From Actinomycetota bacterium (GTDB taxonomy: Bacteria; Actinomycetota; Actinomycetes; JACCUZ01), in contig JAVEDI010000118.1 of the NCBI GenBank assembly GCA_030841035.1, positions 1 through 64,000 of the forward strand: DNA of 64,000 bases. Direction: 5' to 3'. Position numbers and translations under genes: made by a program. Below, piece by piece: positions 1 through 64,000 of this stretch. Position 1 is the stretch's first letter; each line of letters begins with the position of its first letter. Under the pieces are notes generated by a model that was given only the letters and a program-made list of their open reading frames with translations, searched no databases and had not been told where the DNA came from.

Positions 1-12
1 CCGCGTTGACCT

Positions 13-37
13 AGCGACCGCCATCGCAGCGGTCGCT
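13..37 (-). terminator. Hairpin at the end of the DedA gene
   Basis: Perfect 8-bp inverted repeat (AGCGACCG at 13-20, CGGTCGCT at 30-37) with a 9-nt loop, touching the DedA stop codon. No U-tract, so a GC-type terminator is inferred from position only. Confidence 0.45.
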
Positions 38-657
38 CACCGCGATGGTGTCTCGTGCCGTCGCGCCCGCCGTCGCCGCTGCCAGACGAGCAGCGCGGCC
101 ACGACGAGCACGCCGAGCAGGATGGCGCTGCCGCGCCCGAGCGCGGCCTCGACCTTCCGGTAGGACGCACCGGCGGAGAACCCGAGCAGAGCCACGCCGA
201 CACCCCACACCAGACCGCCGGCGGCGTTGAACACGAGGAACCGTGGGTACGGCATCCGGCTCAGCCCCGCGAGCGCCGGCATCACCGCGCGCAGGAACGC
301 GGTGAACCGGCCCAGGAACACGGCGCTGCCGCCGCGTCGGCGCAGGAAGTCCCGAGCGCCCTCGATGCGCTGATGGTGCCCGCGCAGCGGGCGGGACCGG
401 AGCAGGCGGGGGCCGGCGTGCCGACCGACCTCGTAGCCGACGGTGTCACCGGCTACCGCCGCAATGACGACCAGGAGCAGCAGCCACGTCAGCGACAACC
501 GCCCCGAGGAGGCGAGCACGCCACCGAGGAGCACGGCGGTCTCCCCGGGCAGCACGAAGCCGAGGAATACTGCCGTCTCGGCGAACACCAGGGCAGCGAT
601 CAGCAGGTATGCCGCCACCGGCGGCACACCGAGGAGCTGGTCGACCAGGTGCGTCAC
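37..657 (-). CDS. DedA family membrane protein
   Basis: A 206-residue integral membrane protein of the DedA/SNARE-associated family, whose characterised members take part in lipid carrier translocation and membrane homeostasis. The N-terminal half has the family signature ending FVLPGE (about residues 27-39), followed by strong hydrophobic segments. The conserved FLGRFxxFLRAxxP motif lies in the middle, and a hydrophobic segment with an Arg-rich tail ends the protein. The GTG at 657 is chosen because the family's N-terminal hydrophobic segment begins directly after it; the reading frame upstream is Arg/Pro-rich and unlike the family. The gene is divergent from the BlaI repressor, with a 290-bp gap that carries the BlaI box, so it may be co-regulated. 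Which lipid it handles cannot be told. Confidence 0.88.
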   Translation of the reverse strand: MTHLVDQLLGVPPVAAYLLIAALVFAETAVFLGFVLPGETAVLLGGVLASSGRLSLTWLLLLVVIAAVAGDTVGYEVGRHAGPRLLRSRPLRGHHQRIEGARDFLRRRGGSAVFLGRFTAFLRAVMPALAGLSRMPYPRFLVFNAAGGLVWGVGVALLGFSAGASYRKVEAALGRGSAILLGVLVVAALLVWQRRRRARRHETPSR

Positions 658-902
658 ACCACCCTGCCGCGGCTGATGTAGCTGCCGGGACCGCGTGCCT
701 GCAGCGGCCGCGCCGTCGTGCCGAGCAGGACGCCGACGGCGCCGAGCGCGAGCGGTCGGCGTACGCGAGCAGCGGGCCGTGCAGCCGGCCCGTGTGGCGC
801 GCGTACTCGTTGATGTCGCAGGACATCGTCTCCTGGAGCTCTGTGGTGCACCGGGCGGCGGTGCCTGCGTGCGACACCGGTCGCAGACGAGCACCGTCGT
901 CG

Positions 903-920
903 CTACTATCGACATAGTAG
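903..920. promoter_or_regulatory. BlaI-type operator
   Basis: Perfect inverted repeat CTACTAT (903-909), spacer CGAC, ATAGTAG (914-920). This matches the TACTA/TAGTA dyad bound by BlaI/MecI repressors. It sits 27 bp upstream of the BlaI start and between divergent genes, so autoregulation is likely and control of the DedA gene possible. Confidence 0.75.
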
Positions 921-947
921 TAGACGTGGGGGAGGGGTGGTGGCCGG

Positions 948-1316
948 GTGCGTGAGCCACGAGCGGCAGCACGCCGCGACCGAGGCGCGCTGGAGAACGA
1001 GGTGCTGGCCGTGCTCGCCGGTGGACCGATGACCCCGCGCGAGGTCCTCGAGCACCTTGGTGGTGACCTTGCGTACACGACCGTGATGACGACCCTGGCG
1101 CGGCTGCACGAGAAGGGTGCCGCGACCCGGCAGAGCACCGGGCGCACGTTCAGCTACGCACTGGCCGACGGGCCCAGTGTGCGGGCACGCGCCATGCGGC
1201 GGACCCTCGACGCGGCGCCGGACCGCGAACAGGTCCTGGCCAGGTTCCTGGACGAGCTGGACCCCGACGACGTACCCCTGCTGCGACGGCTGCTGCGCCA
1301 GGGCAAGGGCAGGTAG
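948..1316 (+). CDS. BlaI/MecI/CopY family transcriptional repressor
   Basis: A 122-residue winged-helix repressor. The N-terminal winged helix (about residues 14-75) has the typical pattern LENEVLAVL, TPREVLEHL, YTTVMTTLARLHEKG. The C-terminal part (about 80-122) matches the BlaI dimerisation region. GTG 948 follows a GGAGGGG-like ribosome site at about 930-936. Its own likely operator lies at 903-920. Classical BlaI repressors are inactivated by a membrane M56 peptidase (BlaR1); none is adjacent. The next gene, 24 bp downstream on the same strand, is an MFS pump, so the pair may form a repressor-exporter unit. The inducing signal is unknown. Confidence 0.88.
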   Translation: MREPRAAARRDRGALENEVLAVLAGGPMTPREVLEHLGGDLAYTTVMTTLARLHEKGAATRQSTGRTFSYALADGPSVRARAMRRTLDAAPDREQVLARFLDELDPDDVPLLRRLLRQGKGR

Positions 1317-1340
1317 CCGGATGCACGCTGAGAGCGCTCC

Positions 1341-2669
1341 GTGACCGCATCCCGGCCGGTCGAGGCCCCTGACGCCGAGCGAACCACTGCGGCGGTCGGG
1401 TGGTCCGCGTGGCGGGCCGTCGTCGGGTTCGGCGTCGTCAGCCTCGCCGCCGACATGGTCTACGAGGGCGCCCGCTCGGTCTACGGACCGTTGCTTGCCG
1501 CCCTCGGCGCGTCCGCGTTCGTGGTCGGCCTGGTCACCGGTGCAGGCGAGACCGCAGCGCTGGTGCTGCGGCTAGCCTTCGGCCGGCTGGCCGACCGCAC
1601 CGGACGGTACTGGTCGCTCACTCTGGCCGGGTACGGCCTGACGGCAGTGTGCGTGCCGCTGCTCGCGGTGACCCCGTTCATCGGCGGCGCCGGCCTCGCC
1701 CTCGCGATCGTCCTCATCCTGGCGGAGCGCTGCGGGAAGGCCGTCCGCAGCCCGTCGAAGTCGACGCTGCTCGCGCATGCTGCCGGCGCCGTCGGGCGTG
1801 GCCGCGGGTTCGCGGTGCACAAGGCGCTCGACCAGGTCGGCGCCTTCGCCGGCCCCCTGCTGGTAGCCGGGATCATCGCTCTCACCGCAGCGATCTGGCC
1901 GGCCATGGCCGCTCTCGCCGTACCCGGCGCCGCCGCGCTCGGCCTGCTGGCGTTCATCCGGCGCCGCGTCCCCGACCCGGCGGTGTTCGAACCGGAGGCC
2001 GTCGCCCCGCCGCTGGGGCCGTCCCCCGGCTCGGCGAGCTCCCCGATGCCGCAGCGGGCAGTGCCCTCGACCAAGCCGGTGCGACTGCTGAGGGCGACGG
2101 TCGGCGCCGACCTGCCGCGGCGGTTCTTCCTGTTCGCCGCCGCCGTCGGGGCCACCACCGCCGGTCTGATCACCTTCGGTCTCGTCGGCTACCACCTTGC
2201 GACGCAGCACCTGGTACCCGTTGCGGGGGTGCCGCTGGTGTACGCCGCGGCGATGGCGACCGAGGCGGTCGCGGCCTTGGTCACCGGTTTCGCCTACGAC
2301 CGCTGGCACGGCTGGGTCCTCGTGTGCCTGCCCGTGCTCGTCACGGCGGTCCCGGCCTTGGTGTTCACCGGCCGGCTGTGGGTGGTCGTCCTCGGTGTAC
2401 TCGCGTGGGGGGCGGCCGTCGGTGTCCAGGACTCCACCGTCAAGTCCCTGGTCGCCGACCTCGTTCCGGCCGCCCGGCTGGCGACGGCGTACGGCGTCTT
2501 CGCCGCTGTCCAAGGCGCTGCTGCGGTCCTAGGAGGCGGCGCCGCAGGCGCGCTCTACTCGCGCTCCGTCCCTGCGCTCGTGGGCGTGGTTGCAGCCACG
2601 CAGGTGGTAGCCGCCGTCTTGCTGGCCCTCAGTCTGCGGGACGACGACCCTCCTGAGGCCGCCGACTGA
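1341..2669 (+). CDS. Major facilitator superfamily transporter
   Basis: A 442-residue membrane protein with about 12 hydrophobic segments and the MFS loop 2-3 signature (FGRLADRTGRY, about residues 80-90). It has a Pro/Ser-rich cytoplasmic loop around residues 215-250 between the two halves. It most resembles proton-coupled exporters, but the substrate cannot be inferred. It lies 24 bp after the BlaI repressor and is probably cotranscribed. GTG 1341 is the first plausible start; its ribosome site is weak, which fits translational coupling. An ATG at 1321 in another frame would give only a 7-residue peptide ending just after the GTG. Confidence 0.82.
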   Translation: MTASRPVEAPDAERTTAAVGWSAWRAVVGFGVVSLAADMVYEGARSVYGPLLAALGASAFVVGLVTGAGETAALVLRLAFGRLADRTGRYWSLTLAGYGLTAVCVPLLAVTPFIGGAGLALAIVLILAERCGKAVRSPSKSTLLAHAAGAVGRGRGFAVHKALDQVGAFAGPLLVAGIIALTAAIWPAMAALAVPGAAALGLLAFIRRRVPDPAVFEPEAVAPPLGPSPGSASSPMPQRAVPSTKPVRLLRATVGADLPRRFFLFAAAVGATTAGLITFGLVGYHLATQHLVPVAGVPLVYAAAMATEAVAALVTGFAYDRWHGWVLVCLPVLVTAVPALVFTGRLWVVVLGVLAWGAAVGVQDSTVKSLVADLVPAARLATAYGVFAAVQGAAAVLGGGAAGALYSRSVPALVGVVAATQVVAAVLLALSLRDDDPPEAAD

Positions 2670-2704
2670 GGCGCCGGCCGACGTCCCCGCCGGCTCGGCG
2701 CCTC
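2668..2704 (+). terminator. Hairpin after the MFS gene
   Basis: GAGGCGCC (2668-2675) pairs with GGCGCCTC (2697-2704) around a GC-rich loop, starting inside the MFS stop codon. A likely transcription end; no U-tract. Confidence 0.5.
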
Positions 2705-2775
2705 CCTGACCGCCTTCGGAGGACGGCTGGACGACGCCGCGGTGACTGTGCGTTTCGGGGCATATACACCGGGTG

Positions 2776-2789
2776 TCTGACTAGTCAGA
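2776..2789. promoter_or_regulatory. 14-bp perfect palindrome
   Basis: TCTGACTAGTCAGA is a perfect palindrome inside a locally AT-richer stretch, and a second small palindrome (CAGATCTG, 2786-2793) overlaps it. It lies about 170 bp upstream of the secreted PD40 protein and is a candidate repressor site. The binding protein is unknown. Confidence 0.4.
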
Positions 2790-2957
2790 TCTGATGACGT
2801 TTGAGGGGAGATTGGGCTCATTCGGCCGATGTGGTTCGACCGAGACCGACGGAGATGATCTCTCTGCGTTGATCCTTCGCGAGCGTGGTCGAATCTCCGC
2901 CGATGTCCCGACCGGAGCGCTCGCGATCCCCCTCCGTCCCCTTGAGTGAGGTCTCGT

Positions 2958-4727
2958 ATGCGTTCGCCTCTTGCCTACCGGAGCCTGGCGCCTCTGGCGG
3001 CGGCAGTACTGCTCGGCCCGCTCGCCATGGTGGTCACTGGCGGTGCTGCTGTGGCACAGAACCCCGGCCGCAACGGTGTGATCGCCTACGTGCGCGACGG
3101 TGGGGGCCTGTTCACGGTCAACCCGGACGGCACGAACGCCCGCCGGATCGCCGGGGGCGACCAGCTGGTGCTTCCTGCCTGGAGCCCCGACGGCACCAAG
3201 GTGGCATTCGCGCGCAGCGACGGTGCCGCCGGCGAGTCCTATCGCAACCTGTGGGTGGCCAACGCCGACGGGAGCGGCCCCGTCCAGCTGACGTCGGGTC
3301 AGACCGCGGACAGGAGGGCCCCGACGTGGTCACCGGACGGCACGAGAATCGCCTACGTCAGCGGCAGCGATCTCGTGGTCGCCAACGCTGACGGCAGCAA
3401 CGAGCAGCTGCTGGTGTCCGGTACGGCGGCCACCGGCTCGCTGTTCGGCGGGATCGAGAAGCCCAGCTGGTCACCGGACGGCACCACCATCGCCTACTAC
3501 ACCTATGGCACACCCAGCTACGAGATCTTCAGTGTGCCGGCCACCGGAGGCACGCCGACGCAGCTGACCCACGTCGCCGCCGGCGATCACGCCAACATGC
3601 ACCCGGACTACTCGCCGGACGGCACCCGCATCGCCTACGTCAGCGACGCCGAGAGCTGCACGCCCTATTGCCGCAACCGGCTCTGGGTCATGGACGCCGA
3701 CGGCACCCATCAGCACCTGGTGGACCCGGAAGGCCAGAACGTGTTCACGCCCAGCTGGTCACCGGACGGCCGGCAGATCGTGTTCGCCGACTACGACGCG
3801 GCAACCGGCGACAACCGCATCTTCACCGTCAACGCCGACGGCAGCGGCCGCAGCGTGATCGCCGACGGGGCGCCCGCAGGCACGCAGGAGTTCTACACGG
3901 CCTGGCAGCCGGCACCTAGCGTGGCGACGCCGCCGGGGTCGCTCGCGACCACGGTCACCGGCGGGCAGACCGTGACCACGGACCCGTCCGGTGGCGGCGC
4001 TACGGCGACCGTCCCGGTGCAGACCAGCATCACCGTGCCGGCAGGGGTGAGCGGGGCGTTGTCGGTCACGCCGCAGCCACTGGGCAGTCCGCCGAGCGGC
4101 TATGACTTCTTCGGCACGTCCCTGGCCCTCGAGGGACCTGTCGCCTCCGCGGCGACGCCGTACACGGTCGCCTTCACCGTGGACGCCAGCGCGCTCGCAG
4201 GCATCGCCCCGGCCGACGTGCAGGTGTTCCGCAACGGCACTGCGCTCACCGGCTGCACCGACGCGAGCGCAGCGGTCCCCGACCCCTGCCTCGTCTCCCG
4301 AGGCTTCGTCCCCGGTGGCGCCGGTGACGCCCAGGTGGTCGTGCGCACCAGCCACTTCAGCACCTGGAACATCGGCAAGCTGTCCTACACGCTCAAGGCG
4401 GGCCTCGAACCGGTCAACCTGCCGCCGGTGGTCAACACCGCCAAGGCCGGCAGCGCCATCCCGGTCCGGTTCACGCTGGGAGGCAACAGGGGTCTCGATG
4501 TCTTCGCCGCCGGCTTCCCCAAGGCCTCCGCCGTGGCCTGTGGTCGCGGACCGGAGGACGCCATCGAGGTCACGGTGCCGCTCACCACGAGCGTTCTGCT
4601 CTTCGAGCCCTTCACCAAGCAGTACGTCTACGTGTGGAAGACCGACAAGAGTTGGCGTGGCTGCCGCGACCTGACCCTCACGTTCAAGGACGGGTCGTCG
4701 ACCACGGCGCGGTTCATGCTCCGCTGA
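2958..4727 (+). CDS. Secreted PD40 beta-propeller protein with C-terminal PxKF domain
   Basis: A 589-residue exported protein. A signal peptide covers residues 1 to about 33 (hydrophobic core, then AVA before Gln-Asn). Residues of about 35-320 form a TolB-like propeller with five clear PD40 repeats (W/Y-SPDG-T/R motifs). A middle beta-rich region follows, and the last 110 residues match the PxKF domain of actinobacterial surface proteins (NLPPVVNTAKAGSAIPVRF). ATG 2958 is preferred over GTG 2946 because AGTGAGG lies 7 bp upstream of it and it gives a clean signal peptide. There is no LPXTG motif. Probable role is extracellular binding or scaffolding; the ligand is unknown. It stands alone. 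Confidence 0.85.
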   Translation: MRSPLAYRSLAPLAAAVLLGPLAMVVTGGAAVAQNPGRNGVIAYVRDGGGLFTVNPDGTNARRIAGGDQLVLPAWSPDGTKVAFARSDGAAGESYRNLWVANADGSGPVQLTSGQTADRRAPTWSPDGTRIAYVSGSDLVVANADGSNEQLLVSGTAATGSLFGGIEKPSWSPDGTTIAYYTYGTPSYEIFSVPATGGTPTQLTHVAAGDHANMHPDYSPDGTRIAYVSDAESCTPYCRNRLWVMDADGTHQHLVDPEGQNVFTPSWSPDGRQIVFADYDAATGDNRIFTVNADGSGRSVIADGAPAGTQEFYTAWQPAPSVATPPGSLATTVTGGQTVTTDPSGGGATATVPVQTSITVPAGVSGALSVTPQPLGSPPSGYDFFGTSLALEGPVASAATPYTVAFTVDASALAGIAPADVQVFRNGTALTGCTDASAAVPDPCLVSRGFVPGGAGDAQVVVRTSHFSTWNIGKLSYTLKAGLEPVNLPPVVNTAKAGSAIPVRFTLGGNRGLDVFAAGFPKASAVACGRGPEDAIEVTVPLTTSVLLFEPFTKQYVYVWKTDKSWRGCRDLTLTFKDGSSTTARFMLR

Positions 4728-4765
4728 TCTGCCGGCAGGACCAGCTCGCGAGGTCGGTCCCGACG

Positions 4766-5497
4766 TCAGCCCGTCTTCTGCCAGACCGAGATGTGGGAGC
4801 TGCTTTCACTCGTGAAGGGTTCGCGTCCCCAGTCACTCCAGCGTTCCCGCAGCCGCATCCCGGCCAGACGGGCCATCAGGTCCAGCTCGGCCGGCCACAC
4901 GTAGCGAAACGGCATCGAGCCGGTCCGGAGGTGACCGTCCTCGACCACGTAGTGGTGAGAGCTGAGGGTCTGCGTCGCGACGTCGTACTCGTCGAAGCCG
5001 AGTCTGGTCGGGCTCAGGTGGAAGGCCCTGACGGTCTCGCCCGGGGGCAGTCGCTGGAGGGCCGGCACGAACACCTCGACGACGAAGCAACCGCCGGTCT
5101 CCAGCTGCCGCGCCACGGTGCGAAAGCACTCGACCTGTTCGTCTTGGGTCGTCAGGTTCGTGATGGTGTTGTACACCAGGTAGGCCAGGTTGAAGGTGCC
5201 TCCGACCACGGTGGTCGCGAAGTCGCCGATGGTCACGCCGATGTGCTCCGCGCCCGGCTTCGCTCGTAGTCGCTCGACCATCGCGGGCGACAGGTCGATC
5301 CCCTGCACGCGGACGCCGCGCCGACTCAGTGGGAGCGCGAGCCGACCGGTGCCGATACCGAGTTCGAGAGCCGAGCCGCTGCCGGCAAGACCGGCGAGGA
5401 AGTCGACCGCAGGCTCCAGGACCGAAGGATCGAACATGTCGGTCGAGTCCGCGTCATAGCGCGCGGCAACCGGTTCGTCGAAGTAGTTCCTGGGCAC
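4766..5497 (-). CDS. Class I SAM-dependent methyltransferase
   Basis: A 243-residue soluble protein with the Rossmann methyltransferase signatures: motif I ALELGIGTGRLALPL (about residues 44-58), the acidic end of strand 2 (VQGIDLSPAMV), and motif IV around NLAYLVYNTITNL. The C-terminal part contains a beta-rich lid. The length is normal for small-molecule methyltransferases. It converges with the PD40 gene (38 bp between stops) and has no functional neighbour, so the substrate is open. Confidence 0.85.
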   Translation of the reverse strand: MPRNYFDEPVAARYDADSTDMFDPSVLEPAVDFLAGLAGSGSALELGIGTGRLALPLSRRGVRVQGIDLSPAMVERLRAKPGAEHIGVTIGDFATTVVGGTFNLAYLVYNTITNLTTQDEQVECFRTVARQLETGGCFVVEVFVPALQRLPPGETVRAFHLSPTRLGFDEYDVATQTLSSHHYVVEDGHLRTGSMPFRYVWPAELDLMARLAGMRLRERWSDWGREPFTSESSSHISVWQKTG

Positions 5498-5759
5498 CGG
5501 CCGACCATTCCACGGCCGTTGGTCACGCCGCTACTGCGTTAGTCGTCCCGGTCAACCGCATGGCTGAGCAGCGCGAGCACCCGGGCACGGCGAATCCCGC
5601 GGCCGGGCGGATGGCGAGCCGATTCTTCGCACCGGCCCTTGACTCTCTCCCGGCCCTCCTACCTGCGGCCACTGGTGAGCGGCGCCGAAACCGGGGGCGC
5701 CGGCGACGTCCAGGCCTCGCCCTGACGGGATCCGCTGACGTGGTGCGCTTCCAGCTGCG

Positions 5760-5924
5760 TCAGCGGATCGGCTGGTTGTGCACGATGACGCTGCCGTCCG
5801 GCTGCAGCTCGAGGCGGCGGTGCTCGCCCGCGGCGAGCTTGAGCGCCTGGTTCCACGTCGCGGCGTCGGGCCGACGGACGAGGACAGGCCCGGTCCGGTT
5901 CGCCTCGGGACGCCTCTTGCTCAC
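5760..5924 (-). CDS. Small hypothetical protein
   Basis: A 54-residue basic protein starting at GTG 5924 and ending QPDGSVIVHNQPIR. No family is recognised. Coding character is suggested by a plausible beta-strand pattern at the C-terminus and by its place divergent from the LVIVD gene, with a 150-bp intergenic space. There is no clear ribosome site; another GTG lies two codons upstream. Could be spurious. Confidence 0.4.
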   Translation of the reverse strand: MSKRRPEANRTGPVLVRRPDAATWNQALKLAAGEHRRLELQPDGSVIVHNQPIR

Positions 5925-6009
5925 GAGCACGAGGGTATGACACGGGGGCCTGTGCCGGTGCGTCGGCCAGGCGGCGTGGCGGGCGCTCGTTTCCGCGACG
6001 GCGCAGTGG

Positions 6010-6030
6010 GACATACACGTGACGTATGTC
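6010..6030. promoter_or_regulatory. Inverted repeat upstream of the LVIVD gene
   Basis: GACATAC (6010-6016), 7-nt spacer, GTATGTC (6024-6030), perfect arms. It lies 45 bp upstream of the LVIVD protein start, in the divergent gap. This geometry fits an operator for a dimeric regulator; no regulator gene is adjacent. Confidence 0.4.
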
Positions 6031-6074
6031 GCCCGTGCTCGTTGTCCGGGCGAACTGCGACCCGGAGGTGCTCC

Positions 6075-7589
6075 GTGCCCCTGTCCCATCGCTACGCCCG
6101 CGCCACGACACGGACGGCCCGTGTCCTCGGCGCCACAGTGACGGCCATCCTCGTGGCGGCCGTCCTCGCACCGGGCGCGGGGGCCCACGGCGGGGGCGGC
6201 CCCGAGACGGCCAAGAAGCGCGCCCAGTACATGGACGGCGTCTCCGTACCGGTGGTGACCAGCCCGAACGTCCGGCTCGTGACCAACGTCCCCGACACGG
6301 CGGCGATCTCGGGCGTGTTCGCCAAGTCGGCGCCGTACTTCTACGTGTCGAGCACGGACAGCATCACCGTCTATGACGTGTCGGACCCCCTCAAGCCACG
6401 GCCGACCGGCATCCTGGCGAACCTCGTGTTCGAGAACGAGGCCGTCAACTACGGCGAGAAGAGGGTCGCCGGCGTCATACAGCGCTTCGTGCTGGTCGGC
6501 GCCGACCTCGTGGAGTTCAGCCCCACCGCCATCGACCACATCGGGCGCAGCAACGAGGTCATGGTCGTCGACGTGACGGACCCCACGCACCCGTACATCC
6601 GCTCAAGGGTGGCGACTCGGACGAACACGCACACCGTGTCGTGCATCCGCGAGACCGACTGCCAGTACGCCTACACCGCCGGCCGCAACGGCAAGTTCTC
6701 GGTGGTGGACCTCACCGACCTCGACCACCCGACCGAGCTCGGCGTGTTCGACTCACCAGCCGGAGGCCCGAACGCCGCGTTCACCTCCGGCGCCGGGCAC
6801 AAGTGGAACTTCGACGACGCGGGCTACGGCGTCCACACCGGCTCGGGCGGCAGCGCGCTGTTCGACGTGTCCGACCCCACGCACCCGGTGCTCGTCAACA
6901 CCACCAACGCGCAGGGTGTCCAGAGCCCGTGGAACGACTTCATCCACCACAACTCGGCCCGCCCCAACGCCACAAACTTCAGGGCCAACACGCCGCCGGA
7001 CGTCAAGCGCGGGAACGTTCTTCTCGTCACCGAGGAGGACTACGAGAACACCGACTGCGCGACCGCCGGCAGCTTCCAGAGCTGGTACGTCGACACGCTC
7101 AAGGGCAACGGCACGATCCGCCCGCTCGACCGGATCAACCCGGTCGGTCTCGGTGAAGGGGTCGCCACCCCGAACATGGCGTTCTGCTCGGCGCACTGGT
7201 TCGACTACCACCCCGCGGGCCTAGTCGCACAGGGCTACTACGAGGGCGGCCTGCGCATCATCGACGTACGCGACGCCTCCAACCTGCGCCAGTACGGCTA
7301 CGCGGCGAGCGGCCTCGGCGAGGTGTGGGACGCCTACTGGGTGCCACAGCGGAGCAAGAGCGGTGTGGCGTCGTCGACCGCCAAGACCAACATCGTCTAC
7401 ACGGTCGACGCGGTCCGCGGGATCGACGTCTACACGGTCGACCTGCCGGGGGCGGCCTCGTCCGCGCCGTTGCTCGGCTCGGCCGCAGTCGCGGGCGATC
7501 CAGCGAGTCTGGTGTTCGGGCTGATGCTGGCCGGCCTCACCGGCCTGTGGGTGGTCCGCCGTCGCCAGCTGGGGGTGCCCCGCCTCTGA
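6075..7589 (+). CDS. Secreted LVIVD repeat protein with C-terminal membrane anchor
   Basis: A 504-residue exported protein. It has a signal sequence in residues 1 to about 38 (Arg-rich start, hydrophobic core, GAGAH), then repeated segments of the LVIVD type (VYDVSDPLKP, VVDVTDPTHP, VVDLTDLDHP, LFDVSDPTHP, IIDVRDASN), which form a beta-propeller. A C-terminal hydrophobic helix (about residues 475-492) followed by RRR suggests a cell-surface anchor without LPXTG. GTG 6075 has GGAGG 6 bp upstream and is in frame with a much longer open frame that lacks coding character before it. Biological role unknown; the family is common in actinobacteria. Confidence 0.82.
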   Translation: MPLSHRYARATTRTARVLGATVTAILVAAVLAPGAGAHGGGGPETAKKRAQYMDGVSVPVVTSPNVRLVTNVPDTAAISGVFAKSAPYFYVSSTDSITVYDVSDPLKPRPTGILANLVFENEAVNYGEKRVAGVIQRFVLVGADLVEFSPTAIDHIGRSNEVMVVDVTDPTHPYIRSRVATRTNTHTVSCIRETDCQYAYTAGRNGKFSVVDLTDLDHPTELGVFDSPAGGPNAAFTSGAGHKWNFDDAGYGVHTGSGGSALFDVSDPTHPVLVNTTNAQGVQSPWNDFIHHNSARPNATNFRANTPPDVKRGNVLLVTEEDYENTDCATAGSFQSWYVDTLKGNGTIRPLDRINPVGLGEGVATPNMAFCSAHWFDYHPAGLVAQGYYEGGLRIIDVRDASNLRQYGYAASGLGEVWDAYWVPQRSKSGVASSTAKTNIVYTVDAVRGIDVYTVDLPGAASSAPLLGSAAVAGDPASLVFGLMLAGLTGLWVVRRRQLGVPRL

Positions 7590-7619
7590 CGGGCACACCC
7601 CCGTCCCTCCGCTCCCCTT

Positions 7620-7720
7620 CCCGGTGATCGTGAGGGCCCTCCCGGTGATCGTGAGGGCCCGTTCCCGGTGATCGTGAGGGGGATCGGCACTGGATCGGTG
7701 CCGATCCCCCTCACGATCAC
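7620..7720. repeat. Triple direct repeat merging into a 23-bp hairpin
   Basis: CCCGGTGATCGTGAGGG occurs three times in tandem (7620-7636, 7641-7657, 7664-7680; the first two are followed by CCC). The third copy is the left part of a perfect 23-bp stem (7668-7690 with 7698-7720, 7-nt loop), so the right arm is a fourth, inverted copy. It lies between convergent genes. It may act as a two-way terminator, a REP/BIME-like element, or both. Confidence 0.85.
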
Positions 7721-8037
7721 GGAAGGGGGCCGCGGGCTGCTGCCGGGGCTCGGGGCGAAATGGCGCGCAGACCGGCCACGTCCGACTCACGCCGCGCCGT
7801 CAGCATCACCAGCACCCAGTCCGGTGGCCGAAGCCGGGTCTCCCGACAGACGTGCGTCCCGTCGACGTCCGGCAGCCCGAGATCGAGCAGCACCCGCTCG
7901 CAGGTCGTCTCGTCCAGGAGCTCCACTGCTGTCGCACCGATCCGGCCCCGACTCACGGTAGGCCCGTTGAGGGGCAATGCGGGCTTCAGCAAGGTCCCGA
8001 TCTGCCGGTCGCCTTCCGTCACGAGGGGGCGCGGCAT
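7717..8037 (-). pseudogene. Degenerate response-regulator receiver domain
   Basis: The frame starting at ATG 8037 gives a recognisable receiver core: an acidic N-terminal motif (TEGD instead of EDD), then VLLDLGLPDVDG with the phospho-accepting Asp, and VLVMLTAR with the switch Thr. Similarity stops after DVAGL. The remaining residues are Pro/Ala/Arg-rich and run into the repeat cluster at 7620-7720, so helix 5, the catalytic Lys and any DNA-binding domain are missing. It overlaps the downstream part of the PAP2 gene in another frame. Best read as the leftover of a two-component gene lost by deletion. Confidence 0.7.
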
Positions 8038-8743
8038 GGTCGCACCCGACGTCGCGGGTCACGAGCCGTCGCGCCCACAGCACGACGACTCCCGCCAGCG
8101 CTGCACCGGCGGCGATGTCGAGCACATAGTGATTGGCCGTCGAGATGACGATGAAGGAAGTGATCAGCGCGTGGGCGACGGCGAGACCACGTCCCCACCG
8201 GTGCCGGGTGACGAGCAGCACCTGCAGCGCAACCCACGCTGCCCACGCCACGTGCAGCGAGGGCATTGCGGCGTACAGGTCGGGTGAGACCGTCGTCGCC
8301 TTCTCGGCCACGCGGGTCACGACCGCGGAGTCGACGAAACCCGCCCCGGGGATGAGCCGGGGCGGTGCCACGGGAAGCACCCAGAACACGGCGAGGGCAA
8401 CTGTGTTGATGCCGACCAGGGCGTTGCGGGCCGCGCGGTAGGCGAGCGGGCGCCGCCAATAGATCCAGAGCAGCACGATCAGCGTGGCGGAGAGATGCAT
8501 CAACTGGTAGTACCAGCTCGACAGGAGCTCGACCATGTCGTGCCGGCTCAGTGCGATGTTCACCGCCCGCTCTACGTCGATGTGCAGCCACGACTCGACA
8601 GACAGCAGTCGATGACCGTTCTCGATCGCCTGGTCGGAGCGCGTGGCGGCGGTCTGCCGGATCCGGTCGTACAGGAAGACGAGCAGCAGCACGACGCCGA
8701 TCTCGCCGGTGATGTGTGGACGCTGCACGGTGGGTGAGCTCAC
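7787..8743 (-). CDS. PAP2 family phosphatase / inositol phosphotransferase-like
   Basis: A 318-residue membrane protein. Residues 1 to about 230 have six hydrophobic segments and the PAP2 catalytic motifs: PSLHVAW (second motif, His) and TANHYVLD (third motif, His and Asp). This Ser-Thr-Ala-Asn-His form is typical of the Aur1/inositolphosphotransferase branch rather than undecaprenyl-phosphatases. The last 85 or so residues are hydrophilic and Arg/Ala-rich, and correspond to the receiver remnant read in the wrong frame, so the original stop seems lost. GTG 8743 overlaps the PIG-L stop by 4 bp. Likely acts on an inositol- or glyco-phospholipid made by the same operon. Confidence 0.8.
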   Translation of the reverse strand: MSSPTVQRPHITGEIGVVLLLVFLYDRIRQTAATRSDQAIENGHRLLSVESWLHIDVERAVNIALSRHDMVELLSSWYYQLMHLSATLIVLLWIYWRRPLAYRAARNALVGINTVALAVFWVLPVAPPRLIPGAGFVDSAVVTRVAEKATTVSPDLYAAMPSLHVAWAAWVALQVLLVTRHRWGRGLAVAHALITSFIVISTANHYVLDIAAGAALAGVVVLWARRLVTRDVGCDHAAPPRDGRRPADRDLAEARIAPQRAYRESGPDRCDSSGAPGRDDLRAGAARSRAAGRRRDARLSGDPASATGLGAGDADGAA

Positions 8744-9597
8744 GTGCGCATCACGCCGTCCTTCAGGCTGGCGAAGATGTCATCTGCCAACGGGGTGGGC
8801 GGGTCGAGGTGTCGCTGCAAGAACCATTCCGTGCCGAAAGCGAGCCGGAAGACGGGGTAGGGCAGACGGAGGAAGAACGCGATGGTGCGGTCCGTGTCGT
8901 CCGCGGTCGCTTGACTGGCATGCGCGAGCATGGCCGCGCGCTTCGCACGCAGGTGTCGTCGTACGTCGATACGGTGCGTCAGCTGCGCTCGCGGGGTGTA
9001 GGCCAGCTCGAGGGACGGCAGGTCGAGGCGGCGGCCGAGACGCCCGACCCGCATCAGCTGCACTGCTCGCAGGAGCAGGTCACGATCGACCGAGGCTTCC
9101 AGCACGATTGCTGTCCCGGCCAGCTCGGCGGCACGAACGCCGACGCGGTGCACCTGGATGTGATCGGGATGGCCATAGCCACCGTTGGCGTCGTAGACGG
9201 TCAGCACGTCGGCGCTCTCCCGCTGCAGGATCGCGGCCAGGCGCGCAGCGGCCGTAGCGACGTCGGCTCGGCTGAACGTGTCACCGGGGGCACTGCCGTC
9301 CATGCCCGAGTCGTCGTAGCCCAGCTGCTCGACCGAGGCCGCCCCGATCGCCTTGGCCGCGTCCGCGAGCTCGTCGAGGCGACGTCGGCCCAGCTCGCCG
9401 TCGCGGCGCAGCCGGTCGGCTGTCAGCCCGGCACCTCCGCTGGTCGCGGTGACCAGTACGACGCGGTGGCCCGCGGCCGCGGCCTTCGCGAGCGTCCCTC
9501 CGGTCAGCAGTGCCTCGTCGTCGGGATGTGCGTGGAAGGACACCACGGTGTGCCGCCGCGGATGACCGGTGTGCGGTTGGCTGGTCCCGACGCTCAT
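8740..9597 (-). CDS. PIG-L family deacetylase
   Basis: A 285-residue zinc-dependent N-deacetylase. The signature AHPDDE is at residues 23-28 and the second metal site GHPDHIQVH at about 142-150. The family removes acetyl groups from GlcNAc-inositol or related glycoconjugates (GlcNAc-PI deacetylase, MshB). Start ATG 9597 shares ATGA with the stop of the GT4 gene upstream, and its stop overlaps the PAP2 start, so the three genes are translationally coupled. Context (glycosyltransferase, flippase-like protein, PAP2) suggests deacetylation of a membrane-linked sugar rather than mycothiol synthesis. Confidence 0.87.
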   Translation of the reverse strand: MSVGTSQPHTGHPRRHTVVSFHAHPDDEALLTGGTLAKAAAAGHRVVLVTATSGGAGLTADRLRRDGELGRRRLDELADAAKAIGAASVEQLGYDDSGMDGSAPGDTFSRADVATAAARLAAILQRESADVLTVYDANGGYGHPDHIQVHRVGVRAAELAGTAIVLEASVDRDLLLRAVQLMRVGRLGRRLDLPSLELAYTPRAQLTHRIDVRRHLRAKRAAMLAHASQATADDTDRTIAFFLRLPYPVFRLAFGTEWFLQRHLDPPTPLADDIFASLKDGVMRT

Positions 9598-10784
9598 CGA
9601 GCGCCTTCGAGATCTGCAAGGGTTGCGCGCCGTGCATCGCTCACCGGCTGACCGACGAGGTGGGCTGCCCGCGCGTAGAGCTCGTCGGTGGCGGACAGCG
9701 CGTCGTCCCAGCCGAAGGCGGGCGCGACAGCACAGTTGTGCGACCGGATCGCCCGGCGCAGCGCGGGCGAGGTGGCCAGCCGAGCCAGCGCACCGACCAT
9801 GTCGCCGTCCGTACGCGCCAGCAAGCCCTCGGTGCCGTGGGTCACGAACTGCCCGACGCCGCCGCGGGCCTTGGCGACGATGGGCAGCCCCACGGAGCGG
9901 GCCTCCAGGGCGGCGATGCCGAACGACTCGAGCGTGGCGGGTGCGACGTAGATGTCGGCGGCGGCGAGGGTGTCGCGGATCTCCTGTCGGCTGAGCTGAC
10001 CTGCTAGATCGACCCAACCGGCCATGCCCTGCTCGCGGATGCGACGCGCCACGCTGGCGCGTTGCGGACCGTCGCCGACCAGGACGAGACGCAGCCGCAC
10101 GTGGGAGGGCACCAGGTCCCTCACCGTGGCCATCATGCGCAGCAGTGCCAGCGGTCGTTTGCGAGTCGCCAACCTGCCGACGCTGACGACCTTGACGGTG
10201 TCGGCGTCGGTCGGGTGCAGGGCTGACCGGGCGTCGCGCCACCAGTCGATGTCTACTGCGTTGGGAAGGACGGTCACCTCTGTCCGAGCGCCTAGTACGC
10301 GCCGCACTGGCTCTGCCGCAACCTCGCTGACGGCCGACCACGCAATGGGGCGGCCCCGGACGGCGAGCACCGATCCGCTCAGGGGCAGGATCGGCCCCAC
10401 TGCCGGCAGCAACGAATGGACGGTGACCGCGGTCGGGATGCCGAGTGCGGACGCCGTCGTGGCGACCATGACAGCCAAGGGGGACAGCACCGAGTTGTGG
10501 CAGTGCACCACGTCCGGCTCGAGCTGGTCCACCGACCGTGCCGTCCCCGCCGAACCCAGGATCGTGCCGCGGACCCAGCCGGCGCGGATCCGGTGGACAC
10601 GCGCGCCGTCGCTGTCGGCGCGACCGCTCGCTGCCCGACGCGGACTGCGTGCAGCGGGTGGGGTGCTCGTCACGACGTGGACGTCGTGACCTGCGCAGCG
10701 CTGGCGGGCCACGAGGTCAGCGACGTGGGACTCGATACCACCGAGCCGAGGCAGGTAACAGTCGCTCACGTGGACGATGCGCAT
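9594..10784 (-). CDS. GT4 family glycosyltransferase
   Basis: A 396-residue retaining GT-B enzyme. The N-terminal domain opens with VSDCYLPRLGGIESHV (acceptor loop). The C-terminal nucleotide-sugar domain has VSVGRLATRKRP (about 200-210) and the E-x7-E motif in APATLESFGIAALEARSVGLP. Similar enzymes transfer GlcNAc or mannose to inositol phosphate or phosphatidylinositol. The start overlaps the stop of the flippase-like gene (TGATG) and the end overlaps PIG-L by 4 bp. GT4 plus PIG-L mimics the MshA/MshB and PIG-A/PIG-L logic: glycosylation followed by de-N-acetylation. The acceptor is unproven. Confidence 0.85.
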   Translation of the reverse strand: MRIVHVSDCYLPRLGGIESHVADLVARQRCAGHDVHVVTSTPPAARSPRRAASGRADSDGARVHRIRAGWVRGTILGSAGTARSVDQLEPDVVHCHNSVLSPLAVMVATTASALGIPTAVTVHSLLPAVGPILPLSGSVLAVRGRPIAWSAVSEVAAEPVRRVLGARTEVTVLPNAVDIDWWRDARSALHPTDADTVKVVSVGRLATRKRPLALLRMMATVRDLVPSHVRLRLVLVGDGPQRASVARRIREQGMAGWVDLAGQLSRQEIRDTLAAADIYVAPATLESFGIAALEARSVGLPIVAKARGGVGQFVTHGTEGLLARTDGDMVGALARLATSPALRRAIRSHNCAVAPAFGWDDALSATDELYARAAHLVGQPVSDARRATLADLEGAR

Positions 10785-11818
10785 CAGGCTGCCTCTCCGA
10801 CAGCGACGGGTGTCGGCGTACGGGAAAACCGGTGGATCAGCAACCAGCCGAACAGCCAGGCGCCACCGACGGGGATCTCGAGCCCGAAGGTGAAGGCGCG
10901 GTACAGCAGGACCCCCGCCGCGATGACGGGTTGTTCGTGAGGCCCGTTCAGTGCGATCGCCAGGGCGGTCAGCCCTACCTCGACCAGCCCGGAGCCGCCG
11001 GGAGTGAAGGGGAGTGAGGAGAGTGCACGTTCGAAGGCCAACAGTGTGAGGACGGCGACCATGCCCAGGGAGCTGCCGAGCAGATGCAGGCAGCTCCACA
11101 GCAAGAGGCCGCACAGCAGGTAGTAGGTCAGCTGGCCCATGGTCATCCGTCGCCAGCTGCGTCGCACGATCGTCTTGCCCCTGCCTCGGAGACCGATGAG
11201 TCGCGCTTCCAGGGCAGGGCCGCCGCCATCGCGCCTGCCCAGCGAGGACAGCAGGCGGCTGACCCGTCCCGCCAGGCGCGCCCCTCGGTCGGTGGCCGTG
11301 ACGGCGATCGCGAGAGCTGTGGCGGTGACGAGCAGGACGCTGCCGGTCATGGCTCCTGCCAGGATGCGCCGGTCGAGCGGCACGTCGCGAGCGACGAGCA
11401 GAGCCACAGCGAGAACCGGAAGTGCGGCCTTGGCGAGCACGTTCCAGACGTTGGACAACAGGGTGAACAGCGAGAACTGCCCCGGGGAGAAACCCCAGCG
11501 GCGAGCCATCAGGTAGTTCAGTCCTATGCCGAGGCCGCCGCCGAGCGGCACCACGTTGGCGACGGCGCTGCCGGTCAGGTTCAGGGTGAGCGCCCGTCGC
11601 CGGCTGAGGCCGGGCATCGCCCCCATCAGCACGGTCGAGTGGGCGACGAGGCCCGCGAACCACAGGACCGCCAGCAGGGCCAGCTGCCACCAGGTGAGCA
11701 CGCCCCAGACCGCCGTGATGGACCGCCACGGGGAACCGGTGACCCGCGGCAGGACCAGGACGATGGCGGCGACGGCGAGCGCGGCGGGGGCCACCAGCTT
11801 GATCAGTCGGCCGCTCAC
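10784..11818 (-). CDS. Lysylphosphatidylglycerol synthase/flippase-like membrane protein
   Basis: A 344-residue protein with about eight hydrophobic segments, matching the UPF0104 / LPG-synthase transmembrane family. Key features are VPLGGGLGIGLNYLMARRWG near residue 95 and LPFTPGGSGLVEVGL near 280. The family includes the MprF flippase domain and proteins next to glycosyltransferases of lipid-linked sugars. GTG 11818 is chosen because it shares GTGA with the upstream PAP2 fragment and starts directly before the first hydrophobic segment. Likely moves the lipid product of the operon across the membrane. Confidence 0.8.
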   Translation of the reverse strand: MSGRLIKLVAPAALAVAAIVLVLPRVTGSPWRSITAVWGVLTWWQLALLAVLWFAGLVAHSTVLMGAMPGLSRRRALTLNLTGSAVANVVPLGGGLGIGLNYLMARRWGFSPGQFSLFTLLSNVWNVLAKAALPVLAVALLVARDVPLDRRILAGAMTGSVLLVTATALAIAVTATDRGARLAGRVSRLLSSLGRRDGGGPALEARLIGLRGRGKTIVRRSWRRMTMGQLTYYLLCGLLLWSCLHLLGSSLGMVAVLTLLAFERALSSLPFTPGGSGLVEVGLTALAIALNGPHEQPVIAAGVLLYRAFTFGLEIPVGGAWLFGWLLIHRFSRTPTPVAVGEAA

Positions 11819-12036
11819 CGCGAACCGTCGTCCGAGACGAGCACCGGGTGTCGGGGCACCGACGGGGAGCCGTGCGGAACCGCCAGGACAGCCGCGGCCA
11901 CCGCCGTGCCGAGCGCGCAGCCCGCAACTACGTCTGTGGCCCAGTGCACACCAAGTACCACGCGGCAGACTCCGATCAGGATCACTAGGACAATACCTGC
12001 CGTGAAGACGGTACGGCGGCGCAGCCTGGCGGTCAT
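11815..12036 (-). pseudogene. N-terminally truncated PAP2 phosphatase fragment
   Basis: From ATG 12036 this frame encodes 73 residues that match only the C-terminal part of PAP2 phosphatases: a membrane helix and the third catalytic motif (RVVLGVHWATDVVAG, with Cys where Ser is usual). The first two catalytic motifs and four or five helices are missing; no PAP2-like sequence is seen upstream before the divergent transporter at 12142. The intact GTGA junction with the flippase-like gene shows it once headed this operon. The expressed fragment cannot be catalytic. Confidence 0.7.
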
Positions 12037-12141
12037 CAGCCCCTGATGGGGATCGCAAGCGTGAGGCAACCGGCCCCGGGGCGGTCTCCGGTTGGCCCGG
12101 GGCTTCGCCCCGCCACGCCACCGATGTGTTACCACTGAGCG

Positions 12142-13167
12142 GTGGAAAGCGCGGGCGACGGCGGCGCGGCGCACGGCGCGCCTCCCGTCGGGGCATCCGC
12201 CCGTAGGCCCATCAACCTGGTGTCTCCGCTCCCCGGGCCGGGCGGCTCGGACAGCGCTCGCACCGTGGCGGTGGCGTTCGTGGCCAACGTGCTGGTGGCC
12301 GTGGCGAAAACCATCGCCGCCGTGCTCACCGCATCGGCATCGATGGTCGCCGAGTCGGCACACTCCTGGGCCGATGCGGGCAACCAGGTCTTCCTTGTCA
12401 TCGCCAACCGAAGGTCGCAACGCAGACCTGACCCGACCCACCCCCTGGGCTACGGCCGGGACGCCTACGTCTGGTCGCTGTTCGCCGCGCTCGGCTTGTT
12501 CGCGGCCGGCGCCGCCGTCTCGGTGACCCACGGCCTGCAACAGCTCCTGCGCCCCGAGCCGGCGAGCGACTTCGTCGTCGGGTACGTCGTGCTGGGCTTG
12601 TCGTTCCTCCTGGAGGGCATCTCGTTGCGCCAGTCGGTCCGGCAGGCCAAGCCCGAGGCCGAATCGCTGGACCGCGATCTCCTCGAGCACGTCCTTGCCA
12701 CGTCGGACCCCACACTCCGCGCGGTGGTGGCCGAGGACACCGCCGCGGTGATCGGTCTTGTCATCGCCGGCGCCGGCCTGGCAGCCCACCAGCTGACCGG
12801 TTCCTCCGTCCCGGACGCCGTCGGGTCGATCCTGATCGGTTTGCTGCTCGCGGTGACCGCTGTCGTGCTGATCAACCGCAACCGGCAGTTCCTGATCGGC
12901 CAGGAGGTGGATCCCCGCGTCCGCGCGGCCACGATCCGGGCGCTGCTGCGCATGCCGGAGGTCGAGCGCGTGACGTATCTCTACCTCGAGTTCGTCGGGC
13001 CCAGGATGATCAGCGTCGTCGGCGACGTGGACCTGACCGGCGACGACACCGAGTCGCACCTGGCGGTCCGGCTCCGGGCCGTCGAGGCGCAGATCAGTGC
13101 GTCACCAGCCGTCGCGCGGGCGGTGCTGAGCCTCTCCGCCCCCGACGAGCCGACACTCGAAGTCTGA
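12142..13167 (+). CDS. Cation diffusion facilitator family transporter
   Basis: A 341-residue membrane protein of the CDF family (metal-cation/proton antiport). Helix 2 carries ESAHSWADAGNQ, with the His and Asp of the HxxxD site. Helix 5 carries AEDTAAVIG in place of the second HxxxD. That Glu-Asp form is seen in the ZnT9-like branch, so classical zinc export is less certain. The C-terminal cytoplasmic domain (about 255-341) is present. The N-terminus has a 35-residue Gly/Pro-rich extension. GTG 12142 is divergent from the truncated lipid operon. No metal regulator is adjacent. Confidence 0.85.
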   Translation: MESAGDGGAAHGAPPVGASARRPINLVSPLPGPGGSDSARTVAVAFVANVLVAVAKTIAAVLTASASMVAESAHSWADAGNQVFLVIANRRSQRRPDPTHPLGYGRDAYVWSLFAALGLFAAGAAVSVTHGLQQLLRPEPASDFVVGYVVLGLSFLLEGISLRQSVRQAKPEAESLDRDLLEHVLATSDPTLRAVVAEDTAAVIGLVIAGAGLAAHQLTGSSVPDAVGSILIGLLLAVTAVVLINRNRQFLIGQEVDPRVRAATIRALLRMPEVERVTYLYLEFVGPRMISVVGDVDLTGDDTESHLAVRLRAVEAQISASPAVARAVLSLSAPDEPTLEV

Positions 13168-13243
13168 CTCACCGCTGTGCCGCGGGTCCGCGCGATGCGC
13201 CGGCCCTCGGCGTTCACATCCAGGCGCTAGGGTGCGCGCCACC

Positions 13244-14755
13244 ATGACGAGCCAGGTCCAGGCCCTGCGCGCCGCCGACGGCGCCACGCTGGACCTCGCC
13301 TCGGTCGCGGCCACGCTGGCCGACCAGTTCACCGTGGTCACCCGACCGAGTCAGCTGATCCGCCGCGTCCGCCTCGACACGTTCGATCGAAGGCTGCACG
13401 CCGCGGAACTGACGCTGGAGCACCAGGTCGCGGGCTCGCAGGAGCGGCTCGTGCTCGACGGGCCGGCGTGCTCGTCGACCGTGACCGTGCCGGCGACGGA
13501 GCCACGCTGGCCTGTCCTCGCCGCAGGTCTTCCGGATGGTCCGATCCGCACCGCGCTTGCTCCCGTGATCGGCATCCGCGCCTTGCTGGTGGTCTCCGAC
13601 GAGAAGCGCCGCGTACGGCGGTTGGAGCTGCACAACGAGGACGACAAGACAGTGGCGCGGGTCCAGCTGGACGAGCCAGCCACCGCCACCGCCGCGCCGC
13701 CGCAGCTCACGGTGCTCGCCTTGCGCGGTTACGAGGACCTGGCCGGGCGAGCGCTGCGTCTCCTGACCCGGGCCGGACTGCGGCAGGTCGACCACCGGGA
13801 AGCGCACGCGGCGGACGTCCAGCCGACGGCCGGCATCGTTGCCACCTCGCCGGCCATCGAGCTGCTGGCCGCGCAGCTGGGCGAGTTCCTGGCCGCGATG
13901 CGGGACAACCTTCCCGGCCTGCTCGACGACGTGGACACCGAGTTCCTGCACGACTTCCGGGTAGCGGTCCGCCGGACCCGTTCGACGCTCAAGCTCGGAC
14001 GGCTAGCCCTGCCCGAGGTGATGCACCGCCGGTGGGAGCCGGCGTTCAAATGGTTGGGTGACCTCACGACACCGGTCCGGGACCTGGACATCTACGAGCT
14101 GGACCTGCCCGTGATGACGACGTGGCTGGTGGCGGCTGAGGCAACGGACCTCGACGAGCTGGCGCAGCACCTACGACGCAGGCGATCGTCGGCGCGCCGG
14201 GCGATGGTGCAGGGTTTGAGGTCGGCCAGGTTCCGGCGGCTGATGGCCGGCTGGCACGACACGCTGACCCGGCTCGCCGAGGGGAGCCAGGACCTGACGG
14301 GAGAGCAGCTGTCCGCCGGCGTGCTGGCGCAGCGCAGCATCCGGCGGGCCTACCGGCGGGTCGCGCGCGACGGTGCCGCGATCTCGCCGGAGTCGCCGGC
14401 CGAGCACCTGCACGAGCTGCGGAAGCGGTGCAAGGAGCTTCGCTATGCGCTCGAGGTGTTTGCCCCCGTCATCGAGAACGGTCCACGCAAGCGGGCGGTC
14501 GCCGACCTCAAGAGCTTGCAGGACGTCCTGGGCCGGTTCCAGGACTGCGAGGTGCAACGGCTGGCTCTGCGCGACTTCGCCGAGGAGATGATGGCCGACG
14601 GGACACCCGCGTCGGCCGTGCTTGCGATGGGTGAGCTGATCGGACACCTCGACGTCGAGCAGGACCGCGCCCGTGAGCGGTTCGACGGCGCGTTCGCCGG
14701 CTTCACCCGGCCCTCCGGCCGGCAGCGGATGCAACGGCTGGGGGGCGGACGGTGA
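13244..14755 (+). CDS. CHAD domain protein with N-terminal CYTH-like region
   Basis: A protein of about 503 residues. The C-terminal half (about residues 205-490) is a CHAD domain: helical, His/Arg/Lys-rich, with FLHDFRVAVRRTRSTLKL and HLHELRKRCKELRYALEVF, the conserved basic motifs that bind inorganic polyphosphate. The N-terminal 200 residues resemble a diverged CYTH fold, with a central EKRRVRRLELHNEDD segment. ATG 13244 is preferred; GTG 13232 is also possible. The stop overlaps the ParA start (GTGA), so the two are translationally coupled. CHAD proteins localise to polyphosphate granules in the few cases studied. No polyphosphate kinase gene is in the window. Confidence 0.87.
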   Translation: MTSQVQALRAADGATLDLASVAATLADQFTVVTRPSQLIRRVRLDTFDRRLHAAELTLEHQVAGSQERLVLDGPACSSTVTVPATEPRWPVLAAGLPDGPIRTALAPVIGIRALLVVSDEKRRVRRLELHNEDDKTVARVQLDEPATATAAPPQLTVLALRGYEDLAGRALRLLTRAGLRQVDHREAHAADVQPTAGIVATSPAIELLAAQLGEFLAAMRDNLPGLLDDVDTEFLHDFRVAVRRTRSTLKLGRLALPEVMHRRWEPAFKWLGDLTTPVRDLDIYELDLPVMTTWLVAAEATDLDELAQHLRRRRSSARRAMVQGLRSARFRRLMAGWHDTLTRLAEGSQDLTGEQLSAGVLAQRSIRRAYRRVARDGAAISPESPAEHLHELRKRCKELRYALEVFAPVIENGPRKRAVADLKSLQDVLGRFQDCEVQRLALRDFAEEMMADGTPASAVLAMGELIGHLDVEQDRARERFDGAFAGFTRPSGRQRMQRLGGGR

Positions 14756-15489
14756 AGGTCCTCGCGACGTACAACATCAAGGGCGGGGTCGGGAAGACGT
14801 CGACGGCCGTGAACCTCGCCTACCTGGCCGCGCGGGAGGGTCGGCGGACGCTGTTGTGGGACCTCGATCCGCAGGCCGCCGCTACGTTCCTGTTCCGGGT
14901 GCGACCGCGGGTCAAGGGCGGGGGCCGTGCTCTGGTAAACCGACGGCGTCCGATCGAGGCCGCCCTGAAGGCCACCGACTTCGAGAACCTCGCGCTGCTG
15001 CCGGCCGACTTCAGCTACCGCAACATGGACCTCGAGCTGGACGACACCAAGAAGCGAACCCGGCGGCTGGGCCAGCTGCTGGACAGCGTCAGCGGCGAGT
15101 ACGACATCGTGTTCCTGGACTGTCCGCCCAGTGTCTCGCTGGTCTCCGAGAACGTCGTCGCGGCCTCCGACATCCTGCTGGTGCCGCTGATCCCCGCGAC
15201 TCTGTCGATGCGCGCCTTCGAGCAGCTGACGCGGTTCGTGTCCGAGGTGGAGGGACGACGCCCCGAGGTCGTTGCCTTCTTCTCCATGGCCGATCGCCGC
15301 AAGCGGATGCACCGGGACGTGATCGAGGCGATGCGGAGCAACGGCTCCTGCGTGGCCGACACCATCGTGCCGGCCCTGTCGGTCATCGAGCAGATGGCGC
15401 AGCACCGGGCTCCCGTCCCCGCGTTCGCCCCGACCAGCCGTGCGGCTCGCTGCTATGAGCAGCTGTGGGCAGAGGTGCGCCCGACGTGA
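14752..15489 (+). CDS. Orphan ParA-type ATPase
   Basis: A 245-residue P-loop ATPase. It has the deviant Walker A motif with signature lysine (KGGVGKTS, residues 10-17), Walker A-prime (LLWDLDPQAA) and Walker B (IVFLDCPPS). ParA proteins form ATP-dependent dimers on the nucleoid and move cargo such as plasmids, chromosome origins, carboxysomes or PHB granules. There is no ParB or parS-like sequence next to it. It overlaps the CHAD gene upstream and the NUDIX gene downstream by 4 bp each, so the cargo may be what CHAD binds, namely polyphosphate. That role is inference. Confidence 0.9.
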   Translation: MKVLATYNIKGGVGKTSTAVNLAYLAAREGRRTLLWDLDPQAAATFLFRVRPRVKGGGRALVNRRRPIEAALKATDFENLALLPADFSYRNMDLELDDTKKRTRRLGQLLDSVSGEYDIVFLDCPPSVSLVSENVVAASDILLVPLIPATLSMRAFEQLTRFVSEVEGRRPEVVAFFSMADRRKRMHRDVIEAMRSNGSCVADTIVPALSVIEQMAQHRAPVPAFAPTSRAARCYEQLWAEVRPT

Positions 15490-16385
15490 GTCGGCCCACG
15501 ATCCTGGCCGCCGGCGGAGTCCTGTGGCGTGGCAGCGCGACGGATCCGGAGGTGGCGCTGGTACACCGCCCGCGCTACGACGACGAGTCGTTGCCGAAGG
15601 GCAAGGCCAAGCCAGGAGAGCACCTGCTCGTCACCGCTGTCCGGGAGATGACCGAGGAGACGGGCTACGCCCCGCGGATCGGTCCGTACCTGGGCACGGT
15701 CCGCTACCGGGTGTCGTCCCGCGGTGGTTCCGCGAACAAGGCCGTGAGCTATTGGTCGATGCGGTGTCTCGGTGGGGAGTTCCGGGCCAGCCGCGAGGTG
15801 GACCGGATGGACTGGGTGTCGCTGCACGCGGCTCGCAGCCGGGTCACGTCTGCTTCCGACCGTGCCGTGCTCGATGCGTTCGCGCAGACCAGACGCGACA
15901 CCGAGCCGCTGCTGCTGGTGCGCCACGGTGAGACGACGTCGCCCGCGCGACGCCTCAAGTCCAGCTCCGCGTCGCAGCGGCTCAACCGGTCAGGTCGCGA
16001 CCAGGCCGCCGCGCTGGTCCCGGTCCTCGAGGGGCTGGGGGTCACCGATCTGATCAGCGCCGACCTGCCGTCCTGCGTCGACATGCTTGCCCCCTTCGCC
16101 GCTGCTACCGGCCTCACCGTGCGACGTGAAGGGCTGCTGACCCGTGCCGGCTTCGCCGGCAACGAGCAGGAGGTCGCCGACGGCGTCCGGCGGCAGGCTG
16201 CGATCAGCGAGGCGCTCGTCGTGTGCGGGGAGCAGCCGGTCATCACCGGGCTCCTCACCGCGTTGGGTCGTGGCTCACAGACGCCACCGCCCCGCGAGAC
16301 CGCCGTGAGCAAGGGTGGCTGGTGGTTGCTGCACCACTACGAGGGGGCCATCACCGCGTACGAGAGGCATGACCCAGCGGCATAG
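15486..16385 (+). CDS. NUDIX hydrolase fused to histidine phosphatase (MutT1-like)
   Basis: A 299-residue two-domain enzyme. Residues 1 to about 140 form a NUDIX domain with a perfect Nudix box: GKAKPGE, then REMTEETGY. Residues from about 145 form a histidine phosphatase domain with the LVRHGE catalytic motif and a second His near the end. This arrangement matches mycobacterial MutT1, which hydrolyses 8-oxo-GTP and diadenosine polyphosphates. GTG 15486 overlaps the ParA stop by 4 bp. A mutT1 gene beside CHAD fits a polyphosphate or nucleotide-polyphosphate link. Confidence 0.88.
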   Translation: MSRPTILAAGGVLWRGSATDPEVALVHRPRYDDESLPKGKAKPGEHLLVTAVREMTEETGYAPRIGPYLGTVRYRVSSRGGSANKAVSYWSMRCLGGEFRASREVDRMDWVSLHAARSRVTSASDRAVLDAFAQTRRDTEPLLLVRHGETTSPARRLKSSSASQRLNRSGRDQAAALVPVLEGLGVTDLISADLPSCVDMLAPFAAATGLTVRREGLLTRAGFAGNEQEVADGVRRQAAISEALVVCGEQPVITGLLTALGRGSQTPPPRETAVSKGGWWLLHHYEGAITAYERHDPAA

Positions 16386-16421
16386 CCGGCCCGGGCACGA
16401 GGCCGGCCGTACGACGCCCGG

Positions 16422-17459
16422 TCAGCTCGCGAACGGCACCCGCTCCCAGGTGAGGACCTCCGGGCCCCGACGGTGCACGGTCACGCGGAGGTAGTTGTCG
16501 ACACCCGTGGAGCCGTCGACCGTCACGCGCCTGAGATTGCCGACGGCTCCGACGCCGTAGAAGCTGAGCCAGCTCGACCCGGCAGCGAGCGGGTTGTCGT
16601 CGTTGAAGACGTGGCTGTCACCGTTGAACAGGTAGACCGGCCCGTCGAACGACCGCGCCTCGTCGGCAAGAGCCCGCACGATCGGCTGGAAGGCGGAGTA
16701 GTCGGCGAAGGCCGGCTTGGCCACGGTGGGGTCGAACATGTCGGCCTGGATCATCAGGGCAACGGCCCGGTTCTGCTGGTGCCGCGCGTCGGTGAACGTC
16801 TCGTGGATGAGGCGGAGGTCGGCGGCCTGACGACCGGCCTGCTCCTCCAACTGGTCAGGCGTGGGCGCGGCGCGGTTCATGTCGGTCCAAGGGGCGAGCC
16901 CGTCGTTGCTGCCGACGATGTGCACCGCAGCGAAGGACACGTCGCCCTTCTCGAACCGCACGTTCTCGACGTAGCCCTCGCGCGCCTGCGAACGCACGCG
17001 CTCCTTGTGCTGGCCGAGGGTGACCCCTGCATCGGGGAAGAACAGTCGACGCACCTCGGCGAGCCGCAGGAACGGGTCGTAGCTGCCGTTGTTGGGCCGG
17101 TGGCAGTCGGTCCACTCGTTGTCGCCGGGGGTGTAGACCAGCGGGTCCTCGAAGCGGTCGAACTGGGTGCGGACCTGCTCGAAGTACTGGGTGGTGCACA
17201 GCGACGAACCGCTCTTGATGTCACCGAGGTGGCTGACCAGCTGTACGGAGGGATCGGCGTTGATCTGGTCGACCACCGCGGGGAAGCGCGCGATCTGCGC
17301 GTCGCCGTACGGGATGTCTCCGATGACGGCCAACGTGTAGTCCTTGCCCGCCGGTGCGTGCCGACCGTCGTCGCCTTGCGCCCCCCTCGCCGCAGCCACG
17401 CTCGTCGAGAGCAATGCTGCCGCCGCGATGCCGGTGAGCCACAGCTTGCCTATCGCCAT
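16422..17459 (-). CDS. Secreted metallophosphoesterase-like protein
   Basis: A 345-residue exported protein. The signal peptide covers residues 1 to about 24 (LWLTGIAAAALLSTSVAAA). The mature part has calcineurin-like metal motifs: VIGDIPYGD (about 45-53), HLGDIK (GD motif), TPGDNEW (GDNE motif) and GDSHVF near the C-terminus. The order and spacing fit a divergent metallophosphatase; GD-P-YGD instead of GDxH is a variant. It converges with the NUDIX operon and is monocistronic. Substrate unknown; it acts outside the cell. Confidence 0.8.
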   Translation of the reverse strand: MAIGKLWLTGIAAAALLSTSVAAARGAQGDDGRHAPAGKDYTLAVIGDIPYGDAQIARFPAVVDQINADPSVQLVSHLGDIKSGSSLCTTQYFEQVRTQFDRFEDPLVYTPGDNEWTDCHRPNNGSYDPFLRLAEVRRLFFPDAGVTLGQHKERVRSQAREGYVENVRFEKGDVSFAAVHIVGSNDGLAPWTDMNRAAPTPDQLEEQAGRQAADLRLIHETFTDARHQQNRAVALMIQADMFDPTVAKPAFADYSAFQPIVRALADEARSFDGPVYLFNGDSHVFNDDNPLAAGSSWLSFYGVGAVGNLRRVTVDGSTGVDNYLRVTVHRRGPEVLTWERVPFAS

Positions 17460-17569
17460 GTCCGACCTCCTCGTCGTGTCGGGCAGGAGCCTTCACGGCG
17501 AAGGTGAACTGCGATCGACGTTGTCACGTCCGTGTTCTGAACGTCGGCCGTGGACACGTCGGGTGCGGT

Positions 17570-19207
17570 CTAGTCCAACGGCGGTAACGTCTGGTCAGCG
17601 ATCAGCGCACCTGAGAACGGGTCGCCACGCGCCGCGACCCGCTCCAGCACAGTGCGGACGGTGAAACCGTCCGGCCGCAGCGTCGTGTCGTCCAGCTCGT
17701 CCCAGTCGATCGGCGCCGACACGGGCGCACGCGGCGCCGCGCGCGGGCTGTAGGGCGCCACCAGCGTCTTGTTGATGGCGTTCTGCGTGTAGTCCAACCG
17801 CGCGAGTCCGCCGCGCTCGTGCTTGCCCCACTTCCAGCTGACCAGCTCGGGCACCACCTTGCCGACCGCCTTCGACAGCTGCTCCACCCATGCCCGCGTG
17901 TCGGAGAAGGTGGGCCCACGGCTGATGGGCACCCAGACCTGGATGCCGCGCTGCCCGGTGACCTTGGGGTAGCCCCGCACGCCGAGGTGACGTAGCGCGT
18001 CGCGGTGCAGCCGCGCGAGCAGCACGACGTCCGCCCATGTCGTGGACGGACCCGGGTCCAGGTCGAGGAGGGCGTACGTCGGCAGGTGCGGCTCGTCGGT
18101 GAGCGACGTCCAGGCGTGCCACTCGAGGGCACCGAAGTTCGCCACCCACACCAGCGACGCCGGCTCGTCGACCACCAGGTACGTGCTCGTCTCGCCGGGG
18201 TCCGCCTCTGGGTTGTCCCACCGGGTGATCCACTCCGGGGCGTGCTTCGGCAGCTGCTTGTGCCAGAAGCCCTTCTCGCCCGCGCCGTTGGGGTAACGGT
18301 GCATGTTCAGGGCCCGGCCGGCGAGGTACGGCACGGCGGTGGGGGCCACCTGCGCGGCGTACCGGATGAACTCGCGTTTGGTGATCGCCGCCTCACCGGC
18401 CGGGCCGGGGAACAGCTGCTTGTCCAGGTTCGTCAGCCGCAGGCGGCGGCCGAAGACGTCCCATGTGCCCGAGTCACCCAGTGCGTCGAGCGCCAGCAGC
18501 TCGTCCTCGCCGGGACCGGCCAGCGCTCTCGGCCGCAGCGCGACGGAGGCCTCGCCGGCGGGCAGGTCTGATCGCCACAGCCGGTCCGGGTCCGCCTTGA
18601 CCTGATCATTCGTGCGCCCGGACAGCACGGAGAGCGGGTGGTCCTCGGGGTCCCAACCCTGCACGGCGTACTCGTCGTGCTTGTGCAGCAGCACCCACTC
18701 GTCCTTGCCGTCACGGTCTGCCGAGCGTCCGCGGCGGACCAGCACGAGCCGACCGTGCAGCTTCTGCCCGTGGACCTCGGCGTGCAGCTCGCCGGCGGCC
18801 ACCGCGGCGAACGGGTCGCCGGTGCCGTGCGGCTCCCACGTGCCGGCGTCCCACACGATGACGTCGCCGCCGCCGTACTCGCCGGCCGGGATGACGCCCT
18901 CGAAGTCGATGTAGTCGATGGGGTGGTCCTCGACGTGGACCGCCATCCGTCGCACCGTCGGGTCCAGCGTCGGACCTTTCGGGACCGCCCAGCTGACCAG
19001 CACACCATCGATCTCGAAGCGCAGGTCGTAGTGCAACCGGCTCGCCCGGTGCCGCTGCACCACGAACCGAGCGGCACCGGGCTCGCCACGTCGCGCGGCC
19101 TCGCCGGCCGGTTCCGGGGTCCGCTCGAACTCGCGTTTCTCGCGATAGCGCGCCAGCCGCTCACCCGTCGTCGCTCGGGCAGGCCGCTGGCCGTCGCGTG
19201 CGGGCAT
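17570..19207 (-). CDS. LigD-like protein: 3'-phosphoesterase plus primase-polymerase, no ligase domain
   Basis: A 545-residue protein. Residues of about 40-200 form the LigD 3'-phosphoesterase domain (FVVQRHRASRLHYDLRFE, then AVPKGP). Residues of about 255-535 form the LigD polymerase domain of the archaeo-eukaryotic primase type, with LLDLDPG carrying the catalytic Asp pair and SGRTNDQVK-like linker sequence before it. The ATP-dependent ligase domain is absent. ATG 19207 is chosen because GGTGGGAG lies 5 bp upstream. These domains process and fill ends in bacterial Ku-dependent end joining, usually with a Ku and a ligase encoded elsewhere; neither is in this window. Confidence 0.88.
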   Translation of the reverse strand: MPARDGQRPARATTGERLARYREKREFERTPEPAGEAARRGEPGAARFVVQRHRASRLHYDLRFEIDGVLVSWAVPKGPTLDPTVRRMAVHVEDHPIDYIDFEGVIPAGEYGGGDVIVWDAGTWEPHGTGDPFAAVAAGELHAEVHGQKLHGRLVLVRRGRSADRDGKDEWVLLHKHDEYAVQGWDPEDHPLSVLSGRTNDQVKADPDRLWRSDLPAGEASVALRPRALAGPGEDELLALDALGDSGTWDVFGRRLRLTNLDKQLFPGPAGEAAITKREFIRYAAQVAPTAVPYLAGRALNMHRYPNGAGEKGFWHKQLPKHAPEWITRWDNPEADPGETSTYLVVDEPASLVWVANFGALEWHAWTSLTDEPHLPTYALLDLDPGPSTTWADVVLLARLHRDALRHLGVRGYPKVTGQRGIQVWVPISRGPTFSDTRAWVEQLSKAVGKVVPELVSWKWGKHERGGLARLDYTQNAINKTLVAPYSPRAAPRAPVSAPIDWDELDDTTLRPDGFTVRTVLERVAARGDPFSGALIADQTLPPLD

Positions 19208-19269
19208 GCTCCCACCCCCGGATGCCACCGGTCGGTCGTCAGCCCCGCCGGTCCGGTGATCGCGCTCGG

Positions 19270-19698
19270 TCAGCCGTTGGAAGGTGCGCTGGAGATGGCT
19301 TGGACCAGGTCGCCGACCTTGTCCTCGGGCAGGTGGCGGGCGACGTCGGCCTGGCTGACGATCCCCACGAGCCGGTGCCCGTCGATCACGGGCAGCCGCC
19401 GTACGCCGTGCTTGCTCATGGTGGACAGGATCTCCTCCACGGGGTCGTCGGCACCGATGGTGACCGGCTTCCCCTCGGCCAGCTCGCCGACGGTGACCGA
19501 GGCTGCGTCGCGGCCCTCGGCCAGCACCTTGACCACCAGGTCGCGGTCGGTGAGCATCCCGGCGAGCCGGTCGTCCGGGCCGCAGATCGGCAGCGCGCCC
19601 ACGTCCAGGTCACGCATCTTGCGGGCCGCGTCGACCACGCTCTCCTCGGTCCCGGCGCACTCGGCTCCGGCTGTCATGATCTCCCGTGCGGTGCTCAT
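19270..19698 (-). CDS. CBS domain-pair protein
   Basis: A 142-residue protein made of two CBS domains (about residues 7-60 and 72-128), each with the typical pattern (VGALPICGPDDRLAGMLTDRDL; VRRLPVIDGHRLVGIVSQADV). CBS pairs bind adenosyl ligands such as AMP or ATP. Stand-alone pairs of this size are common in actinobacteria and often stress-induced. It follows the LigD-like gene's promoter side on the same strand but shows no clear operon link. Function unassigned. Confidence 0.88.
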   Translation of the reverse strand: MSTAREIMTAGAECAGTEESVVDAARKMRDLDVGALPICGPDDRLAGMLTDRDLVVKVLAEGRDAASVTVGELAEGKPVTIGADDPVEEILSTMSKHGVRRLPVIDGHRLVGIVSQADVARHLPEDKVGDLVQAISSAPSNG

Positions 19699-19755
19699 CT
19701 CCAGCTGCCTCCTTCTGGTTCGTGCCCGCGGTGCCGGCTCGGCGCCGCGAGGGGG

Positions 19756-20295
19756 CTAGGCGTCACGCTGCTCGGGCGGTGTGGTGCGCTGCTGTGCGCC
19801 GGCGTAGGCCAGCTGCAGGAAGTCCGCGCCGGCCACCGCGGTGAGCACCGCCACCGCGGCCCGGGTCAGCCCGGGGAGGAAGGTGTAGCCGGCCATGAAG
19901 GTCGTGGCCACCCAGGGAGCCAGGCAGAACGGGCAGGTGAGCAGCTCACCCAGCGCCTTGCGTGGCCCCCGTCCGTTGACCTCTTCCGCCAGCTCCGCGT
20001 CGCCGGTCGCGCCCTCGAACCGGGTGAACGGCGCCCGCAACGGACTGGTGACCGCGTCCTTGGCCACGAGCCGGCTGACCTTGTGCGTGGCCACGCACAG
20101 ACAGCTCAGCTCGTACGGCGACAGCGGCGCCGGGCGCCGTCCGCTGCGCCACGCCGCCAGCGTCACCGCACCGGTGGCCGCACCGAAGACCGAGATCGCG
20201 CCGGCATAGCCCGACAGCGCCCCGTCCCCGCGGCCGTAGGAACGGGCCACCCGCCCCGCCATCCCGGTCAACCCCACCCGCGTCGAAATGCTCAT
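19756..20295 (-). CDS. DUF1360 membrane protein
   Basis: A 179-residue protein matching DUF1360, with hydrophobic segments and the family core: SPYELSCLCVATHKVSRLVAKD, then a conserved CPFCLAPWVA Cys pair. ATG 20295 is taken because the family N-terminus follows; an upstream start at 20328 would add 11 residues. It is probably an inner-membrane protein. The family has no known function; it sits before the CBS gene on the same strand, 57 bp apart, so cotranscription is possible. Confidence 0.82.
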   Translation of the reverse strand: MSISTRVGLTGMAGRVARSYGRGDGALSGYAGAISVFGAATGAVTLAAWRSGRRPAPLSPYELSCLCVATHKVSRLVAKDAVTSPLRAPFTRFEGATGDAELAEEVNGRGPRKALGELLTCPFCLAPWVATTFMAGYTFLPGLTRAAVAVLTAVAGADFLQLAYAGAQQRTTPPEQRDA

Positions 20296-20392
20296 GTTCG
20301 GCGCACTACCCACTGCCGGACCAGTCATTCACCGCGGCATGAGGAGCGCCCCGCGAACACCGCTGCGGCCCGCTGCTCGCTTGGTCCGGGTG

Positions 20393-20437
20393 CTGCCCCC
20401 GCACCTGCCCGGCTGGGCCGGGCAGGCGCGGGGGCAG
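20393..20437. other. Long hairpin in a divergent intergenic region
   Basis: Arms 20393-20413 and 20417-20437 pair over 20 of 21 positions (one A-C mismatch at 20403/20427) around a 3-nt loop TGG. It lies between the divergent DUF1360 and SpoIIE-phosphatase genes, where no terminator is expected. It would lie in the 5' leader of the phosphatase mRNA if transcription starts upstream of it. Confidence 0.7.
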
Positions 20438-20484
20438 TCGCGGCTCGTCGACGCCGCCCGAGCAGGGCCGCATAGGGTGCCGCC

Positions 20485-21678
20485 ATGCGCGCCGTCGGCG
20501 AGGATCCCCTCAGACAGTTGTTGTCCCAGGTGCACCTCGCGCGGGCCGAAGACCTGCCGATGATGCTGCAGCAGGTCGCACCCGGGGTGGGCGCACGCCT
20601 GCTCACGCCGTACCTCGTCGACTACACCCAACGGCTGCTCGTACCGCTGCAGCCCTGCGCCCATCCCGCCGCGGAGTCCTTGACCATCGACGGCACGCTC
20701 GCCGGCCGCGCGTATCGGACCGTGACTGTGCAGCGGTCGACGGCGGACGACGTCCGGCGAGTGTGGGTCCCGCTGCTGGACGGCACGGAGCGGTTGGGCG
20801 TGCTGGAGGCCGTGGTGCTCGAGGAGCCCGACGACGAGGCTGTTGGCGAGCTCTTGAGCCTCGCCGGGCTCTTCGCCGAGCTGCTGACCACGCGATCGGC
20901 CTACGGCGACGCGGTGGAGCGCACGCGGCGCCGCCAGCCGATGTCACTGGCCGCCGAACTGCAATGGGGCCTGCTGCCACCGCTGACCTACGCGACGCCG
21001 GACCTGGTCGTGGCGGCGGTGCTGGAACCGTGTTACGACATCGGGGGGGACTCGTTCGACTACGCCGTCAACGACGCGACCCTGCACGTCGGCTTGTTCG
21101 ACGCAGTCGGGCACGGCATAGAGGCCGCTCAGCTCGTGGCCCTCGCCATGGCGGCCTACCGCAGCGCCCGGCGCACGGGGCTCGACCTCGCCGACACGGC
21201 GACCAGTGTCGACCGATGGATCTCCCAGCAGTTCCCCGACACGTTCGTGACCGGCGTCCTGCTGGAGCTGGAAAGCCAGTCCGGCGAGCTGCGGACCGTC
21301 AACGCAGGGCACCCCTCGCCTCTCGTCTTCCGCGCCGCCCGGCACGTCAGGACGCTGCCCGGTCCGACCCGGTTCCCCTTCGGGCTGGGGCGGTACGGCC
21401 CCGGCAGCGTCGCCGTGGAGGTGCTCGAGCACGGCGACCGGGTCCTGCTGTACAGCGACGGCATCGTGGAGGCACGCCGCCCGGACGGGCAGGAGTTCGG
21501 TCTCGAGCTGTTGGTCGACTTCGTCGGACGGCAGCTGGCGGCCGAGCTCCCCGCGCCCGAGACGATGCGCCGCTTGGTGCACCAGATCCTGGAGCACCAG
21601 CAGGACGCCCTGCAGGACGACGCCACGGCCGTGCTCGTCGAGTGGGCACGCGAGGGCAGCGAGCGCATCCTGCCCTGA
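20485..21678 (+). CDS. PP2C-type SpoIIE family serine phosphatase
   Basis: A 397-residue protein. The N-terminal 145 or so residues look like a GAF-type sensory region, and residues of about 160-390 form the SpoIIE/RsbU phosphatase. Metal-binding acidic motifs are visible: GGDSFDY, DAVGHG, VNAGHPSP, LLYSDGIVEAR and DDATAVLVEW. Such enzymes dephosphorylate anti-anti-sigma factors in partner-switching pathways. No anti-sigma or STAS gene is adjacent, so its target is elsewhere. Its leader may contain the 20393-20437 hairpin. Confidence 0.88.
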   Translation: MRAVGEDPLRQLLSQVHLARAEDLPMMLQQVAPGVGARLLTPYLVDYTQRLLVPLQPCAHPAAESLTIDGTLAGRAYRTVTVQRSTADDVRRVWVPLLDGTERLGVLEAVVLEEPDDEAVGELLSLAGLFAELLTTRSAYGDAVERTRRRQPMSLAAELQWGLLPPLTYATPDLVVAAVLEPCYDIGGDSFDYAVNDATLHVGLFDAVGHGIEAAQLVALAMAAYRSARRTGLDLADTATSVDRWISQQFPDTFVTGVLLELESQSGELRTVNAGHPSPLVFRAARHVRTLPGPTRFPFGLGRYGPGSVAVEVLEHGDRVLLYSDGIVEARRPDGQEFGLELLVDFVGRQLAAELPAPETMRRLVHQILEHQQDALQDDATAVLVEWAREGSERILP

Positions 21679-21745
21679 CTCCGCGACTCGCCCCCTGTGG
21701 GGCGGCCGGTGGCGCTGCCGCGCGGGAGCCGCCAGCATACGAAGG

Positions 21746-22279
21746 GTGCCCAGGCTCTGTGTGCTGCGAGACGAGGAGACGCCCGACGCCCTGCTGGCCG
21801 CGGTCCGTGACCTGGTGGTCGAGGCGTTCGAGGGCCGTTTCTCCGACACTGACTGGGAGCACGCCGCGGGCGGTTGGCGGGTCGTCCTGTCCGAGGGGGA
21901 CAGGCCCGTCTCGCACGCCGCCGTGGTCCCGCGCCCGTTGCGGATCGGGACACGCGAGCTCCGCGCGGGCTACGTCGAGGCCGTGGCCACGCGGCGGTCG
22001 GCACAGCGGCAGGGCCACGGGTCGACCGTCCTGAGGCAGGTCGCCAGCCTCGTGCGCAGCGACTTCGAGGTGGGCGCCCTGTCCACCGGCCGGCGCGACT
22101 TCTACCAGCGCTTCGGTTGGGAGCCGTGGCGCGGCCCGTCGTACGTGCAGCGCGCAGAGACGCTGATCCGCACGGCCGACGAGGACGACGGGCTGATGGT
22201 GCTGCGCTGCGGTCCGAGTGCCGGGGTGGACCTGACGGACGCCATCGCCTGCTGGAGCAGGAGCGGGGACGACTGGTAG
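21746..22279 (+). CDS. AAC(2')-I family aminoglycoside 2'-N-acetyltransferase-like GNAT protein
   Basis: A 177-residue GNAT acetyltransferase. Landmarks of chromosomal mycobacterial AAC(2')-I enzymes are present in order: FSDTDWEHAAGG (about 32-43), SHAAVV, LRAGYVEAVAT, an acetyl-CoA loop RRSAQRQGHG, ALSTGRRDFYQRFGWEPW, and a C-terminal TADEDDGLMVL. Length is close to the 181-195 residues of that family. GTG 21746 gives the expected N-terminus. Family members acetylate the 2'-amino group of aminoglycosides, but chromosomal versions may have other natural substrates, such as cell-wall amino sugars. No mobile element is nearby, so it looks intrinsic. Confidence 0.8.
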   Translation: MPRLCVLRDEETPDALLAAVRDLVVEAFEGRFSDTDWEHAAGGWRVVLSEGDRPVSHAAVVPRPLRIGTRELRAGYVEAVATRRSAQRQGHGSTVLRQVASLVRSDFEVGALSTGRRDFYQRFGWEPWRGPSYVQRAETLIRTADEDDGLMVLRCGPSAGVDLTDAIACWSRSGDDW

Positions 22280-22496
22280 GCCGCCGTTCCTGGCCGAGCC
22301 CGCCTCGGGTGGGGGGTCGTGGCCGCCCGCTGCCGCCCCGGCACGGGGGACTCCCCGCCGGTGCGTCAAGCGCTACTGACCGTGAGAGAAGCGCGTCACA
22401 GCGAAGCGTTTGTCCCACGGAGAAGTGGTTACACCGGCCCTCCGGGACCGCTGCAGCAGCCCGGCGGCTCCGTCACCGCCCGAGAGGGGCACGCCG

Positions 22497-24137
22497 GTGC
22501 GGATCCTGGGGATCAACGCCCTCTTCCACGACCCGGCGGTCGCGCTGGTCGTGGATGGCCACGTCGTCGCCGCCGCCGAGGAGGAGCGCTTCAGCCGGCG
22601 CAAGCACGGCAAGCGCCCGGTGCCCTTCTCCGCCTGGGAGCTGCCGGAGCTGGCCGCTGCCTGGGCACTGGAGCACGCGGGCCTGGCGCCGGAGGATCTC
22701 GACGCTGTGGCCTACTCCTTCGACCCGCGGCTGGCCCGTCCGGCGCACGAGCAGGGCCTGGACGACCCGTGGGACCACCTGCGCCTGACCTATGCCGAGC
22801 ACGCGCCGGGGTTCCTCGCCGCTGCGCTGCCCGGCCTCGACCCGGGAAACGTCCGGTTCGTCCCCCACCACGTCGCGCACGCCGCCTCGGCGGCCCTCGC
22901 GGCGCCGGTGCGCGAGGACGCGAGCGTGCTGGTGCTCGACGGCCGCGGGGAGGCGGTGAGCCACCTGGCGGGGCGCTACAGCGGCGGCCAGCTGGAGGTG
23001 CTGGCCAGCCAGGCCCTGCCGCACTCGCTGGGGCTGCTGTACGAGGACGTCACCGACCACCTGGGCTTCCTGCGTTCCAGCGACGAGTACAAGGTGATGG
23101 CGATGGCCTCCTACGGGAAGCCGCGCTTCCTCCGGGAGCTGCGCGAGGCGGTCTACCCGACCGGCGACGGCGGCTTCCGCACCGACCCGCTCGACTGGGC
23201 GTCGCTCGCGAAGCGGCTCGGCGAGGGCGAGCCGTGGACCCAGGACCACGCCGACCTGGCCGCGAGCGTGCAGCGGCGCCTCGAGGAGGTGCTGCTGGAA
23301 CTGGTCGGGTGGCTGCACGCCCGCACGGGTGACAGCACGCTGACGATGGCCGGAGGCGTGGCGCTCAACTGCGTCGCGAACACCCGCATCGCCGCCGAAG
23401 GGCCCTTCCGGCGGGTGTGGGTGCAGCCCGCCGCCGGCGACGCGGGAACCGCGCTGGGCGGCGCGCTGCATCTCGCGGCCGCCGCCGGCGAGCACCTGGC
23501 GCCGATGCCCGGTGCGGACCTCGGCCGCGGGTGGACCGACGAGGAGATCGAGGCCTGGCTGCGCACCGCGAGGGTGCCCTACAGCCGGCCCGCGGACCTC
23601 GCCGACGCGGTCGCCGAGGTCCTCGCCGACAACGGGGTCGTCGCGTGGTTCCAGGGGCGCAGCGAGTTCGGGCCCCGGGCGCTGGGCCACCGGTCGCTGC
23701 TGGCGCACCCCGGCTACGCGACCAACCTGGAGCGGATGAACGACGTCAAGGGGCGCGAGCAGTTCCGTCCCGTCGCGCCGATGGTGCTGGCCGACCGGGC
23801 CCGCGACATCTTCAGCCGGGGGCCGGTCCCCTCGCCGTACATGCTCTTCGTCCACGACGTCGACCCGGCCTGGCGGCAGCGGCTGCCGGCCGTCGTCCAC
23901 GTCGACGGCACGGCGCGCATCCAGAGCGTCGACCGCGACGACGAGCCGCTGGTCGCTCGCCTGCTCGCCCGCTTCGAGGCGCGGACGGGCCTGCCCGTCG
24001 TGATCAACACCAGCCTGAACACCTCGGCCCGACCGATGGTCGACGACCCGCGCGACGCCCTGGAGTGCTTCGGCTCCGCGCCCGTGGACGCCCTGGCCAT
24101 CGGCCCGTTCCTCGTGCAGCGGAGCCGTTGGCCGTGA
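22497..24137 (+). CDS. NodU/CmcH family carbamoyltransferase
   Basis: A 546-residue enzyme. The N-terminal kinase-like (YrdC/TsaD-type) part starts GINALFHDPAVALV and contains FVPHHVAHAASA (metal-binding His pair) and MAGGVALNCVAN. The C-terminal carbamoyltransferase part has FQGRSEFGPRALGHRS and VINTSLN. These enzymes use carbamoyl phosphate and ATP to carbamoylate hydroxyls of sugars or antibiotics. GTG 22497 has a GAGAGGGG ribosome site 7 bp upstream. It heads the glycan operon and overlaps the next gene by 4 bp, so the likely acceptor is a sugar in that glycan, possibly a heptose. Confidence 0.9.
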   Translation: MRILGINALFHDPAVALVVDGHVVAAAEEERFSRRKHGKRPVPFSAWELPELAAAWALEHAGLAPEDLDAVAYSFDPRLARPAHEQGLDDPWDHLRLTYAEHAPGFLAAALPGLDPGNVRFVPHHVAHAASAALAAPVREDASVLVLDGRGEAVSHLAGRYSGGQLEVLASQALPHSLGLLYEDVTDHLGFLRSSDEYKVMAMASYGKPRFLRELREAVYPTGDGGFRTDPLDWASLAKRLGEGEPWTQDHADLAASVQRRLEEVLLELVGWLHARTGDSTLTMAGGVALNCVANTRIAAEGPFRRVWVQPAAGDAGTALGGALHLAAAAGEHLAPMPGADLGRGWTDEEIEAWLRTARVPYSRPADLADAVAEVLADNGVVAWFQGRSEFGPRALGHRSLLAHPGYATNLERMNDVKGREQFRPVAPMVLADRARDIFSRGPVPSPYMLFVHDVDPAWRQRLPAVVHVDGTARIQSVDRDDEPLVARLLARFEARTGLPVVINTSLNTSARPMVDDPRDALECFGSAPVDALAIGPFLVQRSRWP

Positions 24138-25639
24138 GCCCGCCGACGTACGCCGTCGTGGTCCCGACGCTCGGCCGGCCCAGCCTTGCCGCCTTGCTGG
24201 AGTCGCTGGCGGCGTCGACCGGCCCGCTGCCGCAGCAGGTGGTCCTCGTCGACGACCGGCGCCGGCCGGGCCCGCTGCACCGAGCACCGCAGCGGCTGGC
24301 TGGCCTGGTCACGGTGCGGCGCAGCGCGGGTCGCGGGCCGGCCGCGGCACGCAACGTCGGGTGGCGCGCGGTCGGTGCGTCCTGCGAATGGGTCGTGTTC
24401 CTCGACGACGACGTGCTCGTACGCCGGCGCTGGCTCGCCGACGTGGTCACCGACCTGGACCGGCCCGACGACGTCGCGGGCGTGCAGGGTCACATCGACG
24501 TCCCGCTGCCTGCGGACCGGCGGCCCACCGACTGGGAACGCGGCACCCGCGGACTGCAGACGGCGGCCTGGATCACCGCCGACATGGCCTACCGCCGGGC
24601 CGTGCTGGAGCAGGTCGGCGGGTTCGACGAACGCTTCCCGGGCGCGTTCCGGGAGGACTCCGACGTGGCGCTGCGGGTGCAGGCCACCGGTGCCCGGCTG
24701 GTGCGCGGCTCCCGCCGGGCGTCTCATCCGGTACGTCCCAGCGACCGGTGGGTCAGCGTGCGGGTGCAGGCCGGCAACGCCGACGACGCGCTGATGCGCC
24801 GGCTGCACGGACGCGACTGGCGCCGGCGCGCGCTGGCCCCCGCCGGGCGCCGCCGGGAGCACCTCCTGGTGACCGCGGCCGCTGCCGCGGCGCTGGGCGG
24901 GGCCGTCACCCGCCGTCGCGCGCTGGCCACCGTCGCCGCGGCGGGCTGGCTGACCGCGACGGCCCGCTTCGCGTGGGCGCGCATCGCACCCGGGCCACGG
25001 ACTGCCGAGGAGGTCAGCGCCATGGTCCTGACCAGCGCGGTGATCCCGCCGGTGGCCACCTGGCACTGGCTGCGCGGAACCTGGCGTCACCGGCGCGCCG
25101 ACCCCTGGCCGGCCCGGTCGACCCCCCGCGCGGTGCTCTTCGACCGGGACGGCACGCTGATCCACGACGTGCCCTACAACGGCGACCCAGCCGAGGTGCG
25201 CCCGCTGGGGGACGCCGTCGAGCTGGTGGCGGGGCTGCGCGCGCGGGGAGTGCGCACCGGCGTCATCACCAACCAGTCCGGCATCGGGCGCGGGCGGCTC
25301 AGCGCAGAGCAGGTCCGGCGCGTCAACGCCCGGGTCGACGAGCTGTTCGGCGGGTTCGACGTCTGGGCCGTCTGCCCCCACCTGCCCGCCGACGGCTGCG
25401 GGTGCCGCAAGCCCGCCCCCGGCATGGTGCTGAGGGCCGCCGCGGCGCTCGGCGTCGCGCCGCGGGACGTCGTGGTGATCGGGGACATCGGCGCCGACGT
25501 CGAGGCAGCTGCGGCCGCGGGCGCGCGCGGCGTGCTGGTCCCGACCGCTGCCACGCGCCCCGAGGAGATCGCCGCAGCCAGCGACGTCGCGGCGGACCTC
25601 GCCGAGGCCCTGCGCCTGGCCGTGGGGAGAGCCCCATGA
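24134..25639 (+). CDS. GT2 glycosyltransferase fused to GmhB-type heptose-bisphosphate phosphatase
   Basis: A 501-residue fusion. Residues 1 to about 240 form a GT2 (GT-A) domain: VVVPTLGRPSLAALL at the start, VVFLDDDVLV (DxD) and a later FREDSDVALRVQ. Residues of about 240-325 are a hydrophobic/linker part. Residues of about 330-501 form a HAD-IIIA phosphatase: LFDRDGTLI, ITNQSGIGRG, the zinc loop CPHLPADGCGCRKP and IGDIGADVEAA. That zinc loop marks GmhB, which removes the 7-phosphate from heptose 1,7-bisphosphate. GTG 24134 overlaps the carbamoyltransferase stop. The fusion ties sugar synthesis directly to transfer. Confidence 0.87.
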   Translation: MSPPTYAVVVPTLGRPSLAALLESLAASTGPLPQQVVLVDDRRRPGPLHRAPQRLAGLVTVRRSAGRGPAAARNVGWRAVGASCEWVVFLDDDVLVRRRWLADVVTDLDRPDDVAGVQGHIDVPLPADRRPTDWERGTRGLQTAAWITADMAYRRAVLEQVGGFDERFPGAFREDSDVALRVQATGARLVRGSRRASHPVRPSDRWVSVRVQAGNADDALMRRLHGRDWRRRALAPAGRRREHLLVTAAAAAALGGAVTRRRALATVAAAGWLTATARFAWARIAPGPRTAEEVSAMVLTSAVIPPVATWHWLRGTWRHRRADPWPARSTPRAVLFDRDGTLIHDVPYNGDPAEVRPLGDAVELVAGLRARGVRTGVITNQSGIGRGRLSAEQVRRVNARVDELFGGFDVWAVCPHLPADGCGCRKPAPGMVLRAAAALGVAPRDVVVIGDIGADVEAAAAAGARGVLVPTAATRPEEIAAASDVAADLAEALRLAVGRAP

Positions 25640-26661
25640 GCCGCGCGACACGCACCGTCCTGGTGGCGCGGCTGGACGCCGACGGCGACGTGCTGCTCGC
25701 CGGCCCGGCCGTGCGCGCGGTCGCGTCCGGCGCCCACGTCGTGCTGCTGGTCGGCCCGCGCGGGCGGCAGGCGGCGGGGTTGCTGCCGGGCGTGGACGAG
25801 GTGGTGGTGTGGGCGGCGCCGTGGATCGAGCCGGCGCCGGCGCCCGCGGTGTCCGCCCCGGACATCGACGCGCTCGTGAGCACCGTCGCGGCGCGCCGCG
25901 TCGACGAGGCGGTGCTCCTCACGTCGTTCCACCAGTCGGCGCTGCCGCTGGCCCTGCTGCTGCGCCTGGCGGGCGTCGGCCGCATCGCGGCGGTCAGCGA
26001 GGACTACCCCGGCTCGTTGCTCGACGTACGGCTTCCCGACCCGGGCGACCTGCCGGAGGTCGAGCGGGGGCTCTCGGTCGCCGCCGCGGCCGGCTTCCGG
26101 CTGCCCGACGGTGACGCCGGTCGGCTCGCGGTCCGCCGGCCGCTGCCGGACACCTCGGCACTCACCGGCCCAGCCCGCTACGTCGTCCTGCATCCCGGTA
26201 CGTCGGTCGCCGCCCGGGCCTGGCCGCTTCGCCGGTGGGTGGAGACCGCCGCGGCGTTGGCGCCCGCCGGTGTCCCGGTGGTGGTCACGGGCGGTGCGCA
26301 CGAGCGGCACCTCACCCGTCGGGTCGCGGCCGCGGGCGGCCTGGACCTCGGCGGGCGCACCACGCTGCCCGAGCTCGCCGACGTGCTGGACCGCGCCGCT
26401 GCGGTGGTCGTGGCCAACACCGGCCCCGCCCACCTGGCGGCCGCCGTCGGGACGCCCGTCGTGTCGTTGTTCGCCCCCACGGTGCCCGCGCCGCGCTGGG
26501 CGCCGTACGGCGTGCCGGTCGTGCTGCTGGGCGACCAGCAGGCACCGTGCCGGGCCACCCGGGCCAGCAGCTGCCCGGTGCCCGGCCATCCGTGCCTGTC
26601 GTCGGTGACGGCGCAGCAGGTCGCCGCCGCGCTCCAGCGGCTCCAGGCGGTGGCGGCATGA
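25636..26661 (+). CDS. GT9 (heptosyltransferase family) glycosyltransferase
   Basis: A 341-residue GT9 protein of the LPS heptosyltransferase fold. The N-terminus LVARLDADGDVLLAGPAVRAV corresponds to the family's donor-domain start, and the C-terminal half has VVLHPGTSVAARAWPLRRW and VVANTGPAHLAAAVGTPVVSLFAPT, the nucleotide-sugar-binding signature. In Gram-negatives this family adds heptose to lipid A core from ADP-heptose. It overlaps both neighbours by 4 bp and sits with GmhA, GmhB and HldE-type genes, which supports heptose as donor sugar. Confidence 0.87.
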   Translation: MSRATRTVLVARLDADGDVLLAGPAVRAVASGAHVVLLVGPRGRQAAGLLPGVDEVVVWAAPWIEPAPAPAVSAPDIDALVSTVAARRVDEAVLLTSFHQSALPLALLLRLAGVGRIAAVSEDYPGSLLDVRLPDPGDLPEVERGLSVAAAAGFRLPDGDAGRLAVRRPLPDTSALTGPARYVVLHPGTSVAARAWPLRRWVETAAALAPAGVPVVVTGGAHERHLTRRVAAAGGLDLGGRTTLPELADVLDRAAAVVVANTGPAHLAAAVGTPVVSLFAPTVPAPRWAPYGVPVVLLGDQQAPCRATRASSCPVPGHPCLSSVTAQQVAAALQRLQAVAA

Positions 26662-27620
26662 GGATCCTGCTCTGGCACGTGCACGGGTCGTGGACGACGG
26701 CGTTCGTGCAGGGGAGCCACGAGTACCTGTTGCCGGTCACACCCCGGCGCGATGCCGACGGCCGGGGCCGCGCCCGCACGTGGGACTGGCCCTCCACCGT
26801 GCAGGAGGTGCCGCTCGAACGACTCGCGCAGTGCGACCCCGACGTGGTGGTGCTGCAGAGACCGCGGGACCTGGCACTGGCCCGCACGCACCTGCGCCGT
26901 GAGCCCGGCCGGGACATCCCCGCCGTGTGGGTCGAGCACAACACCCCACGCGGTGACGTGGGCGCGGCGCGGCATCCGCTGGCCGACCGCCGCGACATCC
27001 CCGTCGCCCACGTCACGTTCTTCAACCAGGCCTTCTGGGACACCGGTCGCGCGCCGAGCGTCGTGGTGGAGCACGGCATCGTGGACCCGGGCCTGCGCTA
27101 CACCGGCGCGGTCGCGCGGGCCGCCGTCGTCGTCAACGAGCCCCTGCGGCGATGGCGCATCACCGGCACCGACCTGCTGGCGCACTTCGCGTCGTTCGCG
27201 CCGCTGGACGTGTTCGGGACGGGCGTGGCCGGGCTCGGCTCGGTGCTCGGGCTGCAGCCGGCGCGGCTCGCCGAGCACGAGGACCCGCCCCAGGCCGAGA
27301 TGCACGGCCTCCTGGCGGCCCGCCGGGTCTACCTGCACCCCGTCCGCTGGACGTCGCTCGGTCTCTCGTTGCTGGAGGCGATGCACCTCGGCCTCCCGGT
27401 GGTGGTGCTGGCCGCGACCGAGGCCCTCGAGGCGGTGCCGCCGGGCGCGGGCGTGGTCTCCACGCGCCTCGACGTCCTCGGCCGCGCCGTGCGTGACCTG
27501 TTGCACGAACCGGAACGCGCGCGGCAGATGGGTCTGCTGGCCCGCAGGGCTGCCCTGGACCGGTACGGGCTGCGGCGATTCCTCGACGACTGGGACCGGC
27601 TGCTCAAGGAGGTGGCGTGA
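26658..27620 (+). CDS. GT-B family glycosyltransferase
   Basis: A 320-residue glycosyltransferase. The N-terminal part is divergent (ILLWHVHGSWTTAFVQGSHEYLLP), with VWVEHNTPRGD in the middle. The C-terminal part has RRVYLHPVRWTSLGLSLLEAMHLGLPVVV, the sugar-nucleotide-binding E-x-x-x-x region of GT4-like enzymes. It is shorter than standard GT4 proteins (about 370 residues). ATG 26658 overlaps the GT9 stop by 4 bp. Donor and acceptor are unknown; it presumably builds the same heptose-containing glycan. Confidence 0.8.
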   Translation: MRILLWHVHGSWTTAFVQGSHEYLLPVTPRRDADGRGRARTWDWPSTVQEVPLERLAQCDPDVVVLQRPRDLALARTHLRREPGRDIPAVWVEHNTPRGDVGAARHPLADRRDIPVAHVTFFNQAFWDTGRAPSVVVEHGIVDPGLRYTGAVARAAVVVNEPLRRWRITGTDLLAHFASFAPLDVFGTGVAGLGSVLGLQPARLAEHEDPPQAEMHGLLAARRVYLHPVRWTSLGLSLLEAMHLGLPVVVLAATEALEAVPPGAGVVSTRLDVLGRAVRDLLHEPERARQMGLLARRAALDRYGLRRFLDDWDRLLKEVA

Positions 27621-28837
27621 TGCGCATCGCGATGGTTTCCGAGCATGCCAACCCGCTCGCGGTCGTGGGCGGGGTGGACGCCGGGGGACAGAACGTCCAT
27701 GTGGCTGCGCTGGCCCGAGCGCTCGCCCGGCGCGGGCACGAGGTGCTCGTGCACACCCGCCGCGACAGCCCCTCGGGGCCCCGTCGCGTGCCGCTGTGCG
27801 AGGCGGTGACGGTGGACCACGTGCCGGCCGGTCCGGCCGCGGAGGTGCCCAAGGACGAGCTGCTGCCCTTCATGGCGGGCTTCGCCCGCGAGCTGGCCCA
27901 GGCATGGGCGCCGTCGCCGCCCGACGTCGTGCACGGGCACTTCTGGATGAGTGGGCTCGCGGCGCTGAGCGCCGCGGAGGGCCTCGACGTGCCGGTCGTG
28001 CAGACCTTCCACGCGCTCGGCAGCGTCAAGCGCCGGCACCAGGCCGCCGCCGACACCAGCCCGCCGCAGCGGCTGCGGCTGGAGGCCGCGGTCGGCCGTG
28101 AGGTCGACCACGTGCTGGCCACCTGCTCCGACGAGGTGGACGAGCTCGTGCGCATGGGGGTGTGGCGCGGGCGGGTCGACGTGGTCCCGTGCGGCGTGGA
28201 CCTCGACCTGTTCACCGACTCCGGCCCCGCCGCGCCGCGCACCCGTCGGCACCGGCTCATCACGGTGGGCCGGCTCGTGGAGCGCAAGGGGATCGAGACC
28301 GTCCTCGAGGCCCTCTCCGCGCTGCACGACACCGAGCTGGTGATCGCCGGCGGACCTGTGCCGGATGCGCTGGACGGCGACCCGGACGTGACCCGGCTGC
28401 GTCAGGCCGCGCTGCGTCACGGCGTGGCCGACCGGGTGCACGTCCTGGGTCGCGTGCTCCGGGAGGACATGCCCGCACTGCTGCGCTCGGCCGACGTCCT
28501 CGTGACGCTGCCCTGGTACGAGCCCTTCGGCATCACCCCGCTGGAAGCCATGGCCTGCGGGACACCGGTGGTCGCCTCGAGGGTCGGGGGGCTCACCGAC
28601 ACCGTGCTCGACGGGGTCACCGGGCTGCTCGTGCCGCCGCGGCGGCCCGACGTGCTGGCGGCGACCCTCGGTGGCCTGCTGCGGGATCCGAGCCGGCTGC
28701 ACGGATACGGCCGCGCGTCGGTCGAGCGGGCGCGCTCGCGCTACGGCTGGGACCGGATCGCGGCCGAGACCGCCCAGGTGTACGAACGTGTGGTCGCCGA
28801 CCGCCGTGCGGCCGCTCGCCTGGCGGTGGCCACATGA
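27620..28837 (+). CDS. GT4 glycosyltransferase, MshA/sucrose-phosphate-synthase type
   Basis: A 405-residue retaining GT4. The N-terminus has HANPLAVVGGVDAGGQNVHVAALARAL, the glycine-rich acceptor loop of MshA-like enzymes. VVHGHFWMSGLAAL and TFHALGSVKRRHQ follow. The C-terminal domain has ITVGRLVERKGIETVLEAL and WYEPFGITPLEAMACGTPVVAS (E-x7-E). A GGAGGTGG site precedes both GTG 27617 and ATG 27620; either may be used. Similar enzymes use UDP-GlcNAc, UDP-Glc or GDP-Man. The overlap with GmhA downstream (ATGA) keeps it within the heptose operon. Confidence 0.87.
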   Translation: MRIAMVSEHANPLAVVGGVDAGGQNVHVAALARALARRGHEVLVHTRRDSPSGPRRVPLCEAVTVDHVPAGPAAEVPKDELLPFMAGFARELAQAWAPSPPDVVHGHFWMSGLAALSAAEGLDVPVVQTFHALGSVKRRHQAAADTSPPQRLRLEAAVGREVDHVLATCSDEVDELVRMGVWRGRVDVVPCGVDLDLFTDSGPAAPRTRRHRLITVGRLVERKGIETVLEALSALHDTELVIAGGPVPDALDGDPDVTRLRQAALRHGVADRVHVLGRVLREDMPALLRSADVLVTLPWYEPFGITPLEAMACGTPVVASRVGGLTDTVLDGVTGLLVPPRRPDVLAATLGGLLRDPSRLHGYGRASVERARSRYGWDRIAAETAQVYERVVADRRAAARLAVAT

Positions 28838-29457
28838 GCTCGCCGATGCCGACCGGGCTGACCCACGTGCGCGCTCTCGCCGACGTGCTGGTCGCGTGCG
28901 CTCCGCAGCTGAGCACCACCTGCGACCGGTGGGGTCGGCAGCTGGCCGACCGGCTGCCACGGGGCCACCGGCTGCTGGCCGCGGGCAATGGAGGCAGCGC
29001 CGCGCAGGCCCAGCACCTGACGGCGGAGCTGGTCGGACGCTACCGCGACGACCGGCCGCCGCTGTCGGCGATCGCGCTGCACGCAGACACCTCGAGTGTC
29101 ACCGCGATCGTCAACGACTTCGGCGCGGACGAGGTGTTCGCCCGGCAGGTGCTGGCGCACGGCCGGCCCGGCGACGTACTGGTGCTCATGTCGACCAGCG
29201 GCCGCTCGCCCAACCTGCTCCGTGCGGCGCACGCCGGTCGACGCGTCGGTCTCGGCGTGTGGGGCATGACGGGTCCCCTGCCGAACCCGCTCGCCGAGGT
29301 GTGTGACGAGGTCGTCGCCGTCGACGGCCCCTCGACCGCCACGGTGCAGGAGGTGCACCTCGTCGCGCTGCACCTGGTGTGCGCCGCGCTGGACGTCGCC
29401 ATGGACGTATGCCCGGAGACGGTCCTGCAGCTGCGCGCCCGCGAGGTCGTGGCATGA
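28834..29457 (+). CDS. gmhA: SIS domain sedoheptulose-7-phosphate isomerase (GmhA-like)
   Basis: A 207-residue sugar isomerase. The SIS fold shows LLAAGNGGSAAQAQHLTAELVGRY (about 47-70), VLVLMSTSGRSPNLL, and the helix ending TVQEVHLVALHLVCAALD, where Gln/Glu and His are the GmhA catalytic residues. GmhA converts sedoheptulose 7-phosphate into D-glycero-D-manno-heptose 7-phosphate, the first step of heptose activation. The length is normal (about 190-210). It overlaps the GT4 and HldE genes by 4 bp on each side, which supports a dedicated heptose pathway. Confidence 0.87.
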   Translation: MSSPMPTGLTHVRALADVLVACAPQLSTTCDRWGRQLADRLPRGHRLLAAGNGGSAAQAQHLTAELVGRYRDDRPPLSAIALHADTSSVTAIVNDFGADEVFARQVLAHGRPGDVLVLMSTSGRSPNLLRAAHAGRRVGLGVWGMTGPLPNPLAEVCDEVVAVDGPSTATVQEVHLVALHLVCAALDVAMDVCPETVLQLRAREVVA

Positions 29458-30839
29458 GCGTCACCGTGGTCGGTGACCTGCTGCTCGACCGCGACCTCGT
29501 CGGCAGCGTCAGCCGGGTGTGCCCCGATGCGCCGGCCCCGGTGCTCGATGTCGAGGACGAGCTGGCCCGCCCGGGCGGTGCCGGTCTGGCGGCCGCGCTG
29601 CTCTCCGCGGAGGGGCAGGAGGTGACGCTCGTGGCGAGCATCGGTGCCGACTCCGCCGGCGAGCGCCTGCGCACGCTGCTCGACGACTACGGCGTCCGGC
29701 TGGTGGCGCTGCCCACCGACAGTGCCACCCGGCAGAAGGTGCGCGTCCGCGCGGGGGACCAGTCGCTGGTTCGCCTCGACATCGGCAGCTCGTGCCCGCC
29801 GTCGCAGGTCCCCGGCGCAGCGGTCGAGGCGCTCCAGGGCTGCGAGGCGGTTCTGGTGTGCGACTACGCCGGTGGCGTGACGGCCGACCGGTCGCTGCGG
29901 GCGGCGCTCGGCTCGGCGGCGGCGCACCACCCGCTGGTGTGGGACCCCCACGTGCGCGGCGCGGCGCCCGTGCGCGGCGCCCGCCTGGTGACGCCCAACA
30001 AGAGCGAGGCCGCCGCCCTGTCCGGCCTGGCGCCGGCGGGGGAGGGCGGCGAGCTGGCCGGCGCGGCGCGGCAGGCCGACGCCCTGCTGGCGCAGTGGCA
30101 GGCGCACGCGGTGTGCGTCACGTTGGGCGCGCACGGTGCGCTCCTGACCTACGGCGACGGCCCGCCATTCGTGGTGCCCGCCGCGACGGTGCGCGGCGGG
30201 GACACCTGCGGCGCCGGTGACCGGTTCGCCGCCACCGCGGCGGGCGCGCTCGGGACGGGCTCGCTGGTGTCCAGTGCCGTCGAGCAGGCCGTCTCGGCCG
30301 CGTCCACCTTCGTGGCCACCGGCGGCGCAGCCGGCTTCTGCGCCCCGCGGCGCGAGCCGGCGCCGGTCCGCGCGGCCGGCTGGGACCGCGTCGAACAGGT
30401 GCGCGCGCAGGGCGGCACCGTCGTCGCGACCGGCGGCTGTTTCGACCTGCTGCACGCCGGTCACGTGGGGCTGCTGTACGCCGCCCGCTCGCTGGGCGAC
30501 TGCCTCGTCGTGTGCCTGAACACCGACGAGTCAGTGCGACGGCTCAAGGGTGACGCCCGGCCGGTGGTGTCGCAGGACGACCGCGTCCGGGTGCTGCTGG
30601 CGCTCGAGTGCGTCGACGCCGTACTGCTGTTCGGGGAGGACACCCCGGCGGAGGCGCTTCAGGGTCTGCGGCCCGACGTCTGGGCCAAGGGCGGCGACTA
30701 CGCGCTGGCCGACGTACCCGAGGCCGCGGTGCTCGCCCAGTGGGGCGGCCAGACCGTGGTGCTGCCCTACCTGCACGGCCGGTCCACGACCACGATGATC
30801 GCCGCGGCGCGACGCTGCGGCGCGAAGGAGGCGTCATGA
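29454..30839 (+). CDS. hldE: Bifunctional heptose-7-phosphate kinase / heptose-1-phosphate nucleotidyltransferase
   Basis: A 461-residue two-domain enzyme. Residues 1 to about 305 are a PfkB/ribokinase domain (GDLLLDRDLVG at the start; the C-terminal signature reads GGDTCGAGDRFAATAAG, with the catalytic Asp kept although DTTGAGD is more usual). Residues of about 325-461 are a nucleotidyltransferase: GGCFDLLHAGHVGLLYAAR (HxGH-type) and WAKGGDY. This is the HldE/RfaE arrangement that makes ADP-D-glycero-beta-D-manno-heptose with the help of GmhB. No HldD epimerase is recognisable in the cluster. The nucleotide used (ADP, GDP or CDP) cannot be decided by eye. Confidence 0.87.
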   Translation: MSVTVVGDLLLDRDLVGSVSRVCPDAPAPVLDVEDELARPGGAGLAAALLSAEGQEVTLVASIGADSAGERLRTLLDDYGVRLVALPTDSATRQKVRVRAGDQSLVRLDIGSSCPPSQVPGAAVEALQGCEAVLVCDYAGGVTADRSLRAALGSAAAHHPLVWDPHVRGAAPVRGARLVTPNKSEAAALSGLAPAGEGGELAGAARQADALLAQWQAHAVCVTLGAHGALLTYGDGPPFVVPAATVRGGDTCGAGDRFAATAAGALGTGSLVSSAVEQAVSAASTFVATGGAAGFCAPRREPAPVRAAGWDRVEQVRAQGGTVVATGGCFDLLHAGHVGLLYAARSLGDCLVVCLNTDESVRRLKGDARPVVSQDDRVRVLLALECVDAVLLFGEDTPAEALQGLRPDVWAKGGDYALADVPEAAVLAQWGGQTVVLPYLHGRSTTTMIAAARRCGAKEAS

Positions 30840-31522
30840 CCTCACCCGGCACCGTCCTGATCACGGGAGGCGCTTCGGGCCTCGGCGCCGCGACCGTCGC
30901 CGCGGTGCGTGACGGCGGTGGGCACCCCGTCGTGCTCGACCGGGTCGCGCCGGCCTCTGGCGTCGATCACGAGGTGGTCGACCTCGCGGACCGCGCCGCC
31001 GTCGAGACCGCGGTCGCGGCCGTGGCCGCCCGCGTCGAGGGCATCGACGCCGTGGTGACGGCCGCGGGCATCGACCGGTGCGGCACCCTCGGCGACGTAC
31101 CGGCCGAGGAGTGGGAGCGCGTCGTCGCGGTGAACCTGTTCGGCACCGTCTCGGTGGTGCGTGCGGCACTGCCTCACCTGCACCGCGCCGGGGGCACCGT
31201 GGTCACGGTCGCCTCGACCCTGGGTGTCAAGGCGGTGTCGGACGCCACCGCCTACTGCGCCTCCAAGTTCGCGGTCGTGGGCTTCACCCGCGCCCTGACC
31301 GCGGAGCTCAAGGGTCGCGTCCGGGTCACCCTGCTGATCCCCGGCGGCATGAGCACGGCGTTCTTCGACGATCGCGCCGAGCAGTACCGTCCGGGTCCGG
31401 ACGCCAAGCTGAACAGTCCGCAGAACGTGGCCGCCGCTATCGTCACGGCCCTCACCCAGCCGCCGGGGTGCGAGATCCGCGAACTGGTCGTGACCTCCTC
31501 GGAGGAGTCCTCGTGGCCCTGA
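30836..31522 (+). CDS. Short-chain dehydrogenase/reductase
   Basis: A 228-residue classical SDR: TGGASGLGAA (NAD(P)-binding, residues 10-19), VVTAAGI (NAG-type), VTVASTLG (catalytic Ser region) and YCASK (Tyr-x-x-x-Lys, about residues 140-144). It is shorter than most SDRs (about 250). ATG 30836 overlaps the HldE stop. It probably modifies a sugar of the glycan or a carrier; it is not the extended-type SDR expected for HldD, which acts on ADP-heptose. Confidence 0.85.
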   Translation: MTSPGTVLITGGASGLGAATVAAVRDGGGHPVVLDRVAPASGVDHEVVDLADRAAVETAVAAVAARVEGIDAVVTAAGIDRCGTLGDVPAEEWERVVAVNLFGTVSVVRAALPHLHRAGGTVVTVASTLGVKAVSDATAYCASKFAVVGFTRALTAELKGRVRVTLLIPGGMSTAFFDDRAEQYRPGPDAKLNSPQNVAAAIVTALTQPPGCEIRELVVTSSEESSWP

Positions 31523-31529
31523 GCAGGTC

Positions 31530-32492
31530 GTGCGGTCGGTGAGCCGCGTCCTTCTCTACCGGACCCTGGGGCTGGGCGACTTCCTGACGGCGGTGCCCGC
31601 CTACCGGGCCGTGCGCCGGGCCCTTCCGCGATACGAGGTGCTGCTCGCCGCCCCGGAGCCGCTGCGCCCTCTCGCGGCACTGACCGACGCCGTGGACACC
31701 TTCCTGGCGACACCCGAGCTCGCGGTGCCGCCCTGGCCCGGCCAGCCGCCCCAGCTCGCCGTGAACCTGCACGGGCGGGGCCCGCAGAGCCACGCAGCGA
31801 TCTCGGCGTTGGCGCCTGCTCGGCTCGTGACGTTCGGGCGCCAGGAGCTGGGCATCGCGGGGCCGGTCTGGCGACCTGACGAGCACGAGGTGTCACGCTG
31901 GTGCCGTCTGCTCGAGCAGAGCGGGATCCCGGCGGACCCCGGCGACCTGCACCTTGCTCGGCCCGGCCGGGTCTCACCGCGCCCTGGTGCGACGGTCGTG
32001 CACCCCGGGGCCGCGGCCACGGCGCGCCGCTGGCCGGCGGACCGGTTCGCGACCCTGGCGGCGCGGCTACGGGCCGCCGGGCATGACGTCGTCGTGACCG
32101 GCCTCGGCAGCGAACGAGAGCTGGCAGAGGCGGTGGCGCGCACCGGGGGGCTGCCGGAGGCTTCGGTGCTCGCGGGGCGGCTGGACCTGGGGGGTCTCGC
32201 GGCGCTGGTCTCGGCTGCCCGGCTGGTCGTCTGCGGCGACACCGGAGTCGCGCACCTGGCGACGGCGTACCGCACACCGTCGGTGATCCTGTTCGGGCCG
32301 ACCCCGCCCGCCAGGTGGGGCCCGCCGCACCACGGCCGGCACCGAGTCATCTGGCACGGCGACCGGGTGGGTGGCCGTGCGCCGGGGGACGGCGCGCACC
32401 CGGCTCTGCTGGCCGTCACGGTGGAGGAGGTGCTCGCGGAGGTGGCCCGGCTCTCCGACGGGCCTTCGGTCAGGCCGCTGCCAGCTCGTTGA
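31530..32492 (+). CDS. GT9 family glycosyltransferase (second heptosyltransferase-like)
   Basis: A 320-residue GT9 protein. The N-terminus is [24 protein letters not shown], the standard GT9 opening. The C-terminal donor domain has [19 protein letters not shown] and [26 protein letters not shown]. It lies 7 bp after the SDR and is likely the last gene of the operon. GTG 31530 or GTG 31539 could be the start. Its 3' end overlaps the opposite UXS-like gene by 23 bp. A second GT9 in one locus suggests at least two heptose (or related) transfers. Confidence 0.87.
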
Positions 32493-33423
32493 CGAACCAC
32501 TGCGCGGTGCGGGCCAGCCCTTGCGCCCACGGCACCTGCGGCCGCCAGCCGAGCTCACGGACGGCCAGGGTGGTGTCGGGCCGCCGTACGCCCGGGTCGT
32601 CCACGGGACGGTCCACGAACACCACCCTCGAGGTCGAGCCGGTCAGCTCGATGATGCGCCGAGCAAGGTCCAGCACGCTCATCTCGTCGGGGTTGCCGAT
32701 GTTGACCGGCCCCGCCAGCTCGCTGCGGGTCAGCGCCACGATGCCGGTGACCAGGTCGTCCACGTAGCAGATCGACCGGGTCTGGCTGCCGTCGCCGGCG
32801 ACGGTGAGCGGCTCGCCGGCAAGCGCCTGACGCAGGAACGTCGGGATCGCCCGGCCGTCGTCGGGGCGCATCCGCGGCCCGTAGGTGTTGAAGATCCGTA
32901 CGATGCCGGTGTCGACGCTGCGGCTGGTCCGGTAGGCCGTCGCGAGCGCCTCGGAGAACCGCTTGGCCTCGTCGTACACCCCTCGCGGTCCGACCGGGTT
33001 GACGTGTCCCCAGTACGACTCCGGCTGCGGATGCACCTGTGGGTCCCCGTAGACCTCCGACGTGGAGGCGAGCACGAACCGCGCGCCCTTCTCCTGGGCG
33101 AGACCCAGGCTGTGCAGCGTGCCGAGGCTGCCGACCTTCAGCGTCTCGATGGGCAACTTGAGGTAGTCGACGGGGGAGGCGGGCGAGGCGAAGTGCAGGA
33201 CCGCGTCGACCGGGCCGGTGACGTGGATGAAGTCAGAGACGTCGCAGCGCAGGAACCGGAAGCCGGGGTGCCCCTGCAGGTGGTGCAGGTTCGCCGGCTT
33301 GCCGGTGAGCAGGTTGTCCAGGCACACGACCTCGACGCCCTCGGCGACGAAGCGGTCGCACAGGTGTGACCCGAGGAAGCCGGCGCCGCCGGTGACGACG
33401 ACTCGGCGCAGCTCGCGCGTCAC
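32470..33423 (-). CDS. NAD-dependent epimerase/dehydratase, UDP-xylose-synthase-like
   Basis: A 317-residue extended SDR. It has [18 protein letters not shown] (about 9-26), [22 protein letters not shown] (catalytic Ser/Thr region) and YDEAKRFSE with Tyr-x-x-x-Lys. The latter two are near-diagnostic for UDP-glucuronate decarboxylase (UXS). That enzyme makes UDP-xylose, a pentose donor. GTG 33423 overlaps the aldehyde dehydrogenase stop (GTGA), so it is the second gene of a reverse-strand operon converging on the glycan operon. It likely supplies xylose or a related sugar to that glycan. Confidence 0.88.
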
Positions 33424-34865
33424 CGCAGGACCGTCTGCGTCGGGCCGCAGCCGAGGTGGACCACCTTGGCGACGGTCAGCTCGTCAAGCAGCTCGGGCCC
33501 GTACCCGAACCCGTCACCGCTGGCGCGCCGTGGCTGCGCGGCACCACCAGGAGCGCCGCCGAAGACCGCGTTCACCTTCACCGTGCCTACCGGCAGCCGC
33601 CGCCAGGCCTGCTGTGCATGGGCCATCGAGGCGGTGAGGACCGTCGCGGCCAGGCCGTACGTCGAGGCCGCGGCCGCCGCCAGACCCTCCTCGAACGTCG
33701 GGACCACCCTGACCGGCAGCACCGGACCGAAGGTCTCCTCGGTCATCACCGTCATGTCCTCGGTGACGTCGGTGAGCACCGTGGCCGGGTAGAACGTCCC
33801 GGCTCCCTCCGGGAGGACCCCTCCGCTGCGCGCGGTGGCGCCACCGCGAAGCGCGTCCTGCACCTGCCCGTGCACGCCGTCGCGGGCCCGCCCGTCGACG
33901 AGTGGCCCCAAGGTAGTGGCCGGGTCGCTACCGGGACCGAGGACGAGCGACTCGGCCTCCTTCACCAGCGCGGCCAGGAACTCCTGCGCGACGAGGTGGT
34001 GCACGTAGACCCGCTCTACCGAGGTGCACAGCTGACCGGAGTTGATGAATCCGCCGAGGGCGGTCTGTGCGGCCGCCCACTCCGGGTCGACGTCGGCATC
34101 GACCAGCAGCGGGTCGTTGCCGCCGTTCTCCAGTACCACCTTGGCTCCCGTTCGGGCGGCGGCCGCGGCGATGGTGCGGCCGGCGGCCGTGGAGCCCACG
34201 TGGGCCACGACGTCGACGACTTCGTGCCCGGCCAGGGCCGCACCGGTCTCGGCGGCACCGTGGACGAGGTTGAGCACGCCGGCCGGCAGCTGCTCGATCA
34301 GTGCACGGGCCAGCTGCTCGCCGGTGCCGGGTGTGCGCTCGGAGGGTTTGAAGACCACCGTGTTGCCGGTCACGAGGGCGGCCGCCAGCAGCCCGGCCGG
34401 TACGGCGACCGGGTCGTTCCACGGTGTGATGACCGCGACGACGCCACGCGGCTGGTGGACCATGAGGTCGACTGCGTCCCATCCACCTTGCAGCGAGCGC
34501 CCGCGGTGCAGCGGCCCCAGCTGCGCGTACTGCAGCATCGTGGAGGCTGCCGCCTCCACACCGGCCGCCGAGAGCGCGGCCGGACGGCCCATCTCCCGCG
34601 TGGTGAGGGTCGTGAGCTCCTCGCTGATCTCGTGCACCCGCCGTGCCGCCGCGGCCACCATCGCGCCACGCTCGGCGGGGTCCGTGCTTGCCCAGGCGGC
34701 ACCTGCCTCGCTCGCCGCGCGGACCGCGGCGTCCACCTCCTCGTCCGTGGCCTCGGTGAGCCCCGCGACGGGTTCCCCCGTGGCCGGATCGAGCACGAGG
34801 CGGGTCCGATCACCCGCACCGGGCAGCCATCGTCCGGCGATGCAGTGGGAAGCATGTGACGCCAC
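33420..34865 (-). CDS. Aldehyde dehydrogenase family protein
   Basis: A 481-residue NAD(P)-dependent ALDH. It has [22 protein letters not shown] (cofactor domain), [20 protein letters not shown], the general base Glu in VLENGGNDP (ELGG is usual) and the nucleophile Cys in [14 protein letters not shown]. The C-terminal [12 protein letters not shown] is typical. GTG 34865 has GGAGGT 5 bp upstream. It precedes the UXS-like gene and overlaps it by 4 bp. The substrate is unknown; an aldehyde derived from sugar or polyol metabolism would fit the locus. Confidence 0.88.
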
Positions 34866-34998
34866 GAGGACCTCCTGCGCCGGAGCGGGCAGCGCGACCA
34901 GTACCCAGCACCGCCCGGTCGATGCACGCCGGCACCGGCGGTCCGGCGGCACTGTGCGGGGACGGTTCGGCCGACGTCTGCCGGGTACGCCCCCAACC

Positions 34999-35238
34999 GT
35001 GACCGACAACACCGATGAGACCACCGGGCCGGCCGCGCAGGACCTGTCCGACGACGACCTGCTGCGCGAGCTCGAGCAGCTGCACAGCACCCGGAACACG
35101 ACCCTGCGCCACGGGTCCGAGGCGGCGCTGGACGCCCACACGCACCGGCAGGGCGCCCTCGAGCAGGAGTACCTGCGGCGCTTCCCGGGCCGGGAAGTCG
35201 ACCCGGAGCGGCTGAGGGCCGGCGCTCGCGAGCGATGA
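34999..35238 (+). CDS. DUF6158 family small protein
   Basis: A 79-residue acidic, helical protein with the pattern LSDDDLLRELEQLHSTRNTTLRHGSEAAL and QEYLRRFPGREVDPER that characterises DUF6158 in actinobacteria. GTG 34999 is the start expected from the family. The stop shares bases with an ATG at 35235, and the DUF2795 gene follows 14 bp later, so the two are probably one operon. Function unknown. Confidence 0.75.
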   Translation: MTDNTDETTGPAAQDLSDDDLLRELEQLHSTRNTTLRHGSEAALDAHTHRQGALEQEYLRRFPGREVDPERLRAGARER

Positions 35239-35252
35239 CGCAGGAGGACAGC

Positions 35253-35663
35253 ATGGAACGAGGCAGCGACAAGCACGGCCCGCGCCAGGACGAGCAGCTG
35301 GCGCACGAGGTCGAGGGGCTCGTGCGGGGTGCTCACGCCACGCACGCGCAGGAGTGGAAGGATCCCGAGCCCTCGGGCGAGGACCAGCCCGACGTCGACC
35401 GGGCGCCCCACGCCACGCTGGTCGGCGGAGTCCCGGCAGGCCTCTCGCCCGAGGATGTCGAGCTGCGCAGCGAGCTCGCCAGCGTCCTCGGCAAGGAGAT
35501 CTACCCGGTCACCGGCGAGCAGGCGTGCGCCGTTGCGGAGTCCAACGGCGCACCCGACCGGATGCTGTCACTCCTTCGCCGCCTCGACGCCGGGGCGACG
35601 TACGCGAACGTGCAGGACATCTGGTCCGCGCTCGGCGGCGGTGCCGAGGCGCAACGCTTCTAG
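35253..35663 (+). CDS. DUF2795 domain protein
   Basis: A 136-residue hydrophilic protein. The C-terminal half (about residues 70-130) matches DUF2795 (LASVLGKEIYPVTGEQACAVAESNGAPDRMLSLL-type helical repeat). The N-terminal 60 residues are polar and probably disordered. ATG 35253 is preferred over 35235 because GGAGG lies 6 bp upstream. It is paired with the DUF6158 gene. DUF2795 proteins are common in actinobacteria; their function is unknown. Confidence 0.78.
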   Translation: MERGSDKHGPRQDEQLAHEVEGLVRGAHATHAQEWKDPEPSGEDQPDVDRAPHATLVGGVPAGLSPEDVELRSELASVLGKEIYPVTGEQACAVAESNGAPDRMLSLLRRLDAGATYANVQDIWSALGGGAEAQRF

Positions 35664-35683
35664 GCGTGGGTACCGTCTCGCGG

Positions 35684-36538
35684 GTGCCGAACCTGATCGA
35701 TGTCAAGATTATCGATCAGGACCCGTCCAGCTTCGTCCGTGGGTGTAGCACCGTCCTTCGGGAGTTCAACCACCTCTCCCAAGACTCCGGGAACGTCTCC
35801 TGGCTGGTTGATTCAGCGGGTCGACGCTTGTTCGTGAAGACAGCTGGAACGGACGGCCCTCCCGTGCCGGGTGCGCCCGTGCCCTACTTCGATCACGCGG
35901 GACGCGTGACGCTTCTGCGTAACGCAGTGGACGTGGCGAACTCGTGTGATCACCGCGCGCTGCCTGCTTTGCTCAACGTCATCGAATCGCCGACGGGTCC
36001 GGCCCTGGTTTACGACGCGGTCAGCGGAGACCTGATCGGTGTTCCCAGTGATCGACGAGGGGATCCACGCTCGCCCTATTGGCGCTTCGCGCACCTGCCA
36101 GCAGCGGATCTCCTCGGTCTGTTCGACAAGCTGATCGAGTTGCATGTTGCACTTGCTGCCGTCGGCTGGGTCGCTGGGGATCTGTACGACGGTTGTCTCA
36201 TCGTTGACTTCAAGGCCCGGACCTTGAGTGTCGTCGACCTCGATGCCTACCGTCGGGGTCCGACGACCAACACCATGGGTCGCATGTTCGGATCCACTCG
36301 ATTCATGGCGCCGGAGGAGTTTGAGCTCGGGGCCCAGATCGACGAGCGAACGACTGTCTTCACGCTCGGTCGGATCGTTTGGCACTTCGCGACGAGACTT
36401 GCCGAGAGGTCCAGTGGTTTCTGTGGGTCTGCGCAACTGGCCAGGGTGATCCAGCGAGCCTGCCAACCGTCACCGGCCGACCGCCAATCAAGCGTCGCCG
36501 AGCTGGCTGGCGCCTGGAATAACGCCCGGCACCCGTAG
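35684..36538 (+). CDS. Divergent protein-kinase-like protein
   Basis: A 284-residue protein with a reduced protein-kinase fold. It has a candidate strand-3 Lys in RRLFVKTAG, a catalytic-loop-like GDLYDGCLIVDF (HRD lost, Asp kept), a DFG-like VVDLDAY, and FMAPEEF as in the APE motif. The glycine-rich loop is weak. Two candidate starts exist: GTG 35666 and GTG 35684. Local GC is about 60-63%, clearly below its neighbours, and codon use is relaxed, which points to horizontal acquisition. It stands alone between the DUF2795 gene and the ArsR palindrome. Role unknown; a phosphotransferase or defence-linked kinase are both possible. Confidence 0.7.
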   Translation: MPNLIDVKIIDQDPSSFVRGCSTVLREFNHLSQDSGNVSWLVDSAGRRLFVKTAGTDGPPVPGAPVPYFDHAGRVTLLRNAVDVANSCDHRALPALLNVIESPTGPALVYDAVSGDLIGVPSDRRGDPRSPYWRFAHLPAADLLGLFDKLIELHVALAAVGWVAGDLYDGCLIVDFKARTLSVVDLDAYRRGPTTNTMGRMFGSTRFMAPEEFELGAQIDERTTVFTLGRIVWHFATRLAERSSGFCGSAQLARVIQRACQPSPADRQSSVAELAGAWNNARHP

Positions 36539-36574
36539 CTGCTCAGCCTAGGATCGCCGATGGTGCATCTTCTC

Positions 36575-36602
36575 TGAGAGAAATCTCTCGAGATTACTCT
36601 CA
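36575..36602. promoter_or_regulatory. 28-bp near-perfect palindrome
   Basis: Symmetry is centred between 36588 and 36589: outer TGAGAG pairs with CTCTCA and inner AATCTC with GAGATT; 12 of 13 arm positions match, with an unpaired central TC. The stretch is AT-rich for this genome and lies about 100 bp upstream of the ArsR-type regulator. It is a strong candidate operator for that regulator. Confidence 0.65.
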
Positions 36603-36699
36603 AGCACTAAGGCCCCGGAAGAAAGCACGTAGCTCGGACAGGGACAGCGCTTGGGACAGTACCGGGCGAGGCCCGACGCGGGTCACCGACGCGCGCGCG

Positions 36700-37092
36700 A
36701 TGAAGGCGGTGTCTCACCCCGTCCGGCTGGCGCTGTTGGAGGTCCTGTCGCTGCGCGGCCCGCTGACCGCCACCGAGGCCGGCCGGTTGATCGACGAGAC
36801 CCCGACCACCTGCTCGTTCCACCTGCGCCAACTGGCCCGCTGGGGGCTTCGTCGAAGAGGCCGGCAACAGACGGTTTGGTGGGTGACCAGCGAGGAGCTG
36901 GGCGTGGTTCTGTCCGAGCTCGACGCCCTGGTCCAACGGCACTGGGAGCGGTTGACCGACCCGGCCAAGCGACCGGCGGGCGCCATGCCGGTCGAGTTCA
37001 TCTCGCTAACCCACGTCTTCGACGCACTGGTCGACGAGGCGCTGGTCGACCAGGAACCGGAGCGACGCGACGGTGACGGGCAGGGGCGATGA
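36700..37092 (+). CDS. ArsR-type winged-helix regulator, probably internally deleted
   Basis: A 130-residue protein. The N-terminus (SHPVRLALLEVLSLRGPLTATEAG, then TTCSFHLRQLARWG) is a clear winged-helix of the helix-turn-helix 5/20 type. After residue 49 the expected FVEEAG wing reads in the +1 frame, while a plausible family C-terminus (WWVTSEELGVVLSEL) is back in the original frame. The protein is also much shorter than usual relatives (about 190). An indel or internal deletion is likely. The stop overlaps the MFS start by 4 bp (ATGA). If still functional it controls that pump from the palindrome at 36575-36602. Confidence 0.6.
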   Translation: MKAVSHPVRLALLEVLSLRGPLTATEAGRLIDETPTTCSFHLRQLARWGLRRRGRQQTVWWVTSEELGVVLSELDALVQRHWERLTDPAKRPAGAMPVEFISLTHVFDALVDEALVDQEPERRDGDGQGR

Positions 37093-38327
37093 CTGAGCCA
37101 ACGGCCCAGCCCGCGGGGGGCGTGTGCCCGCTTCCACCGCTGCGGCGCAACCGCGACTTCAACCTGCTGTGGATATCGGGCACGTTGTCCGACCTGGGCT
37201 CGCTCACCTCGCTGCTGGCGATACCGCTCCTGGTGCTGTCCCTCACGGGCTCGCCGGCACAGGCCGGACTGGTCGGCACAGTCGGCGCCGTCGTCCGCGG
37301 CGCCGCGTCTCTGCCCGGCGGCGCCCTCGCCGACCGGTGGAACCGCCGGCGGGTGATGCTGGTCAGCGACCTCGCGCGACTGGCGCTGTTCGCAGCCCTC
37401 GGGTTCGCCACCGTGACCGGGCACCTGTCGCTGCCGCTGATCATCGCGGTCGTGTCCGGGGACGCCCTGTTCGACGTGCTGTTCAGCCCGGCCGAGATAG
37501 CGGCCGTCGCCCAGCTCGTCCCGGCCGACCAACTCCCGGACGCCTTCGCCCGCGACCAGGCGCGCAGCTACGGCGCGTCCATGCTCGGGCCGCCGCTGGG
37601 TGGGCTGCTCTACGGCATCGGCCGGGCAGTGCCATTCCTCTTCGACGCGCTGAGCTTCCTGGTTTCCTTTGTGGCGGTCGCGGCGATCAGGCGACCGGTC
37701 CAGAGCCGACGGGACGCGGCGCCGGTGCAGTCTGTTGCCGGCGACATCGCCGAAGGCGTCCGGCACGTTCTGCGTTCACCGTTCCTGCGGGCCATCCTGC
37801 TGGTCGCCGCGCCGGTCAACTTCGGGGTCACTGGAGCTCTGTTCGCCGTCACTGTCGGGCTGCGCCAGCACGGCGTCACCGCCACCACCATCGGCCTGGC
37901 CCAAGGCGCCATCGCGGTCGGCGGACTTCTCGGGGCCCTGGTCGCCGGCCCGCTACAACGGCGCGCCACTGTGCGAACCCTGGTCATCGCGATCGACGCC
38001 ACCCTGCTCGGTTGCGTGGCCCTCGCCGGGATCCTGCTGCCTCACCTGGTGCTCGTGGTGCCGCTCGCCGCGGGCCTGTTCCTGAGCCCGGCGATCAACG
38101 CGGCGCTCTTCGGCCGCCTCGCGTCGACCACGCCCGACCGGCTGCAGGCGCGGGTGACCAGCGTGATCGTCCTCGGAACGTCCACCGCCGCCTCGATAGC
38201 ACCGCTCGTCACGGGAGTCGTGATCGAATGGCTGGGTGCGACGGCCGCCATGGAGCTCTGTGCACTCGCGATCCTGATCGCCACCGTAAGTGCCGTGCTC
38301 AGCCCCGGTCTACGCCAACCTGACTGA
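37089..38327 (+). CDS. MFS transporter
   Basis: A 412-residue membrane protein with about 12 hydrophobic segments. LWISGTLSDLGSLTSLLAIPLLVLSLTGSP opens the first helices, and GGALADRWNRRRVM is the MFS loop 2-3 motif. It resembles the enterobactin-exporter/macrolide-efflux branch (MFS_3 type). It is coupled to the ArsR-type regulator by a 4-bp overlap, a common regulator-exporter pair. Followed by a hairpin at 38354-38371. Confidence 0.85.
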   Translation: MTEPTAQPAGGVCPLPPLRRNRDFNLLWISGTLSDLGSLTSLLAIPLLVLSLTGSPAQAGLVGTVGAVVRGAASLPGGALADRWNRRRVMLVSDLARLALFAALGFATVTGHLSLPLIIAVVSGDALFDVLFSPAEIAAVAQLVPADQLPDAFARDQARSYGASMLGPPLGGLLYGIGRAVPFLFDALSFLVSFVAVAAIRRPVQSRRDAAPVQSVAGDIAEGVRHVLRSPFLRAILLVAAPVNFGVTGALFAVTVGLRQHGVTATTIGLAQGAIAVGGLLGALVAGPLQRRATVRTLVIAIDATLLGCVALAGILLPHLVLVVPLAAGLFLSPAINAALFGRLASTTPDRLQARVTSVIVLGTSTAASIAPLVTGVVIEWLGATAAMELCALAILIATVSAVLSPGLRQPD

Positions 38328-38353
38328 CCCGGCCGTCCGGGCTAGCTCACTAC

Positions 38354-38371
38354 CCGTCGCCTCAGCGACGG
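38354..38371 (+). terminator. Terminator hairpin of the ArsR-MFS operon
   Basis: CCGTCGC (38354-38360), loop CTCA, GCGACGG (38365-38371); 27 bp after the MFS stop. No U-tract. Confidence 0.55.
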
Positions 38372-38744
38372 CGACCATGGCTCTGCTGGAGCCGAGTCAA
38401 CGTGCATCACAGTCCCACCGGCGGACGCACTCCACTCGACCAGCAGAGAGCAACAAGAGTGCCGCTCCTCAGCGCAGTCGAGCACTCATGAGCGATCGTC
38501 GATACTCGCGCTGATGCCGCGGACCGACCGAGGACGTTGACTTCTGTTGTGCCTAGTCGAGCCAAGGACAGTTGTCTGGATCCTGCCTGGCTCGTTCGCT
38601 GACGACTCGCGGGTCGTGTGACCGGACTTCCGTGAGAAGCGGGAAGTGGTCCGGCGTCACCGTCGCGATCGGAGCCGACGTGCTGCATCAGCGAGCGAGA
38701 GCCACCTCCGGAGTCGTCGCCCAGTGCCAACGTGGAGACGCGAC

Positions 38745-38786
38745 AGACACGGTCGCCGGGATCCTCGTGTTCCGGCGACCGTGTCT
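38745..38786 (-). terminator. Terminator hairpin of the ABC operon
   Basis: AGACACGGTCGCCGG (38745-38759) pairs perfectly with 38772-38786 around a 12-nt loop. It ends 22 bp downstream of the ABC permease stop on the reverse strand, so it is the likely end of that transcript. Confidence 0.7.
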
Positions 38787-38808
38787 TCTGCGTGGCGATG
38801 GTCGCCAG

Positions 38809-39600
38809 TTAGTTGATCTCCCGGCGCACCGTCCTGAGGAGTCCCGCGGCCAGTGGTATCGCCACCCAGAGGATCACCGACACCAGGATCTGTGACGTGT
38901 GACCGGACCACTCACCGTTGAGCAGCCAGTTGAATGCGGTCGAGTAGTCGAGCCAGTCGGCCACCAGATGTGATGCCCGGCCGAGCAAGCCGAACCCGAT
39001 GGGCAGTACAAAGGACGCGACGATCGCGGCCGCTGAGTTGTGCACTAGTGCCCCGAGCGCGACACCTGTCATGACGTTAAGGACGACGTACAGCAGGAAG
39101 GCGACAAGCAGGCCGGCGTGGAGGTTCGCGTCCGGTGTCCGGCCCGAGGCGGCGGCCACGCCGAGAGCAGCGGCCGTGACGAGCCCGCCGAACACAGCTG
39201 CGCCGGCACCCAGCATCAGGGATACCGTGATCTTGGCTGTGATGACCCGCATCCGTCGCGGTTCCTGGGTGAACGTGGCGAGGGCGGTGCGCTGGCTCCA
39301 CTCGCTGGTCAGCGTCAGGATCGACACCACCGGCAACAGGATGCTCAGGGCGACCGCGGCGAAACCGAGATAGCTCGTGTAGGACTGCTCGACGCTGGAC
39401 GGGGACAACAGCGGCACCAGCATCAGGCCGAATGTGCTCGCCGCAACCGCGATCAGCAGCCAGCGGGCCGCGCGTGTGTCGGTTGCCTTGCCCCACTCAA
39501 CACGCACGAGGCGAGTGAACGGGATGCCGGGGAAGGCGGCTCCCGGGATATCAGCGGTCGTGGTGGTGCGTACGGGGCGATTCGTCAAGGTGCTGGTCAT
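38809..39600 (-). CDS. ABC-2 type transporter permease
   Basis: A 263-residue membrane protein with about six hydrophobic segments. RLVRVEWGKATDTRAARWLL is the typical lead-in of ABC-2 permeases, and SEWSQRTALATFTQEPRRMRVITAK is the family's conserved cytoplasmic loop. ATG 39600 overlaps the ATPase stop (ATGA). With the ATPase it makes an exporter, probably for a drug or peptide, controlled by the divergent two-component system. Substrate unknown. Confidence 0.87.
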   Translation of the reverse strand: MTSTLTNRPVRTTTTADIPGAAFPGIPFTRLVRVEWGKATDTRAARWLLIAVAASTFGLMLVPLLSPSSVEQSYTSYLGFAAVALSILLPVVSILTLTSEWSQRTALATFTQEPRRMRVITAKITVSLMLGAGAAVFGGLVTAAALGVAAASGRTPDANLHAGLLVAFLLYVVLNVMTGVALGALVHNSAAAIVASFVLPIGFGLLGRASHLVADWLDYSTAFNWLLNGEWSGHTSQILVSVILWVAIPLAAGLLRTVRREIN

Positions 39601-40514
39601 GCTGCTGCCTCCTGCGGCCGTGCCGCGTTCGTGGCGGTGAGTGAGAAGAAGAGCTGCTCGAGCCCGCCGGAGTCGGACTGGCGCAGCTCGGTGAGCAGCA
39701 CCTGCTGCTCGAGTGCGACCCGCGCGACCATCTTGGGGGTGACCCGACCACCCAACACGTCCACGGTGAACGTCTGGTCTGGACCTGGCTGGTAGTCGAT
39801 GTGCGCTGCGCGCAGTGCGCGGGCCAGGTTGTCCGGGTCGGGCGTGCGCAGCAGCAGGCTGGAGCTGGCGAGCAGCTCAGTCAGCCGGCCGGAGGCGACG
39901 ACCGCGCCCCGGGAGATGACGACGAGGTGGTCGACGGTGGCCTGCACCTCGTGCAACAGATGACTGGACAGCAGCACTGTCCCGCCCCGGTCGGCGAAGT
40001 CGCGCAGTAGCGCACGCATCCAGGCGATGCCCTCCGGGTCCAATCCGTTCGCCGGCTCGTCCAGGATCAGCACCTGCGGCTCACCCACGAGCGTCTGCGC
40101 GATCCCGAGCCGCTGCCGCATGCCGAGGGAATAGCCGCCGACCCGCCGATCGGCGGCGTCGGCCAGTCCGACACGGTCCAGTAGCTCATCCACTCGAGTT
40201 GTCGGCACTCCTGCCATCCGTGCGGCGATCGTCAGGGTCGCGCGCCCGGTTCGCCCCGCGTGCATCGCGGAGGCATCGAGCAACGTTCCGACCACCCGGG
40301 TCGGGTTGGGCAGCTCGACGAACTGGCGGCCGTCGACGGTCGACGTCCCGTGATCGGGCCGGGCGAGCCCGACGATCATCTTCAGGGTCGTGGACTTTCC
40401 CGCCCCGTTGGGTCCGAGGAAGCCAGTGATGGTGCCCGGTTCGCAGTGCAGTGACACGTCACTGACGACCCGGGCGTTGCCGTAGCTCTTCGTGAGAGCG
40501 GTTGTTGTGATCAT
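39597..40514 (-). CDS. ABC transporter ATP-binding protein
   Basis: A 305-residue ABC ATPase: Walker A GPNGAGKST (about 34-42), signature YSLGMRQRLGIA, Walker B VLILDEPANGLDP and switch His in SSHLLHE. The last 90 residues form a DrrA/BcrA-type C-terminal extension. ATG 40514 lies about 160 bp from the divergent histidine kinase. The DrrA-like organisation, with an ABC-2 permease and neighbouring sensor kinase and LuxR regulator, suggests export of an antimicrobial compound. Confidence 0.9.
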   Translation of the reverse strand: MITTTALTKSYGNARVVSDVSLHCEPGTITGFLGPNGAGKSTTLKMIVGLARPDHGTSTVDGRQFVELPNPTRVVGTLLDASAMHAGRTGRATLTIAARMAGVPTTRVDELLDRVGLADAADRRVGGYSLGMRQRLGIAQTLVGEPQVLILDEPANGLDPEGIAWMRALLRDFADRGGTVLLSSHLLHEVQATVDHLVVISRGAVVASGRLTELLASSSLLLRTPDPDNLARALRAAHIDYQPGPDQTFTVDVLGGRVTPKMVARVALEQQVLLTELRQSDSGGLEQLFFSLTATNAARPQEAAA

Positions 40515-40625
40515 GTCGTCGAGCCTGGCGGTGCGGCTGTACGCGCGCATCGCCCGGCAGGCTATGGTCGCCGGCAGAATGGACGTGCCCTGACCGCGGC
40601 GGGTACCGCCTTTCGTCGCCGTCGG

Positions 40626-40643
40626 CACCAACTTTCGTTGGTG
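40626..40643. promoter_or_regulatory. Inverted repeat in the ABC/two-component divergent region
   Basis: CACCAAC (40626-40632), TTTC, GTTGGTG (40637-40643), perfect 7-bp arms. It lies 33 bp upstream of the kinase ATG and about 110 bp from the ATPase start. A plausible site for the cognate LuxR-type regulator. Confidence 0.45.
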
Positions 40644-40676
40644 TTGGGCCGGTGCGCCGACCTCTACGCTCGGGTC

Positions 40677-41903
40677 ATGTACCGACAGGGCAGGCGATGG
40701 CTCGACCTGGTGCCAGCCTCGTTGCTGGCACCGGTGGATCCGGCCCAGTCGGACACTCTCGGTCCGAGGACGGGACGCGACTGGACGGTCGACGCCCTCG
40801 GGTTCTTCATCGCTGCCGGCCTCGGGGCGCTCTTTCTGAGCCCGGCATTGCACGACAGTGCCGTGCCGTTGTCGACCCCGAGGGTTGTCGTCGACGTTGC
40901 CTGCGGGGCGCTGGCCTGTCTCTCGCTGTGGTGGCGGCGGCGTTGGCCGCTAGGCGTTGCCCTCGCTTGTCTCGTGCTGGGGGCGTTCTCGATTTCCGCC
41001 ACCGCCGCCGGGCTCCTCGCATTGACCTCTCTCGCCGTGCACCGCAGCCTTCGGCCCGTGTTGCTCGCCGCTGCGCTGTGGATCCCGTCCGCCCTGGCCT
41101 TCGCCGTCTACAGCCCCACGACCGACGCACTTTCGGTGGTCCTCGTGGTCATCCCACTCGTGCTTGCAGCCACCGCATGGGGCATGTTTGTCCGGGCCCG
41201 ACGTCAACTCCTCTTCACGCTTCGCGAGCGTGCGCTGCGTGCCGAGGCGGAGCAGCGTCTGCACGCCGACACTGCGCGCATGGCCGAGCGAACCCTGATC
41301 GCGCGCGAGATGCACGACGTGCTCGCTCACCGAATCTCGCTGATGGCGCTGCACGCCGGCGCCCTCGAGGTACAGCCCGACCTGCCGCCCCGGGTCCGGG
41401 AGACCGCCGAACTGCTTCGCCTGACAGCGCGCCAGGCGCTCGAGGAGCTGCGAGGCGTGATCGGAGTGCTCCGAGAGGAGCCGGGTCGGGAGCCCACGCC
41501 CGCAGCACCCCAGCCGAGCCTGTCGGACATCCCTCGCTTGATCGAGGAGACCCGGCGGGCTGGTGCGAAGATCGACTTCGAGATGCTCGTAGACCATCCG
41601 AATGCCGCCCCCAGCATGCTTGGGCGCGATGCCTACCGCATCGTGCAGGAGTCGCTCACCAACATCGGCAAGCACGCCAGGGGCACGGCGGGACGGGTGC
41701 GTGTCACAGGTGCGGTCGACAGCGGCCTGCACGTCAGCGTTCGCAACCGCCTGCCCATCCAAACCCACGCCGGGCCGACGCTGCCGGGTTCCGGCGCCGG
41801 CCTGCTCGGCCTGCAGGAACGGGTAGCCCTAGCAGGCGGCAGTCTCGTGCACGGCCCGGACGGGTCAGGCGACTTCGTGGTGGACGCCGAGCTGCCATGG
41901 TGA
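40677..41903 (+). CDS. Sensor histidine kinase (DesK/NarL-partner type)
   Basis: A 408-residue kinase. Residues of about 35-170 have five or six hydrophobic segments. The dimerisation domain HisKA_3 has the phospho-His in IAREMHDVLAHRISLM. The ATPase domain shows RIVQESLTNIGKHA (N box) and GSGAGLLGLQERVALAGG (G box). ATG 40677 is taken; GTG 40638 would add 13 residues. The stop overlaps the response-regulator start. Likely senses a membrane-active compound, given the divergent ABC exporter. Confidence 0.88.
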   Translation: MYRQGRRWLDLVPASLLAPVDPAQSDTLGPRTGRDWTVDALGFFIAAGLGALFLSPALHDSAVPLSTPRVVVDVACGALACLSLWWRRRWPLGVALACLVLGAFSISATAAGLLALTSLAVHRSLRPVLLAAALWIPSALAFAVYSPTTDALSVVLVVIPLVLAATAWGMFVRARRQLLFTLRERALRAEAEQRLHADTARMAERTLIAREMHDVLAHRISLMALHAGALEVQPDLPPRVRETAELLRLTARQALEELRGVIGVLREEPGREPTPAAPQPSLSDIPRLIEETRRAGAKIDFEMLVDHPNAAPSMLGRDAYRIVQESLTNIGKHARGTAGRVRVTGAVDSGLHVSVRNRLPIQTHAGPTLPGSGAGLLGLQERVALAGGSLVHGPDGSGDFVVDAELPW

Positions 41904-42553
41904 GGGTGCGGGTACTGCTGGTCGACGACGACGCCCTGGTTCGCGCCGGGCTACAGATGATCCTCTCCTCGGCGGAGGACCTGGAAGTGGTGGGCGAGGT
42001 GGACGACGGCGCCCGGGCTGTAGTCGCGGTCCGCGAGCACCGACCCGACATCGTTCTAATGGACATTCGGATGCCCGAGATGGACGGCATCACCGCGACC
42101 GCCGCGGTGCGCCGGCTTGACGCGCCACCGCAGGTGATCGTGCTGACCACATTCCAAGCGGACGAACAGGTGATGAGTGCGCTGCGCGCGGGCGCAGCCG
42201 GGTTCCTGCTCAAAGACACCCCGCCCGCGGAGATCGTGTCCGCGGTGCGCCTGGTCGCCTCGGGCGAGGCGATGCTCTCACCGTCGGTCACCCGCACGCT
42301 TCTCTCCCACCTCGGTGATTCACAGGCCTCTGAACGCCGCCGCATCGCCGCGCAGCGACTGGCCATGCTCACTGACCGCGAACGTGAAGTCGCGGTCGCG
42401 GTCGGATCCGGCGCTTCGAATGCCGAAGTGGCCGCGTCACTGTTCATGAGCGAGGCCACCGTCAAGTCACACGTGTCGCGACTGTTCACCAAACTCGACG
42501 TCGCCAACCGGGTGCACATCGCGATCGTCGTGCACGACGCCAACCAGTCGTGA
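41897..42553 (+). CDS. LuxR/NarL family response regulator
   Basis: A 218-residue regulator. The receiver domain has VLLVDDDALVRAG, the phospho-Asp in VLMDIRMPEMDG, switch Thr in IVLTTF and Lys in FLLKDTP. The C-terminal LuxR helix-turn-helix is LTDREREVAVAVGSGASNAEVAASL to KSHVSRLFTKLDV. Start ATG 41897 overlaps the kinase; GTG 41900 is an alternative. It likely binds the 40626-40643 dyad or nearby to turn on the ABC exporter. Confidence 0.9.
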   Translation: MVRVRVLLVDDDALVRAGLQMILSSAEDLEVVGEVDDGARAVVAVREHRPDIVLMDIRMPEMDGITATAAVRRLDAPPQVIVLTTFQADEQVMSALRAGAAGFLLKDTPPAEIVSAVRLVASGEAMLSPSVTRTLLSHLGDSQASERRRIAAQRLAMLTDREREVAVAVGSGASNAEVAASLFMSEATVKSHVSRLFTKLDVANRVHIAIVVHDANQS

Positions 42554-42728
42554 CGACCTTCCACCGTGACTGCCGCCGAAGTGACCTGCCCGATGGACGA
42601 TCGCTGACGGTGCGGTCCCGCCTGAACTGGGAAAGGCGAGGCAAGCTCGAACGTAGGTTGCCTGGATGAGCTAGCCCGCGAGGTAGCCGGACAAGAGTGG
42701 TTCGGACATGGCGCCCAAAGGCCCCTCA

Positions 42729-42748
42729 TCCCGCCGCGATCGGCGGGA
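42729..42748. other. Short perfect hairpin
   Basis: TCCCGCCG (42729-42736), loop CGAT, CGGCGGGA (42741-42748). It lies in the gene-free stretch after the two-component operon. Confidence 0.4.
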
Positions 42749-42932
42749 CCACCGATCCCGGCCAGCGGAACTCTGCCAGAACGCAATCATCTGCCGCCCG
42801 TGGCGTGATGCCAGTGCAGGCACGGCCACCGCAATACGCTGATGCCCCGAACGTCGTGTAGTCCCAGTTCTGCGACATCCGCTCACGGCCATGAGCGTCG
42901 GTTCGTCAGATCGATGGGGGGAGTTGCCATTG

Positions 42933-42970
42933 CGGCCCGTCCTCACGACTATCGCCGTGAGGACGGGCCG
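42933..42970. terminator. 15-bp perfect hairpin
   Basis: Arms 42933-42947 (CGGCCCGTCCTCACG) and 42956-42970 pair without mismatch around an 8-nt loop ACTATCGC. It is 380 bp after the response-regulator stop and 160 bp before the end of the reverse-strand ferritin-like gene. It could terminate either one or an unrecognised small RNA. Confidence 0.5.
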
Positions 42971-43126
42971 ACGGGACAGTCGGCGGCCACCTGCCAGACG
43001 CCCTGATAGTGCCGCTGGGGGTCAACTCGGGCCCGCACCCGCACACCGGGCTGGTGCTGCACTTCCACGAAGGTGGTCAAAGGCGGCCCCTACGTCCGGG
43101 GAGAGGCACGGTCAGCCGCACCACGG

Positions 43127-43795
43127 TCAGCCGGCCGAGCGTGCCGTTCGGGACGCGGGCGTCTCCTGGGAGGGAGGTAGCCTCGCCGTCTCCAGCAGGC
43201 TCCGCGGCGAGACCGGTGCGGCGTGGATCGCCTTCATTGGGGCAGCCGGGTCGATGACGCAGCGAGTGAGCCGTCCGCGCTCGGGCAGCGGTGCCGAGGT
43301 CAGCGCCTCCAAGCAAACAGCGGCCAGCTTGTCCGCGGCCCACTGCAGGTGCTCGTCTTCTTGCGGTTCCACCTCTGCGACGGCGGCCTCCAGAGCCGTG
43401 CGGACCTTCCCCTTGGGCAGCGCCTGTGCCAACTGTGACAGCAGCTGCCAGTCAGCGTGGTCCTTCGTCTCGGCCAACAGGACGTTCTCCAGATCGCTTG
43501 CCTCGCGTTCGGCGTCGCTGAGAGGCCCCGACTGCAGAGCCGACTGCAGCAACGCCTCACTCTTCACCTGGGCGACGCGGGCCGTCGGGCTCACGTAGTC
43601 CGGGTCACCGCCGAGCTGGCGAATGAGCTGGATGAGAACGGTTCGGTGCCGGTCGGTCTGAGCACCGAACTCGGCGTACTTCTCGCGGAGCTCCGCATCC
43701 TGGGTCCTGGACCCGACGACCTGGTAGAGCTGCCATCCGCATTGCTCGACCATGAGAAACTCACTGAGCTTGTCGAGCAGGGCCTCTTTGCGCAT
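43127..43795 (-). CDS. Ferritin-like domain protein
   Basis: A 222-residue, mostly helical protein. Residues 1 to about 165 form a ferritin-like four-helix bundle with acidic/His spacing (FLMVEQCG, HRTVLIQLIRQLGGD, ETKDHADWQLL, EPQEDEHLQWA). The last 50 residues are Pro/Ser/Arg-rich and not ferritin-like. ATG 43795 has AGGAAGG 6 bp upstream; a GTG at 43810 overlapping the previous stop is an alternative. It follows the longer ferritin-like gene in an operon. Iron handling or redox chemistry is likely; there is no proof of a metal site. Confidence 0.72.
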   Translation of the reverse strand: MRKEALLDKLSEFLMVEQCGWQLYQVVGSRTQDAELREKYAEFGAQTDRHRTVLIQLIRQLGGDPDYVSPTARVAQVKSEALLQSALQSGPLSDAEREASDLENVLLAETKDHADWQLLSQLAQALPKGKVRTALEAAVAEVEPQEDEHLQWAADKLAAVCLEALTSAPLPERGRLTRCVIDPAAPMKAIHAAPVSPRSLLETARLPPSQETPASRTARSAG

Positions 43796-43806
43796 CGGTG
43801 CCTTCC

Positions 43807-45048
43807 TCACTCTCGGACTTCCAGGGCCGCCTCGCGCGCCCGGGCCAGCAGTTCTTCTCCGGGACGCTCCGGCGGGTCCTGTCGCAGCATCTGCAGGTCG
43901 ACGATCTCCTCTGAGGGGATCCCGTCAGCGTTGACCAGCTCCTTGTACCGGTGTGACGGCCATTCACCGGAGACGTCAGCCTTGTCCATCCACTGGCTGT
44001 TCCACTGCCGCAGGTCCATCTGCTGACCGAGGACCTTGCGGATGTAGCCCTTGTTCTCCTCGAACCGGAACTCGACGGTGAGGGTGTCACCGAAGAGGGC
44101 TTCGGGCTCGATGCCCTCGTACCGCAGCAGCATCTGTCCCCACAGCTGCAGCTGCTCGAGCTCCATGTGCAGGAACTCGTCCCAGATGAGGCGGATGCGG
44201 GGGTCAGTCTCGTGGGCGTAGCAGTGCTGGTAGTTGTAGACCTCCATCAGCTGGTGCATCACCTGACGTTGCAGCAGCGTCTCGGTCGGGTCCAGGAGGG
44301 ACTCGTAGAAGGTGACGTGCTCCTCCTCGACCTCGCCGATCTCGGCGTACAGCTCCCTGGCCTGGCGGTTGCCGTACTCCGGGCCGTGCTCCTTGTAGAA
44401 GTTGTACGTCTGCGTCTCCCCGCACAGCAGGGTGAGCGTGTGAAGCTTGCTCAGCGGGTGAGCCCGGTTCTTCTCGTAGTGGCGAAGCAGGCGCACCTCG
44501 GGGTCGTTGTGGTGCTCGGAGGTCGGCCGTCCCGGGAAGATCTCGGTCTTTCCCTGCACGATCGAGTTCGGATCCTTGCCCTCCAGGTAGTCGAGCAGCT
44601 CCGAGTAGCGGTACAGGTGGTCGAAGTCCTCCAACAGCCCGAAGTTGAACGCCTCGCGGACGAACGGGTTCGGCTCGTTACGCGCGAAGTAGGCAGTGAG
44701 GTCGATGGCTACCTGCTCGTAGGCGATGGTCGTCTCGAGGACCGTCTGATCAGCCGGGTTCAGCCAGTTGATCGTGGTCTGCTGCTGCTGATCCACCATG
44801 CGCGTCCGGGCGAGCAGCGACCTGATCTCGAAGTCGTCGGTCGACCGCGCGAAGTGATGCGAGAAGTTCCACGAACCGTTCTCGACGCCGTTCATCAGGA
44901 TCACCCTGGTACGGGTATAGGCATCGACGTCGTGCTTGTCGTAGGGAGCCTTGACCCGCTGTTTCCAGGACCGGTACTGCTCGTCCAGGGGGATCCCCGG
45001 CTCCCGCCACGGATCCAGCGTGACGGCCTCGATCGGTGGACTCACCAC
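43807..45048 (-). CDS. Large ferritin-like/diiron protein
   Basis: A 413-residue soluble helical protein. It has two stretches of E-x-x-H type: AEIGEVEEEHVTFYESL and DEFLHMELEQLQLWGQM, as in four-helix diiron carboxylate proteins, plus an earlier LLEDFDHLYRY. Tandem GTG codons at 45048 and 45045 could start it; GGAG lies about 9 bp upstream. It overlaps the smaller ferritin-like gene by 4 bp if that uses GTG 43810. No family name is certain. The pair may form a hetero-complex for iron oxidation or hydroxylation. Confidence 0.7.
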   Translation of the reverse strand: MVSPPIEAVTLDPWREPGIPLDEQYRSWKQRVKAPYDKHDVDAYTRTRVILMNGVENGSWNFSHHFARSTDDFEIRSLLARTRMVDQQQQTTINWLNPADQTVLETTIAYEQVAIDLTAYFARNEPNPFVREAFNFGLLEDFDHLYRYSELLDYLEGKDPNSIVQGKTEIFPGRPTSEHHNDPEVRLLRHYEKNRAHPLSKLHTLTLLCGETQTYNFYKEHGPEYGNRQARELYAEIGEVEEEHVTFYESLLDPTETLLQRQVMHQLMEVYNYQHCYAHETDPRIRLIWDEFLHMELEQLQLWGQMLLRYEGIEPEALFGDTLTVEFRFEENKGYIRKVLGQQMDLRQWNSQWMDKADVSGEWPSHRYKELVNADGIPSEEIVDLQMLRQDPPERPGEELLARAREAALEVRE

Positions 45049-45188
45049 GGCTATTGCTCCATTCCCACTATGGTCTCGGACTGCCTGCGCCGGGCGGTCT
45101 ACCCGAGGATCTTCACCGAAAACCGGGTGCCGGTCGCGGTGCGTTCGGCGACGCGCGCGCACGTCATGGGTGCACAGCGGCGGCAGGC

Positions 45189-46330
45189 TCACTCGGCGCG
45201 GAGGATCCCGTTCTCGGCCACGAGCGCCAGGGCCAACGTCTTGTACCCCAGCGCGTCGAACAGGACCGTGACGGTGTCCGAAGCGCCATCCGATTCGTCT
45301 AGCGACATGACGACACCGGGGCCCCACGCGCGGTGCGACACCCGGTCGTTCACCTGGAAGCCGGGGGCCCGGGCTCTCGACCGGGGTGGCTGCTCGGACC
45401 GCCCTTCTCGACAGTTGTCACAGGCACCGCACGGCACCTCGCAGTTCTCACCGAAGTAGCCGAGCAGATACTGGCGCCGGCAGCCCGTCGTGTCGGCGTA
45501 CCCACGCATCATCTCGATCCTTGACCGGCTCAGACGCTGCAGGGAGTGCGCCACCTGCATCGCAGACTCCGCGGCGGCCGGGGGCGCGTGCCCCGCCCGG
45601 CGCTCGGCGCACGCGACGCTCCTCGTCACAGGCGGCTGCCTGCAGACCGATGGCGGTGAGCTCGTCGGCGTACCACTCGGTGTCCTTGCGGGTCGCCGCA
45701 TAGACGAGACCGGGCTTCGGTTCCGCTGCGGCCCGCAGGATCACGGCGTCACGCTTCTCCCAGTCCTCCACGTGTCGCTCGACCTGTAGGTGGAGGTTGG
45801 GGCGGTCGAACCCGCCGGCCACGACCTCCGGGTCTCGCAGTCCGAGCGACGAGACGATCTCGTCGCGAACCGGTGGCGAGGCGGTCGCTGTCAAGGCCAC
45901 GACGATCGGCCCCCCTAGCCGGCGGATGACGCCGCCGAGGCGCAGGTAGGCCGGCCGGAAGTCATGTCCCCAGCTCGAGACGCAGTGCGCTTCGTCCACG
46001 ACGAACAGCGAGGGCTCACCTCACCGGGGGAGTTCGTCGAGTCGATCCGCCGTGCTGCCCCGCCCTCCACGCCGAGCAGCGACACGGCCTGGTCGCGCTG
46101 CAGCGCGATCAGCGGCGACACGACGATTGTCGGGCCTTCCAGCACCAGCGCAGCAACCTAGAGACGGCGGACTTGCCGGCCCCGGTCGGCATGACCACGA
46201 GCGTGTCCCGCCCCCCGGAGGAGGCTGCGGATCGCTCGCAGCTGGCCCGGGCGCAGGCGCGACCAGCCGAACCTCTCCCGGGCGATGCGTCGCACGGTGT
46301 CCTCGAGCGTGGCGTCGGAGACGCCGCCGG
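45189..46330 (-). pseudogene. Broken RecQ family DNA helicase
   Basis: Reverse-strand remnants of one RecQ gene in at least three frames. N-terminal FGWSRLRPGQLRAIRSLL with a Walker A (MPTGAGKSAV) ends at about 46160 in an in-frame stop. TIVVSPLIALQRDQ follows in another frame (46145-46040). DEAHCVSSWGHDFRP and TATASPPVRDEI follow in a third (45999-45720). The zinc-binding CRRQYLLGYFGENC and CGACDNC then sit in the frame of 45701-45189. Around 40 residues before the DEAH motif and about 200 residues covering helicase motifs IV to VI are missing. No usable start codon precedes the N-terminus. The gene is dead, while neighbours look intact. Confidence 0.85.
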
Positions 46331-46360
46331 TCCTGCCTCCCTCGACCCCGCGCGGATGCG

Positions 46361-47254
46361 TCAGAACGGCTGGCCGCCGGTGACGGGCAGGACCGCGCCG
46401 GTGACGTAGCTCGACTCGGGTGACGCGAGGAAGACGAACGCCGGCGCCACCTCGGCCGGTTGGCCGACTCGCCCCAGCGGCGTCTGCTCTCCGAAGGACT
46501 CGACCTTCTCCTGCGGCATGGTGGCGGGGATCAGCGGGGTCCAGACGGGGCCGGGCGCGACCGAGTTGACGCGGACGCCTCGCTCGGCCAGCAGCTGCCC
46601 CAGCCCTTGCGTGAACGCGACGATGGCCGCCTTCGTGGTGGCGTAGTCGAGCAGTTCCGGCGACGGCTTGGCGGCCTGGATCGAGGAGGTGTTGATGATG
46701 CTGGAGCCCGCCGGCATGTGCGGCAGGGCCTTCTTGCACAGCCAGAACATGGCGTAGAGGTTCGTCTTGACGACCCGGTCGAACTGTTCGCTGCTGATGT
46801 CCTCGAGGCCGCCGGGCTGGGCCATCTGGTAGGCGGCGTTGTTGACCAGCACGTCGATGCGCCCGAAGGCCTCCACGGCTGTGTCCACCACGTGCTGGCA
46901 CTGAGACTCCGCTGTGAGGTCACCCGGTACGGTGACCGCTTCTCGGCCGGCTTCCTTGACCAGGCGCACCGTCTCCTGGGCGTCGGCCTCCTCGTCGGCG
47001 AGGTAGCAGATCAGGACATCGGCGCCCTCGCGGGCGTAGGCGAGGGCCACGGCCCGCCCGATGCCGGAGTCTCCGCCGGTGATGACTGTCTTCTTCCCTT
47101 CGAGGCGGCCGTGACCCCGATACGTCTGCTCGCCGTGGTCCGGCTCGTCGTCCATGTCCGACGTCCTGCCCGGATGTTCGATCTGCTGGCCTGCTGTGTC
47201 GGGCTGAGGATGGGTCATGGTCGGGTCGTCCGGCGTGCGGTCGTCGTGCGACAT
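46361..47254 (-). CDS. Short-chain dehydrogenase, YghA-like
   Basis: A 297-residue SDR with a 55-residue polar N-terminal extension typical of the YghA/general-stress SDR branch. It has KTVITGGDSGIGRAVALAYA (about 55-74), DVLVNNAAYQM, INTSSIQ and YATTKAAIVAF (Tyr-x-x-x-Lys). ATG 47254 has AAGGGA upstream. It stands before the broken recQ on the same strand and divergent from a small acidic protein. Such enzymes act on aldehydes or ketones under stress; substrate unknown. Confidence 0.88.
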   Translation of the reverse strand: MSHDDRTPDDPTMTHPQPDTAGQQIEHPGRTSDMDDEPDHGEQTYRGHGRLEGKKTVITGGDSGIGRAVALAYAREGADVLICYLADEEADAQETVRLVKEAGREAVTVPGDLTAESQCQHVVDTAVEAFGRIDVLVNNAAYQMAQPGGLEDISSEQFDRVVKTNLYAMFWLCKKALPHMPAGSSIINTSSIQAAKPSPELLDYATTKAAIVAFTQGLGQLLAERGVRVNSVAPGPVWTPLIPATMPQEKVESFGEQTPLGRVGQPAEVAPAFVFLASPESSYVTGAVLPVTGGQPF

Positions 47255-47383
47255 GGGGGTGGTCCCTTCGGGTTCCGGGTCGGGCGAGGTTCCGGCTACC
47301 CCGGCCGCGCGTCGCCATGCGTCGCTCCCGTCGTTTGCTGCCTGCTGTCCGGGGGAATCCGCCGTTCACCAAGGAGGAGGCTC

Positions 47384-47587
47384 ATGACGCAGAACGAGAA
47401 GTCGAACGCGGACGCAGCGAGGGCGCAGGAGGAGGATCGCGACGGTGTCGTCGCACCGTCGCCCGAGCCACCGGGGGCCGAGCTGCGGCTGGCGGTGGAG
47501 CAGCAGGTGGAGGACGGCGCACCGATCGCGGACCCGCACCGGCGGCTGCAGGGGGGTGCCTGGACCGGCTCTGGCAGCGTCGGCTGA
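47384..47587 (+). CDS. Small acidic hydrophilic protein
   Basis: A 67-residue Glu/Asp/Ala-rich protein starting MTQNEKSNADAARAQEED. AAGGAGG lies about 7 bp upstream of ATG 47384, which is a good ribosome site. No family recognised; probably disordered. Likely real because of that site and the start being free of any other gene. Confidence 0.55.
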   Translation: MTQNEKSNADAARAQEEDRDGVVAPSPEPPGAELRLAVEQQVEDGAPIADPHRRLQGGAWTGSGSVG

Positions 47588-47790
47588 GCGACCGAACACC
47601 CGAACGCCTCGTCAGCGGTCGCCGGGGGCGCGTGGGTTGAACCGCCCTCCCGCCGGGGAAGCAACGGCTTAGCGCTCGAGCAGGTGGCGCCGTGTAGAGG
47701 GAGGGTCGCGGCGTGGGGCTGCCCCTCCGGTCGGCTGCTGGTCAGCCGTTGTCATGAGGAGGTAGATGAGCGTGCCGGGGAAGAGGATCC

Positions 47791-48783
47791 ATGCGCCTTC
47801 CTGAGCCGTGCGGTCCGCTGAGTGGGGCGGTCGTGCGGCTGCTGTCCGGTGTGATGTGGCGACGCAGCGACCTGGCTGCGCTGGTGCGAGACGTCGCGGC
47901 CGTCGATGCCCCCCTGATGGACGCGGATCTGCAGCTCGCCCTGGCCTGCTGCTACGAGATGCACTACCGAGGCTTCGAGGACGCCGAGGAGAACCTGGAG
48001 TGGGCTCCGGAGCTGGCCGCGGTGGTCGCCGCACTGGAACGGCGGTTCGAGGAGGCCTTGCGAGCTGCCGTTCCCGGGCCTGACGCTGCCGCCCTGCCGA
48101 TCGACCAGGGCCTGCGGGTCGTCATCGACTCCACCGTCGGTCCCTCCCTGTCCTCGTTCCTGCTCCACAGGGCGCAGGTGGAGCACTTCCGGGACTTCCT
48201 GGCACAGCGGTCGGTCTACCACCTCAAGGAGGCCGACCCGCATACCTGGCAGATCCCTCGACTGGCTGGTGCGGCGAAGGCGGCGCTGGTCGAGATACAG
48301 GCGGACGAGTATGGGAACGGTCGCCTCGCCGGGATGCACGCCACCCTCTTCGCCCAGACCATGAGGGCCCTGGACCTGGACGACACCTACGGCGCCTACT
48401 GGTCCGAGACGCTCCCTGAGACGCATGCCGCCGTGAACCTCATGACGATGCTGGGACTGCACCGGCGTCACCGAGGAGCGCTGCTGGGTCATCTGGCAGC
48501 CTTGGAGATGACCTCTACGCAACCGAACCGCCGCTACGGCAACGGGCTGCGCAGGCTGGGCTTCGACGGTTCGGCCACCGCCTTCTTCGACGAGCATGTG
48601 CAGGCCGACGCGGTGCACGAGCAGGTCGCCGCTGTGGACATGTGCGGTTCGTTCGTCCGGGACGAGCCCAGCCGCAAGGCGGACGTTCTCTGGGGTGCGG
48701 GGTGCTGTGTGGTGCTCGACGCGTCCGCCGGGGCGGCGCTGCTGGATACCTGGGATGCCCCCGGTCGTGAAGAGATCGCGTGA
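47791..48783 (+). CDS. Iron-containing redox enzyme family protein (heme-oxygenase-like diiron oxygenase)
   Basis: A 330-residue helical protein matching the HDO/iron-containing redox family. Metal-ligand-like residues occur in order: YEMHYRGFEDAEENLEWAP (about residues 51-70), EIQADEYGNG, then HAAVNLMTMLGLHRRHRGALLGHLAALE and FFDEHVQADAVHEQ. Known relatives carry out N-oxygenation, desaturation or C-C cleavage of amino acids or fatty acids. ATG 47791 has a GAAGAGG site. It overlaps a GT2 gene by 4 bp and is near a CDGSH protein, a recurrent trio in actinobacteria as far as I recall. Substrate unknown. Confidence 0.82.
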   Translation: MRLPEPCGPLSGAVVRLLSGVMWRRSDLAALVRDVAAVDAPLMDADLQLALACCYEMHYRGFEDAEENLEWAPELAAVVAALERRFEEALRAAVPGPDAAALPIDQGLRVVIDSTVGPSLSSFLLHRAQVEHFRDFLAQRSVYHLKEADPHTWQIPRLAGAAKAALVEIQADEYGNGRLAGMHATLFAQTMRALDLDDTYGAYWSETLPETHAAVNLMTMLGLHRRHRGALLGHLAALEMTSTQPNRRYGNGLRRLGFDGSATAFFDEHVQADAVHEQVAAVDMCGSFVRDEPSRKADVLWGAGCCVVLDASAGAALLDTWDAPGREEIA

Positions 48784-49907
48784 TGGCGCGCGACGTGGAC
48801 TATGTGCTCCCCCTGAAGTGGGACGCTGAGCAGCACGCACTCGGTGTGGAGGACCTGACCGAATACCTCCAGTGGCTTTCCGGTCACGCGCGCATCATCG
48901 TGGTGGACGGGTCCCCACCTGCGTTGTTCCTGCGACATCACCAGCTGTGGGGCGAGTGGGTCACCCACATCGCACCGGACCCGCTGCCCTTCCGCAACGG
49001 GAAGGTGTCGGGCGTGCACACCGGCCTGCGACAGGCCGGGTCGGAGGCGGTCGTCATCGCCGACGACGACGTCCGCTACGACGCCGGTTCGCTGCGGCGC
49101 ACCGTCGAGCTGCTCTCCGTGGGTGACCTGGTCGGACCGCAGAACGTCTTCGATCCGATGCCGTGGCACGCCGCGTGGGACAGTGCCCGGTCCCTGCTGA
49201 ACCGCGCGGTGGCTGCTGACTATCCCGGCACCTATGCCGTGCGACGGTCGGTGTTCTGGGACATGGGCGGCTACGACGGCGACGTCCTGTTCGAGAACCT
49301 GGAGCTGATGCGGAGCGTGCGGGCGTACGGCGGTCGCATCGTCCGGCCCCGCGGCATCTACGTCCGGCGCCGCCCGCCGAGCGTTGCCGGGTTCCTGTCC
49401 CAGCGGGTGCGGCAGGCGTTCGACGACGTCGCACAGCCCTGGCGGCTGGCGACGGTGCTTCCGGTGCTACCGACGATCGCGAGTGGTCCCCGCGGCCGAC
49501 GCGTCGTGGCCGCCGGTCTGCTGGCTTCGATCGTGCTGGCCGAGGCCGGGCGCAGGCGTGCCGGCGGTGCCGACTGGTTCCCGGCGCGCGCGTCCCTGCT
49601 TGCTCCCGCGTGGATCGCGGAGCGGTCGGTCTGCTCCTGGCTAGCCCTTGCTCAGCGGGCGTTCCTGGGAGGCGTGCGCTACGGGGGGCAGCGCATCGCC
49701 GTCGCCGCTCACAGCAACGCGCAGCTGCGTCGCGAAGCGGCGGCCCGCCGGGCGCTCGTCGCCCCCGGTGGCCGTGAAGCCGGTGCGGTGGGAACCGTCG
49801 CAGAACGGCTTGAGCGCGGAACGCCCGCAGCGGCACAGCGCGACGGTGTCTCGCTCGGGGTCGATCTCCGCCCCGTCCACGTCGGTGATCCGGAACCTGC
49901 CGCGTAG
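48780..49907 (+). CDS. GT2-like glycosyltransferase
   Basis: A 375-residue protein. The N-terminal domain is GT-A like: IIVVDGSPPALF, VVIADDDVRYDAG (DxD site) and GGYDGDVLFENLELMRSVR. A hydrophobic region lies around residues 225-300. Residues from about 325 to the end (ALVAPGGREAG onward) are low-complexity and are the antisense of the CDGSH gene; the original stop appears lost. GTG 48780 or ATG 48783 could start it. It is translationally coupled to the diiron-oxygenase gene, so it may glycosylate its product or a lipid. Confidence 0.8.
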   Translation: MMARDVDYVLPLKWDAEQHALGVEDLTEYLQWLSGHARIIVVDGSPPALFLRHHQLWGEWVTHIAPDPLPFRNGKVSGVHTGLRQAGSEAVVIADDDVRYDAGSLRRTVELLSVGDLVGPQNVFDPMPWHAAWDSARSLLNRAVAADYPGTYAVRRSVFWDMGGYDGDVLFENLELMRSVRAYGGRIVRPRGIYVRRRPPSVAGFLSQRVRQAFDDVAQPWRLATVLPVLPTIASGPRGRRVVAAGLLASIVLAEAGRRRAGGADWFPARASLLAPAWIAERSVCSWLALAQRAFLGGVRYGGQRIAVAAHSNAQLRREAAARRALVAPGGREAGAVGTVAERLERGTPAAAQRDGVSLGVDLRPVHVGDPEPAA

Positions 49908-49985
49908 GATCAGCGGCCCGTTCGGGTAGGGCGTGATGACCGCGTCCTGGATCTCGCTGCGCTGAGTCCTGCCGTCGCGGTGCAC
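49641..49985 (-). CDS. CDGSH iron-sulfur domain protein
   Basis: A 114-residue protein with the exact CDGSH signature CRCGRSALKPFCDGSH (Cys-x-Cys, Cys and His ligands of a 2Fe-2S cluster). A strand-rich lead-in (ITPYPNGPLILRG) precedes it. The tail from RFATQLRV to the end is unlike the family and lies opposite the GT2 gene's C-terminus. GTG 49985 is chosen; an ATG at 50084 would add an Arg-rich, non-family leader. Converges on and overlaps the GT2 gene by 267 bp. It may pass electrons to the diiron oxygenase. Confidence 0.82.
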   Translation of the reverse strand: MHRDGRTQRSEIQDAVITPYPNGPLILRGRFRITDVDGAEIDPERDTVALCRCGRSALKPFCDGSHRTGFTATGGDERPAGRRFATQLRVAVSGDGDALPPVAHASQERPLSKG

Positions 49986-50174
49986 GTGCCGACGATGCCC
50001 CCGGACGTGGCTGACAAACCCTCGGCGGCGACATGCGCCGAGAGACAGCGCCGGAGGACCGTCGTCCGTGGGCGGTCGTTCCATGCGGCCCCGGTGTGGG
50101 AGAAGATCTCGGGAGGTCCTCGGTGACCAGTCCTGGGTGCCGGGCGCGGCCGCGACGAAGGAGTTGGCTGTCCA

Positions 50175-51170
50175 TTGAGCACGAAGCTTCCGCTCACGCT
50201 GGCCTGCGAGAACTACGACCGCACGAGGGCCCTGCAGACGGGCGACGTGGCGGTGGAGGGGGTCAGCCTCACCTACCTCACCCTGCCGGTGGAAGAGACC
50301 TTCTTCCGCATGGTCAGCAACCAGGAGTTCGACGTCTCAGAGCTGTCCCTGTCGACCTATGTCATGACTCTGCGGAGCGACCCCTCCCCGTTCGTGGCCA
50401 TCCCCGTCTTCCCCTCCAGGGCCTTCCGCCACAGTGGCATCTACGTCAACGTCGCAGCCGGCATACGGGAGCCGGAGGACCTGCGCGGCCGGAAGGTCGG
50501 CGTCCCCGAGTACCAAGTCACCGCGGCTGTCTGGATCCGCGGCATCCTGGCGGAGCACCACCACGTCCCCGTCGATTCGGTGCACTACAAGACAGGCGGG
50601 CTGCACGCTCCGGGGCGGGTGGAGAAGGTTGCCTTCCCCAGCCCCGAGGGGGTGGACATCAGCCCCATCGCACAGGGCAGAACCCTGGCCGACATGCTCG
50701 TCACGGGGGAGATCGACGCGCTGTACAGCCCGCGAACGCCGCAGCCGTTCACCGACCGTCGACCGGAGGTGGCTCGGCTGTTCCAGGACTCGGGAGCGGT
50801 CGAGCGGGCCTACTTCACGCAGAGCCGGATCTTTCCCATCATGCACGTCGTGGCGGTTCGACGGGCGGTCTACGACGCCCACCCGTGGGTGGCCCGCTCG
50901 TTGCAGAAGGCGTTCGAACGCTCCCGGGCCATGGCGATGACCGGGATGGACGAGACGGCGTCGCTGCGGTACATGCTGCCGTGGCTGCACGACGAGGTAG
51001 CGCGAACCCGAGCCGTCATGGGTGAGGACTACTGGTCCTACGGGCTGGAGGACAACGAGGCGACCCTGCGCACCTTTCTCGGCTATGCCTACGAGCAGGG
51101 CCTTGCCGACCGGTTGTGGGATCCCGCGGACCTGTTCGCTCCCGAGTGCCGCGAGGCGTTCATCATCTAG
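50175..51170 (+). CDS. 4,5-dihydroxyphthalate decarboxylase-like protein
   Basis: A 331-residue protein of the same length as Pseudomonas Pht5. It has the Pht5-like opening LPLTLACENYDRTRALQTGDV, then LPVEETFFRMV, FDVSELSLSTYVMTL, PVFPSRAFRHSGIYVN and the GRKVGVPEYQVTAAVWIRGIL signature. The fold is that of a periplasmic binding protein, but there is no signal peptide, so it is cytosolic. It would convert 4,5-dihydroxyphthalate to protocatechuate. The TTG at 50175 is the start with AAGGAG 11 bp upstream. It ends sharing CTAG with the converging LigJ-like gene. A second paralogue is at 54279. Confidence 0.82.
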   Translation: MSTKLPLTLACENYDRTRALQTGDVAVEGVSLTYLTLPVEETFFRMVSNQEFDVSELSLSTYVMTLRSDPSPFVAIPVFPSRAFRHSGIYVNVAAGIREPEDLRGRKVGVPEYQVTAAVWIRGILAEHHHVPVDSVHYKTGGLHAPGRVEKVAFPSPEGVDISPIAQGRTLADMLVTGEIDALYSPRTPQPFTDRRPEVARLFQDSGAVERAYFTQSRIFPIMHVVAVRRAVYDAHPWVARSLQKAFERSRAMAMTGMDETASLRYMLPWLHDEVARTRAVMGEDYWSYGLEDNEATLRTFLGYAYEQGLADRLWDPADLFAPECREAFII

Positions 51171-52183
51171 GCGCGGGCGAGATGTGCGTCGAGGCGGGGG
51201 TAGACGCGCCGCGCGTTCAGCTCGAAGACCTTGCCGCGGTCCTCGTCAGTCAGGCCGAGGTTGTCGACGTACCGCTTCGTGTCGTCCCAGTAGAAGCCTG
51301 TCTCCGGGTCGATGGCACGCACCGCGCCGAGCATCTCCGAGCCGAAGAGGATGTTGTCGACGTCGATGACCTCGTGAAGCAGATCGATACCTGCCTGGTG
51401 GTAGACGCACGTGTCGAAGAAGACGTTCTTCATGACCTGCTCGTGCAGCGGCGGACGACCGAGTCGGTCGGCCAGACCGCGGTACCGGCCCCAGTGGTAG
51501 GGCACCGCCCCGCCACCGTGGGGGATCACCAGTCGCAGCTGCGGAAAGTCGGCGAAGAGGTCACCTTCGATCAGCTGCATGAACGCCGTGGTGTCGGCGT
51601 TGAGGTAGTGCGCCCCCAACGCGTGGAAGTTGGGATTGCATGACGCCGAGACATGGATCATGGCGGGTACGTCGAGCGCCACCATCGCCTCGTAGAGCGG
51701 GTACCAGTACCTGTTGGTGAGTGGTGGCGACGTCCAGTGTCCGCCGGACGGATCCGGGTTCAGGTTGCACCCCACGAACCCGAGCGCCTCGACGCACCGG
51801 CGCAGCTCGTCGACGGAGTCGTCCAACGAGCCGCCGGGCGTCTGCGGCAGCTGGCAGACGCCGATGAAGTTGTCGGGGAAGAGGCCGACCACGCGATGGA
51901 TCAGGTCGTTGCACGCCCGTGCCCAGCCCACGGCTGTCGCGGGGTCCGGCACGTGATGCTCCATGGTGGACGCCTGGGGCGAGAAGATCATCAGGTCGCC
52001 GCCGCGCTCCCGCAGCAGCTTGAGCTGGTTGTTCTCGATGGTCTCGCGGATCGCTTCGTCGCTGATGTCGGCAGGCGCCGGCTCCGGCAGGCGCGGATCG
52101 GCGAGCCGGGCGAGCTGAGCCTCGCGGAACGCCTTGTGCGCAGGCGGCACGGTCGTGTAGTGCCCGTGACAATCGATGATCAT
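51167..52183 (-). CDS. ligJ: 4-oxalomesaconate hydratase (LigJ-type amidohydrolase)
   Basis: A 338-residue amidohydrolase-fold protein. It starts MIIDCHGHYTTVPPAH, with the HxH metal site, and contains FVGCNLNPDPSGGHW, LTNRYWYPLYEAMV, VPAMIHVSASCNPN, VIPHGGGAVPYHWGR and NILFGSEMLGAVR. These match LigJ of the protocatechuate 4,5-cleavage pathway closely, including length (about 341). LigJ hydrates 4-oxalomesaconate to 4-carboxy-4-hydroxy-2-oxoadipate. ATG 52183 follows a GAGGAGAG site. It lies downstream of the LigK-type aldolase in the same operon, so steps are consecutive. Confidence 0.85.
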   Translation of the reverse strand: MIIDCHGHYTTVPPAHKAFREAQLARLADPRLPEPAPADISDEAIRETIENNQLKLLRERGGDLMIFSPQASTMEHHVPDPATAVGWARACNDLIHRVVGLFPDNFIGVCQLPQTPGGSLDDSVDELRRCVEALGFVGCNLNPDPSGGHWTSPPLTNRYWYPLYEAMVALDVPAMIHVSASCNPNFHALGAHYLNADTTAFMQLIEGDLFADFPQLRLVIPHGGGAVPYHWGRYRGLADRLGRPPLHEQVMKNVFFDTCVYHQAGIDLLHEVIDVDNILFGSEMLGAVRAIDPETGFYWDDTKRYVDNLGLTDEDRGKVFELNARRVYPRLDAHLARA

Positions 52184-52232
52184 CTGCCAGTCTCTCCTCA
52201 GCGGGTCGGTGTCAGGTCGAGGCCTCCGCCGA

Positions 52233-52922
52233 TCAGTCGTCCGGCGCCTGGTCGACGTAGGTGAGGCCCTTGTGGGCGAGCTCTTCGCGCATGCCGTGCA
52301 CGTCGAGGCTGAGCTCACCCGCCTGGTAGCGCTTGCGTGTCTGGGCCTCCCGTTCCTCTCGCGCCCCGCAGGCCTCGAGCACGTTGGCGGCCCGGCCGCG
52401 CGGCACCACGACGACGCCGTCGTCGTCTGCGACGACCACGTCGCCCGGCCGGACCCACTGGTCGGCGCAGACGACCGGGACGTTGACGCTGCCCAACGTC
52501 TCCTTCACCGTGCCGGTCGCGGACACGCACCTCGACCAGACCGGGAAGCCCAGCTGCCTCAGCTCCGCGACGTCGCGGCAGCCGGCGTCGATCACCAGTC
52601 CTCTGACTCCCCGGGTGTGCAGCGCCGTGGCGAGCAGCTCACCGAAGTAGCCCGCGTCCGAGGGGGATGTCGGCGCGACCACGAGCACGTCGCCCTCCTG
52701 GCACTGCTCGACAGCGACGTGGAGCATCCAGTTGTCGGCCGGAGGGACGCTCACCGTCACCGCCGTCCCGGAGACGTGGGCGCCCGGGTAGATCGGGGTG
52801 ATCCGTGCCGCCATCAGACCCGAACGGCCTTGCGCCTCGTGGACGGTTGCCACTCCGAACGACGCGAACGCGTCAGCGACGGACTTGTCGGTGCGCCGGA
52901 TCTGGCGTACGACGATTCCCAT
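52233..52922 (-). CDS. ligK: 4-carboxy-4-hydroxy-2-oxoadipate aldolase (LigK/RraA-like)
   Basis: A 229-residue RraA-fold aldolase. It has FASFGVATVHEAQGRSGLM at the N-terminus, then VVAPTSPSDAGYFGELLAT and GLVIDAGCRDVAELRQLGFPVWSR, where Arg-Asp form the metal/carboxylate site. This is the HMG/CHA aldolase family that splits 4-carboxy-4-hydroxy-2-oxoadipate into pyruvate and oxaloacetate. The ATG 52922 has a GGAGAAGGGAG ribosome site. It lies 50 bp upstream of the ligJ-like gene in the reverse-strand operon. RraA, the RNase E inhibitor, is excluded by context. Confidence 0.85.
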   Translation of the reverse strand: MGIVVRQIRRTDKSVADAFASFGVATVHEAQGRSGLMAARITPIYPGAHVSGTAVTVSVPPADNWMLHVAVEQCQEGDVLVVAPTSPSDAGYFGELLATALHTRGVRGLVIDAGCRDVAELRQLGFPVWSRCVSATGTVKETLGSVNVPVVCADQWVRPGDVVVADDDGVVVVPRGRAANVLEACGAREEREAQTRKRYQAGELSLDVHGMREELAHKGLTYVDQAPDD

Positions 52923-52960
52923 CTCGCTCCCTTCTCCTGACGGACGCCGGACTGACCGAG

Positions 52961-54082
52961 CTACTGCGGGTTCTTGCCCCACGGCAGCAGCGAGACGTGG
53001 ATGACGCCCTCGTCACCTTCGCCGCCGACGTACCGGATGGCCCGGTCCACCTCGTTGAGCCCGAACGTGTGCGTGGCCAGGCGCTCCAGCGGAAAGCGCC
53101 TGGACGCGAGCTGGGCCAGCGCGAGCTCGCAGGAGCGGTAGCTGTGGCCGCGGGCACTCTTGATGGTGATCGCCTTCTCCGTCACCTTCTTGACGGGGAA
53201 GTCGGGGAAAGCCGCCAGCTCGCCCTGGATCAGCAGCGTGCCGGCCCTGCGCTTCAGTGCGTCGATCCCCAGCAGCACCGGCGCGACGCCGGCGCCGGCG
53301 GTGCAGTCCAGGACGACGTCCACGCCCTTGCCTCCGGTGGCTGCCATGACCCGCTCGAGAGTGTCCTCGGTCTGTACGTCGATGACGAGGTCGGCGCCGA
53401 GGGTCTTCGCGAGGTCCAACCGGGCGGCGTCCCTGCTGGTGCCGGTCACGATGATGACGGCGGCTCCCGCCTGCTTGCAGGCCACGACCTGGGAGAGCCC
53501 CTGCTGACCGGGACCCTGGATCAGCACGGTGGAGTTGTAGCCCACCCCACCGTCGAACAGCGCCCACTCGATGCCGTTCGAGAGCGGCGTCACCAGCCCG
53601 GCGAGCTCGGCCGAGACGGTGTCCGGGACCTTGTGGATCACCGCGTTCCACGGCAGGTACAGGTACTGCGCGAACCCGCCCCACAGGTGGTAGGGCTTCT
53701 CGGATGAGGTGTAGCCGTACCGCCTGGCGTCGGGGTTGGTGCGCCAGTCGGTCGCCTCGCAGTGGCGGTACTCACCGAGGTGACACCACTCGCACTTGAA
53801 ACAGGGCACGTAGTGCTCGACGAAGATCCGGTCGCCCTCGGCGACGCCCTTGCGCTCGACGAACGCGGGGCCGGCCTTGACGATGACGCCGACGTTCTCG
53901 TGGCCCATGATCACCGGGTCGGCGAACGGCGGCTTGGCGTACATCTTGACGTCGGTCCCGCAGATGCCCGCGACCTCGACCTTCAGCAGCGCGCCGTCCT
54001 GGGGGACGTCGGGCATCGCGAGCTCGCGCAGCTCCGTCTTGCCGGGACCGGTCCGTACCGCGGCCAGCACGTGCTCTCCCAT
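52961..54082 (-). CDS. Zinc-dependent medium-chain alcohol dehydrogenase
   Basis: A 373-residue MDR-family enzyme. It has the catalytic-zinc GICGTDVKMY and GHENVGVIV motifs. A structural-zinc lobe reads CFKCEWCHLGEYRHC (four Cys), and GPGQQGLSQVVACKQAG is the NAD-binding motif. ATG 54082 has GGAGG 7 bp upstream. It heads the reverse operon with LigK and LigJ and is divergent from the second decarboxylase-like gene. It may oxidise an alcohol or dihydrodiol intermediate in the aromatic pathway; the substrate is not known. Confidence 0.87.
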   Translation of the reverse strand: MGEHVLAAVRTGPGKTELRELAMPDVPQDGALLKVEVAGICGTDVKMYAKPPFADPVIMGHENVGVIVKAGPAFVERKGVAEGDRIFVEHYVPCFKCEWCHLGEYRHCEATDWRTNPDARRYGYTSSEKPYHLWGGFAQYLYLPWNAVIHKVPDTVSAELAGLVTPLSNGIEWALFDGGVGYNSTVLIQGPGQQGLSQVVACKQAGAAVIIVTGTSRDAARLDLAKTLGADLVIDVQTEDTLERVMAATGGKGVDVVLDCTAGAGVAPVLLGIDALKRRAGTLLIQGELAAFPDFPVKKVTEKAITIKSARGHSYRSCELALAQLASRRFPLERLATHTFGLNEVDRAIRYVGGEGDEGVIHVSLLPWGKNPQ

Positions 54083-54155
54083 GACTGGTCCTCCTTCTCG
54101 ACGTGCGACGAGGCGCATCCCTGAGCGCCGGCCTGCCGACCGCCGCCGAGGCGCG

Positions 54156-54190
54156 TTGGTCCAATGGTCTGACGTTTATACTAGAGTAGG
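54156..54190. promoter_or_regulatory. Divergent promoter/operator region of the ADH and second decarboxylase genes
   Basis: TTGGTCCAA (54156-54164) is a perfect palindrome, and an AT-rich TTTATACTAGAGTA stretch follows, which could supply a -10 element for the forward gene. It sits in the 196-bp divergent gap. GntR/FCD and IclR regulators bind sites of this kind; none is in the window. Confidence 0.4.
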
Positions 54191-54278
54191 CAGCACGAGT
54201 CGAGACGGCGCGCTCCTGGCCGGGCCCCCGTGCGCCGGCCCGACCTTGACCGGGTACGTGCGAGGAGGGCAGGACCAC

Positions 54279-55226
54279 ATGACCCCACTGCAGCTGCGGA
54301 CCGTCACCCGGACGCAGGGGAACAACCAGGCGCTGAAGGACGGGACCGTCCGGCCGCAGGGCTTCGGTTTCGCGTTCGAGGAGGTCCCGGTCCTCGTGCA
54401 CGCGTTCCGTCGGATGGTGCGCGAACTGGAGTACGACGTGTGTGAGATGGCGGTGACGACGTACCTGTGCGCGAAGGCACACGGCAAACGCTTCACCGCA
54501 CTGCCGATCTTCCTGGTCCGGGGGTTCCACCACGGTGTGATCTTCTACAACACCACGGCGGGCATCTCGCACCCCAAGGACCTCGAGGGCCGCAGGGTCG
54601 GGGTCAACCGGGGCTACACCGTCACGACAGGCGTGTGGGCGCGCGCCATCCTGCAGGACGAGTACGGCGTCGACCTGCGCCGAGTGACGTGGGTCCGCTC
54701 CGACGAGGAGCACGTGGTGGAGTACCGGCCGCCGGCCAACGTCGTGTCGATGGATCCCGGGACCAGCCTCGACGAGCTGCTGGGCGCCGGCGACCTGGCC
54801 GCCGTGGTCGGCACCAAGGTCGACCACCCCGACGTCGCGCCGTTGATACCCCACGCCGCCCAAGCCGGCTTCGACGCCCTTCGCCGACGTGGCCTGTACC
54901 CCATCAACCACCTGGTCGTCGTCAGGGACGACCTGCTTGACGCCCATCCGGGGCTGGCCAGAGAGATCTGCGAGGTCTTCGCTGCAGCCAAGGACCGCTA
55001 CGTCCAGCGCCTGCGTGCCGACGCGATCGAGGACCCGTCGCCGACCGACCTGATGTACCGGCGGGTGCTGGAGACCACCGGCGAGGACCCGTTGCCGTAC
55101 GGGATCGCGGCGAACCGACCGATGCTCGACCTGCTCATCGGCCACGCGGTGACCCAGCAGATCCTCGAGCGTCCCCCGGCGGTAGAGGATCTGTTCGCCA
55201 AGAGCACGCACGACTGGACCGCCTGA
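54279..55226 (+). CDS. Second dihydroxyphthalate-decarboxylase-like protein
   Basis: A 315-residue paralogue of the protein at 50175. It has FEEVPVLVHAFRRMVRELEYDVCEMAVTTYL, LPIFLVRGFHHGVIFYNTTAG and the GRRVGVNRGYTVTTGVWARAIL signature, but sequence identity with the first copy is clearly limited. No signal peptide. ATG 54279 has GGAGGG 8 bp upstream. It begins a forward operon with the RpiB-like gene. The substrate may be a different carboxylated diol or a heteroaromatic acid; it is divergent from the zinc dehydrogenase. Confidence 0.8.
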   Translation: MTPLQLRTVTRTQGNNQALKDGTVRPQGFGFAFEEVPVLVHAFRRMVRELEYDVCEMAVTTYLCAKAHGKRFTALPIFLVRGFHHGVIFYNTTAGISHPKDLEGRRVGVNRGYTVTTGVWARAILQDEYGVDLRRVTWVRSDEEHVVEYRPPANVVSMDPGTSLDELLGAGDLAAVVGTKVDHPDVAPLIPHAAQAGFDALRRRGLYPINHLVVVRDDLLDAHPGLAREICEVFAAAKDRYVQRLRADAIEDPSPTDLMYRRVLETTGEDPLPYGIAANRPMLDLLIGHAVTQQILERPPAVEDLFAKSTHDWTA

Positions 55227-55298
55227 GCACCATCCCCGCCGAAGCGTCGGGCCCGCTGCACTCCGGAGCCCCGCACCCCTGTCTCGAGGACGGACACC

Positions 55299-55751
55299 AT
55301 GCGCATAGCCATCACAGCCGACCACAACGGACACGCGTTGAAGTCGCACCTGGTCGACTGGCTGACCAGCCAGGGCCATGAGGTCGACGATCGGGCGCCG
55401 CAGGGCAGCGAGGTGGTCGACTACCCGCCGCTGTGCGCCGACGTCTGTCGTCAGGTCCTCGATGGTCACGTGGAGCGGGCCATCGTCATCGGCGGCACCG
55501 GGTCGGGCGAGGCGATCGCCTGCAACAAGATCCGTGGCGTGCGCGCCGGCCTGTGCCACTGCATGTTCACCACGGAGATCGCCCGCGCCCACAACGACAC
55601 CAACGTACTCGTGATGGGCGCCAAGGTGATCACGCCCGACCTGGCGGAGCGGATCACCGCGACCTGGCTGGTAACCGAGTTCAAGGGCGGCCGCCACCAG
55701 AAGCGCCTGGACCAGATCGCCGCGCTCGAGCGTGGGGAGCCGCTCGGCTGA
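55299..55751 (+). CDS. RpiB/LacA/LacB family sugar-phosphate isomerase-like
   Basis: A 150-residue protein. ADHNGHALKSHLVDWL (RpiB opening), IGGTGSGEAIACNKIRGVRAGLC with the family Cys, and AHNDTNVLVMGAKV with the His are all present. RpiB interconverts ribose 5- and ribulose 5-phosphate, LacAB acts on galactose 6-phosphate. Its place in an aromatic island, 72 bp after the decarboxylase-like gene, suggests recruitment for isomerising a pathway intermediate. That role is not established. Confidence 0.85.
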   Translation: MRIAITADHNGHALKSHLVDWLTSQGHEVDDRAPQGSEVVDYPPLCADVCRQVLDGHVERAIVIGGTGSGEAIACNKIRGVRAGLCHCMFTTEIARAHNDTNVLVMGAKVITPDLAERITATWLVTEFKGGRHQKRLDQIAALERGEPLG

Positions 55752-55757
55752 ACGCCT

Positions 55758-56606
55758 CTAGACCGAACCGAGGAACTCGAGCACGCGGCGCGGCGCTGTC
55801 TCCTCGGTCTGCTCGCTGACCGGGACATCCCAGTACTCGGCGCGGGGAAGGCATTCCTGCAGGTACCTGGCGGCCGACGTTGCGTGCGAGGCGTCCTGGC
55901 CGGGAACGATCAGGGCAGGGGTGTCGAGCCGCAGCAGGTCCTCCGGCTCTGCTCCGGGCACCGTGTCGCGGTCGAAGAGCAGTCGGGCCATGGCGAGGAC
56001 CAGCACCCGGTAGCGCTCGGCGTCCTGCTGCGCGTAACGCTCGGCGAACGCTCGGTCTGCTCGGATGACCGTGACCCACGGACCTACCCGAGCGTCCTGC
56101 GTGAACCCCTGGTCGTGGCTGTCGGCCAGGGCCACCACCGCCGCCAGGCCGTGCTCCTGGACGTACGCCAGGTGCTGGCCGAAGCGCGCGTGCTGCGCGA
56201 TGCGGTACTTGACCCCTCCCGCCGGCGAGAACAGCACCATGCTGGACACCGCGTCGGGAAAGGAGGCGGCGAACGCCGCGACGCTGGAGCACCCCACGCA
56301 GCCGCCCATGAGGTGTGCCTGCTCGATGCCGAGATGATCGAGCAACCCCTTGCCCTGGGCGACGTAGTGGGCCCACGTGACGCGCTCGACCCGACCGCCC
56401 GACAGGCCCGACTCGCGTCGGTCGAACATGATGCAGGTGTACTTCTGGCTGAGGTGATCGATCAGGCGCAGCCGGCCGTACAGGCCGAGGGACCTCCAGT
56501 TCTCGAGCCTCGAGTTGAACCCACCCGGGGAGAACATGAGCAGCGGGGGGCCCTCACCGACGGTCTCGTAGCGTGTGGCTATCCCGTCGATGAAGGCGGT
56601 CGGCAC
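55758..56606 (-). CDS. Alpha/beta hydrolase with Cys in the nucleophile elbow
   Basis: A 282-residue alpha/beta hydrolase: oxyanion region FSPGGFNSRLENW, nucleophile elbow MGGCVGCSS where Cys replaces the usual Ser of GxSxG, acid ALIVPGQDASHATS (Asp) and a candidate general base His in the same DASH motif. A Cys nucleophile is known from dienelactone hydrolase. The gene overlaps the PanB-like gene by 28 bp, giving a coupled reverse operon. Possible substrate: an enol lactone or a 1,3-dicarbonyl ring product of the pathway. Confidence 0.82.
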   Translation of the reverse strand: MPTAFIDGIATRYETVGEGPPLLMFSPGGFNSRLENWRSLGLYGRLRLIDHLSQKYTCIMFDRRESGLSGGRVERVTWAHYVAQGKGLLDHLGIEQAHLMGGCVGCSSVAAFAASFPDAVSSMVLFSPAGGVKYRIAQHARFGQHLAYVQEHGLAAVVALADSHDQGFTQDARVGPWVTVIRADRAFAERYAQQDAERYRVLVLAMARLLFDRDTVPGAEPEDLLRLDTPALIVPGQDASHATSAARYLQECLPRAEYWDVPVSEQTEETAPRRVLEFLGSV

Positions 56607-57466
56607 GACGCCTGCCCTTCCTGCGCCCCGTCCTGAGGTGTGTCACCGAGCGGGATCCCACCCTTGATCTGGCGTCCGGAGCGCACGTCGTCGGCGTAGG
56701 CCGTGATGGCGTCGAACGTGATCTGCGCGACGTTGGCATAGGTCTCCGGCGGGTCGTCCAGGCCGGACGCGGCGTAACCGATGGCCGCATGCGCCATGCG
56801 GACCCGCCCGTCGAGCCAAGGGCCGCCACCGAACCCGCCGAGGACCGGGATCGAGACGGCGTGGGCGACCTCCGGCCCGACGACGGGCCCGGAGTTGGTG
56901 AAGTCCAGAAGCGACGCCCCCGCCGCCTCCAGTCGCTTGGCCTCTGCGACCAGCTCGTCCTTCATCTCCATCGGCACCTGGGCGCTGGCCCCCTTGCGCG
57001 CGTCGTACTCGATGCCGTGACGCAGCGCCCGCTGGGGCGTGATCCCGAACTGAGCGAAGACAGGGATGCCAGCGCGGTCGATGGCGGTGACCGCGTCGAG
57101 GAAGTCCGCGGCGCCGTCCAGCTTCACGACGTCGACACCGGCTTCCTTGACCAGTCGGACGGCCGCGCGTACTGCGCTGTCCGGGCCCTCTTGCAGCGGA
57201 CCGAACGGAAAGTCACAGCTGAGCAGGGCCCGCTTCACACCGCGGCGGACGGCCTGGCAGACGACGATCATCTGCTCCATCGTCACCTCGAGGGGGTTCG
57301 GCTGGCCCCACAGGTTCACCCCTACTGTGTCCCCGACCGAGACGATGTCGACGCCGGCGCGGTCGACGATCGAGGCGATCTGGAAGTCCCAGGCCACCAC
57401 GGCGACGATCTTGCGACCGTCGCGCTTCATCGACTGCAGCGCCGGGAGGGTCACCTTCGCGTCCAT
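56579..57466 (-). CDS. PanB-like (ketopantoate hydroxymethyltransferase family) protein
   Basis: A 295-residue TIM-barrel protein. VTLPALQSMKRDGRKIVAVVAWDFQIASIVDRAG, VDIVSVGDTVG, LLSCDFPFGPLQEG and VDVVKLDGA follow PanB order, with Mg-binding Asp residues in SVGD and SCDF retained. In pantothenate synthesis PanB adds a hydroxymethyl group from methylene-THF to a 2-oxoacid. The strongly catabolic context and lack of panC/panD neighbours suggest a different aldol or retro-aldol reaction. ATG 57466 is chosen as the conserved start; ATG 57496 is possible. Confidence 0.82.
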   Translation of the reverse strand: MDAKVTLPALQSMKRDGRKIVAVVAWDFQIASIVDRAGVDIVSVGDTVGVNLWGQPNPLEVTMEQMIVVCQAVRRGVKRALLSCDFPFGPLQEGPDSAVRAAVRLVKEAGVDVVKLDGAADFLDAVTAIDRAGIPVFAQFGITPQRALRHGIEYDARKGASAQVPMEMKDELVAEAKRLEAAGASLLDFTNSGPVVGPEVAHAVSIPVLGGFGGGPWLDGRVRMAHAAIGYAASGLDDPPETYANVAQITFDAITAYADDVRSGRQIKGGIPLGDTPQDGAQEGQASCRPPSSTG

Positions 57467-57522
57467 GTCGGCACTCTCACATCCCCTCGTGGTCATGACC
57501 GGCGCAACCCGGCCCTGTGCAC

Positions 57523-58038
57523 CTAGGCCCGCAGCGCCTTGAGGACGTCGGTGACGTCATGTTCGTCCTTCGATCGCATCAGCACCCGGGCGTGGGGCCG
57601 CAGTGCCGAGACGGCTGCGCCCGCCGCGCGGCCCTCGCCGAGGATCAGGCCGGCAGTCATGATGCTCCGCAGGGTGCACGCGTTGCCGATCGCCGAGGCC
57701 GCTTCCGCCCCGTCGTCGGCAGTCGCGATCATCACCATGGCGTCAGCGCCGTCGAGCTCCTCGCTCAGTCGTGCCTCGGACCCGTCGGTGCTGCGCAGGA
57801 CGATGTCGGCCAGCTCGGCGTCGACGGCGACCGAGCGCGGCCGAGGTTCGTAGGTGTAGAACCGCGCACCTCCCCACTTCTGCTGTGCGACCTGGCGCAC
57901 GACCGCGCTCGCGCCGTCGTCCAGGGCCACGACGCGGGTGGCTCGCTGGCCGCCGATCGGGACATCGACCCGGAAGCGCGCCTCGGCGGCGGTCGCCGCC
58001 CTGGCGCAGCTGTTGAGCAGTGTCGGACGCATGACCAT
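57523..58038 (-). CDS. Conserved hypothetical protein of the aromatic island
   Basis: A 171-residue soluble protein. Alternating strands and helices (RVVALDDGASAVVRQVA, ADAMVMIATADDGAEAASAIGNACTLRSIMTAGLILGE) look like a Rossmann-type fold with a possible nucleotide- or CoA-binding surface. The closest resemblance seen is a loose one to the FtsZ-like IMTAGL pattern, not enough to name a family. ATG 58038 or 58032. It lies between the Rieske and PanB-like genes in a tightly packed operon, so a pathway role is likely. Unassigned. Confidence 0.65.
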   Translation of the reverse strand: MVMRPTLLNSCARAATAAEARFRVDVPIGGQRATRVVALDDGASAVVRQVAQQKWGGARFYTYEPRPRSVAVDAELADIVLRSTDGSEARLSEELDGADAMVMIATADDGAEAASAIGNACTLRSIMTAGLILGEGRAAGAAVSALRPHARVLMRSKDEHDVTDVLKALRA

Positions 58039-58039
58039 G

Positions 58040-59326
58040 TCAGACCGACGTCTGTCGCACGCCGGGGCTGACCGCCGCCGCGTCACGGCAGGACTCGATG
58101 AACGAGGCCTCCTTCGGCAGCACGATGGACACCGAACGGACGCGGTGGTGCGCGGCGTCGACCCCGGGCGGTGTGATCCCTTCGTCGCGCAGCGCCTCGG
58201 CGGCCGCTCGCAGCTTGGCGCGTGCCTTGATGATGCCGCTGTCGGCGGAGACCAGCCTCTCCTTGTTCCGGTTCACGATCGGGCCCATGCTCTCCTGCAG
58301 GGACGAGTCCTGTATCGCGATGCCCTTGACTCCGGAGAACGTCTCACCGCGCTTCTGCGCCTCGCGGTCCATCAGGTAGTCGTTGTCCTTGTTCTGCACC
58401 GGCCGGTAGGTGCCGGGGATGTTCTCGTTGTGCACCCCGTGGCCGTCCTTCATCGCCTGCAGCTCGTCTGCCGTCAGCGCGCGAACCGGTTGGTAGTCGA
58501 AGGTGAACACCCAGCAGTTCTCGTCGTCGATCGGTATCCACAGGTGACCGTGCATGGGGTGATCGCCCCGGGGAGGCACCATCGTGAAGCTGGGCAGCAC
58601 CCACGGCGTGATCCGCCAGTAGTAGTGGCCTTCCTCGGCATTGCGCCGCACCCCGATGAACAGGCCACCGTCGACGTCCACGACCTCGAAGAACGGCTTG
58701 AGGTCTGCCATGTTGTAGTCGTTGCCCTTGGCGCCCTTGAACAGCGGGTCGTTCTTCAGCCCGGCCGAGTGCAGCCAGGACACGTGACTGGAGTCGATGC
58801 CGCCTTCCAGCGCCTGCAGCCAGTTGCTCTCCTGCCAGCGCTTGGACGTGTAGGTCTGCTCGGGCGGGACCTGGGTGAACTCGAACTCGGGCAGGTCGGG
58901 GCGCTTGGCGGGGTCTCCCATGTAGGTCCAGAGGATGTCGCCGACCTTCACCAGCGGGTAGGAGGTGAGCTTCACCTTGGAGCAGAAGCGGCTGTCCTCG
59001 GGCTCGGACGGCACCTCGACACACTGACCCGTGACGTCGTACTTCCAGCCGTGGTAGGCGCACCGCAGCCCGGCCCCCTCGTTGCGGCCGAACCAGAGGG
59101 ACACTCCTCGGTGCGCGCAGAACTCGTCGATCAGCCCGTATCGGCCGTCGGCGTCGCGGAACGCGATGAGACGCTCGGAGAGGAGCTTGACGCGCACCGG
59201 CGGCGATTCGTTCTCCGCTAGCTCCTCCGCGAGGAGCGCAGGGATCCAGTACTGCCGGAACAGCTCACCCATCGGTGTCCCGGGCCCGGTCCGCGTCAGT
59301 AGCTCGTTGGTCTCTGGTGCGAGCAT
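58040..59326 (-). CDS. Aromatic ring-hydroxylating dioxygenase alpha subunit (phthalate 4,5-dioxygenase-like)
   Basis: A 428-residue Rieske oxygenase of the single-subunit, phthalate-dioxygenase branch. The Rieske centre is C70, H72, C89, H92 (CAH and CAYHGW). The mononuclear iron site has D178, H181 and H186 (GIDSSHVSWLHS). ATG 59326 has GAAAGGA upstream. It heads the reverse operon. A cognate reductase and a dihydrodiol dehydrogenase are not seen in the window, although the MDR dehydrogenase may serve. Substrate is inferred to be a phthalate-like aromatic carboxylate. Confidence 0.87.
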   Translation of the reverse strand: MLAPETNELLTRTGPGTPMGELFRQYWIPALLAEELAENESPPVRVKLLSERLIAFRDADGRYGLIDEFCAHRGVSLWFGRNEGAGLRCAYHGWKYDVTGQCVEVPSEPEDSRFCSKVKLTSYPLVKVGDILWTYMGDPAKRPDLPEFEFTQVPPEQTYTSKRWQESNWLQALEGGIDSSHVSWLHSAGLKNDPLFKGAKGNDYNMADLKPFFEVVDVDGGLFIGVRRNAEEGHYYWRITPWVLPSFTMVPPRGDHPMHGHLWIPIDDENCWVFTFDYQPVRALTADELQAMKDGHGVHNENIPGTYRPVQNKDNDYLMDREAQKRGETFSGVKGIAIQDSSLQESMGPIVNRNKERLVSADSGIIKARAKLRAAAEALRDEGITPPGVDAAHHRVRSVSIVLPKEASFIESCRDAAAVSPGVRQTSV

Positions 59327-59471
59327 CGCGTTGTCCTTTCACCTGCTGCGCCGTCGCCGTCGCCCGCGACCTGTGGGGGTCGAGGGCGGCCATCGCCTCC
59401 CGCGCGGCGAGGCAGACCTGACCGGGGGTGCCGGGCGGATCGCCTCGAGCGAGGGTCACTCATCTACGCTT

Positions 59472-59484
59472 ATGGTTATACCAT
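59472..59484. promoter_or_regulatory. Dyad upstream of the Rieske operon
   Basis: ATGGT TAT ACCAT, perfect arms, 146 bp upstream of the Rieske ATG in an AT-rich patch. It looks like a GntR/FCD-type operator (TGGTNNNACCA). Confidence 0.45.
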
Positions 59485-59552
59485 TCGACCTTCCGACCTG
59501 TCACGGGTCGGGCCCTCGCGGGTGGCCCCCGCACGGCCGCTAGCGGCCGGCA

Positions 59553-59582
59553 ACGCCCCCGGCGGATGGTTGCCGGGGGCGT
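59553..59582 (-). terminator. Terminator hairpin of the Lsr2-like gene
   Basis: ACGCCCCCGGC (59553-59563), loop GGATGGTT, GCCGGGGGCGT (59572-59582), 11-bp perfect stem, about 110 bp downstream of the Lsr2-like stop on the reverse strand. Confidence 0.6.
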
Positions 59583-59693
59583 CGCCCCCAGCCGAGGGGT
59601 CCGTCGACGACCTCCGGCGGACTCACCTCGCCCCGGGTACCTCCTTGCCGTCGGCGCGCGAGGCAAACCACGAGCGCGAGCGAGCCGGCCCCG

Positions 59694-59954
59694 TCAGCCG
59701 GTCGCCTCAGCCGAGTTCCGGTAGGCGTCGAGGATGGCGGCGGGCACCCTGCCCCGGTCCCTGATCGGGTGGCCGTTGGCCCGGGCCCAGCGGCGGACGG
59801 TGACCGGGTCCGTGCTCAGCGCCTTGCGGCCGCGGCGGCTCTTGGCCCGCGCCGCAGGCACCTCGGCAGCCACCGTGAGCCGAACACCGTAGAGAGACCC
59901 CACCACCTCGAGCACCCGATCCAGCGGCTCGGTCGAGTCGATCGTCAACTGCAT
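59694..59954 (-). CDS. Lsr2-like nucleoid-associated protein
   Basis: An 86-residue protein. The N-terminal part resembles the Lsr2 dimerisation segment, and the C-terminal RRWARANGHPIRDRGRVPAAILDAY is the DNA-binding domain with the RGR AT-hook-like motif. Lsr2 silences AT-rich acquired genes. It is shorter than Lsr2 (about 110) and has an Arg/Ala linker. ATG 59954. It borders the aromatic island on the side of PadR, so it may silence or delimit it. Confidence 0.72.
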   Translation of the reverse strand: MQLTIDSTEPLDRVLEVVGSLYGVRLTVAAEVPAARAKSRRGRKALSTDPVTVRRWARANGHPIRDRGRVPAAILDAYRNSAEATG

Positions 59955-60048
59955 GTCTGTGCGGCCCTCCAGGTCGAAATGACGATCCCCGAGCGGCCAA
60001 CTGTAGCCAGAGAAGATCGTCCGGCCAGACCGCGACCGCGGTGGCAGC

Positions 60049-60573
60049 TCAGCTGCGCTCGCTGGTGAGCTCCTCCCAGAAGCGCAGCGCGGCGTACTCC
60101 ATCGCCAGGCCGAGCCGGAGCGGGACCATCCGGTCCGCCACGTCCTCGCGCTCCCCGAACCGGGCCTGCATCTGCTCGTACGTCGCGATCCGCGCGCGGT
60201 GCTGCGCGACCTGCGCCCGGGCCAGCGCCAGGATGTCCTGCGGCTCGGCCAGCTCGCCGAAGAACAGCTTGAGCTCGGCCACGTCGCGGACCTGCAACGG
60301 TTCCTCGGTCGGCTCGGCGAGCCACCTCCGCAGCGCCGCCAGGCCATCCTCGGTGACGCTGAAGGTCTGCCGGCGGCGCCCGTCGTCCTCGCTGTGCACG
60401 GTCAGCAGCCCGGCCTCCACCAGCCGCTTCGGCTCCGAGTACAGCTGGGCGTGCGGGAAGGGCCAGAAGTAGCCCACCGAGTGCCCGACGGCCCGCTTGA
60501 GCTCGTAGGACGTGGAGGGGCCTCGCATCGCGACCATGCCCAGCACGACGTACGACGTGGGGGTCAGCCGCAC
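60049..60573 (-). CDS. PadR family transcriptional regulator
   Basis: A 174-residue regulator. The winged helix is RLTPTSYVVLGMVAMRGPSTSYELKRAV, then LYSEPKRLVEAGLL (wing). The C-terminal four-helix part holds FGELAEPQDILALARAQ. GTG 60573 is preferred because the family starts with R/S-LTPTSYVVLG; ATG 60624 would add 17 residues and place the operator-like repeat at 60611-60625 over the start codon. PadR proteins respond to phenolic acids. It is divergent from the CoA-ligase gene and is its probable repressor. Confidence 0.83.
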   Translation of the reverse strand: MRLTPTSYVVLGMVAMRGPSTSYELKRAVGHSVGYFWPFPHAQLYSEPKRLVEAGLLTVHSEDDGRRRQTFSVTEDGLAALRRWLAEPTEEPLQVRDVAELKLFFGELAEPQDILALARAQVAQHRARIATYEQMQARFGEREDVADRMVPLRLGLAMEYAALRFWEELTSERS

Positions 60574-60610
60574 GCGGGCCTCGCCGTTGACATGGTCCGA
60601 ACCGTACCGT

Positions 60611-60625
60611 AATGTCCCCGACATT
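60611..60625. promoter_or_regulatory. PadR-type operator
   Basis: AATGTC, CCC, GACATT: perfect 6-bp arms, 15 bp total. ATGT...ACAT is the half-site pattern of PadR operators. It lies 39 bp upstream of the CoA-ligase ATG and 38 bp from the PadR GTG, so it could control both. Confidence 0.6.
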
Positions 60626-60663
60626 CGTCTCGGACGATCCGATTCAGATGGTCGGGAGCAGGT

Positions 60664-62235
60664 ATGGATCTGGCTACGGCCCTGCGCTGGTCCGCCGAGC
60701 GCTACCCGCAGCGGCGCGCCGTCGGCGGTCGGGACCCGCTGACCTACGCACAGTGGGACGCCCGCACCGAGCGGGTCGCTCACGCGCTGCACGGCCTGGG
60801 CGCGGGGGAGGGGACCCGGGCGGTCTTCCTGCTGGGGGGCGGGGAGCCACTGGCCACGCTGCACCTCGGCGCGCAGAAGGCCCGTGTCACCTCGCTACCC
60901 CTGTCGACGCGGTTGGGCGTCGACGAACTGGCCTTCTGCATCGGTGACTGCGACCCCGCGCTGATCGCGGTGGACGAGGCCACCCAGGAGATCGTCACGC
61001 AGGCGCTGGAGCGGGTCGAGAATCCGCCCCCTGTCGTGTGGGCGGGTAACCCGGGGGACGCTCCGACCGGCACTCCCTCCGTGTGGCACGCCGCGCAGCG
61101 CGCTGCGGGCAGCCCCGTTCCCGTGGTGCCCGGTGACGACGACGTGAGCGTCATGCTCTACACCTCGGGCACCACCGGGCGACCCAAGGGCGTTCCGCGC
61201 ACCCACCGTGCCGAGCACCATGCAGCGCTCGCCCACCTCGTCCAAACCGGCCACGCACCGGGCGAGGTGACGCTGGGCGTCATGCCGCTGTTCCACACGA
61301 TGGGGCTGCGCAGCCTCCTGGCCAGCGTGCTGGCCGCGGGCACCTGGGTGCCGCAAGCGGGCTTCGATGCCGAGCAGACCCTGGACCTGATCGCGGCCGA
61401 GCAGGTCAGCGCCCTCTACCTGGTCCCGACGATCTACTGGTCGCTGCTGCAGACCGGGCGCTTCGAGGAGAGCACGTCGGTGCGCAGGCTGGCGTACGCC
61501 GGCGCCGCCATGACGCCGTTCGTGGCGGAGAGGCTCGCCCAGAGCCTGCGTCCGGAGCGGTTCGTCAACCACTTCGGCAGCACGGAGATCTATACCTTCA
61601 CCATCGGGCCGGAGGGTGCGGCCAAGCCGGGCTGCGCCGGGCGAGCGGGTCTGTTCTCCCGGGTCCGGCTCGTGGACCCGCGCCCCGACGCGTCCCCCGA
61701 CGAGGTCGTCGCCCAGGGGGAAACGGGCCAGGTCGCCGTGTCGATGCGCAGCCCCGAGGCGTTCGCCGGTTACTGGCGCCGTCCGGACGCGGACCGCAAG
61801 GCGATCCGGGACGGTTGGTACTTCACCGGCGACCTCGCCACGACCGACGAGGACGGCGACCTGTGGGTCACCGGTCGCGTCGACGACATGATCAACTCCG
61901 GCGGGGAGAACATCTACCCCGGCGAGATCGAGGACGCGCTCGCGGCCAGCCCCGACCTCGACGAGGTGGTCGTCGTCGGCACCCCGCACGAGAGGTGGGG
62001 ACAGGCCGTCACCGCCTTCGTGGTGAGCACCTCCGGCGACGAACCGGCGGAGACCGTCGCCAAGCTCGACCTGTTCGCCCGGGAGAGCTCCGGCCTGCCT
62101 TCGCTGAAGCGGCCGAAGCGGATCGTGGTCGTGGACCAGATCCCCAAGTCTGCCGTCGGCAAGGTCCTGCGCCGCCAGCTCACCGCCGGCGAGTTCGTCG
62201 CGCTCGCCGACTCCGCCGATGGGCCGGCGCAATGA
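60664..62235 (+). CDS. AMP-binding acyl/aryl-CoA ligase
   Basis: A 523-residue ANL-superfamily enzyme. MLYTSGTTGRPKGVPRTH is the P-loop (about 160-177), HFGSTEIYTF is the A5 motif, GWYFTGDLATTDEDG the A7 and SGGENIYPGEIED the A8; the C-terminal Lys lies in PKSAVGKVLRRQL. It likely activates an aromatic acid as the CoA thioester. ATG 60664 has GGGAGCAGG just upstream. It is translationally coupled to the molybdenum hydroxylase downstream, a pairing also seen for furoate or hydroxybenzoate degradation. Confidence 0.87.
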   Translation: MDLATALRWSAERYPQRRAVGGRDPLTYAQWDARTERVAHALHGLGAGEGTRAVFLLGGGEPLATLHLGAQKARVTSLPLSTRLGVDELAFCIGDCDPALIAVDEATQEIVTQALERVENPPPVVWAGNPGDAPTGTPSVWHAAQRAAGSPVPVVPGDDDVSVMLYTSGTTGRPKGVPRTHRAEHHAALAHLVQTGHAPGEVTLGVMPLFHTMGLRSLLASVLAAGTWVPQAGFDAEQTLDLIAAEQVSALYLVPTIYWSLLQTGRFEESTSVRRLAYAGAAMTPFVAERLAQSLRPERFVNHFGSTEIYTFTIGPEGAAKPGCAGRAGLFSRVRLVDPRPDASPDEVVAQGETGQVAVSMRSPEAFAGYWRRPDADRKAIRDGWYFTGDLATTDEDGDLWVTGRVDDMINSGGENIYPGEIEDALAASPDLDEVVVVGTPHERWGQAVTAFVVSTSGDEPAETVAKLDLFARESSGLPSLKRPKRIVVVDQIPKSAVGKVLRRQLTAGEFVALADSADGPAQ

Positions 62236-64000
62236 CCGGGCTCGCGCGTGTCGAGGACGCGGCCCTGCTCACCGGCCAGGGCCGTTTCCTCGACGACCTC
62301 GACCCGCTGCCGGGCACGCTGGTGGCAGCCGTGGTCCGCAGTCCGCACGCACACGCCAGGATCCGCTCGGTCGACCTCGACCGAGCCCGCAGCCATCCCG
62401 GGGTGGCCGCCGTGATCGGCCCCGACGAGGTGCTGGCGACGCTGAAGCCCTTCCCGCTCTCGGTCAAGGCAGCGACGCCGTACTACCCGACCGCCACCGA
62501 CAAGACCCGCTTCGTGGGCGAGCCCGTGGCCGTCGTCGTCGCGAGCGACCGCTACGTCGCCGAGGACGCCGCTGAGCTGGTCGACGTCGACTACGAACCG
62601 CTGCCGGCCGTCGTCCGCACCGATCGGGCGCTCCAGGACGACGCGCCGCTGCTGCACGACCAGGCCGAGAGCAACGTGGCCACCGACCGGACCTTCACGT
62701 TCGGCGCCGTGGACGAGGCGTTCGCCTCGGCAGCGCACGTCGTCAGCCGCAGCTACTCCTTCCCGCGCTACTCCTCGACGCCGATGGAGTGCTACGCCGT
62801 CGTGGCGGAGTGGCGCGACGGTGTCGACGGGCCGGAGGTCACCGCGCATGCCAACTTCCACGGGCCGTTCTCGATGGCTCCCGTGGTGGCGGGGGCGCTC
62901 GGCCTGCCCACCTCGTCGCTGAGACTGATCGTGCCGGCCGACATCGGCGGCAGCTTCGGCATCAAGTCCGCCGTCTACCCCTACATCGCGCTGATGGCGC
63001 TGGCCAGCAAGCACGCCGGGCGGCCGGTGCGGTGGACCGAGGACCGCCTCGAGCACCTGGTGGCGAGCTCGTCGGGCTCCGACCGGTTGATGACCTTCGA
63101 GGCCGCCGTGGACGACGACGGTGTGGTGAGCGCGTTGCGGGTCGACCTGGTCGACAACGTTGGCGCCTACCTCCGGCCCCCGGAGCCCAGCACCCTGTAC
63201 CGCTGCTTCGGGAACATCACCGGTGCCTATCGCATCGACGCCGTCGCGATCCGGGCGCGCGCCGTCGTCACCAACAAGTCGCCTACCGGGCTCAACCGCG
63301 GCTTCGGCGGCCAACAGCTGTACTTCGGGCTCGAGCGGCTGATGGACGACATCGCGACGTCGAGGGGCATCGACCCCGCCGACGTACGTCGTCGCAACAT
63401 GGTGACCTCCGACGCGTTCCCCTACGCCACCCCGAGCGGCGGCATCTACGACTCCGGTGACTACCACCGCGCGCTGGAGCTCGCGCTGGACAACGCCGGC
63501 TACGAGCAGCTCCGCAAGGAGCAGCGCATCTCCCGCGACAACGGCGAGTGGATGGGGATCGGACTGGCCACCATCGTCGACCCGTCGGCGACGAACATCG
63601 GGTACGTCGGCCTGGCGACGCCGGTGCAGGACCGGACGGCTCGACGTGGCAAGTCCGGATCGACCGAGCACGTCCGGGTCAGCGTCGACCCGCAAGGCAT
63701 CGTCTCGGTGCTGCTCGGGAGCGTCCCGCAGGGACAGGGCCATGCCACCGTCGCCCGCGACGTGGTCGCCCGGCACCTCGGGCTCCCGGTGGAGCAGGTG
63801 CGACCGCGCGTCGAGATGGACACCGCCACCACGCCGTGGACGATCAGCTCGGGCAGCTACTCGTCGCGGTTCGCGCCGCTGCTGACGAGCGCACTGCTCG
63901 AGGCATGCGACCGGCTCGCCGACACCATCAAGGTGGCCGCATCGGTGCTGCTCCAGGTGGAGCCGGCAGCCCTCGAGCTGGCCGACGGCATGGTCCGGGT
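62232..64000 (+). CDS. Xanthine dehydrogenase family molybdopterin-binding subunit (partial)
   Basis: The open frame runs for 589 codons to the window's end without a stop, so the C-terminus is missing. It begins MTGLARVEDAALLTGQGRFLDD, the standard opening. Molybdopterin-cofactor motifs seen are GGSFGIKS, GLNRGFGGQQLYFGLE and VPQGQGHA. ATG 62232 overlaps the CoA-ligase stop (ATGA). CO dehydrogenase's AYRCSFR active loop is absent. Together with the ligase it suggests hydroxylation or dehydrogenation of an aryl-CoA thioester; FAD and 2Fe-2S subunits would be expected downstream. Confidence 0.88.
   Translation, partial: MTGLARVEDAALLTGQGRFLDDLDPLPGTLVAAVVRSPHAHARIRSVDLDRARSHPGVAAVIGPDEVLATLKPFPLSVKAATPYYPTATDKTRFVGEPVAVVVASDRYVAEDAAELVDVDYEPLPAVVRTDRALQDDAPLLHDQAESNVATDRTFTFGAVDEAFASAAHVVSRSYSFPRYSSTPMECYAVVAEWRDGVDGPEVTAHANFHGPFSMAPVVAGALGLPTSSLRLIVPADIGGSFGIKSAVYPYIALMALASKHAGRPVRWTEDRLEHLVASSSGSDRLMTFEAAVDDDGVVSALRVDLVDNVGAYLRPPEPSTLYRCFGNITGAYRIDAVAIRARAVVTNKSPTGLNRGFGGQQLYFGLERLMDDIATSRGIDPADVRRRNMVTSDAFPYATPSGGIYDSGDYHRALELALDNAGYEQLRKEQRISRDNGEWMGIGLATIVDPSATNIGYVGLATPVQDRTARRGKSGSTEHVRVSVDPQGIVSVLLGSVPQGQGHATVARDVVARHLGLPVEQVRPRVEMDTATTPWTISSGSYSSRFAPLLTSALLEACDRLADTIKVAASVLLQVEPAALELADGMVR

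Follow-up and report, generated by a model that had tools for sequence, protein, structure and literature searches.

CHAD-linked ParA-type ATPases as a possible positioning system for polyphosphate granules

What does a ParA-type ATPase do when it is encoded directly behind a CHAD protein, in an operon that contains no ParB gene? This question is raised by three consecutive genes in the 64-kb stretch of DNA analyzed here (the window):

13244 to 14755, + strand: CHAD protein of 503 aa (ATG start, TGA stop), with an N-terminal degenerate CYTH/TTM-like domain and a C-terminal CHAD domain
14752 to 15489, + strand: ATPase of the ParA type, a member of the CHAD-linked branch (245 aa, pI 9.6; GTG start, TGA stop)
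15486 to 16385, + strand: protein of 299 aa with a MutT1-like NUDIX part and a histidine phosphatase-like part (GTG start, TAG stop)
14752 to 14755, + strand: overlap of the CHAD stop with the ParA start, GTGA, read from the sequence

A sequence-only reading had described the three genes as overlapping by 4 bp each. This is correct, the ParA/NUDIX junction being a second 4-base overlap that also reads GTGA. A sigma-70 promoter scan returned nothing, and the one terminator-like match, located inside parA, is near chance level. The arrangement is far beyond chance: of 41 loci, 31 have this 4-base overlap between CHAD and ParA.

The window ParA scores 129 bits for AAA_31/ParA in Pfam and contains KGGVGKT. 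In a 28-sequence ParA alignment, the Walker A and Walker A'/B residues K10, K15, D37, D39, and D123 are invariant. The best Foldseek matches of its AlphaFold2 model (pLDDT 93.9) are the Soj/ParA structures 9a6n, 8ray, and 2bek, and the protein shows both the motifs and the fold of the ParA/MinD deviant Walker A ATPases. Soj/ParA-ParB-parS is the nearest system in ATPase fold and sequence, and invariant KGGVGKT, D37, D39, Q41, and D123 are common to Soj and the branch. Unlike that system, however, the branch is without ParB or parS, has residues 147-155 replaced, and is basic instead of acidic. In the ParA tree, which had no McdA rows, the CHAD-linked branch splits from the ParB-linked Soj ATPases with an SH-aLRT of 100. 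A profile search placed it nearer to Soj-type ParA than to McdA (119 bits for 8ray versus 47 for McdA 6noo).

ParB adjoins ParA in 0 of 52 branch loci, compared to 28 of 34 Soj-type controls. None is encoded in the window operon, the genome's only ParB_N match lies on another contig (C91), and the parS-like site TGTTTCACGTGAAACA had 0 matches in the 64 kb with up to 3 mismatches allowed. The gene had been read as an orphan ParA with all Walker motifs and no ParB, and this holds. Grouping with chromosomal ParA that has a nearby parS had been named as refuting the positioning idea; in the tree, the gene stands apart from ParB-linked chromosomal ParA. Could ParA nevertheless act in DNA partition, segregating a replicon or part of the chromosome while CHAD serves as an unusual centromere-binding protein? 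The Soj-like fold would suit this, as would the few branch copies carried by plasmids (of 72,556 records, 11 reached the threshold), but the ParB-free loci and the lack of a parS-like site in the window speak against it. Moreover, in PMC6537752, SsCHAD and RcCHAD did not significantly bind single-stranded DNA or RNA. We regard this explanation as very improbable.

CHAD is found directly upstream of ParA in 41 of the 52 branch loci and in 0 of the 34 Soj-type controls; where the pair is adjacent, the genes overlap by 4 bases in the 31 loci mentioned above and by 1 base in 4. The pair is present in at least 7 phyla. Among Gammaproteobacteria, 49 of 321 genomes carry branch ParA, and in the best 30 loci of this class CHAD is adjacent in 27, with a 28th detected by Pfam. 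Somewhere in the genome, CHAD is encoded in 40 of 42 genomes and is usual even where it does not adjoin ParA. Three outliers (L078, L081, and L201; 34 to 38% identity to the queries), which have no adjacent CHAD, were not counted as members. CHAD and ParA distances, computed with duplicate loci left out and with no species-tree control, correlate with r 0.78, whereas the highest of 1000 permutations gave 0.18.

In the window's class, branch ParA was detected in 11 of 247 genomes and CHAD in 163 of 247, showing that most CHAD-bearing actinobacteria manage without the branch. Four of these 11 branch loci are without adjacent CHAD, and one genome is without any CHAD match. CHAD is present in 10 of the 11 branch-bearing genomes versus the 163 of 247 in the class, but genome-level co-occurrence is uninformative here because CHAD is common.

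The gene order CHAD-ParA-mutT1, whose restriction to close relatives had been named as another refuting result, is retained in its first two members across the phyla given above. The third lies outside: of the 52 loci, only 3 have a MutT1-like gene after ParA. These 3 come from same-family relatives, and the gene was rejected as a core component. At the core of the operon is the CHAD-ParA pair, to which the NUDIX gene has been added locally. In Pfam, the window protein matched NUDIX (53 bits) and His_Phos_1 (37 bits), in agreement with the two domains originally assigned. Its score with the MutT1 model NF052459 was 212.7, below the equivalog cutoff of 475, and it is termed MutT1-like instead of MutT1-type. 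The histidine-phosphatase half has RHG in the window and RNG, RNA, and RSG in three relatives, whose copies look degenerate in this half. Paracoccus plasmids have their own separate NUDIX gene.

The CHAD protein was analyzed for its domains and polyphosphate-contact residues:

13244 to 13789, + strand: N-terminal beta-rich TTM/CYTH-like domain, approximately residues 1-182, from the secondary structure of the model; ExExK absent
13949 to 14446, + strand: span with the polyphosphate-contact residues H236, R239, R243, R279, R400, and Y401, from alignments

PF05235 (CHAD) matched residues 210-443 with 177 bits (curated cutoff 25.6). The top Foldseek match of the AlphaFold2 model (pLDDT 91) was 6qva, which is CtCHAD with polyphosphate, and its N-terminal part matched TTM folds. 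This N-terminal likeness to CYTH/TTM is one of fold only, with the catalytic ExExK motif missing from the domain. The motif is found in 1 of 84 ParA-linked CHAD proteins versus 13 of 26 unlinked ones. The window protein is only a distant homologue of CtCHAD (PDB 6qva, 6qv7, 3e0s), with 25% identity overall, but it has the same domain and keeps the contact residues: those listed above correspond to H253, R256, R260, R296, R418, and Y419 of CtCHAD, which PMC6537752 reports as mutated. Among ParA-linked CHADs, all contact residues tested are invariant in alignments of 25 and 31 sequences. In the CHAD tree, a clade with 100% support holds 20 of the 26 unlinked CHADs, among them one more from the window genome, and the linked CHADs sit outside it; three of the 26 are doubtful as unlinked (L079 and L207 lie near a contig end, and for L131 the genome's ParA is elsewhere). 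Most ParA-linked CHADs form a subfamily of their own, in which the N terminus is triphosphatase-like but degenerate. We propose the window CHAD protein as the polyphosphate adaptor of ParA, with polyphosphate binding predicted from its sequence.

These data also bear on whether two phosphate-related genes simply travel together without a joint function. The patchy distribution would suit horizontal transfer of a small cassette. Yet order and, mostly, the 4-base overlap are the same over this phylogenetic breadth, a specific CHAD subfamily is involved, and CHAD is encoded in the genome even where it is not adjacent. A neutral neighborhood is, in our judgment, highly unlikely.

Two published proteins are encoded at branch loci. 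In Chlorobium tepidum, a protein identical to CtCHAD is encoded directly before branch ParA, with PPK1 upstream. CtCHAD was crystallized with bound polyphosphate, and CHAD in the solved cases binds polyphosphate and was judged to be without enzymatic activity (PMC6537752). The earlier suggestion that CHAD serves as polyphosphate adaptor gains from this, since it is the ParA-linked CtCHAD that was crystallized with the polymer. In Nitrosomonas europaea, NE1496/NeuTTM, a tripolyphosphatase, is encoded directly after branch ParA (100% identity). It is a stand-alone CYTH enzyme (PDB 2fbl, 3typ) with no counterpart in the window operon; in three same-family relatives, a CYTH gene does follow. The other neighbors at branch loci are SixA, PPK1, PPK2, PPX, PhoU-like/Pit, and phoU-phoB, and in two genomes ParA lies beside PhoU-like/Pit instead of CHAD.

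Such neighbors could mean that ParA regulates or localizes polyphosphate enzymes, at the pole or division site as MinD/BcsQ-like ATPases do elsewhere, without spacing granules. Operons with PPK1, PPK2, CYTH, SixA, NUDIX, or PhoU-like/Pit, and the replacement of CHAD by the last of these, are in line with this possibility. However, the enzymes vary and the constant partner is CHAD, the protein judged nonenzymatic in PMC6537752. We consider enzyme localization quite unlikely.

Column comparison of branch and control ParA sequences (53 and 54, respectively, for the first feature) revealed two segments of interest:

15190 to 15216, + strand: ParA residues 147-155, IPATLSMRA (branch consensus IPTTLSLRT)
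15295 to 15315, + strand: basic stretch RRKRMHR, ParA residues 182-188

The first stands in place of the QCEYYALEG segment of ParB-linked Soj and is a candidate partner-specificity segment. In the second, R183 is common to the branch and Soj, while K184 (81% of the branch) and H187 (96%) are branch-specific; we infer a nucleoid-binding role for this stretch. Branch ParAs are strikingly basic, with a mean pI of 9.2 and a mean net charge of +8, compared to 5.6 and -6 for controls; within actinobacteria, the pI is 8.6-10.0 versus 4.6-5.4. This charge could alternatively reflect direct binding of polyphosphate by ParA, with the polymer competing with DNA or serving as the matrix, and with CHAD and ParA nucleating, sizing, or dissolving granules instead of moving them. 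Strong DNA binding would account for the same charge, however, and the ATPase retains Walker motifs and a fold like those of Soj. We regard direct binding as a serious alternative, although an unlikely one.

We favor the view that these genes encode a ParA-type system devoted to positioning polyphosphate granules, with CHAD as the adaptor, and assign it a probability of roughly 0.6. This reading is based on the pairing, its breadth, the ParA branch, the CHAD subfamily, the conserved motifs and contact residues, and the published biochemistry of two operon members. From these, we infer that CHAD contacts ParA, that ParA binds the nucleoid, that its ATPase is stimulated, and that granules move. 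The CHAD domain would grip polyphosphate and so coat the granule, and ParA-ATP dimers would attach nonspecifically to the nucleoid. CHAD, in the role of ParB or McdB, would bind ParA and stimulate ATP hydrolysis and release. Granules would track the resulting ParA gradient and would thereby be spaced and shared between daughters. The flanking PPK1/PPK2, CYTH tripolyphosphatase, SixA, or NUDIX proteins would make, trim, or manage the cargo.

McdA-McdB, which positions carboxysomes, likewise combines a ParA-type ATPase with a non-ParB adaptor for non-DNA cargo, and the fold is similar (6nop, E 5e-16). It differs in that the partner here is CHAD, the neighbors are polyphosphate genes, and the ATPase is nearer to Soj. 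In Pseudomonas aeruginosa, polyphosphate granules are spaced along the nucleoid by AlgP (PMC9239181), a histone-like protein and not an ATPase, whereas branch ParA belongs to an ATPase family. Since P. aeruginosa uses AlgP, ParA is not required in general for granule spacing. A 2025 review names one granule-positioning protein, AlgP, and marks the need for ATP as unknown (PMC13052382).

Among published open-licence papers, we found no proposal of a polyphosphate ParA. The gene pairing itself, however, had already been noted: a folD-ppk-parA-CHAD neighborhood in Acidithiobacillus was reported in 2019 and 2024 (PMC6416229, PMC10892726). The accessible parts of these papers treat it as background to cAMP synthesis or copper resistance and offer no hypothesis on positioning. 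The corresponding part of the CtCHAD paper (PMC6537752) treats the isolated domain and does not mention ParA.

So far, this ParA branch has been annotated at best as generic AAA family ATPase or chromosome partitioning protein. We judge the chances to be slightly better than even that this branch of ParA, widespread and so far undescribed, works with a CHAD adaptor of its own and uses ATP to actively position and partition granules, the basic ParA possibly exchanging between DNA and polyphosphate. Many bacteria store polyphosphate granules. Both N. europaea and C. tepidum carry the named pair, one partner of which has already been crystallized with polyphosphate, and this makes granule placement and inheritance directly testable. 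If the positioning reading is true, it would be the first motor-like system for a polyphosphate storage organelle; a storage polymer would join the cargoes of ParA ATPases, and a generically annotated branch would gain a cellular role.

Three overlapping genes on the + strand make up the unit in the window, and the sequence-only reading described them correctly:

13244-14755, + strand, CHAD gene (Pfam CHAD, 177 bits)
14752-15489, + strand, ParA gene (Pfam AAA_31/ParA, 129 bits)
15486-16385, + strand, NUDIX/histidine phosphatase gene (Pfam NUDIX and His_Phos_1)

The overlap is GTGA at both junctions. The unit comprises these three genes alone, since the cation-efflux gene before them ends at 13167 and the metallophosphoesterase gene after them lies on the opposite strand. 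Further along, 17570-19228 (- strand) encodes a LigD-type protein with 3'-phosphoesterase and primase-polymerase domains, for which Pfam reported no ligase domain.

In a first search of 60 relatives, six orthologues of the window ParA were found, clearly separated from generic ParAs (at least 46% versus mostly at most 34% identity, over the full length). Scanning 84,980 species genomes yielded 80 loci. When 86 loci were ranked by identity to the window ParA, 40% divided them cleanly. Of the 52 loci at or above this line (the branch), 41 had CHAD adjoining ParA and none had ParB; of the 34 below it, 28 had ParB and none had CHAD. Among the 41 CHAD-adjacent loci, the CHAD stop and ParA start share 4 bases in 31 and 1 base in four. 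The 37 CHAD-linked scan loci came from Pseudomonadota (Alpha, Beta, Gamma and Mariprofundia), Actinomycetota, Chlorobiota, Thermodesulfobacteriota, Myxococcota, Planctomycetota and Dormiibacterota, although individual assignments may be off because many are MAGs. Class samples contained the branch ParA in 49/321 Gammaproteobacteria, 4/240 Alphaproteobacteria and 11/247 genomes of the window's class. CHAD adjoined it in 27 of the best 30 gammaproteobacterial loci (a further one, L190, has a shorter CHAD protein at the neighboring position) and in 7 of the 11 from the window's class. Of the proposed CHAD-ParA-mutT1 order, the first two genes are conserved across at least seven phyla; a NUDIX gene followed ParA in three relatives of the same family, with a CYTH gene behind it.

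Among the 42 genomes whose ParA is a member or near-member, 40 also encode a CHAD at some position; the MAG of L037, an assembly of 1.5 Mb, and the outlier L078 do not. One genome of the window's class (G230) had no CHAD match. In two actinobacteria, G019 and G058, ParA lines up with a PhoU-like DUF47 gene plus a gene for a Pit-type phosphate transporter, not CHAD (L009 1459-2328, L010 1456-2262). In the acidobacterium Mor1, CHAD lies beside SixA, with PPX and PPK1 close by. Two Paracoccus plasmids (L226, L227) carry CHAD-ParA-CYTH-NUDIX operons, the latter with phoU and phoB nearby. On Marinobacter nauticus pMAQU02 (L230, 4164-12309), a ParA of 35% identity and a short CHAD gene are separated by ~7 kb that include phbB and pyruvate kinase, possibly a link to another storage polymer.

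Two proteins of these operons have been characterized. In Chlorobiaceae, the CHAD encoded upstream of ParA has matches in PDB 3e0s, 6qv7 and 6qva, which are Chlorobium tepidum CtCHAD. Its genome, located with the PDB sequence (100% identity, 2.15 Mb contig), has the row PPK1, 273-aa gene, CtCHAD, branch ParA (L156 5199-10737). The 273-aa gene has no Pfam match and also precedes CHAD in L056, L059 and L062. The CHAD-ParA pair was present in all 12 Chlorobiaceae loci fetched. In Nitrosomonas europaea, the gene directly after ParA (L074 10001-11199) is 100% identical to NE1496 (2fbl, 3typ). By the PDB title "inorganic triphosphatase NE1496" and a published description, this is NeuTTM, an inorganic triphosphatase and tripolyphosphatase (PMC3440374).

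Lorenzo-Orts et al. describe CtCHAD in complex with polyphosphate and give affinities of 1.9 uM and 147 nM; the contact residues they name are H253, R256, R260, R296, R418 and Y419 (PMC6537752). The window counterparts (H236, R239, R243, R279, R400, Y401) were invariant in alignments of 25 and 31 linked CHADs, those encoded beside a branch ParA. The AlphaFold2 model of the window CHAD (pLDDT 91) had 6qva as its top match, and the first 180 residues matched triphosphate tunnel folds. The catalytic ExExK motif is missing from the window CHAD and from all but one of the 84 linked proteins, whereas 13 of 26 unlinked ones retain it. In a tree of 92 CHAD domains, one clade with 100% support held 20 of the 26 unlinked CHADs and one linked CHAD. 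Most of these unlinked CHADs come from the window's class, and a second CHAD of the window genome is among them; the window CHAD clustered instead with linked CHADs of other actinobacteria. Such a pattern would be expected of a dedicated adaptor subfamily, though it does not prove contact.

The window operon lacks the relatives' CYTH gene, but a related CYTH-CHAD gene is present on another contig, C8 (about 45-49% identity to their CYTH part over 190-210 residues). Contig C31 carries a paralogous PPK1, CHAD, MutT1-like row without ParA (L157 3087-7981); the window operon therefore resembles a second CHAD-MutT1 cassette, one that includes ParA. With three PPK2 matches as well, the genome is equipped for polyphosphate. 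In the NUDIX protein, the phosphatase half (15909-16385) may be non-catalytic, since its histidine is lost in three relatives, although the window copy retains RHG.

The best matches of the window ParA model (pLDDT 93.9) were Soj/ParA structures; McdA was a weaker match. Walker motifs are invariant in the branch. Compared with 54 control ParAs, branch-specific residues are R49, R90, R154, K184, H187, E213, M215 and R219, and the branch consensus at residues 147-155 reads IPTTLSLRT in place of QCEYYALEG. In MinD, partners bind at the corresponding helix region; by this analogy, the segment may be a partner-binding site. Branch ParAs are basic, at a mean pI of 9.2 and a net charge of +8, and controls acidic (5.6, -6); within actinobacteria alone, the pI values are 8.6-10.0 versus 4.6-5.4. 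This charge would suit nucleoid binding. It would also suit the main rival explanation, in which the basic ParA itself binds polyphosphate directly.

The earlier remark that no described polyphosphate-granule ParA system was known agrees with the open-licence papers searched, in which we found no such proposal; earlier priority is possible in subscription papers or preprints. A 2025 review gives AlgP for these granules and no ParA (PMC13052382). An Acidithiobacillus parA-CHAD-ppk neighborhood was recorded in 2019 and 2024, with no positioning idea in the passages concerned (PMC6416229, PMC10892726).

Conserved neighborhood has served before to match a ParA to its cargo: for H. neapolitanus ATPases, cargoes proposed in this way were later confirmed by genetics (PMC10241942). 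On the genomic evidence, we favor the CHAD-ParA pair as a positioning system, for which we infer contact, hydrolysis and movement: CHAD would sit on the granule, ParA would sit on the nucleoid, and CHAD would stimulate ParA release.
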